A stretch of 44,058 nucleotides of DNA from an uncultured Planctomycetota bacterium (GTDB lineage Bacteria; Planctomycetota; Phycisphaerae; Sedimentisphaerales; UBA12454). The position numbers and the translations under genes were made by a program. A model generated the notes under the pieces. The model was not told where the DNA came from, ran no database searches, and worked only from the letters and a program-made list of their open reading frames with translations. The stretch lies in NCBI GenBank assembly GCA_903847315.1, contig CAINDG010000023.1, positions 1 to 44,058 of the forward strand, written 5' to 3'. Within the stretch, counting starts at the first letter, position 1. Each line of letters begins with the position of its first letter. This document shows positions 1 to 44,058 of the stretch, one piece after another.

Positions 1-124
1 CGTATTTCGGCCGCAGAACGCGTGTGGAGACAATCGTGGCAATAGAATTGGCCGAGTCGTGAAAGCCGTTTAGAAAATCAAAAAGGAGCGCCAGAATTAT
101 TAGAAATAAAATGCTTAACGTCAT
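1..124 (-). CDS. PiT-family inorganic phosphate transporter, N-terminal fragment
   Basis: Only the first 41 residues lie in the window; the gene runs off the left edge. The N-terminus is a hydrophobic helix followed by FDFLNGFHDSANSIATIVST, the signature of PiT (PF01384) phosphate:cation symporters, in which the GFHDSANS segment is conserved and functionally important. The ATG (122-124) lies 2 nt after the stop of the DUF47/PhoU-like gene, so the two are co-transcribed. DUF47-PiT pairs are common in bacteria and archaea. The family call is firm; ion coupling and affinity cannot be judged from the fragment. Confidence 0.9.
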   Translation of the reverse strand, partial: MTLSILFLIILALLFDFLNGFHDSANSIATIVSTRVLRPKY

Positions 125-126
125 AA

Positions 127-753
127 TCAGGCCTGTTTGACCATAATGGAATCAACAATGTGGGCTACATCTTCGCAAATGTCCAGCACGGTTTCAGCGT
201 ATACATAAATATCTTTCAATTTTATCACCGCAATCGGGTCCTTCACGGTCGCAAAAAGCTCCATCAGCATCTCGTCGCGCATTGTGTCACCGACATTTTC
301 CAAACGATTGACCTCCACGCAGGCGTCGAAAACCACCTTGACGTTTTTGATGTTTCGCAGCCCCCCGACGGCCACTGCCACGGCCTGAACCGACTCCTCA
401 ATCACCACGGCGAATTCCTGTAAGTTCTTGTCCACGCCGGTGATATTATAAATTCTCATCCGGTTCACAATGGTATCTAACATATCGACGATGTTATCAA
501 TTTCCATCGTAAGAGCATGGATGTCTTCCCTGTCAATCGGCGTGATAAACGTCTTATTTAACTGTTCAATAATTGTGTGTGCCACGTCGTCCGCCTTGTG
601 CTCAATCGCCGACATCTTGCTCACTGTATCCTCAGTCACACAGTCGTAGGACACCACTTCCTTGAAAAAACGCGCAGCCTCCACAGCGTGACCTATTTGT
701 TGTTCAAACAGATCAAAGAAGTTGAAATCTTTTGGGAAAAAGTTTAAAAACAT
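127..753 (-). CDS. DUF47 family PhoU-like phosphate transport regulator
   Basis: A 208-residue all-helical protein of the DUF47 (PhoU_div, PF01865) family, soluble, of typical length. It shows the two PhoU-like acidic metal-binding helices, around residues 50-55 (IEHKADD) and around 150-156 (RLENVGD). The family is usually encoded beside PiT transporters and is thought to control phosphate uptake or respond to phosphate. Here its stop is 2 nt before the PiT start. The ATG at 753 is preceded by a clear GGAG ribosome binding site 6 nt away. The family assignment is secure; the regulatory role is inferred from context. Confidence 0.92.
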   Translation of the reverse strand: MFLNFFPKDFNFFDLFEQQIGHAVEAARFFKEVVSYDCVTEDTVSKMSAIEHKADDVAHTIIEQLNKTFITPIDREDIHALTMEIDNIVDMLDTIVNRMRIYNITGVDKNLQEFAVVIEESVQAVAVAVGGLRNIKNVKVVFDACVEVNRLENVGDTMRDEMLMELFATVKDPIAVIKLKDIYVYAETVLDICEDVAHIVDSIMVKQA

Positions 754-879
754 TCACGTCTCCTTTAACGATAAAATCTGATTTATATCTACAATGAACT
801 CCAGAAGCAAGATTGCAATCCATACCGCTTTTTCCAAAGAATTGTTTGCTAAAGTACTACCGGATTTTGTCAGGAAGTA

Positions 880-924
880 TATCTGGCAAAAGCACTTTAG
901 AAAAGTTAAAAAGGTTGCCAGATA
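880..924. promoter_or_regulatory. 10-bp inverted repeat upstream of the cyclophilin gene
   Basis: TATCTGGCAA at 880-889 is matched perfectly by TTGCCAGATA at 915-924, with a 25-nt AT-rich spacer. It lies between the divergent DUF47 gene and the cyclophilin gene. No T-tract follows the hairpin on either strand, so it is not an ordinary terminator. An operator or an mRNA leader hairpin is possible. The pairing is seen; the role is not known. Confidence 0.4.
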
Positions 925-982
925 GAAAAAAAATGATATAATTTTGGCATAATTTCAGTAAATATTGGTAAGTGAGGTAAAT

Positions 983-1603
983 ATGGCAAAAAAAAGGTTA
1001 CTAAATTTCGTTATCGTATCAATTTTAGCTGCGTTTTTTTTACAGGCGGGCTGTGATAAACAAACCGACCAAAAGGCGAAACCCGTTCAAAAGGACCAAA
1101 AACCAATGGCAACACAAAACAAGGCTGCGGCAAAGGTTAAGATTTCAACCAGCAAAGGCGATATTATAGTCGAACTTAACGAAGAAAAAGCTCCGTTTAC
1201 CTGCAAAAACTTTCTCTGGTATGTGAAGGATAAATTCTACGATGGCACAATCTTTCATCGTGTTATAAAAGGTTTTATGATTCAGGGCGGCGGTATGACA
1301 GCCGATATGCGTCCTAAACAGCCTCGTCCGCCAATTGTAAACGAGGCTAAAAACGGTCTGAAAAACGACCGCGGTACTATCGCTATGGCACGAACCAATG
1401 ACCCTGACAGCGCAACCTGCCAGTTCTTTATCAATCACGTCAATAATGACCCTCTCAACTATGGAGTCCAGGGCGCAGGATATGCGGTGTTCGGCAAAGT
1501 GGTTTCTGGTATGGATGTCGTCGATGCAATTGCAGCGGTTTCAACCAGTCCAGGCGATGTGCCAACCGAGACAATCGTAATTAAATCAATCCGCGTAGAA
1601 TAA
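983..1603 (+). CDS. Lipoprotein cyclophilin-type peptidyl-prolyl cis-trans isomerase
   Basis: A 206-residue protein with an N-terminal hydrophobic segment ending in LQAGC, a slightly atypical lipobox, followed by a Lys/Gln-rich linker to about residue 50. The rest is a bacterial PpiA/PpiB-type cyclophilin fold: [14 protein letters not shown], then [13 protein letters not shown] with the catalytic Arg and the conserved FxxQGG strand, then [10 protein letters not shown]. It should speed proline isomerisation in exported proteins from a membrane anchor. I chose the ATG at 983, which has GAGG 5 nt upstream, over a TTG six codons earlier. It converges on the MEMO gene with 5 nt between stops. Confidence 0.93.
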
Positions 1604-1608
1604 AATCT

Positions 1609-2484
1609 TTAATAGACGATAGCAGCGTAGCCGACGCTTTCTTCGCTTGTTCGGCCGAACTTTATATCCATCACTTCGCTGCTGTGCGTATGAGCCAATA
1701 AAACGCCTTTTGTTTTGCCAAGTACCTTTGCAGCGGCAATTGTCGCAGCGACCCCGGCCGGCCCGCAGGCGTTCAGGTTCTCCATCGACTCGGCAAGAAT
1801 TCGCTGGGGTTTCATTTCGACCGCCAAATTTATAAACGCCTTGTCATTAACATTTTTTGCCCATTCGAATCCCGCCCGGCCGCTGCCCTGAGGATTAAAG
1901 CCGTATCCCGGCCCGTAATGCGTCAAATCTGTCGAGGCGATACAGACGATTTTTTTGCCGCCTGCCGATTGTATGCATTGGGCGACATCGGTTCCGACAG
2001 TAACGGCAAAATCCGCCAGCGGCATCATAATCGGAACAATCTTTGCGTTCTTGAAAATATATTGAATGAATGGTACCTGCACTTCAATGGCGTGTTCGTT
2101 GCTGTGGACTTGCGGTTTTGATTTCGCGAACCGGCTTTTTTTTATTATGGCCTCGGCCAGTTCTTCATCGATTTGAATTTCGCCCATCGGGGTCAGCCAG
2201 CTTCCTTTATCGTAAACCGCAGCGGTGGAATCGAAATAAGTGTGCGCTCCGAAGATGACGAAAGTATCGACGGTTTTGTTAATGTTTTCGATAGTGGAAA
2301 AGACCATCGCGGCCAAGTCGCCGCTGAATGCCCAGCCTGCGTGGGGGACGATTCCGGCGACGATTTTTTCGGGTAATTTGGCCGTTATGTGCCTGTTAGC
2401 GAGGCAATCTTCGATTTCTGCTCGGCACTGTTTTTCGGTGCCGGGGTAAAACTGTCCGGCTACGATTGGTTTTCTTGCCGCCAT
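1609..2484 (-). CDS. MEMO-family protein (AmmeMemoRadiSam system protein B)
   Basis: A 291-residue cytosolic protein of the MEMO1 family (PF01875). The family hallmarks are present in order: GQFYPG near the start, VPHAGWAFSG around residue 47 (metal-ligand His), FGAHT, HAIEVQVPF around 130, STDLTHYG around 185 and NACGPAGV around 240 (conserved Cys). In many prokaryotes MEMO is encoded with an AMMECR1 protein and a radical SAM enzyme; neither partner is seen here, so the set is split or incomplete. The start is supported by GGAG about 9 nt upstream. The biochemical role of bacterial MEMO proteins is poorly defined. Confidence 0.92.
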   Translation of the reverse strand: MAARKPIVAGQFYPGTEKQCRAEIEDCLANRHITAKLPEKIVAGIVPHAGWAFSGDLAAMVFSTIENINKTVDTFVIFGAHTYFDSTAAVYDKGSWLTPMGEIQIDEELAEAIIKKSRFAKSKPQVHSNEHAIEVQVPFIQYIFKNAKIVPIMMPLADFAVTVGTDVAQCIQSAGGKKIVCIASTDLTHYGPGYGFNPQGSGRAGFEWAKNVNDKAFINLAVEMKPQRILAESMENLNACGPAGVAATIAAAKVLGKTKGVLLAHTHSSEVMDIKFGRTSEESVGYAAIVY

Positions 2485-2574
2485 AAAATTATCTCCTTAC
2501 TTGCAAAGTTTTTGGCAGGAGGATATTATATCGCTGTCAGGTAGATAATTTTAACCTTAATTTTGGGAAATACA

Positions 2575-3069
2575 ATGGCAGAAAAGAAAGTCGTAGCGGT
2601 AGTAATGGGCTCTGACAGCGATATGCCTGTTATGAAGGCCTGTATTGACAAATTAAAGGAGTTTGGCATCGAGCCGGAGGTTCGGATAATTTCGGCGCAC
2701 CGGACGCCTGATATAGCAGTTGAATTTGCCGAGTCCGCTGCCGCCAAGGGCATAAAGGTTATAATAGCCGCGGCAGGAATGGCCGCTCATCTGGCCGGTG
2801 CTCTTGCTGCGAGGACGACTTTGCCGATAATCGGCGTTCCGCTCGCTGCTGACCAGTCGCCTGCTGGCATTGACGCGTTATTGAGCACCGTACAAATGCC
2901 GCCGGGCGTTCCAGTAGCGTCTATGGCGATTGGAAAAGCCGGTGCGGTGAACGCCGCGGTTTTTGCCGTGCAGATTCTCGCGCTAAGCGATGAAAAACTG
3001 ACTGCGAAACTTTCGGAGTTCAGAAAAACCCAGAGGCAGAAAGTAATCGAAAAAGATTCAGCCGTTTGA
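2575..3069 (+). CDS. purE: N5-carboxyaminoimidazole ribonucleotide mutase (PurE class I)
   Basis: A 164-residue PurE, the usual length for class I mutases, which convert N5-CAIR to CAIR in purine synthesis. It carries the phosphate-binding MGSDSDMPVM motif near residue 12, SAHRTPD around residue 41 with the catalytic His, and AAGMAAHLAG around residue 70. The N-terminal MAEKK is better supported than a TTG four codons upstream, although no strong ribosome binding site is visible for either. No purK is next to it. The gene is divergent from the MEMO gene and converges on the RND operon. Confidence 0.95.
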   Translation: MAEKKVVAVVMGSDSDMPVMKACIDKLKEFGIEPEVRIISAHRTPDIAVEFAESAAAKGIKVIIAAAGMAAHLAGALAARTTLPIIGVPLAADQSPAGIDALLSTVQMPPGVPVASMAIGKAGAVNAAVFAVQILALSDEKLTAKLSEFRKTQRQKVIEKDSAV

Positions 3070-3079
3070 TTTGAGAATT

Positions 3080-6000
3080 TTAGCCGGTCTTGTGTGAGCT
3101 TAATTTGTGCCTTAAAGCTTCCATATACAGATAAAAAACCGGTGTTATATAAAGCGTCAGAGTTTGCGAAAATAACAATCCGCCGACAACAGCAAGTCCT
3201 AAAGGTCTTCTCGATTCAGCGCCTGCGCCAAAGCCTATCGCAATCGGCAGACCGGCCATCAAAGCGGCCATTGTGGTCATCATAATGGGACGAAATCTAA
3301 TCAGGCAGGCCTCCAAAATAGCATCGTGCGGATTTTTTCCTTCCGTTCGCTGAGCTTCAATAGCAAAGTCAATCATCATAATGCCGTTTTTCTTAACCAA
3401 ACCGACAAGCATAATTATTCCGACAAAAGCATATATGGAAAGCTCTGTCCTGAAGATTAACAGTGTAAGCAATGCGCCGAAACCTGCAAATGGAAGAGCT
3501 GAAAGAATAGTAATAGGATGAATAAAACTTTCGTACAAAATACCAAGCACAAGGTAAATGACAAGAATCGCCAGTACCAGCAACAATCCAAGTCCCTGAA
3601 AAGAAGAACGGAAAGCGGCGGCTGTTCCCTGAAAACTTGTATTAATGGTTGACGGCAGAGTTTCTTTTGCCAGCTTATCGATGCCATCAACAGCGTCGCC
3701 CAGAGAAAGACCAGGCTTTAAGTTGAAAGATATCGTAACAGCGGGTAATTGACCCTGATGGTTAATTGTAAGAGGACCTACGCCGGTAGTGAAGCTTGCC
3801 ACCGCATCCAGCGGAATAAGTTTGCCTGTTATGTCCGAGCGGACGTAAAGCAAACTTAAAACGGAGGGGTCAAGCTGATATTCAGGAAGCAATTCAGTGA
3901 TGACAAGATATTGATTGTCAGGGGCAAGTATTGTCGAAACCTGGCCCGAACTGTAAGCATAAGACAGGGCTGTTTCAATCTGCTCTGCGGTAATGCCAAG
4001 AGTCGCGGCCTTGTCTCTTTGAATATTGATATTAACTTTGGGATTTTTGACTTGTAAATCGCTTGTAACATCCTGAAAACCGGCCAGAGTCTGAATTTTC
4101 TGCTCCATCATAGCGGAATATTTATATAACTCATCCGTGTCGGGAGATTGGAGCGTGTACTGGTATTGGCTTTTCGCAAATCTGCCGCCTAACTGGATAG
4201 TTGGCGGGTTCTGCATATAAACTTTGATGCCCGGCACAGTGCCCAAATCCTGCCGCCACTTTTGAATCAGTTCATCGACGGAATATTTGCGTTCCGATCT
4301 GGGTTTGAGACGAATAAAGAACGAGCCGGTGTTGCTGCCGGAGCTGCCGCGCGAACCGGCGCTGGACATAAACGAATCAACTTCCGGCATTTTCTGTAAA
4401 ACGGCATTAACAGCTTTCTGGTGGTCAAACATTGATTGATAAGAAATCCCCTGCGGGCCTTCCGTGGAACCGTATATCTGGGCACGGTCTTCGCTCGGCA
4501 AAAATCCCTTTGGAAGCCAGATAAACAGAAAGACAATGCCGATAAGAATAATTGCTGAGAATACCATTGAGCTTCGTTTATTTACCAGGACCCGCCTAAG
4601 AGTCCGTTCGTAAAAAGCGAGCATCCATTTGTAAACTCGCTCGGTAAATTCATACAGTCTGCCATGGTGCATCTCTTCTGGTGAGTGAAGAAATCGACTG
4701 GCAAGCATAGGAGTAAGCGTCAGTGCGACAAAACCAGATACCAGAACGGCCGAACCGATAGTAACAGCGAATTCCCGGAAAAGCCTTCCTATTAACCCAC
4801 CCATAAAAAGAATCGGGATAAATACGGCGGCCAGAGACAAGGTCATACTTACAATGGTAAAACTGATTTCTTTTGCGCCGTCGATAGAAGCTTGCAATCT
4901 GGCCTTTCCCATTTCCATATGCCGCACAATATTCTCGAGCATAACAATCGCGTCATCGACAACAAAACCGACCGACAGGGTCAGTGCCATCAAAGACAAA
5001 TTGTCCAGACTGTAATTAAGCAGGTACATAACCATAAATGTACCGATTATCGCCATCGGAAGGGCAAGACTTGGAATAACAGTAGCGGAAATATTGCGCA
5101 GGAACAAGAAGATGACCAGAATAACCAGAACGAGAGTGAGCAGCAGCGTAAATTTGACATCATTGACCGAGTTTTTAATCGAAACAGAGCGGTCAATTAA
5201 AATTTTCACGGAAACGGAAGCCGGCAGTTTTTCTTTGAAAGAAGGCAGCAATTCCTTAACGGCATTGGCGACCTCGACAGTGTTAGTTCCAGGCTGGCGC
5301 TGAATCGCAAGAATTATCGACCTTTGCTGAGAATTACTGTCAACATACCAGGCGGCAACTTTATTATTTTCGACGCTGTCCATAACGTGCGCGATTTTAT
5401 CAAGGCGAATGGGCGAACCGTGTCGATAAGCGACAATTAAAGGACGATAAGCCTCTGCGTTATTAAGCTGACCTGTTGCTTCGACGGTGAAGGCATTACG
5501 GGGGCCATACAGAATACCGGTGGGCAGATTTACGTTGCCTCTTTGAATAGCGGCAACAGCCTCGTTAATACCCAGGCCCTGACTAGACATAATCATCGGG
5601 TCAAATTGGATTCTTACGGCATACTTTTGCGAGCCGAATACCTGCACCTGTGCGACTCCGCTGACCATTGAAATTCTCTGGGCCATCAAAGTTTGCCCGT
5701 ATTCATCCAGCGAGGACAAAGGCAAAGTCGGACTGGTTAACGCAATAAACAAAATCGGCTGGTCGGCCGGATTTACTTTCTGATAACTGGGCGGGCTGGG
5801 CATATCCTGTGGTAATCGCCGCAAAGTCTGGGCGATAGCGGCCTGTACGTCCTGAGCGGCCGCGTCTATATCGCGAGTAAGATTGAACTGGAGGGTTACC
5901 TGCGTACTTCCCAATGCGCTGGCTGAAGTCATAGAATCGATGCCCGCGATAGTTGAGAACTGCTTTTCCAAAGGAGTCGCAACTGCGGCGGCCATCGTCT

Positions 6001-6169
6001 CGGGGCTGGCTCCGGGCAGTAAAGCGGAAACCTGAATCGTGGGAAAATCCACGTTCGGTAAATCGCTGACGGGAAGCAGGCGGAAAGACGCTACGCCAAA
6101 AATCAGTATGGCGGCCATAACAAGGGTCGTCATAATCGGCCGATTAATGAACAGAGATGTAAAATTCAT
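3080..6169 (-). CDS. RND efflux pump inner-membrane protein (HAE1 / AcrB-MdtC type)
   Basis: A 1029-residue, 12-TM proton-driven multidrug exporter of the hydrophobe/amphiphile efflux family. The start MNFTSLFINRPIMTTLVMAA and the following PVSDLPNVDFPTIQV are typical. The TM4 proton-relay aspartates appear in VGFVVDDAIVMLEN near residue 400, and two large periplasmic porter/docking loops flank the central TM bundle. It ends in the expected last TM and a short basic tail. It lies 10 nt after the adaptor gene and is the last gene of the efflux operon. MdtB/MdtC-like members resemble it most by eye. Substrates are unknown. Confidence 0.95.
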   Translation of the reverse strand: MNFTSLFINRPIMTTLVMAAILIFGVASFRLLPVSDLPNVDFPTIQVSALLPGASPETMAAAVATPLEKQFSTIAGIDSMTSASALGSTQVTLQFNLTRDIDAAAQDVQAAIAQTLRRLPQDMPSPPSYQKVNPADQPILFIALTSPTLPLSSLDEYGQTLMAQRISMVSGVAQVQVFGSQKYAVRIQFDPMIMSSQGLGINEAVAAIQRGNVNLPTGILYGPRNAFTVEATGQLNNAEAYRPLIVAYRHGSPIRLDKIAHVMDSVENNKVAAWYVDSNSQQRSIILAIQRQPGTNTVEVANAVKELLPSFKEKLPASVSVKILIDRSVSIKNSVNDVKFTLLLTLVLVILVIFLFLRNISATVIPSLALPMAIIGTFMVMYLLNYSLDNLSLMALTLSVGFVVDDAIVMLENIVRHMEMGKARLQASIDGAKEISFTIVSMTLSLAAVFIPILFMGGLIGRLFREFAVTIGSAVLVSGFVALTLTPMLASRFLHSPEEMHHGRLYEFTERVYKWMLAFYERTLRRVLVNKRSSMVFSAIILIGIVFLFIWLPKGFLPSEDRAQIYGSTEGPQGISYQSMFDHQKAVNAVLQKMPEVDSFMSSAGSRGSSGSNTGSFFIRLKPRSERKYSVDELIQKWRQDLGTVPGIKVYMQNPPTIQLGGRFAKSQYQYTLQSPDTDELYKYSAMMEQKIQTLAGFQDVTSDLQVKNPKVNINIQRDKAATLGITAEQIETALSYAYSSGQVSTILAPDNQYLVITELLPEYQLDPSVLSLLYVRSDITGKLIPLDAVASFTTGVGPLTINHQGQLPAVTISFNLKPGLSLGDAVDGIDKLAKETLPSTINTSFQGTAAAFRSSFQGLGLLLVLAILVIYLVLGILYESFIHPITILSALPFAGFGALLTLLIFRTELSIYAFVGIIMLVGLVKKNGIMMIDFAIEAQRTEGKNPHDAILEACLIRFRPIMMTTMAALMAGLPIAIGFGAGAESRRPLGLAVVGGLLFSQTLTLYITPVFYLYMEALRHKLSSHKTG

Positions 6170-6179
6170 AAGCTCAGCC

Positions 6180-7325
6180 TCACTTCTTACCAGATGTTTT
6201 TACCTGAACTTTTGCGCCAGGCACCAATCTAAGGTGTCCATCGGTAACGACCACTTCTTTGGCCTGCACCCCATCGACAACTGTCTGGCCGTCCAGAGTT
6301 CTTTTTGCGACGACAGGCCTGAACTCAACCGTCTGGTCGGATTTGACTACGTAAACGAATTGTCCGTTCTGGCTGTTCTGTACCGCCTCAGATGGAACGA
6401 GCACCACACCTTTTTCGATACTGAGTACGAGCCTTACGTGGACGAATTGTCCGGGCCAAAAATAATGGTCGGGGTTCGGCAAAGTGGCACGGAGCTTAAT
6501 CGTACTGGTTTCCTGCTGTACGGCATTATCCAGAAATGTCAGCGTTCCTTCGCGAGCATTGGCATCGGACACATCGGGCAGCCGCACATAAGTTTTCAGT
6601 GCGCCCTTGGTCATTTCCTGACGGACCAACTCAAGGTCCTGCTCAGGAATTGTAAAGTCGGCGTATATCGGGTCAATCTGCTGGATGACAAGAAGAACAG
6701 CGACATCATTACCGGTGTTTGCCGCTACGACGTTGCCGACATCTACATACCGCTGTCCCGCGCGGCCGTCGATTGGCGAATGTATAAAACAGTACTCAAG
6801 ATTTACCTGGGCCAGTTGCACCGCGGCCTGGTCGGACTGTACTTGTGCCTCGGCAAGCACCACAGCATTTTCTTTGGTGTCATAGCCATCTTTAGAAATA
6901 GCACCGGTTGGAAGAAGTTCCTTAACGCGTTCGAATGACGATTTGGCCAGGTTCAGCGATGAGGTGCTCTTGGCCAGACTTGCTTGCGCCTGTTTGAGCG
7001 CCGCATCGTAAGGACGCAGGTCGATAGTAAACAGCAGGTCGCCTTTTTTCAGGTCAGCCCCGTCAGTAAAATTTATTTCGGTGATTTGCCCGGAGACCTG
7101 CGGACGAATCGACACATTTTCCCGTGCGGCGCAGGAGCCGATGTTATCAATATATACAGGCACATCCTGCGAAACAGCCTCAGATGTGGTTACCCATACA
7201 GGCAGCCGCTCAACTGCGACTTGCTTTTTCGTGCAGCCGGAAATTGTCAGACCGATAAGCAGCAGTATGATTGCCGAACGGACAATCCGCTGATAAGTTC
7301 TATTTTCTAAGCCCCGCAAATTCAT
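6180..7325 (-). CDS. RND efflux periplasmic adaptor lipoprotein (membrane fusion protein)
   Basis: A 381-residue adaptor linking the RND pump to an outer-membrane channel. A signal segment ends in LTISGC, fitting lipoprotein anchoring in the inner membrane. Then come the barrel-sandwich half motif with IRPQVSGQITEI, a coiled-coil alpha-hairpin (about residues 105-160), the second half motif HSPIDGRAGQRYVDVGN, and beta-barrel and membrane-proximal domains. I chose the ATG at 7325: an upstream ATG at 7478 would overlap the OprM-like gene by about 130 nt and put 51 basic residues before the signal sequence. The gap to the upstream gene is 22 nt. Confidence 0.93.
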   Translation of the reverse strand: MNLRGLENRTYQRIVRSAIILLLIGLTISGCTKKQVAVERLPVWVTTSEAVSQDVPVYIDNIGSCAARENVSIRPQVSGQITEINFTDGADLKKGDLLFTIDLRPYDAALKQAQASLAKSTSSLNLAKSSFERVKELLPTGAISKDGYDTKENAVVLAEAQVQSDQAAVQLAQVNLEYCFIHSPIDGRAGQRYVDVGNVVAANTGNDVAVLLVIQQIDPIYADFTIPEQDLELVRQEMTKGALKTYVRLPDVSDANAREGTLTFLDNAVQQETSTIKLRATLPNPDHYFWPGQFVHVRLVLSIEKGVVLVPSEAVQNSQNGQFVYVVKSDQTVEFRPVVAKRTLDGQTVVDGVQAKEVVVTDGHLRLVPGAKVQVKTSGKK

Positions 7326-7347
7326 ATTTAATCCAATAAAAAAATGA

Positions 7348-8826
7348 CTATTTTTTCTTTTTCCCAAACCATTTCGGCTTTGCAGGCGAATTAGGTTCGC
7401 CCTTGTCTTTATCTTTAACTTTAATAGCAATCGATTCCTCGTCTTCCCAGCCGCCGCCAAGAGCTTTATAAAGTGCAACTAAATCAGTGGACAAGTCGCG
7501 GGTGCTCCGCACGAAAGAATCTTCGGCACTAAAGAGAGACCGCTGCGAATCCAAAACACTGAGAAACTCGGTCTGGCCCTGCGAATAAAGCTGAGTAGCG
7601 AGGTCCACGGCCTTTCGGTTTGCGGCAACGGTATCCTCAAGAGCCTTGTGACGCTGCTGCTCTTTGGAATACGCTACAAGGGCGTTCTCGACATCCTTAA
7701 AGGCTGTAAGAACCGTCTTTTGATAAGTGAGCAATGCCTGCTCGGTAAGAGCCTTTTTGACTTCTATGTTTGCGCGAACACTGCCGGCGTTGAAGAATTG
7801 CCAACTGAAGGACGGGCCGAGCGACCATAGACTGTTTTGCGATTTCAGCAGCGTATCGAGTGCATTACTCTGATAGCCTAATGAACCGGCAAGATTAAAT
7901 TTTGGGAATAAATCCGCAGTAGCAACACCTATACGGGCGGTCGCGGCGTGTATTTGAGCTTCAGCCCGCCGAATATCAGGACGACGGCGGAGCAAATCTG
8001 ATGGCAGTTCTGCCGGCAGAGCTGGCGGAGTAACAGGAATTATAGAAACCGGCGATAATTCCTGCAATAGAGCCGCTGGTTCGAGACCGAGCAGTACGCT
8101 CAGATTGTAAATAGTCTGCTGAACGGAAGTTTCCAGTAACGGAATCTGCGAGGCGGTGCTTCCAACCTGCGCATCGGCATTAGCTACGTCAAGCGCGCCG
8201 ACCAAACCGCTGCTGAATCGCTGACGAGTCAGCTCGGCGGTGTGCTTTTGAGCCTGGAGGTTGTTTTGTGCGAAAACAATTTCCTGCTGGTAGCCGCGAA
8301 GTCCAATATAATTGAGAGCGACTTCCGCGGAGAGTGTAACCAAAACATCTCTTTGGTCTTCAACAGCGGCTTTGATGTCCGACTCAGCCGCTTCGACATT
8401 ACGCCTAACGCCGCCAAATATATCAATCTCCCAGACGGCGTCCATCCCCGATTGCCATAAATCCCGTGTTGTAGCGATACTCTCGGTTCGGCTGTGAGTA
8501 TATTTGCCCGTGGAGTCGAGCGTGGGCCATAATCCTGCGGATGCAATTTTTCGTGCCGCACGAGCCTGGCGAAGCCTTGATTGGGCCTGTTTCAAATCCA
8601 GGTTCGAATTTACGGCTCTTTCTATCAGCGAGGTAAGATTAGGGTCGTTAAATCCGGTCCACCAGTGAACGAGGTCCACGGCAGCGGTAGTCTGTCCGGC
8701 AGTGCCAATCCATGAAGAAGGAACAGCTGCCTGCGGCGGCTTATAATTTGGGCCAACGGTGCAGCCGGTTATTATCAACAGAAAAATGTAGAATACGCAC
8801 AGCGATATACGATTCAAACGTCGCAT
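7348..8826 (-). CDS. Outer-membrane efflux lipoprotein, NodT/OprM family
   Basis: A 492-residue TolC-fold channel lipoprotein. The N-terminus has a hydrophobic stretch ending IITGC, followed directly by TVGPNYKPP, the classic start of mature OprM/NodT proteins. Two OEP repeats follow, each with long coiled-coil helices (for example LKQAQSRLRQARAARKIA near residue 97) and the inter-repeat segment LPSDLLRRRPDIRRAEAQI around residue 273. The C-terminus is an unusual Lys-rich tail ending FGKKKK. It sits between an ABC exporter and an RND pump in the same operon, so it may serve as the outlet for both. Confidence 0.94.
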   Translation of the reverse strand: MRRLNRISLCVFYIFLLIITGCTVGPNYKPPQAAVPSSWIGTAGQTTAAVDLVHWWTGFNDPNLTSLIERAVNSNLDLKQAQSRLRQARAARKIASAGLWPTLDSTGKYTHSRTESIATTRDLWQSGMDAVWEIDIFGGVRRNVEAAESDIKAAVEDQRDVLVTLSAEVALNYIGLRGYQQEIVFAQNNLQAQKHTAELTRQRFSSGLVGALDVANADAQVGSTASQIPLLETSVQQTIYNLSVLLGLEPAALLQELSPVSIIPVTPPALPAELPSDLLRRRPDIRRAEAQIHAATARIGVATADLFPKFNLAGSLGYQSNALDTLLKSQNSLWSLGPSFSWQFFNAGSVRANIEVKKALTEQALLTYQKTVLTAFKDVENALVAYSKEQQRHKALEDTVAANRKAVDLATQLYSQGQTEFLSVLDSQRSLFSAEDSFVRSTRDLSTDLVALYKALGGGWEDEESIAIKVKDKDKGEPNSPAKPKWFGKKKK

Positions 8827-8856
8827 ATAAAATCTCCTATTCTTAGTTGTTTTAAA

Positions 8857-10230
8857 TTATTCATAACGCAAAGCCTCTATTGGGTCTAACCGTGAGGCCT
8901 TCCACGCGGGATAAAATCCGAAAATAAGACCGACACTCATAGAAACAAGAACCGCCGCGATGATAGCGGTTAATGAAGTTTCGACCGGCCAGTGCTTAAA
9001 GTATTTAACAAGCAGCGCTCCGCCGTGCCCAAGCAGAATTCCCAACACGCCGCCTATCAGGCACAGGACGATAGCTTCGACCAAAAATTGCCTGAGAATG
9101 TCGCGTGCCCTGGCGCCGACCGACATTCGTAATCCGATTTCGCGAGTACGTTCAGTAACGGATACGAGCATAATATTCATAATTCCGACTCCGCCGACAA
9201 TCAGCGAGATAAGAGCGACACACAGCAGCAGGTTTGTCATTAATGACGTGGCTGTGGTAAAAGTTTTAATCATTTCGGTCATATCGCGAATGCTGAAATC
9301 ATCCGGCTCTTCCTGGCGAATATGATGACGTTCTCTTAATACGGCAGTTACCTGGCGGATAGCCAGGGGGATATTTTGTGTGGAAGATGTTGAAGTCAGG
9401 ATATTATCTACATTGGCGAAACGCACCGGTTGAGGTGTATCGGCAGCCTGAGTTGTCGATTGCGTCGGATACAGACTGAGCTGACTGCTGGGGTAAAGAT
9501 TTTTAAGAGAGTTTACCGTAGTCGAGCTTGTTGAAGCGGCACTGCTTTGGTTAACATTACCTAATGAAGTACCTGAAACCCGATACTTAATGGATGTCCA
9601 GGGGGCAATAATGATATCGTCCTGGTCCATACCCATCATATTTGCACCTTTGACGGTCAATACGCCTACAATTTTAAAAGATACATTTTTTATTCTGATT
9701 TCTTTGCCGATGGGAGAATCGCCCTCGAATAATTCACGGGCGAGAGTATTGCCTACAAGACATACTTTATTTGCGTTGCGGACATCCTTGTCGGTAAAAA
9801 CATCTCCCTGCGCCAGTTCGGTCCAGTTGCGTATACTCAGATAAGCAGGCGTAGAGCCGACGATGAAGAATGGCACCCAGTTCTTATTGCCGTAAACTAC
9901 CTGTGTCCTTGCCTGAACAATGGGAGCTACGTATTGAACCGCGGGGCATTGCTGAAGAATGGCGTCGCAGTCCTGCGGCGAGAGAGTCATAACGCTTCCT
10001 GCGCCGAAGCTGACTCCGCCGCTGGCCGCGGTACCGGGCTGAATCATAATCATATTCGAGCCCATACTGACGATTGATTTTTGAATTGCCGCCGAAGCGC
10101 CGTTGCCGATTTCCATCATAGCGATGACCGCGGCGATACCAATAATAATGCCAAGAGTGGTCAGTGTGGCCCGCATAGGATTGCGGCGAAGAGCCCGCAG
10201 CGCGATAGACATTGTGCGGTAAATCTTCAT
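8857..10230 (-). CDS. MacB-like ABC transporter permease (FtsX/MacB_PCD)
   Basis: A 457-residue permease with the MacB topology: TM1 near residues 20-42 (RATLTTLGIIIGIAAVIAM), a large periplasmic domain, then three C-terminal TM segments after residue 330 with VGGVGIMNIMLVSVTERTREIGLR, the conserved FtsX coupling motif. E. coli MacB carries the ATPase on the same chain; here the ATPase is a separate upstream gene overlapping by the ATGA at 10227-10230. Such proteins act as mechanotransmitters that drive export through MacA and a TolC-type channel. Substrate unknown. Confidence 0.93.
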   Translation of the reverse strand: MKIYRTMSIALRALRRNPMRATLTTLGIIIGIAAVIAMMEIGNGASAAIQKSIVSMGSNMIMIQPGTAASGGVSFGAGSVMTLSPQDCDAILQQCPAVQYVAPIVQARTQVVYGNKNWVPFFIVGSTPAYLSIRNWTELAQGDVFTDKDVRNANKVCLVGNTLARELFEGDSPIGKEIRIKNVSFKIVGVLTVKGANMMGMDQDDIIIAPWTSIKYRVSGTSLGNVNQSSAASTSSTTVNSLKNLYPSSQLSLYPTQSTTQAADTPQPVRFANVDNILTSTSSTQNIPLAIRQVTAVLRERHHIRQEEPDDFSIRDMTEMIKTFTTATSLMTNLLLCVALISLIVGGVGIMNIMLVSVTERTREIGLRMSVGARARDILRQFLVEAIVLCLIGGVLGILLGHGGALLVKYFKHWPVETSLTAIIAAVLVSMSVGLIFGFYPAWKASRLDPIEALRYE

Positions 10231-10934
10231 TTCACACCTCCCGCATCGGATTTTATTTCGCCCTCGATTATGCCGTCGCTGATTCGGATTATTCTTTTAG
10301 CGTGTTTGGCAATGTTGGCGTCGTGTGTTACGAGGATAATAGTAATGCCCTGCTGCTGATTAAGCTGCTGGAACAGTCGCAGGATGTCCTCGCTGGTGTG
10401 CGAATCCAGATTTCCGGTAGGCTCATCGGCAAGAAGAATTGACGGTTTATTTATTAAAGCGCGGGCAATCGCGACTCTCTGCTGCTGTCCGCCGGAGAGC
10501 TGAGATGGTTCGTGGTCCATTCTATCTGCCAGTCCTAAAAGATTAAGCATTTCCACCGATCTTTGTTTTGCCTGTCGTTCCGGCAGATGTTCTACGCTGT
10601 ACGACAGCGGCATCATCACGTTGTCCAATGCGCTTGTGCGGGGCAGCAGATTGAAGTTCTGGAACACAAAACCAATTCTGCTGTTTCGCAGCATCGCTCG
10701 CCCGTCGGAGGATAAGCCAGATATTTCCTGTCCGTCCAGCCGATACTCGCCTGAAGTCGGGTGGTCGAGACATCCGAGGATATTCATTAATGTGCTTTTG
10801 CCTGAACCGGAAGTGCCCATCAGCGCAACAAACTCGCCCTGCTCGATAGAAAACGACACTCCCTTTAGCACCGGCACATCTATGTCGCCGAGGTAATATG
10901 TTTTCCAAATATCTTTTAATTCAAGCAACTGCAT
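10227..10934 (-). CDS. ABC transporter ATP-binding protein (MacB/LolD type)
   Basis: A 235-residue nucleotide-binding domain. Walker A is GTSGSGKST (about residue 39), the Q-loop region is [17 protein letters not shown], the signature is [15 protein letters not shown] (about 143) and Walker B is [13 protein letters not shown] (about 166), followed by the H-loop ILVTHD. The [11 protein letters not shown] box is typical of the MacB/LolD/FtsE group. The stop overlaps the permease start by four bases, which indicates translational coupling. It powers the MacB-like permease. Confidence 0.95.
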
Positions 10935-10974
10935 AATATTTTTATCCCAAATTCATAATCATCTAATACCAATT

Positions 10975-12246
10975 CTATCTACTACCTCGACCGCTGCTGC
11001 TACTGCCGGTACTGCCGGTACTGCCGCTACTACTGCTTCCGCTGCGGCTTCTTCTTATCTGCGGTACGAACGGATTAGTAGTACCGCTGTCGGCTGTCTG
11101 CTGCTTTTGCTGCTGTCCGGTAATAATCCGAAGACCTTCTTTAATCTCATCACCCTGCACTTCTGTTTTTGTGCTGTCGGACAAACCAAGCCGAACCTTA
11201 ATCGGCCTCAAAGAAGTGCCCTGTTGCATCCAAACGACGCCGTTGGCTGCACCCTGCGTTTCAGTGGTAGAGGCTGTTCGAAATTCGGGACTTATCTCTT
11301 CTGGTTTGGGCGACCATCGCAAAGCGGCATTCGGTACCAGCAATACATTACTGCTGCTGCCGACTTCAAACTTGACATTAGCCGTAAGATATGGAAACAG
11401 CTTTCCGCTGGAATTCTCTGTGATGACCTCTACTGTGTAAGTGACGACATTTTGTGTCATCGTGGCGTTATAACGAATTTTGCCTACGGTACCCGGGAAG
11501 ATTTCGCCGGGATAAGCGTCAACGGTAAAAGTTACAGCTTGGCCCGGATGGATATTTCCGATATCAGTCTCATTGACAGATACCCAGACCTGCATACGTT
11601 TAAGGTCCTTGGCAATAAGAAACAGACTTGGAGCATTAAGGCTTGAAACGACAGTTTGACCGATATTTACCCTTCGGTCAATAATAACGCCTTTGACCGG
11701 CGATTTGATTGTGCAGTAATTGAGATTTATTTGTGCCCTGTCAAGGGTTGCCTGGGAAAGCGCCACATTTGCCTTTGCAGTATCAAAGGCGGATTTGTAT
11801 GCGTCGTAACTGCTTTCGGCCAGTGCTTCGGACGGTCCCAGTTTCTGTGCACGGCTCCAGTCGCGTTCAGCCTGATACAGCTTGGCATTGGCCTCCTGTA
11901 GTTGAGCTGTGGCCAGCGCTACGTCCGCTGCATAAAGAGAATCGTTTATTTTAGCCAGAACCGTACCTTCTTCCACAACTGAGCCGTAATCGACTGTATT
12001 GCCGTCTTTATCTTTACCGAAATAATAGACCATTCCGGCAACCTGTGCGCCGACATCGACAACTTCCTCAGGCTCTATTGTGCCGGTGGCGCTGATAGTG
12101 ATTAAGAGATTGCCTCGTTTCACTTCGGCTGTGGAATAAGAAACTGCTTGTCCATCAGCGGAACGGCGAGAGTACCACATAGCGATAACGCCGATAAGAA
12201 CCAATGCGATAATTACAATAACAATTTTGTTGAGTGGATGTTTCAT
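10975..12246 (-). CDS. MacA-like periplasmic adaptor (HlyD/MFP family)
   Basis: A 423-residue adaptor with one N-terminal TM anchor (about residues 7-26), a biotinyl-lipoyl-like half motif with ATGTIEPEEVVDVGAQVAG, an alpha-helical hairpin (about residues 95-160), the second half motif IKSPVKGVIIDRRVNIGQTV, then beta-barrel and membrane-proximal domains. The last 25 residues are a Ser/Gly/Arg-rich low-complexity tail (nt 10978-11050) that the family does not normally have. The start overlaps the TetR stop by ATGA, so it is translated from the regulator's transcript. It should pair with the MacB-like ATPase and permease. Confidence 0.94.
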   Translation of the reverse strand: MKHPLNKIVIVIIALVLIGVIAMWYSRRSADGQAVSYSTAEVKRGNLLITISATGTIEPEEVVDVGAQVAGMVYYFGKDKDGNTVDYGSVVEEGTVLAKINDSLYAADVALATAQLQEANAKLYQAERDWSRAQKLGPSEALAESSYDAYKSAFDTAKANVALSQATLDRAQINLNYCTIKSPVKGVIIDRRVNIGQTVVSSLNAPSLFLIAKDLKRMQVWVSVNETDIGNIHPGQAVTFTVDAYPGEIFPGTVGKIRYNATMTQNVVTYTVEVITENSSGKLFPYLTANVKFEVGSSSNVLLVPNAALRWSPKPEEISPEFRTASTTETQGAANGVVWMQQGTSLRPIKVRLGLSDSTKTEVQGDEIKEGLRIITGQQQKQQTADSGTTNPFVPQIRRSRSGSSSSGSTGSTGSSSSGRGSR

Positions 12247-12938
12247 TTTAGCACCTTATCTATATGGCTTTGGTCTATAAGCTGACCTGTTTCAATTTGC
12301 AGTCTGATTTCGCGTATGCCGGCAAGAGAGAAACGGATAATATGGTCGGCTATTTCCTCGATTGTGAAATTTTCAGGCAGCATTCCTTTTATACCTGCCG
12401 CAAAGAACGCCTTTCGGCGCCGTTCCTGGATTGTCATATTAAGGCATTGCGACATAGTGCTCATTTGGCAGAGCATAATCTGCTGCTCAGATGCGCCTTC
12501 GCCCAGCAGCTCCCGGATGACACAGAACATCTCATGTTGTAAAGGTTCGATGGATTCCCGTATAACTTTTTCCAGCAGACCTGTAGGCGTTGTTAATTCT
12601 TTCGACATTATTTCGAACTCAAAGCTGTCGAGCCTGCTGAATCTCCGTATGGCAGCGAGTATACGGCCGCGAAAACGTTCTTTGGCAGGGGCGTCAGAAG
12701 GGACGCCTCCGTCCGGCGAATAAGTTTCTAAGGAACGATTGAACGCCAGCCGCCACGCTTCGACGTATAATGTTTCCTTGTCTCCGAAATAATAATTTAT
12801 CGCCGCGACATTCGCTCCCGCCGCTTCGCATATCTCTGCGACAGTAGCATCTCGATATCCTTTTTCCGCGAATATCCTGCAGGCACTTTCAAGTAATTTA
12901 GTTCGAACGCCGCTTCCCTGTTTTTTTGTTAGTCTCAT
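12243..12938 (-). CDS. TetR/AcrR-family regulator, CecR-like
   Basis: A 231-residue TetR-family repressor. The helix-turn-helix lies at about residues 30-62 (GYRDATVAEICEAAGANVAAINYYFGDK), and the C-terminal domain resembles the CecR (YbiH) ligand-binding domain. In E. coli, CecR likewise heads an operon encoding an HlyD-type adaptor and ABC exporter, which matches the layout here. It is the first gene of the efflux operon and overlaps the adaptor by four bases. Palindromes directly upstream (12965-13026) are candidate operators, which would make it autoregulatory. The ligand is unknown. Confidence 0.92.
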   Translation of the reverse strand: MRLTKKQGSGVRTKLLESACRIFAEKGYRDATVAEICEAAGANVAAINYYFGDKETLYVEAWRLAFNRSLETYSPDGGVPSDAPAKERFRGRILAAIRRFSRLDSFEFEIMSKELTTPTGLLEKVIRESIEPLQHEMFCVIRELLGEGASEQQIMLCQMSTMSQCLNMTIQERRRKAFFAAGIKGMLPENFTIEEIADHIIRFSLAGIREIRLQIETGQLIDQSHIDKVLK

Positions 12939-12964
12939 ATAGTTTCTCCATTAATTCTAATCGG

Positions 12965-13026
12965 CATTTTAAATGTCGATATTAACGTCCGTTAAAAGTT
13001 AAAATGTCCATTTTAAATGGACATTT
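12965..13026. promoter_or_regulatory. Cluster of palindromic operator candidates upstream of the TetR gene
   Basis: Three dyads sit 25-90 nt upstream of the regulator start. CATTTTAAATG occurs at 12965-12975 and again at 13009-13019. The second copy is the centre of a near-perfect 25-nt palindrome (13002-13026): 12-bp arms AAATGTCCATTT/AAATGGACATTT around one central T. Between them TTAACG-TC-CGTTAA (12982-12995) is a perfect 6+2+6 dyad. TetR-family repressors usually bind such sites in their own promoters. Binding is inferred. Confidence 0.65.
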
Positions 13027-13472
13027 AAATTGTAGTTTATTTTCGGTTAAAAGTCAAATTATTTTTTATATTAATTGCATATCTTGTTATTTTATAAGTA
13101 TTTACGGAAGATATAATTTTAAGGGGAATATCGTTTATTTCAGGTGCAAATATATCCTAAATAGGATCGGTTTAAAGATTATAGTCTATTTATTCATAGG
13201 CACTGTTTCCTGCTGAACGGCATCCCTGAATTATCTACCGTAATAGTGGTTTTGCAGCGTTTGGAAATCGCGGCCGTTTTGGTCAGGGTGCGCCAAAATG
13301 GTCATTTTGTTTTTAAGTGTTTTTTAAAAAGGAACCTGTGAGAGAAAAAATATTTTTTCATCGGCCGAAACGGTCGGTCGTAAAAATTTTTGTTTTGGCG
13401 CGCATAATTTTTTTACTTTTCTAACCATTTATGAATGAACAAGTTAAAAAATTATTTTTCAAAAAAACCTTC
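13027..13472. other. Non-coding stretch upstream of the sigma-54 promoter
   Basis: There is no convincing gene in this AT-rich region. It holds dyads that could be activator sites: ATCCTA-AA-TAGGAT (13154-13167), CAAAATG-GT-CATTTTG (13294-13300 and 13303-13309), and an inverted pair GCGCCAAAA (13290-13298) and TTTTGGCGC (13393-13401). The last two sets lie roughly 80-210 bp upstream of the -24/-12 promoter, a usual distance for enhancer-binding proteins. The role is inferred. Confidence 0.4.
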
Positions 13473-13488
13473 TGGCACGCAGGTTGCA
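13473..13488 (+). promoter_or_regulatory. Sigma-54 (-24/-12) promoter
   Basis: TGGCACG (13473-13479), four bases, then TTGCA (13484-13488) matches the sigma-54 consensus TGGCACG-N4-TTGCW at every defined position, with GG and GC 10 bp apart. Transcription would start near 13498-13500, about 60 nt before the receiver-like gene. An enhancer-binding activator would be needed; none is encoded in this window. Confidence 0.85.
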
Positions 13489-13520
13489 ATATATAACTCG
13501 GAAGAAGAAGTAAATCGTTG

Positions 13521-13571
13521 AGGACGAGAAGAGTAATCTTCTTGGAAGTTAGGTGTACTAATGCTCGTCCT
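13521..13571 (+). promoter_or_regulatory. Leader structure enclosing the start region of the receiver-like gene
   Basis: AGGACGAG (13521-13528) pairs perfectly with CTCGTCCT (13564-13571), which begins at the second codon. The ribosome binding site AGGTG (13551-13555) and the ATG at 13561 lie inside the loop. A competing small hairpin AGAAGA-GTAA-TCTTCT (13527-13542) has a GNRA-type tetraloop. The leader also starts with a purine tract GGAAGAAGAAG near 13500. Translation control by folding is possible. Confidence 0.5.
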
Positions 13572-13980
13572 TGTAAAAGCGAATGTTGTAATGGTAGGAC
13601 TCGGAGGAAGAAGTGGCGCCTTAAAAAGGCTGCCAATCCGGGTCTTTTTTATTCAGACCGGCGCTAAAGCCGGACGCTCTTTGAAAAATGAAAGTGTCGA
13701 CAGTGTCATTAGTAAATGGGACCTGCCGGATGCGCCCGATGGGCAATTCCTGAAAAACCTGCGGCTGGCAAAACCTTATATGCCGGTCATTGCCATCGTT
13801 AATCCAAACGATGTCAGGCAGGAAATAGCGGCCCGGAGCATTGGCGCGGCAGCGGTGCTAAGCAGCGATGTCAGCGACCAGGTGTTCAGGCAGACCGCGG
13901 TGGGCGTCCTTGGACTTAATGATACTGAAGAAATCCAGAAACTCTGTGCAGTTGCAGACGATGAAAATCGTCGTGTCTGA
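13561..13980 (+). CDS. Orphan degenerate receiver-domain protein
   Basis: A 139-residue protein whose residues from about 27 on read as a CheY-like fold: a hydrophobic first strand RVFFIQTGA without the usual acidic pair, a second stretch VDSVISKWDLPDAPDGQFL resembling the phosphoacceptor loop (D-x-P-x-x-x-G), then PVIAIVNPNDVRQEI and IGAAAVLSSDV, where an active receiver would carry a conserved Lys. Missing acidic-pocket residues and Lys suggest a pseudo-receiver. There is no output domain. AGGTG lies 5 nt before the ATG; a second ATG at 13591 is possible. It is the only protein gene between the sigma-54 promoter and the RNA array. Function unknown. Confidence 0.7.
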   Translation: MLVLVKANVVMVGLGGRSGALKRLPIRVFFIQTGAKAGRSLKNESVDSVISKWDLPDAPDGQFLKNLRLAKPYMPVIAIVNPNDVRQEIAARSIGAAAVLSSDVSDQVFRQTAVGVLGLNDTEEIQKLCAVADDENRRV

Positions 13981-14045
13981 CACGGGCCAAAGACCGAACA
14001 GTGATATGGACCCGATTTGTCGACCAGCAACCGCACTGGTTTATA
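13981..14045 (+). repeat. RNA array unit 0 (diverged first copy)
   Basis: The loop motif GAACAGTGAT is at 13996-14005, closed by a weak stem CGGGCC/GGACCCG (13983-14013). The second hairpin is ACCAG/CTGGT at 14023-14040, a different stem in the position where later units have CACGG/CCGTG. No CU-rich tract precedes it, because the receiver gene ends there. Just after it, GGGAGGGAGG (14046-14055) could pair with the CU tract of unit A. Confidence 0.6.
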
Positions 14046-14074
14046 GGGAGGGAGGCCAGAGAAACAAATATAAC

Positions 14075-14161
14075 TTCTTCTCCTCCTCCAAGGTGGGTTG
14101 TGACCGGACAGTGATAGATGGTTACAGCCCTCCGGAGAGCAACCACGGCTTGACCGTGATT
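14075..14161 (+). repeat. RNA array unit A
   Basis: CU tract TTCTTCTCCTCCTCC (14075-14089). Hairpin 1 has arms 14092-14105 and 14120-14133, with 13 of 14 positions paired (two G-U), and presents GGACAGTGATAGAT. Hairpin 2 is CACGG-CTTGA-CCGTG (14144-14158). Confidence 0.8.
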
Positions 14162-14179
14162 AAATAAGGGCTCAGGAAG

Positions 14180-14275
14180 TTTTCTCCTCCTCCCAAATGA
14201 GCGGGCTTGTGATCGGACAGTGATAATAGTCGGTTACAGCCCACTCGCGAGCAAGCACGGTCTGGGACCGTGATA
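14180..14275 (+). repeat. RNA array unit B
   Basis: CU tract TTTTCTCCTCCTCCC (14180-14194). Hairpin 1 has arms 14199-14215 and 14231-14246, with one bulged T and one mismatch, and loop motif GGACAGTGAT at 14215-14224. Hairpin 2 is CACGGTC-TGG-GACCGTG (14256-14272), two base pairs longer than in unit A with both sides changed together. Confidence 0.82.
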
Positions 14276-14318
14276 ATTATAGAACCCGTCAGGAGGGGCG
14301 GGTCAGGCTCACAGAGAG

Positions 14319-14408
14319 TTTTCTCCTCCTCCCACGAGTAGGGTTATGGCTGAACAGTGATACATAGGTTATGACCCTCTCGACAGCAAGCACGGCTTAG
14401 CCGTGATG
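14319..14408 (+). repeat. RNA array unit C
   Basis: CU tract TTTTCTCCTCCTCCC (14319-14333), identical to unit B. Hairpin 1 pairs CGAG (14335-14338) with CTCG (14379-14382) and GGGTTATGGC (14341-14350) with GTTATGACCC (14368-14377), loop motif GAACAGTGAT at 14352-14361. Hairpin 2 is CACGGC-TTA-GCCGTG (14391-14405). Confidence 0.82.
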
Positions 14409-14445
14409 ATATATATCTGCCGCAGGCGGATGAAGCTAAGAATCA

Positions 14446-14536
14446 TTTTCTCCTCCCACGGAGTTAGGGTTGTCGGCTGAACAGTGAAAGTTCGGTTACA
14501 ACCCTTTTTTGAAAAGAGCATAGCCGAAAGCTATGT
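14446..14536 (+). repeat. RNA array unit D, ending hairpin 1 in a T-tract
   Basis: CU tract TTTTCTCCTCCC (14446-14457). Hairpin 1 has arms 14466-14482 and 14490-14505, pairing throughout except one unpaired C, loop AGTGAAA, followed at once by TTTTT; it could work as an intrinsic terminator. Hairpin 2 is CATAGC-CGAAA-GCTATG (14519-14535): two base pairs differ from unit C on both sides, C-G to T-A and G-C to A-T. Confidence 0.82.
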
Positions 14537-14578
14537 TTTATATAGAATGCTTACGGAATGAAGCATCACCCAATGTTA

Positions 14579-14627
14579 GGCCCCGGCCACAGATCACTGT
14601 TCGGTCTTAGGTCGGGGCCAGTTTTTT
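14579..14627 (+). terminator. Array terminator with loop complementary to the repeat loops
   Basis: GGCCCCGGCC (14579-14588) pairs with GGTCGGGGCC (14610-14619), ten pairs with one G-U, followed by AGTTTTTT. The 21-nt loop contains ATCACTGTTCGGTC (14593-14606), the exact reverse complement of GACCGAACAGTGAT at 13992-14005 in unit 0. Units A, B and C also pair at all 14 positions when G-U is allowed; unit D pairs at 13. A loop-loop interaction within the RNA or between processed units is likely. A small hairpin ATGCTT/AAGCAT (14547-14566) precedes it. Confidence 0.88.
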
Positions 14628-14710
14628 ACGCATTTCAAAACAGCAATATTCATTCAGCTTCAGCGATATTTGTTCGGCAATATTCATTTCCAAAAGATTA
14701 ACTAAAATAA

Positions 14711-16480
14711 TTGCAATTTGACGGCGACAGTCTAAAATTAAGCTGCTTATCGGATACGGAAATGAAAGATATCGACCTGGAAAAATATTCATCGGCGTTC
14801 ACCCTGTCAGATATGGAAATATTCGTATTTCCAGAGCTTATGTATTCGCTTCTACTGGCCAATATAATGAGCCCGATTGTCTGGAAATGGCGAGAGGAAA
14901 GTTCATTCAGGAAACTAGCGGGCAAAGACCCATATAAAAAACTTATGCGCCTCCGCCAATTTATAATGGATGAATTTGAGTTCAACCTCGATTTGGAAAC
15001 GTGGGGACTGACCGATAAAAATACAGAGATAAAAAGATTCGAGAAATTCCTTCCGCCTGCGGAAATCTCCAAAAGCAACGCGCTGTTTGGATACGAAGGC
15101 GATACATACTACTACGACGTCGATATCCGAAAACACTTCGGACTAGATAAATATAACAGCGATATTATCCCATACTGGAAAACCGAAACAGTAGAGGCTA
15201 TGAACGCCTTTCGTCACAAAAAAGGCTACAAAACAGGGGCAGGAGAATGTGTATCGCTGTCAACGCTTTACGCCGCGGCGGCATTTATCGTCTGCGGAAT
15301 ACCGCTTGAAGATATTTATATGGTTTTAACGCCGCTGCACTCGCAAAACTTCATAGATATCAACGGCGGGGTCATCACCAATAACAGAAGATTAGTTACC
15401 AACGCGATGTGGTTCAACGGCACGGAACTTTCCAACAAGGCGCAGCGGGCACTGCGAAACGAACAGATAACCATAGTCGAACACACAAGCGGACTTGTTC
15501 ACTGCCTTTATTCCGACGCGACAATCGACAAAAATATTTACGACAGATTTTGCGGCAAACTAAAAGGCTTTCTGAAGGCGGAATTATCAACGGCTATGAT
15601 GGTTAATTTCCTGCGGGCTAATCCGGATTATCAAAAATATTTTCAGTTCTGCAAGGAATGCCGAACCAATCCGCAATTTGTCAATGCAGAAGACCTTTTC
15701 AACTACGAACATCTAAGCCCGCTGAAAGTTTCCGACTGCTCGCATAAACAAATGCTCGAAGAAGTCTTTGACGGCGAGTTTTCAACCGAGCCTTCCCCCG
15801 GCAGAATCCGCTGTGACCAGTTCGAAGAATTTATGAGAAAGAAAAAGCCCGATATTAGAACCGAACAGGGCAGGGCGGACATTACGGAAGTTTTCGCAAA
15901 ATATATACCTGATTCCCGGAAGTTTGTGAATGAGCTTTACGACTTTTTACATATCGAGCCGAAGCTGCCTGCCGGAGAAAAAAATTACATACCGACAGAG
16001 CCGATAAAAATCTCACCAGATATGTCGAGAGAACAGATAATCGATTACCTCAAAAGCATAAGAGGTACTAATGTCGTCGCTGACCTTGCGTTTTACGCGT
16101 ATCGGGATATGGAAAGCTGCGACTGGAAGCCTTTTATCAAATCGGCAATTGAACGAAATCCGGTCTCAATTGAAATGACCAAAGATAAATCTATTGAAGA
16201 ATGTTTCAAATGGCTCAAGGATATGCCCAATGAATCAATATACGATAATAAGAGGCTGGCGCAGCCGGATGAAGTCGCCAATTACGCCCGCGGCGATGGT
16301 ATCGAAAAAGCGATTACACTTGCCAATATCCTGCATAAAAGAGAGCCAAACAAAGAAATTTCAATCAGGATAAATGGTAAAAGCGTTATCGTTGAAGCAA
16401 ATCAGAAATTTGAATTTCAAAGTTCAAAATCATTTGATAAAACGATAAAAATAAATAAAGAAGAATACAGAATACAGTAG
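14711..16480 (+). CDS. Large uncharacterised protein with transglutaminase-like Cys/His core
   Basis: A 589-residue soluble protein without a signal peptide. Around residues 175-225 it has GAGECVSLSTLYAAAAF and then TPLHSQNFIDI, a Cys at a helix start and a His about 35 residues later, as in papain-like transglutaminase folds; a third residue (Asp/Asn) is not certain. The remaining two thirds are not recognised; the final 45 residues look beta-rich. The start is unclear: TAA ends immediately before the TTG at 14711, and the first ATG is at 14762 after GGATACGGAA. It begins 84 nt after the RNA array terminator, same strand. Function unknown. Confidence 0.7.
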   Translation: MQFDGDSLKLSCLSDTEMKDIDLEKYSSAFTLSDMEIFVFPELMYSLLLANIMSPIVWKWREESSFRKLAGKDPYKKLMRLRQFIMDEFEFNLDLETWGLTDKNTEIKRFEKFLPPAEISKSNALFGYEGDTYYYDVDIRKHFGLDKYNSDIIPYWKTETVEAMNAFRHKKGYKTGAGECVSLSTLYAAAAFIVCGIPLEDIYMVLTPLHSQNFIDINGGVITNNRRLVTNAMWFNGTELSNKAQRALRNEQITIVEHTSGLVHCLYSDATIDKNIYDRFCGKLKGFLKAELSTAMMVNFLRANPDYQKYFQFCKECRTNPQFVNAEDLFNYEHLSPLKVSDCSHKQMLEEVFDGEFSTEPSPGRIRCDQFEEFMRKKKPDIRTEQGRADITEVFAKYIPDSRKFVNELYDFLHIEPKLPAGEKNYIPTEPIKISPDMSREQIIDYLKSIRGTNVVADLAFYAYRDMESCDWKPFIKSAIERNPVSIEMTKDKSIEECFKWLKDMPNESIYDNKRLAQPDEVANYARGDGIEKAITLANILHKREPNKEISIRINGKSVIVEANQKFEFQSSKSFDKTIKINKEEYRIQ

Positions 16481-16559
16481 GGATAAGAAAAATCAAAATT
16501 AAGTAAACGTTCGCTACTATTTTATTGAGGTAAGTATTAGGCTAAAGACAGGTGGCATT

Positions 16560-16904
16560 ATGACGATAGCAAGATATTGGTGTCCTTCTTGCGGCAAACG
16601 AATAAGTTGGATACAAAGCTGGAAGTTTGCTAATTGGGCTGGGGCTGGTTTTAGAAAATCCTCGCCTTGTCCTCATTGCGGAAAACTTCTTATCTGGTCA
16701 AAGTGGCCTTGGAGAATGATAAATACGGGGGGCTTTATCGGGTGCATTCTTCTTATTATTCGTTTACTATTTTCAAAAATAGAAGCTATAAGAGATTTAA
16801 ACATAATATTTCTGATAATAGCATTATTGATGCTATTGGGTATGTTTACGGCAAAATTGGAAGTATCAGACTCAGATGAGAAAAAAGAATCTCAAATTGG
16901 GTAA
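16560..16904 (+). CDS. Small zinc-ribbon membrane protein
   Basis: A 114-residue protein with a four-cysteine zinc-ribbon at residues 8-41 (CPSCGK and CPHCGK knuckles separated by about 25 residues), then two hydrophobic segments at about 54-70 and 80-97, and an acidic C-terminal tail. AGGTGG lies about 5 nt before the ATG, so it is a real gene. It could tether a protein- or nucleic-acid-binding ribbon to the inner face of the membrane. No specific family recognised. Confidence 0.72.
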   Translation: MTIARYWCPSCGKRISWIQSWKFANWAGAGFRKSSPCPHCGKLLIWSKWPWRMINTGGFIGCILLIIRLLFSKIEAIRDLNIIFLIIALLMLLGMFTAKLEVSDSDEKKESQIG

Positions 16905-16925
16905 CTGTATATAACTACAATTCAT

Positions 16926-17840
16926 ATGGAAAAAACTAACAGGAAATTCAATATTGCGGGGACGGCGTTTGCCGTGCTGTCGCTGTTTTGCGGGGTGCCT
17001 GGGCCGATAGTCATAAAATATATCGCGCCTCATATCGACTTTTGGACGCAGAATTTCCTGCGATACGCCGTTGCGGTCGCGGTAATGCTGCCTTTCGTTT
17101 TGCTTTCGCAGAAAAAAAATATTTTCGCAAAAGACCTGTGGCGCAAGACTTTGATTATAGCTGTTATTAATGTCCTGATGCAGTGCTGCTGGGGAGCGGC
17201 GTTTTATTACAGCGACCCTGCCTTTATTACGCTTTTGGCCAAATCCTCAATTCTATGGACTGTGGCGATATCGCTGATTTTCTTTGCTGATGAACGCCGG
17301 CTGATTCGAAGCGCAAGTTTCTGGGCATCTTTTTTTATCGCGATAATTGGTATTGTCGGAGTAACGGTTTTTAAACAGGATTTTTCGACGAGGGCATCCA
17401 TAATCGGCATCATTCTGACATTGGGTTTTGCAATAACCTGGGCGATGTACACCATAGCGATAAAAACTTTGCTTAAAAACGACGACTCGATGACGAGCTT
17501 TGCAATCGTATCGGTATATACAACGGCGGCGCTCGGCGGACTGGCATTTATGTTCGGCAAGCCGGCAGGGTGTATGAATTTATCGGTAAATTTGTGGGGA
17601 TTGCTCGCCTTCAGCGCGGCGGCCAGCATTTCTGCATCGCACGTTACATTTTACGCTGCTATAAAAAGGATAGGCTCGACAATTCCGCCTTTGGTGGTTC
17701 TTGCCCAGCCGTTTTTGGTTCTGCTGGTTTCACGGGTTATATTCGATGAACATTTGAACGGCCCGCAGTGGTTTTTCGGTCTGTTACTCATTGCAGGAGC
17801 AGGACTTGCAATCAGGGCACAGGAACACTTAAACAAATAA
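16926..17840 (+). CDS. EamA/DMT-family transporter
   Basis: A 304-residue integral membrane protein with about ten TM helices in two EamA-type halves (about residues 12-140 and 155-300). Typical elements are the start of the first half (FAVLSLFCGVPGPIVIKY) and the second-half stretch VVLAQPFLVLLVSRVIFDEHL followed by a Gly-rich last helix. DMT transporters export metabolites or amino acids; the substrate cannot be predicted. It is 21 nt after the zinc-ribbon gene and may be co-transcribed. The arsenic operon begins 86 nt downstream with its own promoter. Confidence 0.9.
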   Translation: MEKTNRKFNIAGTAFAVLSLFCGVPGPIVIKYIAPHIDFWTQNFLRYAVAVAVMLPFVLLSQKKNIFAKDLWRKTLIIAVINVLMQCCWGAAFYYSDPAFITLLAKSSILWTVAISLIFFADERRLIRSASFWASFFIAIIGIVGVTVFKQDFSTRASIIGIILTLGFAITWAMYTIAIKTLLKNDDSMTSFAIVSVYTTAALGGLAFMFGKPAGCMNLSVNLWGLLAFSAAASISASHVTFYAAIKRIGSTIPPLVVLAQPFLVLLVSRVIFDEHLNGPQWFFGLLLIAGAGLAIRAQEHLNK

Positions 17841-17870
17841 ATTTTTCACAAAAAATATTGCATTTCTGAA

Positions 17871-17926
17871 CCCATATGTTACTATATGAGTATATAATCA
17901 CATAGTTATATATTTAAGGGTGAATT
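17871..17926 (+). promoter_or_regulatory. Promoter and operator region of the arsenic operon
   Basis: The AT-rich leader contains TATAAT at 17893-17898 without a clear -35 box. Around it lie overlapping imperfect dyads (CATATGTTACTATATG at 17873-17888, CACATAGTTATATA from 17900) of the ATA-rich kind that ArsR-family repressors bind. GGTG before the ATG at 17927 is the ribosome binding site. ArsR control is inferred. Confidence 0.5.
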
Positions 17927-18256
17927 ATGACAGAAAAATCACGGCAAATAGTTTACGAAAGACAAGCGGAGGTTTTAAAGTCGCTGGCACATCCGCTGCG
18001 GATTGCGATACTCGACTTTTTAAAAGACGGCGAGCAGTGCGTCTGTGATATCGCAAAATACGTCGGGTCGGAACGGTCCAATGTATCAAGACATCTGTCT
18101 GTTTTGGTTTCCTGCGGCGTTCTTGAATGCCGAAAGGAAGGACTGAAGGTGATATACAGCCTGAAAGCTAAATGTGTTCTGGACTTTTTCAAATGCGTAA
18201 CAACCTGTCTCATACAGCAGGCCAAAGACAGCGAGAAATTGTTAAGGGTTCTATGA
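17927..18256 (+). CDS. arsR: ArsR-family metalloregulator
   Basis: A 109-residue winged-helix repressor of the ArsR/SmtB family. Residues 36-42 read EQCVCDI, the ELCVCD-type alpha-3 cysteine box that binds As(III) or Sb(III) in arsenic-type ArsR proteins. The recognition helix follows (SERSNVSRHLSVLVSCGVL). Several further Cys residues occur (for example CVLDFFKCVTTC). It heads the arsenic operon and overlaps the next gene by ATGA (18253-18256). It should be released from DNA by arsenite. Confidence 0.93.
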   Translation: MTEKSRQIVYERQAEVLKSLAHPLRIAILDFLKDGEQCVCDIAKYVGSERSNVSRHLSVLVSCGVLECRKEGLKVIYSLKAKCVLDFFKCVTTCLIQQAKDSEKLLRVL

Positions 18257-19275
18257 AGACAAAAGTTTTAAAATGGATTCTGCTGCCGGCGGCGGGGGCG
18301 GTGATATGGTGGCTGATTTATTCAAACCTGTCGGCTTTCGCCGGTTGGTTTACATATTCTCTGCTGAAGCTGGAGCAGGGCAGACATTTTAGCTCTTCAG
18401 TTGAGTTTTTTGTTTTTGAAACGCCGAAGGTTTTGATGCTGCTTGTTATAGTTGTCTTTGTAATAGGCATTATTCGTTCTTTTTTTACGCCTGAAAAGAC
18501 CAGGGCTATTTTAAGTTCCAAAACAGAGGCAGTAGGAAATGTTCTGGCTGCGCTGCTTGGCATTGTTACGCCTTTCTGCTCGTGTTCGGCGGTTCCATTG
18601 TTTATAGGATTTGTAACTGCCGGCGTTCCGCTTGGGGTTACGTTTTCATTTTTGATTTCCGCGCCGATGATAAACGAAATTGCTCTTGTTTTGCTTTTCG
18701 GAATGTTCGGATGGAAGGTCGCGGCGCTGTATGTGGGTGTTGGATTGTTAATCGCGATAGTTGCCGGGTGGATTCTCGGAAGACTGCATATGGAAAAATA
18801 TATTGAGCCGTGGGTTTTCCAAACTCAGGTTGCCCAGACCGATGTTCAGCAGACTATGAGCCGGCAGGATAGAGTCAATTGCGGTCTGACCGCGGTGCGA
18901 GACATTGTTTCGAAAGTCTGGATTTATGTGATTCTGGGAATAGCGGTCGGTGCGGGAATTCACGGATATGTGCCGCAGGATTTTCTTGCTTCGTTTATGG
19001 GCAAAAGCGCGTGGTGGTCTGTACCGGCTGCCGTACTGCTCGGAGTGCCGATGTATTCCAACGCGGCGGGGATAATACCGATTGTTAAGGCGCTGCTGGA
19101 AAAAGGCGCGGCACTGGGAACGGTTCTTGCGTTTATGATGGCGGTAATAGGATTGTCGCTGCCGGAGGCGATTATCCTGCGGAATATTTTAAAGCCGAGA
19201 TTGGTCTTTACCTTTTTCGGCATCGTCGCCGCCGGCATTATAATTATCGGTTATCTTTTCAATATGGTTTTATAA
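18253..19275 (+). CDS. ArsP/DUF318-type permease
   Basis: A 340-residue membrane protein of the ArsP_1 permease family (PF03773), with eight or so TM helices. It has the family signature TPFCSCSAVPLFIGFVTAGVPLG near residues 96-120, with the Cys pair, and SAPMINEIAL. Members of this family export organoarsenicals or accompany arsenic genes with an uncertain role. I took the ATG at 18253, coupled to ArsR by a four-base overlap, over an alternative that would overlap ArsR by 85 nt. Substrate specificity (methylarsenite versus other) is inferred from context only. Confidence 0.9.
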   Translation: MKTKVLKWILLPAAGAVIWWLIYSNLSAFAGWFTYSLLKLEQGRHFSSSVEFFVFETPKVLMLLVIVVFVIGIIRSFFTPEKTRAILSSKTEAVGNVLAALLGIVTPFCSCSAVPLFIGFVTAGVPLGVTFSFLISAPMINEIALVLLFGMFGWKVAALYVGVGLLIAIVAGWILGRLHMEKYIEPWVFQTQVAQTDVQQTMSRQDRVNCGLTAVRDIVSKVWIYVILGIAVGAGIHGYVPQDFLASFMGKSAWWSVPAAVLLGVPMYSNAAGIIPIVKALLEKGAALGTVLAFMMAVIGLSLPEAIILRNILKPRLVFTFFGIVAAGIIIIGYLFNMVL

Positions 19276-19290
19276 AGGAAGTTTTTTGCA

Positions 19291-20349
19291 ATGACAACAG
19301 GCGGCATAACAAAACGATTATCGTTTCTCGACAGGTTTCTGACGCTATGGATTTTTCTGGCGATGTTTCTCGGCGTCGGAGCCGGCTTCCTTTATCATCC
19401 AATTGTAAAATTCTGGAACGCTTTTCAATATGACACAACGAATATTCCCATAGCGATAGGTTTGATACTTATGATGTATCCGCCTTTGGCGAAGGTAAAA
19501 TATGAAGAGTTGGGCGGGGTCTTCAGAAATTACAAAATTTTGGGATTATCGCTGGTACAAAACTGGGTCATCGGCCCGGTTTTAATGTTCGTATTGGCGA
19601 TTCTGTTTTTGCGGGACTATCCTGCGTATATGATTGGCCTTATTATGATAGGCCTTGCCCGCTGCATCGCGATGGTTATCGTATGGAACGACCTCGCAGG
19701 CGGCGATACCGAATATGCCGCGGGACTTGTCGCGTTCAATTCGATATTTCAGGTTCTTTTCTTCTCGGTATATGCGTATATCTTTATCACAGTTTTGCCG
19801 CCGCTGGTCGGATTGAAGGGAACTGTCGTTAATGTAAGCATTGCTCAAATCGCTAAAAGCGTTTTTATATATCTTGGAATACCGTTCATTGCCGGCATAG
19901 TAAGCCGATTCGTCCTGATAAAATCCAAAGGCAGAGACTGGTTTGACAAAAAATACATTCCCAAAATCAGCCCGATTACATTGATTGCTCTGCTTTTCAC
20001 AATTGTTGTGATGTTCAGTCTCAAGGGTGAATTTATAGTTTCGCTGCCGATGGATGTGCTTCGTATCGCAGTGCCGCTGCTGATTTATTTTGTCGTGATG
20101 TTTTTCATTACATTTTTCATCAGCGCAAAAGCCGGCGCAAATTATAAGCAATCCGCGACGCTGTCTTTTACTGCGGCCAGCAATAATTTCGAATTGGCTA
20201 TCGCCGTAGCGGTAGCGGTCTTCGGCATCAACTCCGGCCAGGCCTTCGCCGCTGTTATCGGCCCGCTTGTTGAAGTCCCAGCCCTGATTAGTCTGGTAAA
20301 TGTCAGTCTTTGGATAAAGAAAAAATATTTTGTTAATGAGGTTATATGA
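19291..20349 (+). CDS. acr3: ACR3-family arsenite efflux permease
   Basis: A 352-residue, ten-TM arsenite antiporter of the ACR3/BASS superfamily. [25 protein letters not shown] and the TM4 motif [16 protein letters not shown] (about residue 127) are diagnostic; this Cys is essential in characterised ACR3 proteins. The late TM segment [19 protein letters not shown] is also conserved. It extrudes As(OH)3. AGGAAG precedes the ATG by about 10 nt, and its stop overlaps the next gene by ATGA. Confidence 0.96.
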
Positions 20350-20579
20350 AAAAGATTCAAATACTCGGAACAGGCTGTCAAAAGTGTACGAAACTTGCCG
20401 ATTTGACCAGACAGGCCGCCGATGAACTCGGAATCGAATATGAACTGGAAAAAGTTACAAAAATAAGCGATATAATGAAATTCGGCGTAATGGTAACGCC
20501 CGCCCTTGTCGTAGATGGTCAGGTAAAGGTCGCCGGCGGTCTGCCTAATGTTGAACGTATAAAGGAAATGATCAAATGA
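20346..20579 (+). CDS. Small thioredoxin-family disulfide protein
   Basis: A 77-residue thioredoxin-like protein of the TM0996/MTH895 'redox-active disulfide protein 2' type. The CXXC site is [10 protein letters not shown] at residues 8-17 and the cis-Pro is in [10 protein letters not shown]. Such proteins are frequent in arsenic operons with ACR3 and permeases and probably supply electrons or handle thiol-bound arsenic. It overlaps genes on both sides by ATGA, showing tight translational coupling. Confidence 0.9.
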
Positions 20580-21052
20580 GAAGTCTGTGGAAAATAATTA
20601 TAGTTTTGCTCCTTGTTTCGGCGGTGGCTGCTGTTGTTGTACTCAAAAAGAAAGAAAATCAGGCCGCCCAGCCGCAGTCGGAGATAAAAAAATCTGAAAC
20701 AACAGCAGTTCAGTCTGAAAAAATCGCACCTGCCGCGGCTACTGAAAATATTCAGCCTCAAAAATTGCCGACTTTGGTCGATTTGGGCGCGGATAAATGC
20801 ATTCCCTGCAAAATGATGAAACCGGTACTCGAAGAATTGACGAAGGAATATGCAGGCAAACTCAAAGTGGAATTTTACGATGTCTGGAAAAACGAGGCTT
20901 ATGGCACAAAATACGGCATAAGAGTAATACCGACACAGATTTTCATAGACCCGGACGGCAAAGAACTTTTCAGACATGAAGGATACTTCTCGAAAGAAGA
21001 TATTCTGGCGAAGTGGAAAACGTTTGGTTTCGACTTTTCTAAGAAGCAATAA
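20576..21052 (+). CDS. Membrane-anchored thioredoxin-fold protein
   Basis: A 158-residue protein: one N-terminal TM anchor (residues 6-23), a Lys/Gln/Glu linker to about residue 60, then a thioredoxin domain with active site KCIPCKMMKPVLEEL (C-x-x-C at about 77-80) and cis-Pro in RVIPTQIFIDPDG. The redox domain should face the periplasm. With the CcdA-like protein directly downstream it makes a likely electron-transfer pair across the membrane. Its stop codon touches the next start. Confidence 0.9.
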   Translation: MRSLWKIIIVLLLVSAVAAVVVLKKKENQAAQPQSEIKKSETTAVQSEKIAPAAATENIQPQKLPTLVDLGADKCIPCKMMKPVLEELTKEYAGKLKVEFYDVWKNEAYGTKYGIRVIPTQIFIDPDGKELFRHEGYFSKEDILAKWKTFGFDFSKKQ

Positions 21053-21751
21053 ATGGAACAATTATTTGAAAAATTAACACACGCTGTCGAAGGGACAGCA
21101 GCCATTGCGATAACCGCCTCGTTTATCTGGGGCGTTTTAAGCATTCTGCTTAGTCCCTGCCATCTGGCGAGTATCCCGCTTATCGTCGGCTTCATCGACG
21201 AGCAGGGCAGAATCTCGACAAAAAGAGCATTCTGGATTTCGACATTATTTGCGGTAGGAATACTGATAACTATTGCGATTATCGGCGCAATCACCGCCGC
21301 GGCGGGGCGAATGATGGGCAGTGTCGGCAGATATGGAAATTATTTCGTCGCTGCGATATTTTTCCTCGTTGGGCTCCATCTGCTCGATGTAATTCCGATG
21401 CCGTTTTCAGGGCCGGCGAAAGTCGGTATGAAACAAAAGGGCCTCTTTGCCGCGATTATTTTAGGCCTTGTCTTCGGAATCGCCTTGGGGCCTTGCACGT
21501 TCGCGTATATGGCGCCTATGCTGGCGGTTACTTTCAGACTTGCTTCGACAAATATTTCTTACGGCGTTTTACTGCTGCTCGTTTACGGAATCGGGCATTG
21601 TTCGGTAATCATTTTTGCCGGCACGTTTACCGAAGTAGTTGAGCACTATATGAGCTGGAACGAAAAATCAAAGGGGGCGGTAATACTCAAGAAAATCTGC
21701 GGCATACTTGTCCTTGCAGGCGGGCTCTATATGATTTATACTGCCGTTTAA
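21053..21751 (+). CDS. CcdA/DsbD-type transmembrane thiol-disulfide carrier
   Basis: A 232-residue, six-TM protein of the CcdA family. Each half carries one essential Cys in the paired motifs LSPCHLASIPL (about residue 35) and LGPCTFAYMAPM (about 146). It would carry electrons from cytosolic thioredoxin to the membrane-anchored thioredoxin encoded directly upstream (TAA then ATG with no gap). In an arsenic operon this could keep periplasmic or membrane thiols reduced; that use is inferred. Confidence 0.92.
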   Translation: MEQLFEKLTHAVEGTAAIAITASFIWGVLSILLSPCHLASIPLIVGFIDEQGRISTKRAFWISTLFAVGILITIAIIGAITAAAGRMMGSVGRYGNYFVAAIFFLVGLHLLDVIPMPFSGPAKVGMKQKGLFAAIILGLVFGIALGPCTFAYMAPMLAVTFRLASTNISYGVLLLLVYGIGHCSVIIFAGTFTEVVEHYMSWNEKSKGAVILKKICGILVLAGGLYMIYTAV

Positions 21752-21755
21752 ATTT

Positions 21756-22388
21756 ATGAGCAATGAATATTTCGATAAACAGGCGGCAGCGTGGGACGAT
21801 AATCCTGTAAGACGCGAACTGACAGGCGCGATTGCAGCATTTATTCTTGGGACAATTTCATTAAATAAACAATTTTCAGTTCTGGACTATGGATGCGGAA
21901 CGGGACTGCTGAGTTTTCTGCTTTCGGACAAGGCTGCTTCGATTTGTGCGGCGGATGTGTCGGATGGTATGCTTGCACAGGTTCGTAAAAAAATTACAGA
22001 CGGGAATGTAAAAAATATTGAAGCGGTAAATTTCGATATTACAAAAGACAAGCCTTTGAACAGAACATTCGACCTTATCGTTTCAGCAATGGCTATGCAT
22101 CATATTGCCGATGCGTTCACAGCGATAACAAAGCTTGCCCAATTACTTAAGCCAGGCGGGTGGCTTGCTATCGCCGACCTTTGTGCCGAGGACGGATCTT
22201 TCCACGAAAAGGGCGTTGTAGTGCATAATGGTTTTGAGCCGGAAGATATAGCAAAACACATAAAAAGTCTTAAAATGGCTTCTGTGATATATAAAAATGT
22301 TTTTGAAATACCCAAAAACAAAAAGATTTATCCTGTTTTCTGCATCTGCGGTAAAAAAAAGCAAATAAGGCCTTGTAATTCCTGCTGA
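21756..22388 (+). CDS. Class I SAM-dependent methyltransferase with Cys-rich C-terminus
   Basis: A 210-residue Rossmann-fold methyltransferase. Motif I is VLDYGCGTGLLSF (about residue 43), followed by an acidic motif II (CAADVSDGML) and the post-I stretch LIVSAMAMHHIADAF. The last 19 residues (FCICGKKKQIRPCNSC) contain a CxC and a CxxC, not usual for small methyltransferases. It starts 4 nt after the CcdA-like gene, so it belongs to the arsenic operon. Arsenite methylation is possible, but the canonical ArsM cysteine layout is not evident, so I do not name it arsM. Confidence 0.85.
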   Translation: MSNEYFDKQAAAWDDNPVRRELTGAIAAFILGTISLNKQFSVLDYGCGTGLLSFLLSDKAASICAADVSDGMLAQVRKKITDGNVKNIEAVNFDITKDKPLNRTFDLIVSAMAMHHIADAFTAITKLAQLLKPGGWLAIADLCAEDGSFHEKGVVVHNGFEPEDIAKHIKSLKMASVIYKNVFEIPKNKKIYPVFCICGKKKQIRPCNSC

Positions 22389-22407
22389 TTTTATGTAAAA
22401 TGATTTT

Positions 22408-22455
22408 GGAGATGGAGTTCTCCGTATAACCGCCCAAAAGGCTGATGACTCCTAC
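22408..22455 (+). ncRNA. Fluoride riboswitch (crcB motif)
   Basis: The conserved crcB-motif core is easy to read: GGAGATGG-AG-TTCTCC (22408-22423), then AACCGCC (22428-22434), then GGCTGATGACTCCTAC (22440-22455). These match the fluoride riboswitch consensus in order and spacing. It lies 84 nt upstream of crcB, the usual target, and precedes an intrinsic terminator that shares its 3' strand, so fluoride should prevent termination. Confidence 0.95.
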
Positions 22456-22482
22456 AGTGAACGATGCTGCGGGAGTTTTTTT
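22448..22482 (+). terminator. Fluoride-responsive terminator (expression platform)
   Basis: ACTCC (22448-22452), part of the riboswitch 3' strand, can pair with GGAGT (22472-22476), followed by a run of T to 22482; an inner CAG/CTG pairing extends it. When fluoride stabilises the aptamer, ACTCC is held there and the terminator cannot form. The geometry is read from the sequence; switching is established for the class. Confidence 0.88.
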
Positions 22483-22538
22483 GTGTCCTCTCCGGCTCAA
22501 ATTTCAAACGACACTATTATTTGTTGCGGAAATTTTGT

Positions 22539-22916
22539 ATGTTACCGAAAATTTTATATCTTGCTGTCGCCGGCGCAGCAGGGACACTTGCACGATACTG
22601 GCTCGGCGGTCTTGTTCAGAGGAATATAACGACTGATTTTCCTTTTGGTACGGCCGCGGTCAATATCATCGGCTGCCTTGTGTTCGGACTGCTCTGGGCA
22701 TTTATGGAAAGCAGGCTGTCAATCAGCGGACAGATGCGAATGGTCATTTTTGTCGGCTTTTTCGGGGCCTTTACCACGTTTTCCTCGTTTGCTTTTGAAA
22801 CGGCACAGATGCTTGATGAGTCGCAGTGGCTTTGGGCGTCAGCAAATATTTTACTGCAAAATGTTCTCGGATTAGTTAGTATTATAATCGGTCTGACAAT
22901 CGGCAGATTGGTCTAA
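22539..22916 (+). CDS. crcB: Fluoride channel CrcB/FluC
   Basis: A 125-residue, four-TM Fluc-type fluoride channel that works as an antiparallel dimer. Typical motifs are GAAGTLARYWLGG near residue 12, FPFGTAAVNIIGC around 35 (conserved Asn) and VGFFGAFTTFSSFAFE around 72 with the Phe box and the GxxTTFSTF motif. I chose the ATG at 22539 with GGA about 8 nt upstream; an earlier ATG at 22464 lies inside the riboswitch terminator. It is the first gene of the fluoride operon. Confidence 0.96.
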   Translation: MLPKILYLAVAGAAGTLARYWLGGLVQRNITTDFPFGTAAVNIIGCLVFGLLWAFMESRLSISGQMRMVIFVGFFGAFTTFSSFAFETAQMLDESQWLWASANILLQNVLGLVSIIIGLTIGRLV

Positions 22917-22931
22917 GTGAAAGGAATTGTT

Positions 22932-23279
22932 ATGAAACTGCCGTCGGAAGCGAAGCTTTTGCGGATTTTTATCGGCGAGGCGGATAAGTTTGAAGGAAAA
23001 CCTTTGTTTGAGGCCATAGTCAATCTGGCACGAAAACAAGGTATGGCCGGAGCCACCGTTCTGCGAGGGCTGATGGGATTTGGGGCCGACAGCAGAATGC
23101 ATTCGGCAAATATCCTCAGGCTCTCGGAAGATTTGCCTATTGTAATTGAGATTGTGGACTCCGCAGAAAAAATTGAAAGTATTTTGCCGCAGCTCGACGA
23201 TATGATAAAAGAGGGAATGGTTACCCTCGAAAAAGTTAATGTAATAGCTTATCGGTATAATACAAAAGATGGAAAATAA
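22932..23279 (+). CDS. DUF190 domain protein
   Basis: A 115-residue member of the DUF190 family (PF02641), a small ferredoxin-like fold similar to PII. It has KLLRIFIGEADKFEGKPLFEAIV and GMAGATVLRGLMGFG, the two best conserved family blocks. DUF190 proteins are frequent partners of CrcB under fluoride riboswitches and may modulate the channel. AAGGA lies 7 nt before the ATG at 22932, which is better than a GTG at 22917. The end overlaps the MFS gene by 11 nt. Confidence 0.92.
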   Translation: MKLPSEAKLLRIFIGEADKFEGKPLFEAIVNLARKQGMAGATVLRGLMGFGADSRMHSANILRLSEDLPIVIEIVDSAEKIESILPQLDDMIKEGMVTLEKVNVIAYRYNTKDGK

Positions 23280-24435
23280 TCGAACATCGGCTATGAGATT
23301 TATTTTGCTGCTGGGCTTTGTCAGCCTTCTTGCGGATATGACCTATGAATCGGCCCGAAGCCTGACCGGCCCTTATCTTGCAATTCTTGGCGCAAGCGGC
23401 ACGGTTGTCGGCGTTACGGCGGGGCTGGGCGAACTGCTCGGCTACGGCCTGAGGTTTTTCTCCGGCCTGCTGACCGACAAAACCCGCCGATACTGGCTGA
23501 TAACCGTTGTCGGATATGTGGTTAATCTGCTGGCGGTTCCGCTACTGGCGCTGACCCATCACTGGCCGATAGCGGTCGCACTGATAATAACCGAGAGAAT
23601 CGGCAAATCCATTCGTACACCCGCCCGCGATGTAATGCTTTCGCACGCGACTGCGACAGTCGGCAGGGGATGGGGCTTTGCGATTCACGAGGCGATGGAC
23701 CAAATCGGCGCTATGACAGGCCCGCTTATTGTGATGATTGTTCTTGCGATTAACGGCTCGTACCGTTATGCCTTTGCGGTTCTTGCCATACCGGCAATTA
23801 TGGCGATTACAGTGCTTTTAATGGCCCGATCCATTTATCCGCATCCGCAAAAACTCGAAACCCAAACACCGGCTCAGGGCGACGGCAAATTGCCGACGGC
23901 GTTTTGGCTTTACCTTACGGCCATCGGACTTGTCGCGGCAGGTTTCGCCGATTATCCCCTGATTGCATATCATATAAAACAAAGAAACATTTTCGCTGAT
24001 AAATGGATTCCGCTTCTTTACGCCATCGCGATGGGTCTTGACGGTTTGGCGGCGCTTTTATTTGGAAGATGGTACGATAAAAAGAAGCTGCTTTCGCTGG
24101 CGACTGCCATAGCGATTTCGTCTCTCTTTGCGATTTTCGCTTTCTCGCTTTCGCCGATAGCGATTGTTATTGGAATCATGCTCTGGTCTATCGGTATGGG
24201 GGCTCAGGAATCTATTATAAGGGCCGCGGTAGCCGATTTTGTCCCAATAGCCAAACGTGGCACAGGTTACGGCATTTTCAATGCGGGTTATGGTATCTGC
24301 TGGTTTTTAGGCAGTGCGCTGATGGGCGTTCTTTATGATTTTTCGCTCACCTCGCTTATTGTTTTTTCTGTTCTTTCCCAGACGGCTTCGCTGCCGCTGC
24401 TCATTAGTACTCAAAAGCACTTTGCCGAAAAATAA
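23269..24435 (+). CDS. MFS transporter in the fluoride operon
   Basis: A 388-residue major facilitator protein with about 12 TM helices. The N-terminal segment LLADMTYESARSLTGPYLAILGAS and the cytoplasmic motif RIGKSIRTPARDVMLSHA (about residue 108) are typical of a bacterial MFS subgroup often found with metal or stress genes. The start overlaps the DUF190 gene by 11 nt and so should also be under fluoride control. The substrate is unknown; a role in fluoride or linked acid stress is inferred from position. Confidence 0.9.
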   Translation: MENNRTSAMRFILLLGFVSLLADMTYESARSLTGPYLAILGASGTVVGVTAGLGELLGYGLRFFSGLLTDKTRRYWLITVVGYVVNLLAVPLLALTHHWPIAVALIITERIGKSIRTPARDVMLSHATATVGRGWGFAIHEAMDQIGAMTGPLIVMIVLAINGSYRYAFAVLAIPAIMAITVLLMARSIYPHPQKLETQTPAQGDGKLPTAFWLYLTAIGLVAAGFADYPLIAYHIKQRNIFADKWIPLLYAIAMGLDGLAALLFGRWYDKKKLLSLATAIAISSLFAIFAFSLSPIAIVIGIMLWSIGMGAQESIIRAAVADFVPIAKRGTGYGIFNAGYGICWFLGSALMGVLYDFSLTSLIVFSVLSQTASLPLLISTQKHFAEK

Positions 24436-24502
24436 ACTGGCTTAAATCGCCTTTTTCTGGTAAAATATCGATACATAAGTAAATTTCGTTTAAAGGCATA
24501 TA

Positions 24503-25897
24503 ATGAAAATAACTTTTCACGGGGCTGCGCGGGAGGTTACCGGCTCGGCTCATATTGTAACAATCAACGGCAAAAACATCCTTTTAGACTGCGGACTGTT
24601 TCAGGGCAAAAGAAAAGAAGCCTTCGAGAAGAACCGCAATTTCCTCGTTGACCCCTCCAAAATCGACGTGATGCTCTTGTCTCACGCCCATATGGACCAC
24701 AGCGGCAATATTCCGACGCTCGTCAAAAATGGCTACAAAGGCAAAATCTTCTGTACCGACGCGACTGCCGATTTGTGCGAAATAATGTTTCAGGATTGCG
24801 CCCGCATCCAGATTCACGATATTGAATTTGTCAACAGGAAGCGGGCAAAACAGGGCAAAAAGCTTTTCGAGCCGCTTTACACGGTCGAAGACGCCAATAT
24901 CGCGGCCAAACATCTTGCGCCGATTCCATATTCAGCGCCTTTTAAAATTTTCGACAATATCGAGGTTTGCTTTCACGATGCGGGGCATATTATGGGCTCG
25001 GCATTTACGGAAATAAATTTCAAAGAGAACGGCAGCGCAAAGAAACTGATGTTCACCGGCGACATCGGCCGGCGGGATATACCGATTCTCAAAGACCCTG
25101 TTGTCATAAAGGATATCGATTATTTAATTACCGAAAGCACTTACGGCGACCGCAGGCATCCGCCCGCCGCGAATGTAAAGGCCGCTCTCAAGGAAGTTGT
25201 CGATAAAATCTGCGCGACAAAAGGCAAACTTATTATCCCGGCGTTCAGCGTCGGCAGGACACAATACGTTGTTTACCTTCTGAATAAACTGTACGCCGAG
25301 GGGCAGATTTGTCCGCTGCCGATTTTTGTCGATTCGCCGCTGTCCAGCGCAGCGACCGACGTTTACAGAAAGCACAGGGAATGCTGGGACTCGGCGGCGG
25401 TGGAGTTTCTGATTGACGGCCGAAAACCTTTTGACTTTGAAAATCTGCGATATACCGAAAGCGTCGAGGAGTCTAAATCGCTTAACGAAATGTCGGGCCC
25501 GATGATTATTATTTCAGCTTCCGGAATGTGCGAAGCGGGCAGGATACTTCATCATCTCAAGAACAATATTACCGACCCCAGGAATATCATACTGATAGTC
25601 GGCTATATGGCTGAAAATACTCTCGGCCGCAGAATCGCCGAACATCGCAAAGAAGTAAAAATTTTCGGCACACCTCTGCCGCTCAGGGCCCAAGTCGAGG
25701 AAATCTCCGCCTTAAGCGCCCACGCCGACGAGTTCGAGATGCTCGACTATTTCGACAAATGCGGCGCATCGCATATCGAACATGCTTTTTGCGTCCACGG
25801 CGAGCAGAACGCCCTTGATTTTTTCTCCGAAAGGCTTCGTGAAGCGGGAATGAAAAACGTCCATATTCCATCGCCCGGCGAAGTATTTGAGATGTAG
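24503..25897 (+). CDS. Beta-CASP metallo-beta-lactamase-fold ribonuclease-like protein
   Basis: A 464-residue MBL-fold protein of the YSH1/CPSF-like group (COG1236). The MBL zinc motif is LLSHAHMDHSGNIP (about residue 54), with later metal ligands in HDAGHIMGSA and FTGDIG. The beta-CASP insert follows (PAFSVGRTQYVVYLLNKL, then IIISASGMCEAGRILHHL), ending with the RMMBL-type HADEF motif SALSAHADEFEML. Such enzymes usually cut or trim RNA. It is monocistronic, followed by tRNA-Thr. The family is firm; its substrate is not known. Confidence 0.93.
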   Translation: MKITFHGAAREVTGSAHIVTINGKNILLDCGLFQGKRKEAFEKNRNFLVDPSKIDVMLLSHAHMDHSGNIPTLVKNGYKGKIFCTDATADLCEIMFQDCARIQIHDIEFVNRKRAKQGKKLFEPLYTVEDANIAAKHLAPIPYSAPFKIFDNIEVCFHDAGHIMGSAFTEINFKENGSAKKLMFTGDIGRRDIPILKDPVVIKDIDYLITESTYGDRRHPPAANVKAALKEVVDKICATKGKLIIPAFSVGRTQYVVYLLNKLYAEGQICPLPIFVDSPLSSAATDVYRKHRECWDSAAVEFLIDGRKPFDFENLRYTESVEESKSLNEMSGPMIIISASGMCEAGRILHHLKNNITDPRNIILIVGYMAENTLGRRIAEHRKEVKIFGTPLPLRAQVEEISALSAHADEFEMLDYFDKCGASHIEHAFCVHGEQNALDFFSERLREAGMKNVHIPSPGEVFEM

Positions 25898-25954
25898 GCT
25901 TTTTTGAATTTACTTGCAAGAAACAGGCCTTTCCTGTAAACTCTTGTCCTTATT

Positions 25955-26026
25955 GCCAACGTAGCTCAACGGTGGAGCTCCGGTTTTGTAAACCGGGGGT
26001 TATCGGTTCGAATCCGATCGTTGGCT
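25955..26026 (+). tRNA. tRNA-Thr (anticodon TGT)
   Basis: A full cloverleaf of 72 nt: acceptor GCCAACG/CGTTGGC with discriminator T, D-arm GCTC/GAGC, anticodon stem CCGGT/ACCGG with the seven-base loop TTTGTAA (anticodon TGT, threonine), and T-arm ATCGG-TTCGAAT-CCGAT. CCA is not encoded. Confidence 0.96.
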
Positions 26027-26053
26027 ATTTTTGCTTTTTACGGGAGATAGTTA

Positions 26054-27142
26054 ATGCAAGCGGAAGAAAGCGGCACGCCTGAAATATCTGCACCTGGGTC
26101 AACAAACGGAAAAAATAAATTTCGTATAAAAATCATTACTCGCGGCGCAATTATCAGGCTTATTTCGTTGGCGTTATTTCTTATGGTTGTGTGCTTATGG
26201 GGATATTTCTTTATGATAAGAATGCCTGGAAAAAGTTATAAAGGGCAATTACCCGCCCTAACGGACAAACAAATATTAATAAGGAATGAACTTCTCCGTG
26301 ATGTAAATCAACTCGCCGGAGAAATAGGCGAGCGTAATATCTGGAGCTATAAACAGTACACTATTGCGGGCGACTTCATAGAAGCTTCCCTTGTTCAGGC
26401 TGGTTATAAAGTCCGCCGACAGGGGTATGAAGCCCAGGGCAAAACTTGTTACAACATCGAAGCTGAAAAGGCAGGAACAAAGTATCCCGGACAGATCATA
26501 GTTATTGGCGCACACTACGATTCGGCGTATGGAACTGCCGGTGCCAACGATAACGCCTCTGGCGTAGCAGCTACACTTGCATTGGCGCGCTATTTTGCCG
26601 GATGCACAAATGTTCGCACATTACGTTTTGTACTTTTTGCCAACGAAGAGCCTCCATTTTATCATACGGACCAGATGGGCAGCATGGTTTACGCCAAAAG
26701 CTGCCGTGATAAAGGCGACAATATCATTGCTATGCTAAGCCTTGAAACCATTGGCTGTTATAGCGACAAACCAAAAAGTCAGAAATACCCTCCTCCATTT
26801 AATCTTGTTTATCCTTCTGAAGGCAATTTCATAGGTTTTATCAGCAATATGGGCAATTCTCGAAAACTGCTTCATACCGCCATTGCTTCTTTTCGTAAAA
26901 ATTGTCTGTTTCCATCCGAAGGAGGCGCTGTTCCTGAAATCATAGTGGGTATCAACTGGTCGGACCATTGGTCTTTTTGGCAGCACGGTTATCCAGCGAT
27001 TATGATTACCGATTCTGCACCGTTTCGTTATCAGTACTATCATAAGCCTGATGACACGCCGGATAAAATCAACTATGATTGTATGGCTCGAGTGGTGTCT
27101 GGCATCCAGAGTGTTATTGCTGAACTTGATGCCCGGGAATAA
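26054..27142 (+). CDS. Membrane-anchored M28-family metallopeptidase
   Basis: A 362-residue protein: a basic N-terminal region, one TM segment (about residues 37-58) and an extracytoplasmic M28 aminopeptidase-like domain. The five zinc-ligand motifs are visible: GAHYDS (about 155), GANDNASG (Asp, about 165), NEEPP (catalytic Glu pair, about 198), SLETIG (about 228) and HKPDDTPDKIN (His, about 336). It should release amino acids from peptides outside the cytoplasm. GGGAGA lies 7 nt before the ATG. It is 27 nt downstream of the tRNA gene. Confidence 0.92.
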   Translation: MQAEESGTPEISAPGSTNGKNKFRIKIITRGAIIRLISLALFLMVVCLWGYFFMIRMPGKSYKGQLPALTDKQILIRNELLRDVNQLAGEIGERNIWSYKQYTIAGDFIEASLVQAGYKVRRQGYEAQGKTCYNIEAEKAGTKYPGQIIVIGAHYDSAYGTAGANDNASGVAATLALARYFAGCTNVRTLRFVLFANEEPPFYHTDQMGSMVYAKSCRDKGDNIIAMLSLETIGCYSDKPKSQKYPPPFNLVYPSEGNFIGFISNMGNSRKLLHTAIASFRKNCLFPSEGGAVPEIIVGINWSDHWSFWQHGYPAIMITDSAPFRYQYYHKPDDTPDKINYDCMARVVSGIQSVIAELDARE

Positions 27143-27211
27143 TAGATTCTGTCATTCACCCTCAAAATAAGGCTTTTCTGTAAAAAGACCGATTAAAAAG
27201 GCAAATCTTTC

Positions 27212-27241
27212 TTGACCCCTTCGGATTGGAATATATATAAT
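27212..27241 (+). promoter_or_regulatory. Sigma-70-type promoter of the arginine operon
   Basis: TTGACC (27212-27217) and TATAAT (27236-27241) are separated by 18 bp, a strong housekeeping promoter. The predicted start is near 27248, about 56 nt before argB. No ArgR box is obvious. Confidence 0.75.
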
Positions 27242-27267
27242 TGCTCGTTTCCAAGTTAGGAAGCTTG

Positions 27268-27286
27268 CCCGCCTATGGCGGGTTTT
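27268..27286 (+). terminator. Short leader hairpin with T-run before argB
   Basis: CCCGCC-TAT-GGCGGG (27268-27282) followed by TTTT lies between the promoter and argB. It could be a weak terminator or attenuator, or simply one of the dispersed CCCGCC-type repeats seen again after argD (29380-29402). Confidence 0.45.
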
Positions 27287-27303
27287 ACTTTTGGAGAAAC
27301 AAG

Positions 27304-28179
27304 TTGAAAAAAGCGATAGAAAAAGCAAAAGCACTCGTTGACGCGATGGAGTATATTCGCCAGTTTCGCGGCAAAATCGTCGTTGTCAAGCTCGGCGGAA
27401 GCGTTATTGACGAGCCTGAGTTTCAAAAGAAGCTGCTGGCTGACGTTGTCTTTATGGCTACCGTCGGCATCAGACCTGTTCTGGTTCACGGCGGCGGCAA
27501 GGCGATAACGAAGGCGATGAACGAGTCCGGCCTCGAGCCGCAATGGGTCAACGGCCGACGATACACAGACGAACGGACAATGGCTATTGTCGAGCATGTT
27601 CTTGTGCACGATATAAACGCATCCATCTGCGATACGATAAAACAGCTCGGTTGCGACGCGATGGGTCTGCATTCGCTCAGCAGCTGCGTTCTATTCGCGG
27701 AGCCGCTGCGGATGACCGATTCGCAGGGCAGAATAATAGACCTCGGCCTTGTCGGCGATGTCAAGACCGTAAACAGCCAGTTGTTAAAAACGCTCTGCGC
27801 CAACGAGACGATTCCGGTAATAGCGCCTGTCGCAATTGACCGCGGCGGCGGAAAGCTTAACGTTAATGCCGACAGCGCAGCGGGCAAAGTTGCTGCCGCC
27901 GTCGAAGCGGAAAAATTCGTCTCGGTAAGCGATACCAACGGCATCCTGAAAGACGTCAACGACCCGGAAAGCAATATTTCCAGCGCGACCGAAACGGAAA
28001 TAAAGCAAATGATTGCGTCCGGCATAATAACCGAAGGTATGCTGCCGAAGGTTGAGGCCTGCCTTATCGCCCTGGCGGGCGGCGTAAAGAAGGCTCACAT
28101 AATCGACGGCAGAATCCTCTATTCGCTGCTGCTGGAGATATATACGGAAGAAGGCGTCGGAACACAGATAACTAAATAG
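27304..28179 (+). CDS. argB: Acetylglutamate kinase
   Basis: A 291-residue ArgB of the amino acid kinase family; it phosphorylates N-acetylglutamate in arginine synthesis. Motifs: IVVVKLGGSVID (about residue 25), LVHGGGKAITKAM (about 61), NVNADSAAGKVAAAVEAEKFVSVSDTNG (about 190) and the C-terminal GMLPKVEACLIAL. The start is most likely the TTG at 27304, with GGAG 7 nt before it; an internal ATG at 27349 would remove an N-terminal helix (KKAIEKAKALVDAMEYI) typical of the arginine-sensitive hexameric form. First gene of argB-argD-argF. Confidence 0.95.
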   Translation: MKKAIEKAKALVDAMEYIRQFRGKIVVVKLGGSVIDEPEFQKKLLADVVFMATVGIRPVLVHGGGKAITKAMNESGLEPQWVNGRRYTDERTMAIVEHVLVHDINASICDTIKQLGCDAMGLHSLSSCVLFAEPLRMTDSQGRIIDLGLVGDVKTVNSQLLKTLCANETIPVIAPVAIDRGGGKLNVNADSAAGKVAAAVEAEKFVSVSDTNGILKDVNDPESNISSATETEIKQMIASGIITEGMLPKVEACLIALAGGVKKAHIIDGRILYSLLLEIYTEEGVGTQITK

Positions 28180-28197
28180 GAAGACAGAAGAAAAATT

Positions 28198-29379
28198 ATG
28201 AACACAAATGATGTAATTAAATTGTTCGATGAATATGTGATAGGTAATTATTCGCGATTGCCGCGAGTGATAGTCCGCGGCCAGGGAAGCTATATATATG
28301 ATGCCGACGGCGGCAAGATTCTTGATTTATTTCCCGGCTGGGCGGTCAGCGGCATCGGCCACTGCCATCCGAAGGTTGTAAAAGCCATTCAGCAGCAGGC
28401 AAAACTTTTGCTGCATATGGATAATACGTTTTATACCGAGCTGCAGGGACGGCTGGCACAAATGCTCAGTCAGCGAGCGTTCGGCGGAAAATGCTTTTTC
28501 TGCAACAGCGGCGCAGAGGCCAACGAGGCTGCGTTAAAACTGGCTCGGATTTCCACCGAAAAGAAAAAATATAAATACATAACCGCGTTCGGCAGTTTTC
28601 ACGGCAGAACATTCGGTGCTATGACCGCCACGGCCCAGCCGAAAAAATTCGAAAGTTTTCAGCCTGTAGTGCCGGGATTTGTTTATGTGCCGTTTAACGA
28701 TGTTGACGCATTGAAAAAAGCGTTCGACGATGAAGTTGCCGCTGTGATGATTGAGCCGATTCAGGGCGAAGGCGGCGTTCACGTCGCGACCCCGGAATAT
28801 ATGCGCGCGATTCGTCAGCTTTGCGACAAAACCGGCGCCAGAATGATTCTTGACGAAGTTCAAACCGGAATGGGTCGAACAGGCAAATGGTTCGGCTATC
28901 AGCATTTTGATGTTGTGCCTGATATTATCACATTGTCAAAAACGCTCGGCGGAGGTGTCGCTATCGGCGCTATGATGGCCAAACCCGAAATTGCAGCTTC
29001 GCTTGTGCCGGGCACGCACGCCTCGACGTTTGGCGGAAACTGTATCGCCTGTGCCGCGGCCGTTGCGACGATTGAAGCGATTGACGAAGAAGCGATGATT
29101 GAAAATTCTCAAAAGATGGGTCAATACGCAGCCGACAAGCTCAGCCAGTTAAAAGCAAAGTACAGCGTAATCGACCATATTCGCGGCAAAGGCCTGATGA
29201 TTGGCATTCAGCTGAAAGCCCCGGGCGCACAGATTGTCGCCGATTGCCTTAAAAACGGCCTGCGCATAAATTGCACGCAGGATACCGTCCTGCGTTTTAT
29301 GCCTGCGATGAATGTTACCGCAAAGCAGATTGACGAAGCGGTTAAAATTCTTGATAATGTTTTAAAGAATATTGGTTAG
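28198..29379 (+). CDS. argD: Acetylornithine aminotransferase
   Basis: A 393-residue class III PLP aminotransferase of normal ArgD length. The PLP Lys lies in ITLSKTLGGGVAIGAMM (about residue 250), preceded by the Asp of ILDEVQTGMGRTGKWF. FCNSGAEANEAALKLAR (about 100) binds the cofactor phosphate. It converts acetylglutamate semialdehyde to acetylornithine. Clustering with argB and argF supports ArgD over a GABA or ornithine aminotransferase. It starts 18 nt after argB. Confidence 0.95.
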   Translation: MNTNDVIKLFDEYVIGNYSRLPRVIVRGQGSYIYDADGGKILDLFPGWAVSGIGHCHPKVVKAIQQQAKLLLHMDNTFYTELQGRLAQMLSQRAFGGKCFFCNSGAEANEAALKLARISTEKKKYKYITAFGSFHGRTFGAMTATAQPKKFESFQPVVPGFVYVPFNDVDALKKAFDDEVAAVMIEPIQGEGGVHVATPEYMRAIRQLCDKTGARMILDEVQTGMGRTGKWFGYQHFDVVPDIITLSKTLGGGVAIGAMMAKPEIAASLVPGTHASTFGGNCIACAAAVATIEAIDEEAMIENSQKMGQYAADKLSQLKAKYSVIDHIRGKGLMIGIQLKAPGAQIVADCLKNGLRINCTQDTVLRFMPAMNVTAKQIDEAVKILDNVLKNIG

Positions 29380-29446
29380 CCCCGCCAATACTTTGGCGGG
29401 GTATCCGAAAGCCCCCAACTTTATGTTGGGGGTTAATTGTTTTTTG
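29380..29446 (+). other. Two hairpins between argD and argF
   Basis: CCCCGCC-AATACTTT-GGCGGGG (29380-29402) is followed by CCCCCAAC-TTTAT-GTTGGGGG (29412-29432) and, after eight bases, TTTTTT. The second could act as a partial terminator or mRNA-stability element. Similar stems recur in other gaps of the window, so they may be dispersed repeats. Confidence 0.5.
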
Positions 29447-29464
29447 AAGTAAAATAGGTGTCTA

Positions 29465-30373
29465 ATGAAAGATTTTTTATCTGTAAGCAGCTGTTCAACA
29501 CAAGAACTTCTTGAATTGCTCGATTTGAGCGATACGCTCAAGAAGTATTACAAAAAGGGCAACCGCGACCTTTGTCTTGCCGGCAAGAGTCTGGTTATGC
29601 TTTTCGAAAAGCCCAGCCTGCGGACGCGGATGAGTTTTCAGATTGCTATGGCACAGCTCGGCGGACATCCGATTTATGTCAAGCCCGAAGACATCGGCGG
29701 AATCGGCAAACGCGAACCGATAAAGGATATGGCTCGTGTTCTCGAACGCTACGCCGACGGCATTATGGCCAGAACATTCGCGCACGAAACAATTATTGAG
29801 CTTGCGAAATACGCCGAGATTCCCGTTATAAACGCTCTTACCGACTGGTCGCATCCCTGCCAGGCGATGGCGGATATTATGACTATCCGTGAGCATTTTG
29901 GAAAACTGACAGGCGTAAAAATCGCCTATATCGGCGACGGCAATAATGTCGCGCGTTCCCTTGCGTTTGGCTGTGCGAAATTAGGAATGAAAATTGTCAT
30001 CGCTTCGCCGAAAGGTTATGAACTTGACAAAGAGTCGATTACTCGCACAAATGAAATAACCGCCGGCACCACGACTCAGGTTAATGACCCTTACAAAGCG
30101 GTCAAAGACGCTGATATTATTTACACCGACACATGGGTAAGTATGGGGCAGGAAGATGAAAAGCAAAAACGAGTCGCCGATTTTCAGGGCTTCGCCGTCG
30201 ATGCCAAACTGCTTGCCCAGGCGCCCAAGGCAAAGATTATGCATTGCCTGCCGGCGTATCGCGGCTATGAAATTACCGATGAGGCTATGGAATCGGCAAA
30301 TTCGATTGTCTTCGACGAGGCCGAAAACCGTCTCCACTTCCAGCGCGCTTTGCTTAAAAAGCTTTTGAGCTGA
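29465..30373 (+). CDS. argF: Ornithine carbamoyltransferase
   Basis: A 302-residue carbamoyltransferase. The carbamoyl phosphate motif is FEKPSLRTRMSF (about residue 46), ornithine-side motifs are DWSHPCQAMAD (about 124) and MHCLPAYRGYEI (about 260), a variant of the usual HCLPAHRG. These fit ornithine rather than acetylornithine or aspartate as substrate. It makes citrulline in arginine synthesis. GGTG precedes the ATG by 5 nt. Only 2 nt separate it from the next gene. Confidence 0.95.
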   Translation: MKDFLSVSSCSTQELLELLDLSDTLKKYYKKGNRDLCLAGKSLVMLFEKPSLRTRMSFQIAMAQLGGHPIYVKPEDIGGIGKREPIKDMARVLERYADGIMARTFAHETIIELAKYAEIPVINALTDWSHPCQAMADIMTIREHFGKLTGVKIAYIGDGNNVARSLAFGCAKLGMKIVIASPKGYELDKESITRTNEITAGTTTQVNDPYKAVKDADIIYTDTWVSMGQEDEKQKRVADFQGFAVDAKLLAQAPKAKIMHCLPAYRGYEITDEAMESANSIVFDEAENRLHFQRALLKKLLS

Positions 30374-30375
30374 AA

Positions 30376-32166
30376 ATGTCTTTCACAAAAATAATCTGCA
30401 TTGCCCAAATTTTAATGTCGATTGCTTTTTCGCCAGTTTGGGCGGACGATAACCGCTGGTGGCCGGTGCAGACAATGCCTAAAGCTCTGGCGCGAACGGC
30501 AAACACAAGTGAATATAATCTGCCCTATGAGATGATGGCACAATCAATAGCGGGTCTGGCAGCAAAGGCAGTCAATGAGGGCGGCTTTGACGAAATGGTT
30601 TGGGTGAACACTAACAATATCGATGTAGAGGATTGGCTTACCCGCCTGTTGAAGCGTAATCCGCAAGTGGAGATTCGCGGCACTTTCGGCGTTTGGGAAC
30701 TGATTGACCGCTACACAAAAAAAGGAATTATAAAAGGTTATATTCTTTACAGATTAGACAATTCCAAAGGCGAGTTTAATCAGCATCGCCCCGGCATGAA
30801 TTGCTCCGTCAATATTGCCACAAGTTTAGCGGCTCTTCTCGACGGCGTTATCGTGGACGAAACTATCGAGCAGGAAGCCAAAAAACACGGATTAAATATG
30901 CTGATGGATGTGCGCGACAAAACCCAGGATTGGTGCTTTGAAACATATAAAGACCGTTTTAACCGCAGAATGGTCTGCACCCAGGACCCGAAAAAACCGA
31001 ATGTCCGCGATTTGGCCATTGCGCAGAAAGCCTTTACAATGTTCGGTTATGATGAGCCAGCGCCTGCGGTAATGAAATGGCTCCAGCCGCTCTCGCCGAT
31101 TCTCGGCTGCAATGGCGGCGACGAGTTCAAAACGACAGGATTATCCTCTCGCTGGGGACATATCCAGACGGCTACTGACTGGTGCAATAATCTGCCGGTT
31201 CTTATGGCCGGCAGCGAAAAAACTCAGCAATCCAAAGTTAAAAGTTTCGACCCGCAAGCGATAGATTTCAACGACACCCGCAGCGCTGTTTGTTTCATCG
31301 ATTCTGACGGCGATAATGTGAATTTTTCTGAGGGTAATTTTTTCCGCGCCGACGAGAGCCAATATTATTGGGCCAATCCTGACAGGGGAAAAATTCCTTT
31401 CGGCTGGTCCTGCTGCTTTGCCCATCTTTCGCAATTAAATCCCGAGGCAATAAACTACGCGATATCCACGCGAACGCCTAATGATTATTTTTTAGAATGG
31501 GGCGGCGGATATTATTACCCCGACCTCTTCGCTATTGAGCGCCCAAACCGCTGGGAATTGCTCGCCAAACATGCACAGCGAACCTGGTCTATTATGAAAA
31601 AAAATAATACCCGCATCATCGGCTTTAATGTATCCAAAATAGATTCGCCGGATGTTCTAAAAGCTTACGAAACTTTCGCGAACCAAACTGATGGGCTTCT
31701 TGCGATTCTTGTTTGGCAATATGACCATTATGAAGCCGGCGGCGGCAAAGTTTTCTGGGTTAAAGACCAAAGCGGAATCGAAGTCCCCGTGATTTCAGTC
31801 CGCTATTTGATATGGGAGAACAAGAACAGCCGCGCTCGCTGCGGCACACCGGCCAAAATCGCCCGCGAAATTCGTCAGACCATTGAGAATACGCCGGCAA
31901 ATGAACTGCCTCGATACGATTGGGTAAACATTCACGCCTGGTCGTGGTTTAAAAATTCACCCGGCAATGACGAAAACGGCGAGAATATGTCGCAGCGGAA
32001 CGCCGCCCAAAACGGCGGAACCCGTGGCTGCAGTCCCGTAATCTGGTGCGCCAATCGGCTTCCCTCCAGCATCCGCACCGTCAGTCCCGAAGAACTGATT
32101 TGGCGGATACGAATGAAACACAATGCGAAGCAAACCCAAAAGTTGATTCAGGACTGGTCGCGATGA
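30376..32166 (+). CDS. Secreted GxGYxYP-domain protein (putative glycoside hydrolase)
   Basis: A 596-residue exported protein with a signal peptide (residues 1-24, cleavage near VWA-DD). The naming motif of the GxGYxYP family (PF14323) is present as GGGYYYPDLF around residue 377, with WGH, DGDNV and WANPDRGKIPFGWSC segments around it that are acidic and aromatic-rich, as in carbohydrate-active enzymes. The family is called putative glycoside hydrolase but activity is not well proven. It lies 2 nt after argF and overlaps the next start by ATGA, an unexpected place between housekeeping genes. Confidence 0.85.
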   Translation: MSFTKIICIAQILMSIAFSPVWADDNRWWPVQTMPKALARTANTSEYNLPYEMMAQSIAGLAAKAVNEGGFDEMVWVNTNNIDVEDWLTRLLKRNPQVEIRGTFGVWELIDRYTKKGIIKGYILYRLDNSKGEFNQHRPGMNCSVNIATSLAALLDGVIVDETIEQEAKKHGLNMLMDVRDKTQDWCFETYKDRFNRRMVCTQDPKKPNVRDLAIAQKAFTMFGYDEPAPAVMKWLQPLSPILGCNGGDEFKTTGLSSRWGHIQTATDWCNNLPVLMAGSEKTQQSKVKSFDPQAIDFNDTRSAVCFIDSDGDNVNFSEGNFFRADESQYYWANPDRGKIPFGWSCCFAHLSQLNPEAINYAISTRTPNDYFLEWGGGYYYPDLFAIERPNRWELLAKHAQRTWSIMKKNNTRIIGFNVSKIDSPDVLKAYETFANQTDGLLAILVWQYDHYEAGGGKVFWVKDQSGIEVPVISVRYLIWENKNSRARCGTPAKIAREIRQTIENTPANELPRYDWVNIHAWSWFKNSPGNDENGENMSQRNAAQNGGTRGCSPVIWCANRLPSSIRTVSPEELIWRIRMKHNAKQTQKLIQDWSR

Positions 32167-32810
32167 ATAAAATACTTGTAGCCACGACCAATCCCGGCAA
32201 ACTCAAAGAAATCTCAGAGATGCTCGATTTCGATATTGAGTGGAAAAGTCTCGCTGATTTTCCAAACGTAAAAGAGGTAAAAGAGGACGGCGAAACTTTC
32301 GACGAGAACGCCCGCAAAAAAGCACTCGGCTACGCCAAACAAACAGGTCTTTGGACGCTGGCCGACGATTCAGGACTGGTTATCGATGCCCTTGATGGTG
32401 CACCCGGCGTAATGTCTGCTCGTTTCAGTAAACAGAGCCGCGACAGTAATGGAGCGGGGGAGAATAGAACCCTTCTCGACCACAAAAATATGACCAAAGT
32501 TTTAAAACTGCTTGAAAATGTCCCGCCAGAAAAAAGAACAGCAAGATTTGTTTGTTGTTTATGTTTGGCCAGTCCTGAAAAAGTCTTAATTGAAACTCAG
32601 GGAAAACTCGAAGGAGTTATTGCTGAAAACCAAGCGGGCAGCAGCGGTTTCGGCTACGACCCGATTTTTTTCGTCCCGGCATTAAATAAAACAGTGGCGC
32701 AATTATCATCTGAAGAAAAAAATGGCATTTCCCATCGGGGAAATGCCATTCGAAAACTGGCCCCCATTTTGCAAAAACTCATCAAAAACCAAAAGCGTTC
32801 ACCGGTCTAA
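32163..32810 (+). CDS. rdgB: XTP/dITP diphosphatase (RdgB/HAM1)
   Basis: A 215-residue Ham1-family pyrophosphatase that removes XTP and dITP from the nucleotide pool. The start ILVATTNPGKLKEISEML contains the nucleotide-binding Asn-Pro-Gly-Lys motif, followed by TFDENARKKALGYAKQTG, ADDSGLVIDALDGAPGVMSARFS and SSGFGYDPIFFVP; the C-terminal SHRGNAIRKL is also conserved. The ATG at 32163 overlaps the preceding stop by four bases. It meets the next, convergent gene stop to stop with no gap. Confidence 0.95.
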   Translation: MNKILVATTNPGKLKEISEMLDFDIEWKSLADFPNVKEVKEDGETFDENARKKALGYAKQTGLWTLADDSGLVIDALDGAPGVMSARFSKQSRDSNGAGENRTLLDHKNMTKVLKLLENVPPEKRTARFVCCLCLASPEKVLIETQGKLEGVIAENQAGSSGFGYDPIFFVPALNKTVAQLSSEEKNGISHRGNAIRKLAPILQKLIKNQKRSPV

Positions 32811-33038
32811 TTATACATAAGGATAAAATAGGTTCAGTGGGCCTGGAGGGGAAATCCTATGGCCCGCGTTGTTTTGGATGAAAAAGGTAAAAACAATTAA
32901 ACCTAAAAGCATCAGCGACATTACCAAAATCATCCAGAACGTCTCGTTATGCATAAGTTTTTCGGACGATAATACAAAGTTGTGTTCCCACCGATGAACT
33001 CTTTTGTCCCACCATTTAATATCATGTGTCAAATTCAT
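32811..33038 (-). CDS. Small single-TM protein, uncharacterised
   Basis: A 75-residue protein with a charged, Trp/His-rich N-terminal half (HDIKWWDKRVHRWEHNFVLSSEKL), one TM segment at about residues 35-56 and a short Pro-rich tail facing the other side. The GGGGGG 7 nt before the ATG at 33038 is a good ribosome binding site. It does not belong to any family I recognise. The clean stop-to-stop junction with rdgB supports it as a real gene. Confidence 0.62.
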   Translation of the reverse strand: MNLTHDIKWWDKRVHRWEHNFVLSSEKLMHNETFWMILVMSLMLLGLIVFTFFIQNNAGHRISPPGPLNLFYPYV

Positions 33039-33172
33039 TTTTAGACCCCCCAAATGCTCATATACCTTTTATATTACTACGTTCGCCGTACCGGCCGCGT
33101 TCAAAAATATGAAGATAAGTCGCTCAAAAACCCTTATTTGCGGCAACGTCCGAATATAAAATCCGTTTTTTC

Positions 33173-33201
33173 TTGACAATACAAGCTCTATTTTGTATTT
33201 G
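33173..33201 (+). promoter_or_regulatory. Promoter of topA, near-leaderless transcript
   Basis: TTGACA (33173-33178), 17 bp, then TATTTG (33196-33201), a fair -10 box. Transcription would begin around 33208, about 4 nt before the topA ATG at 33212, leaving no room for a ribosome binding site; none is seen (the preceding bases are TCCTTATCTT). A leaderless mRNA is suggested. Confidence 0.5.
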
Positions 33202-33211
33202 TCCTTATCTT

Positions 33212-35938
33212 ATGGCAAAAACGACTCGTTCAAAAAGTGTATCAGGGAAAAATCTTGTTATCGTAGAATCTCCGGCAAAGGCCAAGACCATAAACAAATA
33301 TCTTGGCGACGATTTTGAAGTCTATGCGTCGATGGGACATATCAGGGACCTTCCTTCCAAAGGATTGAGCGTCGATATTGAAGATAATTTCAAGCCGACT
33401 TATGAAATTACAGCTGGCAGAAGTAAATTAGTCAGTTCCCTCAAAGCCTCTGCGAAAAACTGCAAAAGACTTTACCTCGCGACAGACCTTGACAGAGAAG
33501 GCGAGGCAATCGCCTGGCATTTATCAGAGGTGCTTGGTGTGCCGGACGAAAGAACAAACAGAGTAATCTTTAATGAGATAACAAAAAAAGCAATCGAGCT
33601 GGCATTTGCCAACCCCGGCAAAATAGATATGGACAAGGTAATGGCCCAGCAGGCAAGGCGAATCCTCGACCGCATCGTCGGCTATCAGATTAGTCCGCTC
33701 CTGTGGAAGAAAGTCGCAAGGGGCCTATCAGCCGGCCGCGTTCAGTCGGTCGCCGTAAAGATGATTGTCGATCGCGAAAGGGAAATCCGTGCATTTATTC
33801 CCGTCGAATATTGGCTCATCCCCGCCATTTTTACAAATAAGCCTGATAAGCAATCGGAATACTCAAAGCAATGGCAGCAGTTCGTAGAAACCAAAGACGA
33901 AAAAGACAAAGGCCCGACGCTTGCCGAGCAGAACGACTGGCTTGCCGGCCATAGTGCCTTCAAGGCTGAGCTTTCGACAGTAGCGGGCAAAACATTTTCC
34001 GCCGACAACGCTCAGCAGTCGCAAAAAACATATCAGGCGTTGAAAGACGCTCAATTTGCTGTCAGCGATATTCAGGTCAAAAGTTCGAGTTCCCGTCCTG
34101 CTCCGCCGTTTATCACATCGACGCTTCAGCAGTCGGCGGCCAACCGTCTCGGCTTCGCGACCAAACGCACTATGCGAATCGCTCAGCAGTTATATGAAGG
34201 CATCGACCTCGGCTCGATGGGTTCGCTCGGCCTGATTACTTATATGCGAACCGATAGTACGCATCTATCGCCCGAGGCGATGAATGATGCAAGAAAATAT
34301 ATCGGCAATAATATCGGCGGCAATTATGTTCCGGAAAAACCGAATTACTACGCTTCAGGCAAAAACGCCCAGCAGGCTCACGAGGCCGTCAGGCCGACAG
34401 ATGTCGACTTAGCGCCCGAACAGATAAAAGATTTACTCACGGAAGAGCAGTACAAACTTTATCATCTCGTCTGGTCGAGGTTCGTCGCTTCGCAAATGGC
34501 CGCCGCCCAGTGGAATACGACAACGCTTGAAATTTCCGCTGATACATCCGTCGGCAAATGCTGCTACAAAGCCCAGGGCAGGATTCTTGTCTTTGACGGC
34601 TTTACCAAAATCTGGCATACAGCTTCGGCCGAGCAGCAGCTTCCGCAGTTAAACAAGGGCGACAAAGTCGCCGCGGTCGATATAAAGGCCGACCAGCATT
34701 TCACGAAACCGCCGGCTCGTTTCAACGAGGCTTCGCTTGTTAAGGCATTGGAGAAAGAGGGCATCGGCAGGCCGAGCACCTACGCCTCGATTATCAGCAC
34801 GATACAGGACAGGGGCTATGTCGAGCAGGCAGACAGGCAGTTTTCGCCTACGGATATCGGCGAAGTCGTAACAGACAAGCTCAGCGAATTTTTCCCGAAG
34901 ATTATGGATATGGCCTTTACTCGTTATATGGAAGCGCAGCTCGACAAAATTGAAGAGCAGCATCTTGATTGGGTGAAAGTGCTGAATGAATTTTACGGTC
35001 CTTTCAAAAAAGACCTCGAAACAGCCGGCAAGGAAATGGAGCACGCAAAAGCCGAAACCAAACCGAGCGAATATACCTGCCCGAAATGTCAAAAAAATCT
35101 TGTCTATCGTTTCGGCAAGAATGGCAAATTTTTGAGCTGCTCTGGTTATCCTGATTGTAAATATACCAGTCCCTGCGACAAAACCGGCAAGATGATTGTC
35201 GATGAGGTTACCGAGCATAAATGTCCTAAGTGCGGCAAACCGATGGTAAAAAAACACAGCAGGTTTGGTGAGTTTTTAGGCTGTTCGGATTATCCCAACT
35301 GCAAAACTGCTTTACGGATTGACAAAGCCGGCAACATAGTCCCGCCAAAACCGCCTGCTGAGCCGACGGGTTTGAAATGTTATAAATGTTCGACCGGCGA
35401 ACTTGTGATACGTCAGAGCAAGAAAGGCCCGTTTATGGGCTGCAATAAATTTCCGAGATGCAGAACTATTATCAGTATAAAGAACTTGGAAAATTTGAAG
35501 GACCTTCAGGCCAAGGGCCAATGGCCGCCCGCCAGTCGGGACAAAGCTGACGAGTTGCTCGGCCGCGGCAAAAAGTCCTCTGCGAAGTCTGACAAATCGT
35601 CTGACCCCGATAAAACCCCCTCTGTAAAGTCTGACAAACCGTCCAACCCAAGTAAAAAGTCCTCTGCAAAGTCTGACAAGTCATCTGCCCCTGACAAAAC
35701 CCCCTCTGCAAAGTCTGACAAACCGTCCACCCCCGACAAAAAGTCCTCCGTGAAGTCTGGCAAAGAATCCTCTGCGAAGCCTGACAAATCGTCTGACTCC
35801 GCCAAAAAATCCTCTGCAAAGTCTGACGATTCGTCCGCCCATGGCAAAAAGTCCTCTGTGAAGTCTGACGAATCGTCCGCCCCCGATAAAAAATCCGCGC
35901 CAAAACCAAAGAAGAAAATGCCTCAAGCAGCAAAGTAA
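33212..35938 (+). CDS. topA: DNA topoisomerase I with repetitive Lys/Ser tail
   Basis: A 908-residue type IA topoisomerase. Toprim: LVIVESPAKAKTINKYLG near residue 15 and ATDLDREGEAIAWHL around 90. The active-site Tyr is in GLITYMRTDSTHLSPEA (about 350). Three zinc ribbons follow (about 625-755: CPKCQKNL, CPKCGKPM, CYKCSTGEL). The last 120 residues are low-complexity, about seven imperfect 14-residue repeats such as SAKSDKSSDPDKTP, ending in a basic APKPKKKMPQAAK. The enzyme relaxes negative supercoils; the tail probably adds non-specific DNA contacts, as in histone H1-like tails. The ATG at 33212 fits the start of the conserved Toprim region. Confidence 0.96.
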   Translation: MAKTTRSKSVSGKNLVIVESPAKAKTINKYLGDDFEVYASMGHIRDLPSKGLSVDIEDNFKPTYEITAGRSKLVSSLKASAKNCKRLYLATDLDREGEAIAWHLSEVLGVPDERTNRVIFNEITKKAIELAFANPGKIDMDKVMAQQARRILDRIVGYQISPLLWKKVARGLSAGRVQSVAVKMIVDREREIRAFIPVEYWLIPAIFTNKPDKQSEYSKQWQQFVETKDEKDKGPTLAEQNDWLAGHSAFKAELSTVAGKTFSADNAQQSQKTYQALKDAQFAVSDIQVKSSSSRPAPPFITSTLQQSAANRLGFATKRTMRIAQQLYEGIDLGSMGSLGLITYMRTDSTHLSPEAMNDARKYIGNNIGGNYVPEKPNYYASGKNAQQAHEAVRPTDVDLAPEQIKDLLTEEQYKLYHLVWSRFVASQMAAAQWNTTTLEISADTSVGKCCYKAQGRILVFDGFTKIWHTASAEQQLPQLNKGDKVAAVDIKADQHFTKPPARFNEASLVKALEKEGIGRPSTYASIISTIQDRGYVEQADRQFSPTDIGEVVTDKLSEFFPKIMDMAFTRYMEAQLDKIEEQHLDWVKVLNEFYGPFKKDLETAGKEMEHAKAETKPSEYTCPKCQKNLVYRFGKNGKFLSCSGYPDCKYTSPCDKTGKMIVDEVTEHKCPKCGKPMVKKHSRFGEFLGCSDYPNCKTALRIDKAGNIVPPKPPAEPTGLKCYKCSTGELVIRQSKKGPFMGCNKFPRCRTIISIKNLENLKDLQAKGQWPPASRDKADELLGRGKKSSAKSDKSSDPDKTPSVKSDKPSNPSKKSSAKSDKSSAPDKTPSAKSDKPSTPDKKSSVKSGKESSAKPDKSSDSAKKSSAKSDDSSAHGKKSSVKSDESSAPDKKSAPKPKKKMPQAAK
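35571..35900 (+). repeat. 42-nt tandem repeats in the 3' end of topA
   Basis: About seven imperfect 42-nt units (for example AAGTCTGACAAATCGTCTGA) encode the 14-residue S(A/V)KSDKxSxPDKxxS repeat. One unit is shortened near 35755. The frame is kept throughout, so they expand or contract as protein repeats. They are coding repeats, not CRISPR. Confidence 0.85.
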
Positions 35939-36064
35939 AAACTACCTAAATTCCCACAAAAATTATCTCTGTTCTGTATCTCTTTTCCACCGCCTATAAA
36001 GCAAAACAAAAACTATTCTAATCCCCGCAATCCGCCAATAACACAAAAACCACTTCAGAAAAAT

Positions 36065-36200
36065 AAACAAAAAAAACGAGCAGTCGCGCCCGGTGAAGAA
36101 ACGCATACTGCTCGCAGGAGGAGGAAGAAGAAGATTACATTTTTATATACTACATAATCGGCTACTTGTTCACTGTTTCATTAGAAATTTACCACTAAAA
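36065..36200 (-). ncRNA. Probable minus-strand small RNA with anti-SD tract
   Basis: Read on the minus strand the region has AAACAGTGAACAAG (from 36179), a TATATAAA box-like stretch, then the CU tract TCTTCTTCTTCCTCCTCCTG (36117-36136), then a terminator hairpin CGAGCAGT/ACTGCTCG (36116-36109 and 36084-36077) followed by TTTTTTTT (36076-36069). The CU tract and the AACAGTGA element are both shared with the RNA array at 14 kb. No ORF accounts for the minus-strand terminator. The 5' end is not defined. Confidence 0.62.
36069..36116 (-). terminator. Intrinsic terminator, minus strand
   Basis: An 8-bp perfect stem CGAGCAGT/ACTGCTCG with a 24-nt partly GC-rich loop and an eight-T tail in the minus direction. 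On the plus strand it is followed by purines (GGAGGAGGAAGAAG), so it cannot terminate topA. Confidence 0.8.
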
Positions 36201-36527
36201 TCAAAGCAAAAAAATTATTTTTTATTTTTTAAAGAAAAATGGTGTTAAAAAGGGGGATTTAGAGCTGGACAAGATTATTTCAGGGTTGTATAGTGTTATA
36301 ACAAAAGAAGTTATAACAGAGTCCGAATTTGTTTTTCCGGCAAGATTTCTCTGGAATTTGAACCAAATTAAGATAGATTAATAACAGTAATCCTGTTAGA
36401 AACAGGAATTAAAGATAGAAGATATCCGCCGAGACTGAGAATTGGTGAACCGGCGAGCAGGTGATAAAATACGCCATTGACGGGTAAACAATAAGGCTTA
36501 AATAAATTAAGGATTTTTGAGATATAT
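36201..36527. other. Non-coding region upstream of the GroES-like gene
   Basis: No gene is seen. It contains a perfect 9-bp inverted repeat TGTTATAAC-AAAAGAA-GTTATAACA (36294-36302 and 36310-36318), an operator-like site that could serve either direction, and a small hairpin around CCTGTT-AGA-AACAGG (36392-36406). The stretch 36201-36240 is very AT-rich. No CIRCE element is visible before the chaperonin gene. Confidence 0.45.
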
Positions 36528-36857
36528 ATGCAGTCGGAAAAAGAGACAAAAAACACAGAATCAAAGCCAATAGAAACAGTCGAGCCTATCGGCAAAAGAG
36601 TACTCATCCGTAAAGATGAAGATAAAAAAGAAACCAAAGGCGGTATCAAACTCCCAGATAATATCGAAATCCCAACCATCACCGGCAGAGTAGTGGCAGT
36701 ATCAGCAGAGATTCAAAGTATGCCTGAAATACCACTCAAACAATACGACAAAGTTCTGTTCAATCCCAAAGGTGCAATACCAGTCGACTTCGAAGGTGAT
36801 AATCGCCTGTTCGTCGTGGAAGTAGAGAATATCGTTGCCGTTTTTAGACGGTCGTAG
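36528..36857 (+). CDS. GroES/Cpn10-like co-chaperonin
   Basis: A 109-residue Cpn10-fold protein. After a 17-residue charged N-terminal extension come VEPIGKRVLIRKDEDKKETKGGIKLPDN, resembling the GroES core and start of the mobile loop, then GRVVAVS, YDKVLFNPKGAIPVDFEGD and a final VVEVENIVAVF strand. The family is clear but sequence is divergent in the mobile loop and the dome. No groEL gene is adjacent, so this may be an extra paralogue beside a main groESL operon, common in planctomycetes. Confidence 0.82.
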   Translation: MQSEKETKNTESKPIETVEPIGKRVLIRKDEDKKETKGGIKLPDNIEIPTITGRVVAVSAEIQSMPEIPLKQYDKVLFNPKGAIPVDFEGDNRLFVVEVENIVAVFRRS

Positions 36858-36886
36858 CCACCAAGGCACTAAGACACAAAGAAAAA
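36855..36886. repeat. Dispersed intergenic repeat, copy 1
   Basis: TAGCCACCAAGGCACTAAGACACAAAG-like sequence straight after the GroES-like stop; the same block recurs at 37598-37630. Such 'AAGGCAC-AAGACAC' tracts are simple repeats found in gaps; no function is evident. Confidence 0.7.
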
Positions 36887-36964
36887 AAGATTATAGATTA
36901 CAGATTTTAAAAAATTGTAAAAAGACTGAATGAGTAAAAGAGTAAATGTGGAAAGGGGTAAACA

Positions 36965-37582
36965 ATGGATAATAAAGAATTCAAATCGGGAAATAATGTA
37001 AAATCAAAAAGACGGGTTGCGGCAATTTTGAGTCTTTCAACAACACTTATCATCCTGTTTTTTTTAGCCGGCTGCGAGCATAAAGAAAAGGCTGTCGACA
37101 TTTCGAAAGGAAAAGAAATGGTAAAATTAAAAATTGGAGATACGGCACCGGCGTTCGAACTGCCGGAGCAGGATATGAAAATGGTCAAGCTGTCCGATTT
37201 TTCGGGCAAGAAGGTGCTCGTTTACTTTTATCCCAAGGCTGATACGCCCGGATGTACCAAGCAGGCGTGCAGTGTGCGGGATTCAGCTGAGCCGCTCAAA
37301 AATGCAGGCGTCGCTGCGCTGGGTATAAGCCCGGACAAGCCGGACGACCAGAAAAAATTTGATGAAAAATACAAACTGGGCTTTCAACTTCTCAGCGACC
37401 CGGACCATAAAATGGCCGATGCTTACGGCGTCTGGGGCGAAAGGACAATCTTAGGCGTAAAAAGTATAGGGATAATCCGCTCGTCCTTCCTGATAGATGA
37501 GCAGGGCAAAATTATCGGAGCCTGGTACAACGTCAGTCCATCTGATACGGTTCCAAATGCACTTGGAGCGATGGGAAAATAA
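36965..37582 (+). CDS. Lipoprotein peroxiredoxin of the BCP/PrxQ family
   Basis: A 205-residue thiol peroxidase. A TM segment ending FFLAGC (about residue 40) fits a lipoprotein signal with a longer than usual basic N-terminus. The peroxiredoxin domain starts near KLKIGDTAPAFELPEQD; the active site is YPKADTPGCTKQACSVRD, with peroxidatic Cys and, five residues later, the resolving Cys of PrxQ/BCP proteins. It should remove peroxides outside the cytoplasm. GGGG lies about 6 nt before the ATG. An inner ATG (37117) would give the cytosolic form, so dual localisation is conceivable. Confidence 0.92.
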   Translation: MDNKEFKSGNNVKSKRRVAAILSLSTTLIILFFLAGCEHKEKAVDISKGKEMVKLKIGDTAPAFELPEQDMKMVKLSDFSGKKVLVYFYPKADTPGCTKQACSVRDSAEPLKNAGVAALGISPDKPDDQKKFDEKYKLGFQLLSDPDHKMADAYGVWGERTILGVKSIGIIRSSFLIDEQGKIIGAWYNVSPSDTVPNALGAMGK

Positions 37583-38020
37583 AATTTTCGCAGGTCTTAG
37601 CCACTAAGGCACAAAGACACGAAAAAGATTTAGCCACCCCGATGGGATAAGTCTCGCCAGCGGGCGGACATCCCACGGGGCAGGCGCCGCTCACAGAACG
37701 CACAGAGGATTTGCTTTAAGGCAGTGCATAAATGCACTATTAAAATTAAAAGCTGAATCCTTGCTTGAAGTGAACTTCAGCCGGATTTGCACTTTAAATT
37801 TTTGCCGGCTGCGCCGACGGCCTTAAAGCAGTGAAAGATTACAGATTATAGAGGGCGGATTACAGAATAACAAAAGTTAAAAGTGAAAAGTTAACCGAAA
37901 CGCAGTTATCGGTTATCAGTTATCAGTATAAACGACTCTGCCGGGATGCTGGCGCGAAATAAAAAATAGGTAAACGTCCCCTATTTCTATTTATACCCTA
38001 TTTATAGAATACTTTCTTTT
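37583..38020. other. Intergenic region of degenerate repeats
   Basis: No gene is visible. It holds the second TAGCCACTAAGGCACAAAGACAC block (37598-37630), a partially repeated CTTTAAGGCAGTGCATAAATGC / CCTTAAAGCAGTGAAAG region (37714-37830), and GTTATCGGTTATCAGTTATCAG simple repeats (37907-37927). It looks like accumulated dispersed repeat debris. Confidence 0.6.
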
Positions 38021-38767
38021 TTAATTTAATTGATTAAATTTTTTTTCTACATCTTTAATTAAAATTGCTTTCCCTTGTGTCTTCTGAGGTAGTATTTCAA
38101 AATTTAGTCTCAAATCACCATTAATAACTATCGAGGCATTTCCTCTTAACACTTCACTATTTTCAGGCATATGGTCAAATTGTATTTGAATAAAATCAGA
38201 ATCCTTTAAGATTTCAACCGACTTTCCAATACTTAAAGCTGACTTATTAGTCTCTATTTGATAGTCACCGTTATAAACGACTTCTCCTTTACCATTTTGA
38301 CGAACATTCGATTCTTTCGTTGAAGTGAATAATAAGATTTGGCGATTTTTAACGAACGCAAGTATTCCGCCTTCGGACATATAACGTGTATCACCTTGTT
38401 CATCAGATTTAATGATTACTTCTACGTTAGCAGAGGCAGATACGATTGGCTTTAAGATAGGATTTACATAATTTTTTAATTGTTCTAGTTCATTGGCTAA
38501 TTTTTTTAAAGCCTCATTTTCTGGGCCTGTATATTTTTCGAGAGCAATTGTTTTAAAAGGAATTAATTGCGTTTCTAGACGTCCTATTTCGGCATTTTTA
38601 TTTATTAACTCATTATTTAGTTTTGTTATCTCGGCTTGATAAGTTTTATTGTCTCGATAAACTTGTGTTCGGTTGTTCCATATCTGCATTCCGGCCACAA
38701 CTATAATAGCTACAGCTGTTATTATTGCCGCTATTACAGTTTTACCTAAAGAGCCTTTTTTTGACAT
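38021..38767 (-). CDS. Single-TM coiled-coil protein, uncharacterised
   Basis: A 248-residue protein: one N-terminal TM helix (residues 8-27), a heptad-like coiled coil at about 35-75 (NKTYQAEITKLNNELINKNAEIGRLETQL), a second short helix to about 100, then a beta-rich C-terminal domain. Residues after the TM probably face outside. No family recognised. It is 41 nt downstream of the nuclease-like gene on the same strand, so the two may form a functional pair. AT-rich codon use differs from the neighbouring core genes, suggesting transfer. Confidence 0.7.
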   Translation of the reverse strand: MSKKGSLGKTVIAAIITAVAIIVVAGMQIWNNRTQVYRDNKTYQAEITKLNNELINKNAEIGRLETQLIPFKTIALEKYTGPENEALKKLANELEQLKNYVNPILKPIVSASANVEVIIKSDEQGDTRYMSEGGILAFVKNRQILLFTSTKESNVRQNGKGEVVYNGDYQIETNKSALSIGKSVEILKDSDFIQIQFDHMPENSEVLRGNASIVINGDLRLNFEILPQKTQGKAILIKDVEKKFNQLN

Positions 38768-38808
38768 AATTTCAATCCATGCTTTTTAAAAATCGTTCTA
38801 TCTAAATT

Positions 38809-40051
38809 TTATTTTTTCTCAATTTCGGGTATATCAAATAATTGTGTTGTAATAATAATTTCACGACCCGGATCTGACTTCTTTACAAAAATATATTTTG
38901 AATCGCCATTTGGCTCATGTTTCACTGTTTTACGATATTCAGGATGCCCTTCCATTGTCTCATGCATTCTTTGACGTATTGCAGAAGAGTCCTTGGTTTT
39001 GTTAAATATCAAGAGGGCACATTTTGAATCTCTCCATGATAGATAGCCAAGAAGCTGGTCAACAGCTTCAGAAAATGCCTTTTGGCCCCTCCAGAACTTA
39101 CATTCCGCTATGAATACATTGCGATCTTCTATACGTATGAGAATATCAGTTTTGCCAGATGCATTAAATGTTTCACCGGTAGCACCACCTTCATAATGAC
39201 CATTCAACTGTATCAGAAAATGTGTTCTTATCGCCTCTTCGTCAAGAGTAGCAAAGGAATGAGGACTTCGTTCTATCACGAGTGACATACTACGAAGCAC
39301 ATTTAATATATGCTCATATTCTTTGTCATCCAATACTGGTTCTGGTTTATATTTCTCTGTGGGTACAGATGGTCTTTGAATCGGTAGATTTCTTCGCTTT
39401 AAAGGGGCAGTAAATTCTGGAGGGATATTTTTTTTGCCGAATCGGAATACCCAGACTTGACACTGCACTGGTAGCAGCAAGGGCTTTTTGGCGTTTGTTT
39501 TCGATTGCAGGTTTTATAATGTTTGAAATTGAATTATTATGGTTTTCAACATCACGTTTCAAATTATTTACAGCATCAGCCAATAATTCCACTTGTGCAT
39601 CAATTTGATTTTTTAATCTTTTGGAATCTGCCGAATCATCAGGAAAAGAAATGCTAAATAATATAATATCGGTACGAATTTCAATCTCAGGATAACGACT
39701 TACCATAAATCTAGAAGGCTGTATTTTCCAGAGATTACTATCACCTTCATATGGAATTGCTATATCTACGCGGGTTCCTTGAACAATAGCACGTTCGCCG
39801 GGAAAAACCGCACGATTAAAATCATGACTTACATCTATTTGGGTGCTGCTTTGGTTTTCTATGTAATACTTATCTGTATGGAGTACAAGTGGTTCAACTT
39901 TAGCTTTATCTAAAAAGTATGTTTCCAATTCAGTAATAGAAGCCTTTAGCACATATTCATTTTCCAATCCATTAATTTCTGCTTTAATTGTCTCGACCAA
40001 ATTCTGAAAAGTTTGGAATGCATCTCCATTCATAAAAGGACGGAATCTCAT
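38809..40051 (-). pseudogene. Nuclease-like protein gene interrupted by a frameshift at A8
   Basis: Two overlapping frames together encode one protein of about 414 residues. The N-terminal part (40051 to about 39430) is helical with no known family, ending SSLGIPIRQ. The C-terminal part (about 39430 to 38809) has a PD-(D/E)XK-like core: TDILIRIEDRNVFIAECKFW with Asp, then E-x-K, and a following helix. The frames join at a run of eight A (39427-39434, minus-strand sense); seven A would restore one frame (IRQKNIPPEF). GGAGG lies 8 nt before the ATG at 40051. Either a real mutation, a sequencing error or RNA-level slippage. Confidence 0.72.
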
Positions 40052-40072
40052 GAATAATCCTCCGTGAGCCAA

Positions 40073-40380
40073 TATTATTTGGTAAATTGTTCATAATTAT
40101 AAGTATTACCTTCCATTGTTGCTCCTCAAGGGAACGGGGGGATTGTAGCGTAATTTTTGACGGAAAGCAAAGGGATTCCCTGTAGCGAAACAAGGAAGTC
40201 GCTCCCGGGAATGACAAAACGAGATTCCTCCCCCACAGTTTCCCTCGTTGCGACGAAGAAAACTAAGCGTGGGGGTCTCCGCTGTGGCTCCGACACTGCG
40301 TTCAGAATGACCCCGATGAGATAGCCGAAGCGTCATCTCACGGGGTAAACTCCGGTCCGGGGGCTAAATAACTATTTAAT
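40073..40380. repeat. Intergenic repeat block with ATTCCC/GGGAAT palindromes
   Basis: No gene is visible. GGATTCCC (from 40170) and GGGAATGACA (40208-40217) resemble the compact palindrome at 41053-41072, as if the same repeat had gained an insert. CCCCCAC/GTGGGGG (40232 and 40269) and CCCCGATGAGAT/ATCTCACGGGG (40312 to 40345) form further inverted pairs. It ends CCGGGGGCTAAATAACTATTT, resembling 41035-41050. Confidence 0.6.
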
Positions 40381-40896
40381 CTATTTATTCGGTTTCCAAG
40401 GGGTAAAGCGAGGGAGCCAACGCCTGACATTTTTCTTATAGAGCAGGTAATCATCGCCGAAACGTTTTACAAGGCCGGGCTCTTCAACCAAAATAAAGTA
40501 AATCGTATTGATAAGCCAGAAAAGAACGCACCAAATCAAAATCGGAAACGAGCCGAAAAAGACGGCCTCGCTCAGCAAAATCGAAAGAACAGAAAGAATC
40601 ATAGGATTTCTCACGTAGCAATAAGGGCCGGTTACTACAAAATGTTTCGGGGGTGTCCACGGAGCAGGTGTGCCGTCGCCGACGGCAAAAAAAAGCGAAA
40701 CGGTTTTGACGGAGAAAAAAATACCGATGAGAAAGAAAAACAGGCCGATTGCCAAAAATAGCCAGGCCATTGGAAACTCGAACCCGCAAAGGAAATGAAA
40801 CGGCCGAGTCAGGTAAAGAATAACGGCTGGTATCAGTACCAGCACAGAACCCGGCAGAATGATAATGTCTTTTATTAATTCAGCGCTCTTTTTCAT
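40381..40896 (-). CDS. Isoprenylcysteine carboxyl methyltransferase-like membrane protein
   Basis: A 171-residue protein with four to five TM helices of the ICMT/PEMT superfamily. The C-terminal signature TGPYCYVRNPMILSVLSILL (about residue 90) and the later VEEPGLVKRFGDDYLLYKKNVRRWLP (about 138) match the SAM- and substrate-binding motifs of bacterial ICMT-like enzymes. AGAGG lies 6 nt before the ATG at 40896; another ATG is five codons upstream. Bacterial members methylate unknown lipids or small molecules. Confidence 0.88.
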   Translation of the reverse strand: MKKSAELIKDIIILPGSVLVLIPAVILYLTRPFHFLCGFEFPMAWLFLAIGLFFFLIGIFFSVKTVSLFFAVGDGTPAPWTPPKHFVVTGPYCYVRNPMILSVLSILLSEAVFFGSFPILIWCVLFWLINTIYFILVEEPGLVKRFGDDYLLYKKNVRRWLPRFTPWKPNK

Positions 40897-40988
40897 ATTA
40901 ACCTCTTTCATAAATCAGGATGTAATTATAGCACAATAAATAGGTTAAGCAACCCTGCCATCAAATTTGCCTACGGTAAATTTACGAA

Positions 40989-41072
40989 CCCCTCGGCATC
41001 CTGCTCCGCCAAGGCTACGCAGGATTAAGGCCGAGGGGCTAAATAATTATGGATTCCCGCCTACGCGGGAAT
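40989..41072. repeat. Intergenic hairpin repeats
   Basis: CCCCTCGGC (40989-40997) pairs perfectly with GCCGAGGGG (41030-41038), and ATTCCCGC-CTAC-GCGGGAAT (41053-41072) is a REP-like palindrome followed by GACA. They lie between the methyltransferase-like gene and the next plus-strand gene. They look like dispersed elements, not terminators, as T-runs are missing. Confidence 0.7.
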
Positions 41073-41177
41073 GACAATGTGTGCGGGGCAGACGGATTTA
41101 AAATTATTGCTATGCTGCGCTTTATAAGATAAACTTGCCGGAGAAAAGCAGAAAAACTATCTATCGGGGAAAGAAAT

Positions 41178-41909
41178 ATGGATAAAAACTTGTCTTTGCA
41201 GGATTGCAGGGAAGAAGGTCTTTACCTGTTTTTCGCAGAAGCCGGACGGCTGGAATTTACAAGACAAAATATCGAACAGACCGCATTGACATTCTGGGAA
41301 GATGGCAGCAAAATCTCGCCTGCAATAAGAACCGCAGCGGAGTTTCAGCGATGCGACTTTTGCCCCCTGAGAAAAACCAGCGCTTTATGCGATGCGATAC
41401 GGCCTATATTTCCATTTATCGATTCGCTGGATAAATACCTTTCCTACGACAAAGTTACGGCGGTATACAAAGACGGCGAAGGCAATTTGCATATAAGCGA
41501 GACTACTATGCAGAAGGCCCTGCGATATCTTTCCGTTCTAAGCCTGGTATATTATTGTCAATTTGGCAGGAAATACTGGAAATATTTTCTTGGAGTTATG
41601 CCGCTGATGACGGCGATGGAAATAGCCACGCAGCTGTATCTGAATTTTTATTACCTCAACGGGGGGAATCAGGATGCGACCAGAAAAGCCATAGAGAAGT
41701 TTGAAAGTGAAATAACCATTACCAGCCGGAACCAGACAAAGAGATTGAACTTGATTTGCAAAAAAGATGCATTTATGAACGCCTTCGTAAATGCACAGGT
41801 AATCACACAACTTTTATCCCTGGACTTTGAAAAAACTCTGAATCAGATATTTGATTCACGGCAACCGGCAAATCTGCCGCGGTCTCTTATACTGCCGCCG
41901 CCTGCATAA
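41178..41909 (+). CDS. Uncharacterised protein with a Cys-rich CxxCP motif
   Basis: A 243-residue soluble, mostly helical protein. Residues 59-75 contain RCDFCPLRKTSALCDAIRP, a C-x2-C-P-x7-C arrangement that suggests a zinc or iron-sulfur site. The middle stretch (about 115-165) is rich in aromatic residues with a Met/Leu helix. I do not recognise the family. GGGGAAAG lies about 6 nt before the ATG. It is a single gene between repeat-rich gaps and converges on the site-2 protease. Confidence 0.68.
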   Translation: MDKNLSLQDCREEGLYLFFAEAGRLEFTRQNIEQTALTFWEDGSKISPAIRTAAEFQRCDFCPLRKTSALCDAIRPIFPFIDSLDKYLSYDKVTAVYKDGEGNLHISETTMQKALRYLSVLSLVYYCQFGRKYWKYFLGVMPLMTAMEIATQLYLNFYYLNGGNQDATRKAIEKFESEITITSRNQTKRLNLICKKDAFMNAFVNAQVITQLLSLDFEKTLNQIFDSRQPANLPRSLILPPPA

Positions 41910-41986
41910 GGCGGACCCCGCACCTATTTATTTTATCGTAGCGATATAGGAATAGTTGAATATCAAATAGGTGCGGGACAAGTGTA

Positions 41987-42694
41987 TTAAAGGCCGTAGT
42001 GGGAGCCGGGATAGAGAAGATTAATCGCCAAGAGCTGAATGGGGGTAAATATATAGCCGAAAAACTGCCAGGCGATAATAAGGCCGATAATCGAATTGGT
42101 CGGTCGGCGAATAAACTCCTTGTACTTGTAAGCATTCTGACTGCTCAAAAAAAGCGGAACGAGGGAGCCGCCATCCAAAGGCGGAAGAGGCAAGAGATTA
42201 AAAACAAATAACACGAGATTCAATGTAAAAAGTATGCTTGCCATAACTGCCAGGCCGTTAGTCCAGCCGGGATTGACGGCTTCTGCTACATGCGAAAACG
42301 AGATGCTTTCGGGCGAGGAAAACCAGCCTATCGTAATGCCGAGGCGAATTATTACCGCAGCGATAAGAACGAGAATCAGATTAGCGGCAGGGCCGGCTGC
42401 GGCCATCAGCATCTCGCGTTTTGGGTGACGCTGAGCCCAGTCGGGGTCGAAAGGCGTACTTGCCCAGCCAATCATCCAGCCATTTAAAAAATATGAGATA
42501 ATCGGGAGTATAACCATTCCGAAAGGCTCTCTTCTCATATGAACAAACGGGTCAAGACTGACGAGGCCGAGGTGAAAGGCGGTTTTGTCGCCGAGCTTAG
42601 TCGCGGCAAATGCATGGGCGGCTTCGTGAAAGCCTAATGATACTATGAATACCAGATACCAGGCAAAACCTAATAAAATCATATCACTGCTCAT
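41987..42694 (-). CDS. Site-2 protease family (M50) membrane metalloprotease
   Basis: A 235-residue polytopic protein. The zinc motif HEAAHA (HExxH) lies in TM1 at about residue 23, AAGPAANLIL follows at about 98 and the third ligand motif FNLLPLPPLDGGS (Asp, NPDG-type) around 173. There is no PDZ or CBS domain, so it is the compact type of M50 protease. It cleaves within or near the membrane, often to release regulators; target unknown. It is monocistronic. Confidence 0.93.
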   Translation of the reverse strand: MSSDMILLGFAWYLVFIVSLGFHEAAHAFAATKLGDKTAFHLGLVSLDPFVHMRREPFGMVILPIISYFLNGWMIGWASTPFDPDWAQRHPKREMLMAAAGPAANLILVLIAAVIIRLGITIGWFSSPESISFSHVAEAVNPGWTNGLAVMASILFTLNLVLFVFNLLPLPPLDGGSLVPLFLSSQNAYKYKEFIRRPTNSIIGLIIAWQFFGYIFTPIQLLAINLLYPGSHYGL

Positions 42695-42742
42695 CGCTGT
42701 GATAATAGCGATTTTTAGTTAAATAACAAGGGGGAAAAGATG

Positions 42743-42868
42743 GCAGAGGGCAGAATACAGAACACAGAATACAGTAGACAGAATAAACAAACGAGATTGC
42801 CGCGGCCTGCTGCGGGCAAGCCTCGCAATGACGCAAACCCCCGGCAGAGCCGGGGGCTAACCAAATAA
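42743..42868. repeat. Intergenic repeats upstream of the site-2 protease gene
   Basis: CAGAATACAG-like simple repeats (42751-42783), a GATTGCCGCGG...CCTCGCAATGACG palindromic block (42796-42833) and CCCCCGGC-AGA-GCCGGGGG (42839-42857). In the minus direction the last hairpin may help end the HNH-AP2 gene's neighbour transcript, but no T-run supports this. Confidence 0.6.
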
Positions 42869-42882
42869 AATATTACCCCGCG

Positions 42883-43377
42883 CTAACGCTTGGGGCTCTG
42901 TTGTTCGAAATTTAATGCGGCGAATTCGCCGCGATATAATTTCGCGGCCTTATCGTACGCCTTGGCTGCCTCTATCTCATTGTCGAAATAGCCGAGGTGC
43001 TTCTTTTTGCCATCAATGGAAATAACGGCGCGGAATTTGCCCCTGCGTTTGTCATAAAAAACACCTTTGTATTTAGATGTGGGACTGTTGAAGCCTCGGC
43101 GATTGTTCAACCTGTTTTGGGCAGGGGTTGCAACTCTTAAATTATATTTGCAGTTGTTAAGGCCATTGTGGTCTATGTGGTCGATAACTTCACCTCTTTT
43201 GGCATTCATAATTACCCTGTGCATACGGATATAGCAGGGAAAGCCATTGTAAAAGCCGGGGCGGACGGCATAAAAAGTGCTGCCGTTGTCGTAGGCATAC
43301 CATTCATAACAGATGAGTTTGCAAAAATCGCCGAAGTCAACGATGGCAAATTGATTCTGCGTGAGTTTGATTCGCAT
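42883..43377 (-). CDS. HNH endonuclease with AP2 DNA-binding domain
   Basis: A 164-residue protein. The HNH_3 part is at about residues 45-100: RMHRVIMNAKRGEVIDHIDHNGLNNCKYNLRVAT with the His-Asn-His metal centre. The AP2/ERF-like domain follows (about 108-155): SKYKGVFYDKRRGKFRAVISIDGKKKHLGYF. This combination is typical of free-standing homing-type endonucleases of phages and mobile introns. I took the ATG at 43377; a longer reading from 43479 adds 34 hydrophobic residues that look non-native. Likely a mobile gene, inserted alone between repeats. Confidence 0.85.
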   Translation of the reverse strand: MRIKLTQNQFAIVDFGDFCKLICYEWYAYDNGSTFYAVRPGFYNGFPCYIRMHRVIMNAKRGEVIDHIDHNGLNNCKYNLRVATPAQNRLNNRRGFNSPTSKYKGVFYDKRRGKFRAVISIDGKKKHLGYFDNEIEAAKAYDKAAKLYRGEFAALNFEQQSPKR

Positions 43378-43479
43378 AAAGGAATAGCCGAACTTTTTTC
43401 GGCGATAGAAAAGCAGCGGGGCAAACAATATGCGCATAAGAAAAACGGGAATTGGAATGTAGAAGGGAATTTTGGGCAT

Positions 43480-43795
43480 AAGAATTTAAGATTGAAAAGT
43501 GATCCCCGCAGTTTTTTCAAAACTAAGCGCGGGGATGTAAAAATTAAAAGTTAAAAATGGTGTAAATACTCTCTTATTGTCTAATTATATGGGTATTATA
43601 CCATATTTTTGATGAAAAATCAAGGAAAAAGCGCAAAAAACAGCCGGCAGTAATCATTACCGCCGGCGTTCCTTCTTTCTCCCAAACGATAAATGTGTTT
43701 CCAGCATCGCTGGACTTGGCCAGCGGCGGATAAAGCCGATAAGTCTGCACTAAAGATTCCGGGGACCAGGTTCTTGTTATGCGGACGGCATCGGA
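43480..43795. other. Non-coding gap with terminator
   Basis: No gene is supported. It contains an imperfect dyad ATGG-GTAT-T-ATAC-CAT (about 43589-43604) and, at 43635-43667, the terminator of the PEP-CTERM gene. The rest is featureless. Confidence 0.5.
43635..43667 (-). terminator. Intrinsic terminator of the PEP-CTERM gene
   Basis: On the minus strand GCCGGCGGTAAT-G-ATTACTGCCGGC (43667-43643) forms an 11-12-bp stem and is followed two bases later by TTTTTT (43640-43635). Position and direction fit the gene ending at 43796. Confidence 0.85.
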
Positions 43796-44058
43796 TTATT
43801 CCCTAATAAATAAAGTTTTTAGAAAACACTTTTTACGAGCCATATAAGCGCCTATTGTGAGGAGGATAATAGTGCCCGGTTCGGGTACGGGATTATTGGG
43901 AGTATCCGGCGGATTGCTCGGCGGGTTGCTTGGCGGAGTTTCGCCGCTGCCGAGGTCGCCGCCGATGACATCAGATCTTGGATATACACCCGGCGGTCCT
44001 ACGCTGACTTGCGGATTATCGGCCGAGAACGCGTATTCATCCCTTTCGAAAACGGCAA
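43796..44058 (-). CDS. PEP-CTERM sorting domain protein, C-terminal fragment
   Basis: The last 87 residues of a surface protein running off the right edge. After a Pro/Asn/Ser-rich spacer (PPSNPPSNPPDTPNN) comes VPEPGTIILLTIGAYMARKK: the VPEP motif, a TM helix and a basic end, i.e. the PEP-CTERM signal recognised by exosortases. The protein would be cleaved and attached at the cell surface. Ten extra residues follow the basic cluster, slightly longer than usual. PEP-CTERM proteins are abundant in Planctomycetota and exopolysaccharide-forming bacteria. Confidence 0.9.
   Translation of the reverse strand, partial: AVFERDEYAFSADNPQVSVGPPGVYPRSDVIGGDLGSGETPPSNPPSNPPDTPNNPVPEPGTIILLTIGAYMARKKCFLKTLFIRE

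Follow-up and report, generated by a model that had tools for sequence, protein, structure and literature searches.

The R1 operon in the window

The window, by which we mean the whole 44,058-nucleotide stretch of planctomycetotal DNA that was analysed, carries on its forward strand a tandem array of structured RNA elements, here called R1, at positions 13983-14627. R1 consists of one 5' hairpin and four units followed by an intrinsic terminator, and it lies behind an open reading frame (ORF) with similarity to response-regulator receivers (Table 1). The five copies of the motif GRACAGTGAW reported in a first-pass annotation of the sequence are present at positions 13996, 14106, 14215, 14352, and 14479 of the + strand, at spacings of 110, 109, 137, and 127, where 0.25 sites are expected in the whole window. 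The unit order given there (CU tract, long-loop hairpin, short hairpin) was recovered in all four units, and its four short-hairpin stems and CU tracts read in the sequence as claimed. The first motif copy has neither a CU tract nor a short hairpin, and in unit 4 the CU tract is cut short. All four units are matched by a covariance model of the unit, unit 4 with 59 bits; the model finds no further unit elsewhere in the window's genome at E 0.1. On the + strand, the stability of the fold of positions 13977-14630 exceeds that of 20 shuffles by 10.6 SD; on the - strand the margin over shuffles is 5.8 SD.

Absent from the earlier annotation are the terminator that ends R1, a sixth copy of the loop motif, antisense, at 14593-14602 inside the terminator loop, and the inverted repeat I1, which links the first unit with the terminator. 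The 5' hairpin is predicted to be able to pair with the terminator loop and 3' arm, and its segment AAGACCGAACAGT is unchanged in all seven aligned genomes covering that stretch. The terminator scan overlooked the real R1 terminator because its loop is longer than 8 nt.

Table 1. Features of the R1 operon and its surroundings, in window coordinates
Feature	Position	Strand	Basis or remark
Palindrome CCGTTTTGG	13274-13282		read in sequence; likely enhancer-binding-protein site
Palindrome CCAAAATGG	13293-13301		read in sequence; likely enhancer-binding-protein site
Third upstream palindrome CCGAAACGG	13365-13373		read in sequence
Sigma-54 promoter TGGCACGCAGGTTGC	13473-13487	+	pattern match
Pseudo-receiver (response-regulator-like) ORF, 139 aa	13561-13980	+	Pfam Response_reg E 1.2e-5, below curated cut-off
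5' hairpin, loop AAAGACCGAACAGUGAUAU	13983-14014	+	inverted repeat I1, 32 nt, 81%
Conserved G-rich segment GGGAGGGAGG	14046-14055	+	alignment, fold; potential intramolecular pairing with CU tracts
Unit 1	14075-14158	+	CU tract 14075-14089, loop hairpin 14095-14130, short hairpin 14144-14158
Unit 2	14182-14272	+	CU tract from 14182, loop hairpin 14203-14242, short hairpin 14256-14272
Unit 3	14321-14405	+	CU tract from 14321, loop hairpin 14341-14377, short hairpin 14391-14405
Unit 4	14448-14535	+	shortened CU tract from 14448, loop hairpin 14467-14504, short hairpin 14519-14535
Intrinsic terminator GGCCCCGGCC...GGTCGGGGCC-AG-TTTTTT	14579-14627	+	sequence, inverted repeat, alignment
Terminator loop GATCACTGTTCGGTC	14592-14606	+	antisense to unit loops, most extensively to first
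ORF, 589 aa	14711-16480		no Pfam or NCBIfam match

Substitutions in the ORF ahead of R1 fall mostly at codon position 3, and the ORF is therefore coding. In the family genomes and in G016, a genome of another family, a residue other than Asp occupies its phosphoacceptor position, in a motif of the type VISxW[DN]LPD seen by eye, and on account of this replacement the ORF is termed a pseudo-receiver. Searches with Pfam and NCBIfam returned only the weak receiver match and no RNA-binding domain. The sigma-54 -24/-12 site of the window reads TGGCACG-N4-TTGC, and a site of the GG/GC type occupies the same place in 13/13 aligned genomes (ten strict, three close variants), against a chance expectation of 0.01-0.02 per stretch. 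Palindromes of the form CC(A/G)WWW(T/C)GG, which resemble activator sites, also lie upstream of the pseudo-receiver ORF in relatives. Since the promoter is found upstream in all 13 aligned genomes together with these activator-like palindromes, the ORF and R1 probably form one sigma-54 transcript. Other sigma-54-like promoters were seen in the window's own genome (L053, L058, L062, and L063), ahead of a dnaK-like ORF with CCAAAATGG upstream, ahead of a second receiver-like ORF together with a groES-like ORF, and ahead of two amtB-like genes.

The same 589-aa ORF lies behind the array in eight family genomes including the window's, and its 13 relatives are all in Planctomycetota MAGs. It was rejected as a partner of the array, as it is missing behind the array in other family genomes. 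Farther along the window, a Fluoride riboswitch (RF01734, 60 bits) at 22399-22461 directly precedes an ORF at 22464.

Conservation, covariation, and matched loops

Among 59 relatives searched at the DNA level, the array turned up within the genus and the family and, more weakly, in G016. Its layout is kept in 12 of the 13 family genomes and in G016, with about four to seven units per array, and the pseudo-receiver ORF precedes it in all 13 of these genomes. In a structure-blind alignment of 44 units taken from 13 genomes, pairing in the two hairpins was kept in 91.1% of cells, compared with 83.6% in shuffled and 32-47% in slid controls, and 67 cells were changed on both sides versus 21.6 expected from the shuffles. 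Of 500 shuffles, not one matched the array on four of the five covariation measures and a single one did on the fifth, counts that are not probabilities because the units share kinship; the slid control retains this relatedness. A search with a covariance model of the unit, of the kind proposed in the first-pass annotation, gave matches in 41 of the 161 genomes of the order, often in tandem, a count that rests on rough E-values and MAG assemblies. With homologues of conserved pairing and double-sided changes that keep the pairs, the original description of a selected tandem structured RNA with covarying hairpins holds, and we regard the existence of such an RNA at R1 as very nearly certain. 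In two relatives (L041 in G007 and L044 in G012), the first unit and part of the pseudo-receiver tail are duplicated, which may show how arrays grow.

As had been anticipated from the layout, no Rfam 15 family reaches its gathering threshold at R1, nor does any at threshold on four related arrays, the leader units of G080, or the R2 locus described below. A permissive Rfam scan of positions 13400-14720 gave chance-level matches only, and no known riboswitch or other Rfam class fits R1. For the proposal that the array is processed into several trans-acting RNAs, no evidence was found; with a single sigma-54 promoter and a single terminator, whose loop can pair with each of the unit loops, the layout argues for one RNA acting whole. 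The scaffold role offered as an alternative is possible.

The unit loops occur in two sequence types, each with its own terminator loop. In type 1, found in the window's family, G016, and G153, the terminator loop TCACTGTTC goes with GRACRGTGA-like unit loops; in type 2, found in the second array of G002 and in G108, G021, G041, and G112, the terminator TCACTGGCC goes with GGYCRGTGA-like loops. Pairing with the own terminator at all nine positions is found in 53/56 loops of type 1 and 16/16 of type 2, in total 69/72 with G-U allowed, and with the terminator of the other type in none, counts from which pattern matches inside stems were omitted by hand after counting. The three non-pairing loops are all in G016, and G002 holds both types in two separate arrays. 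The type switch may have been a single event, so that the evidence from it is strong but unreplicated. In the whole RNA the unit loops are predicted to be mostly unpaired, except the first loop in some genomes.

Loop-antisense sites elsewhere in the genome, with one mismatch allowed, number 17 including the array's own versus 9 in a reversed control, so target enrichment is not clear, and the three sites of GACCGRACAGTG in family genomes outside R1 are not above chance. The 5' region of a pseudopilin-like ORF (G000:C43:11125-11145; L002:1501-1521) is complementary at 20/21 bases to the R1 terminator loop and 3' arm, a match with E 0.06 that is possibly a target and possibly chance.

The second RNA, R2, and the PEP-CTERM company

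The sequence GGAGGAGGAGAA, which is complementary to the CU tracts, has five sites in the window's genome, three of them antisense to CU tracts, one in a second RNA, R2, and one antisense within a coding gene. R2 lies behind groEL and follows its own sigma-54 promoter, whose upstream palindrome TGTTG..CAACA differs from that of R1. It is a hairpin RNA with the terminator loop GCCAGGAGGAGG, and the CU tracts are complementary to its purine-rich loops, GGAGGAGGAGAAG and, within the terminator, GGAGGAGG. By DNA search and covariance model, R2 is present in 12/13 family genomes; the GGAGGAGGAGAA matches at G004:C66, G006:C130, and G010:C63 are R2, and the match at G003:C9 was rejected, being within an apparent coding region. 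In a duplex search with the R2 loop over both strands of the 44 kb, CU tracts are three of the four best sites, to be read with the caveat that any GA-rich string tends to match a CU-rich one through its composition. R1 is not singled out by the R2 terminator loop in this search, and whole-length R1-R2 duplex energies are not clearly separated from shuffles. The CU tracts are predicted to be only partly open; their accessibility is low in the window, at 0.19-0.28, and mostly 0.2-0.45 in relatives, compared with an RNA-wide mean near 0.38.

Genomes with arrays carry R2 in 14 of 41 cases and those without in 3 of 120, a co-occurrence confounded by kinship. R2 is present and the array absent in G010 (96% complete), and the reverse is found in G005 (82% complete). 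Outside the family, only 3/29 array-bearing genomes have an R2 match, each of them weak. Four weak matches in other families have a GGAGGAG-type terminator loop in 4/4 and a promoter in 3/4; the weak match in G065 has no clear promoter. A copy near-identical to that of the window's family, in a 68%-complete genome of another family (L211, G127:C69), may reflect contamination or transfer. Suggestive is a lineage-specific 10-bp match in G082 (L204, L224) between one CU tract, CTCCTCCGAA, and the R2 loop TTCGGAGGAG. CsrA (PF02599) is encoded in 12/13 family genomes including the window's; it could bind the GGA loops of R2, which may exist for CsrA, and R1 would then affect CsrA indirectly.

At about 19 of 21 independent array loci outside the family and G016, counted by hand, a pseudo-receiver homologue lies within 1.5 kb. 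PEP-CTERM ORFs adjoin an array or unit in G002 (second array), G021, G041, G066, G067, G080, G081, G088, G108, and G112, with the domain confirmed by NCBIfam in two and assigned to the others by the C-terminal motif pattern; none was seen beside the window's array. Single units stand directly before individual PEP-CTERM ORFs in G080 and G081. Terminator-like hairpins with matching loops lie between the array and the PEP-CTERM gene in G002 (second array), G041, G108, and G021, which suggests attenuation in these other families, and inside the array in G112. At the G112 locus (L197, 1230-2600) the T run of this hairpin is weak, and more units and a PEP-CTERM ORF lie beyond it.

Possible roles of R1

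The sequence itself shows a structured array that is conserved and covaries, the layout of the operon, the matched changes of unit and terminator loops, and R2 with its complementarity to the CU tracts. From these features we infer a model that adds a single transcript, pairing between R1 and R2 inside the cell, a decoy role, and targets of R2. We tentatively favour R1 as a trans-acting multi-site decoy for R2, at somewhat under an even chance, because its repeated tracts are complementary to R2. Several results weigh against this reading: G010 and G005 each have one of the two RNAs and lack the other, R2 matches in array-bearing genomes outside the family are few and weak, the CU tracts are predicted to be poorly accessible, the R2 terminator loop does not favour R1, whole-length duplex energies are uninformative, and the GGA loops may exist for CsrA. 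R1 would be the non-coding 3' part of a sigma-54 operon that also encodes the pseudo-receiver protein, and it would fold into a row of like units on whose loops the terminator loop docks. The repeated CU tracts would capture R2 by base pairing with its purine-rich loops, and the targets of free R2 would be mRNAs or a GGA-binding protein such as CsrA. If so, an RNA decoy would form the tail of a regulator mRNA, with a terminator antisense to its own repeats. The pairings of unit loop with terminator loop and of CU tract with R2 loop are concrete and testable by mutation and compensation. R1 and R2 are two linked uncatalogued RNA families in a planctomycetotal order (Sedimentisphaerales and allies), with links to sigma-54 control and, among related families, also to surface proteins of the PEP-CTERM type. 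In the titles and abstracts of the open-licence literature we found no description of regulatory RNAs of this kind in the order, nor of an array like R1 or a leader RNA of PEP-CTERM genes.

The main rival to the decoy is a protein ligand common to the array and the PEP-CTERM leaders. The units would bind an RNA-binding protein, possibly the pseudo-receiver, which their row would titrate or scaffold, with the CU tracts and the R2 loops each serving as protein sites of their own. Almost everywhere the array is accompanied by the pseudo-receiver ORF, the unit is preserved as a module that occurs in 1 to 7 copies, and the single units before PEP-CTERM genes are the layout expected for a shared ligand. 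We nevertheless consider this unlikely, as the ORF offers no RNA-binding domain beside its weak receiver match, and the loop changes across families yet stays complementary to the terminator, which favours RNA-RNA pairing for the loop.

R1 could instead be a cis-acting leader or attenuator in which pairing of the terminator hairpin with the unit loops, above all with the 5' hairpin, tunes downstream read-through. Pairing of the 5' hairpin with the terminator loop and 3' arm would exclude the terminator stem, and both the terminator-like hairpins before PEP-CTERM genes or within the G112 array and the 589-aa ORF behind eight family arrays fit such a role. A codirectional downstream gene is not universal, however; the gene after the terminator is convergent in G007, G011, and G016, so a cis-leader role cannot be general, and in the window a 6-T intrinsic terminator ends the RNA. 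We find this reading doubtful, a shade more so than the protein ligand.

It is improbable, in our estimate, that R1 and R2 are an RNA antagonist pair from different enhancer circuits, with R1 polymerizing via its terminator loop and its units derived from or mimicking PEP-CTERM leaders; were it so, the terminator loop would plug the loops of other copies, giving a multivalent assembly that captures R2. Very improbable is a self-assembling ornate RNA in which one terminator plug and several loop sockets yield oligomers; each RNA does present a single antisense loop to four or five loops that match it, in two sequence versions, and the unit loops are predicted mostly open, but docking inside one molecule accounts for the same data. 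That R1 has no RNA function, being DNA repeats or a tandem-duplication relic as the local segment duplications in G007 and G012 might suggest, is scarcely credible against double-sided pair-keeping changes across lineages and a conserved promoter and terminator.

CrcZ and CrcY are sigma-54 decoy RNAs of Pseudomonas that titrate Hfq/Crc, and CrcZ combines sigma-54 transcription and several like single-stranded motifs with an intrinsic terminator. R1 likewise has a sigma-54 promoter, as judged by sequence, repeated motifs, and an intrinsic terminator, but its repeated motif is CU-rich rather than the A-rich CA motif of Hfq/Crc, its units are structured, it is linked to a pseudo-receiver ORF, and its terminator loop is antisense to its unit loops. 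With CsrB/RsmZ it shares tandem hairpins with a repeated loop, a terminator, and the presence of CsrA in most family genomes; unlike in those RNAs, the R1 loops do not retain a GGA core (GAAC/GGAC/GAGC, GGCC), and the GGA loops are on R2. GlmY/GlmZ are also two regulatory RNAs of which one is possibly a decoy, although GlmY mimics GlmZ for the protein RapZ, whereas the proposed R1-R2 contact is base pairing between unlike RNAs. R1 has the repeated sites complementary to a specific small RNA that characterize a sponge RNA, subject to the same caveat of composition. ANTAR-target RNAs have paired hexanucleotide A1-G4 loops, in contrast to R1 loops of about 14 nt and 3-7 nt with other sequence. 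Like the large bacterial RNAs ROOL, GOLLD, and OLE, R1 is long and multi-hairpin with possible loop-loop pairing; it differs in having no Rfam match and in its repeated short units, and a possible likeness in assembly would lie in its loop complementarity. In the PEP-CTERM/PrsK-PrsR regulon, a sigma-54 DNA motif precedes proteobacterial PEP-CTERM genes (Haft 2006, PMC1569441). The parts of that paper at hand describe a DNA motif in Proteobacteria and mention no RNA element; common to both systems is the association of sigma-54 with PEP-CTERM, as array loci in the order often adjoin PEP-CTERM genes.
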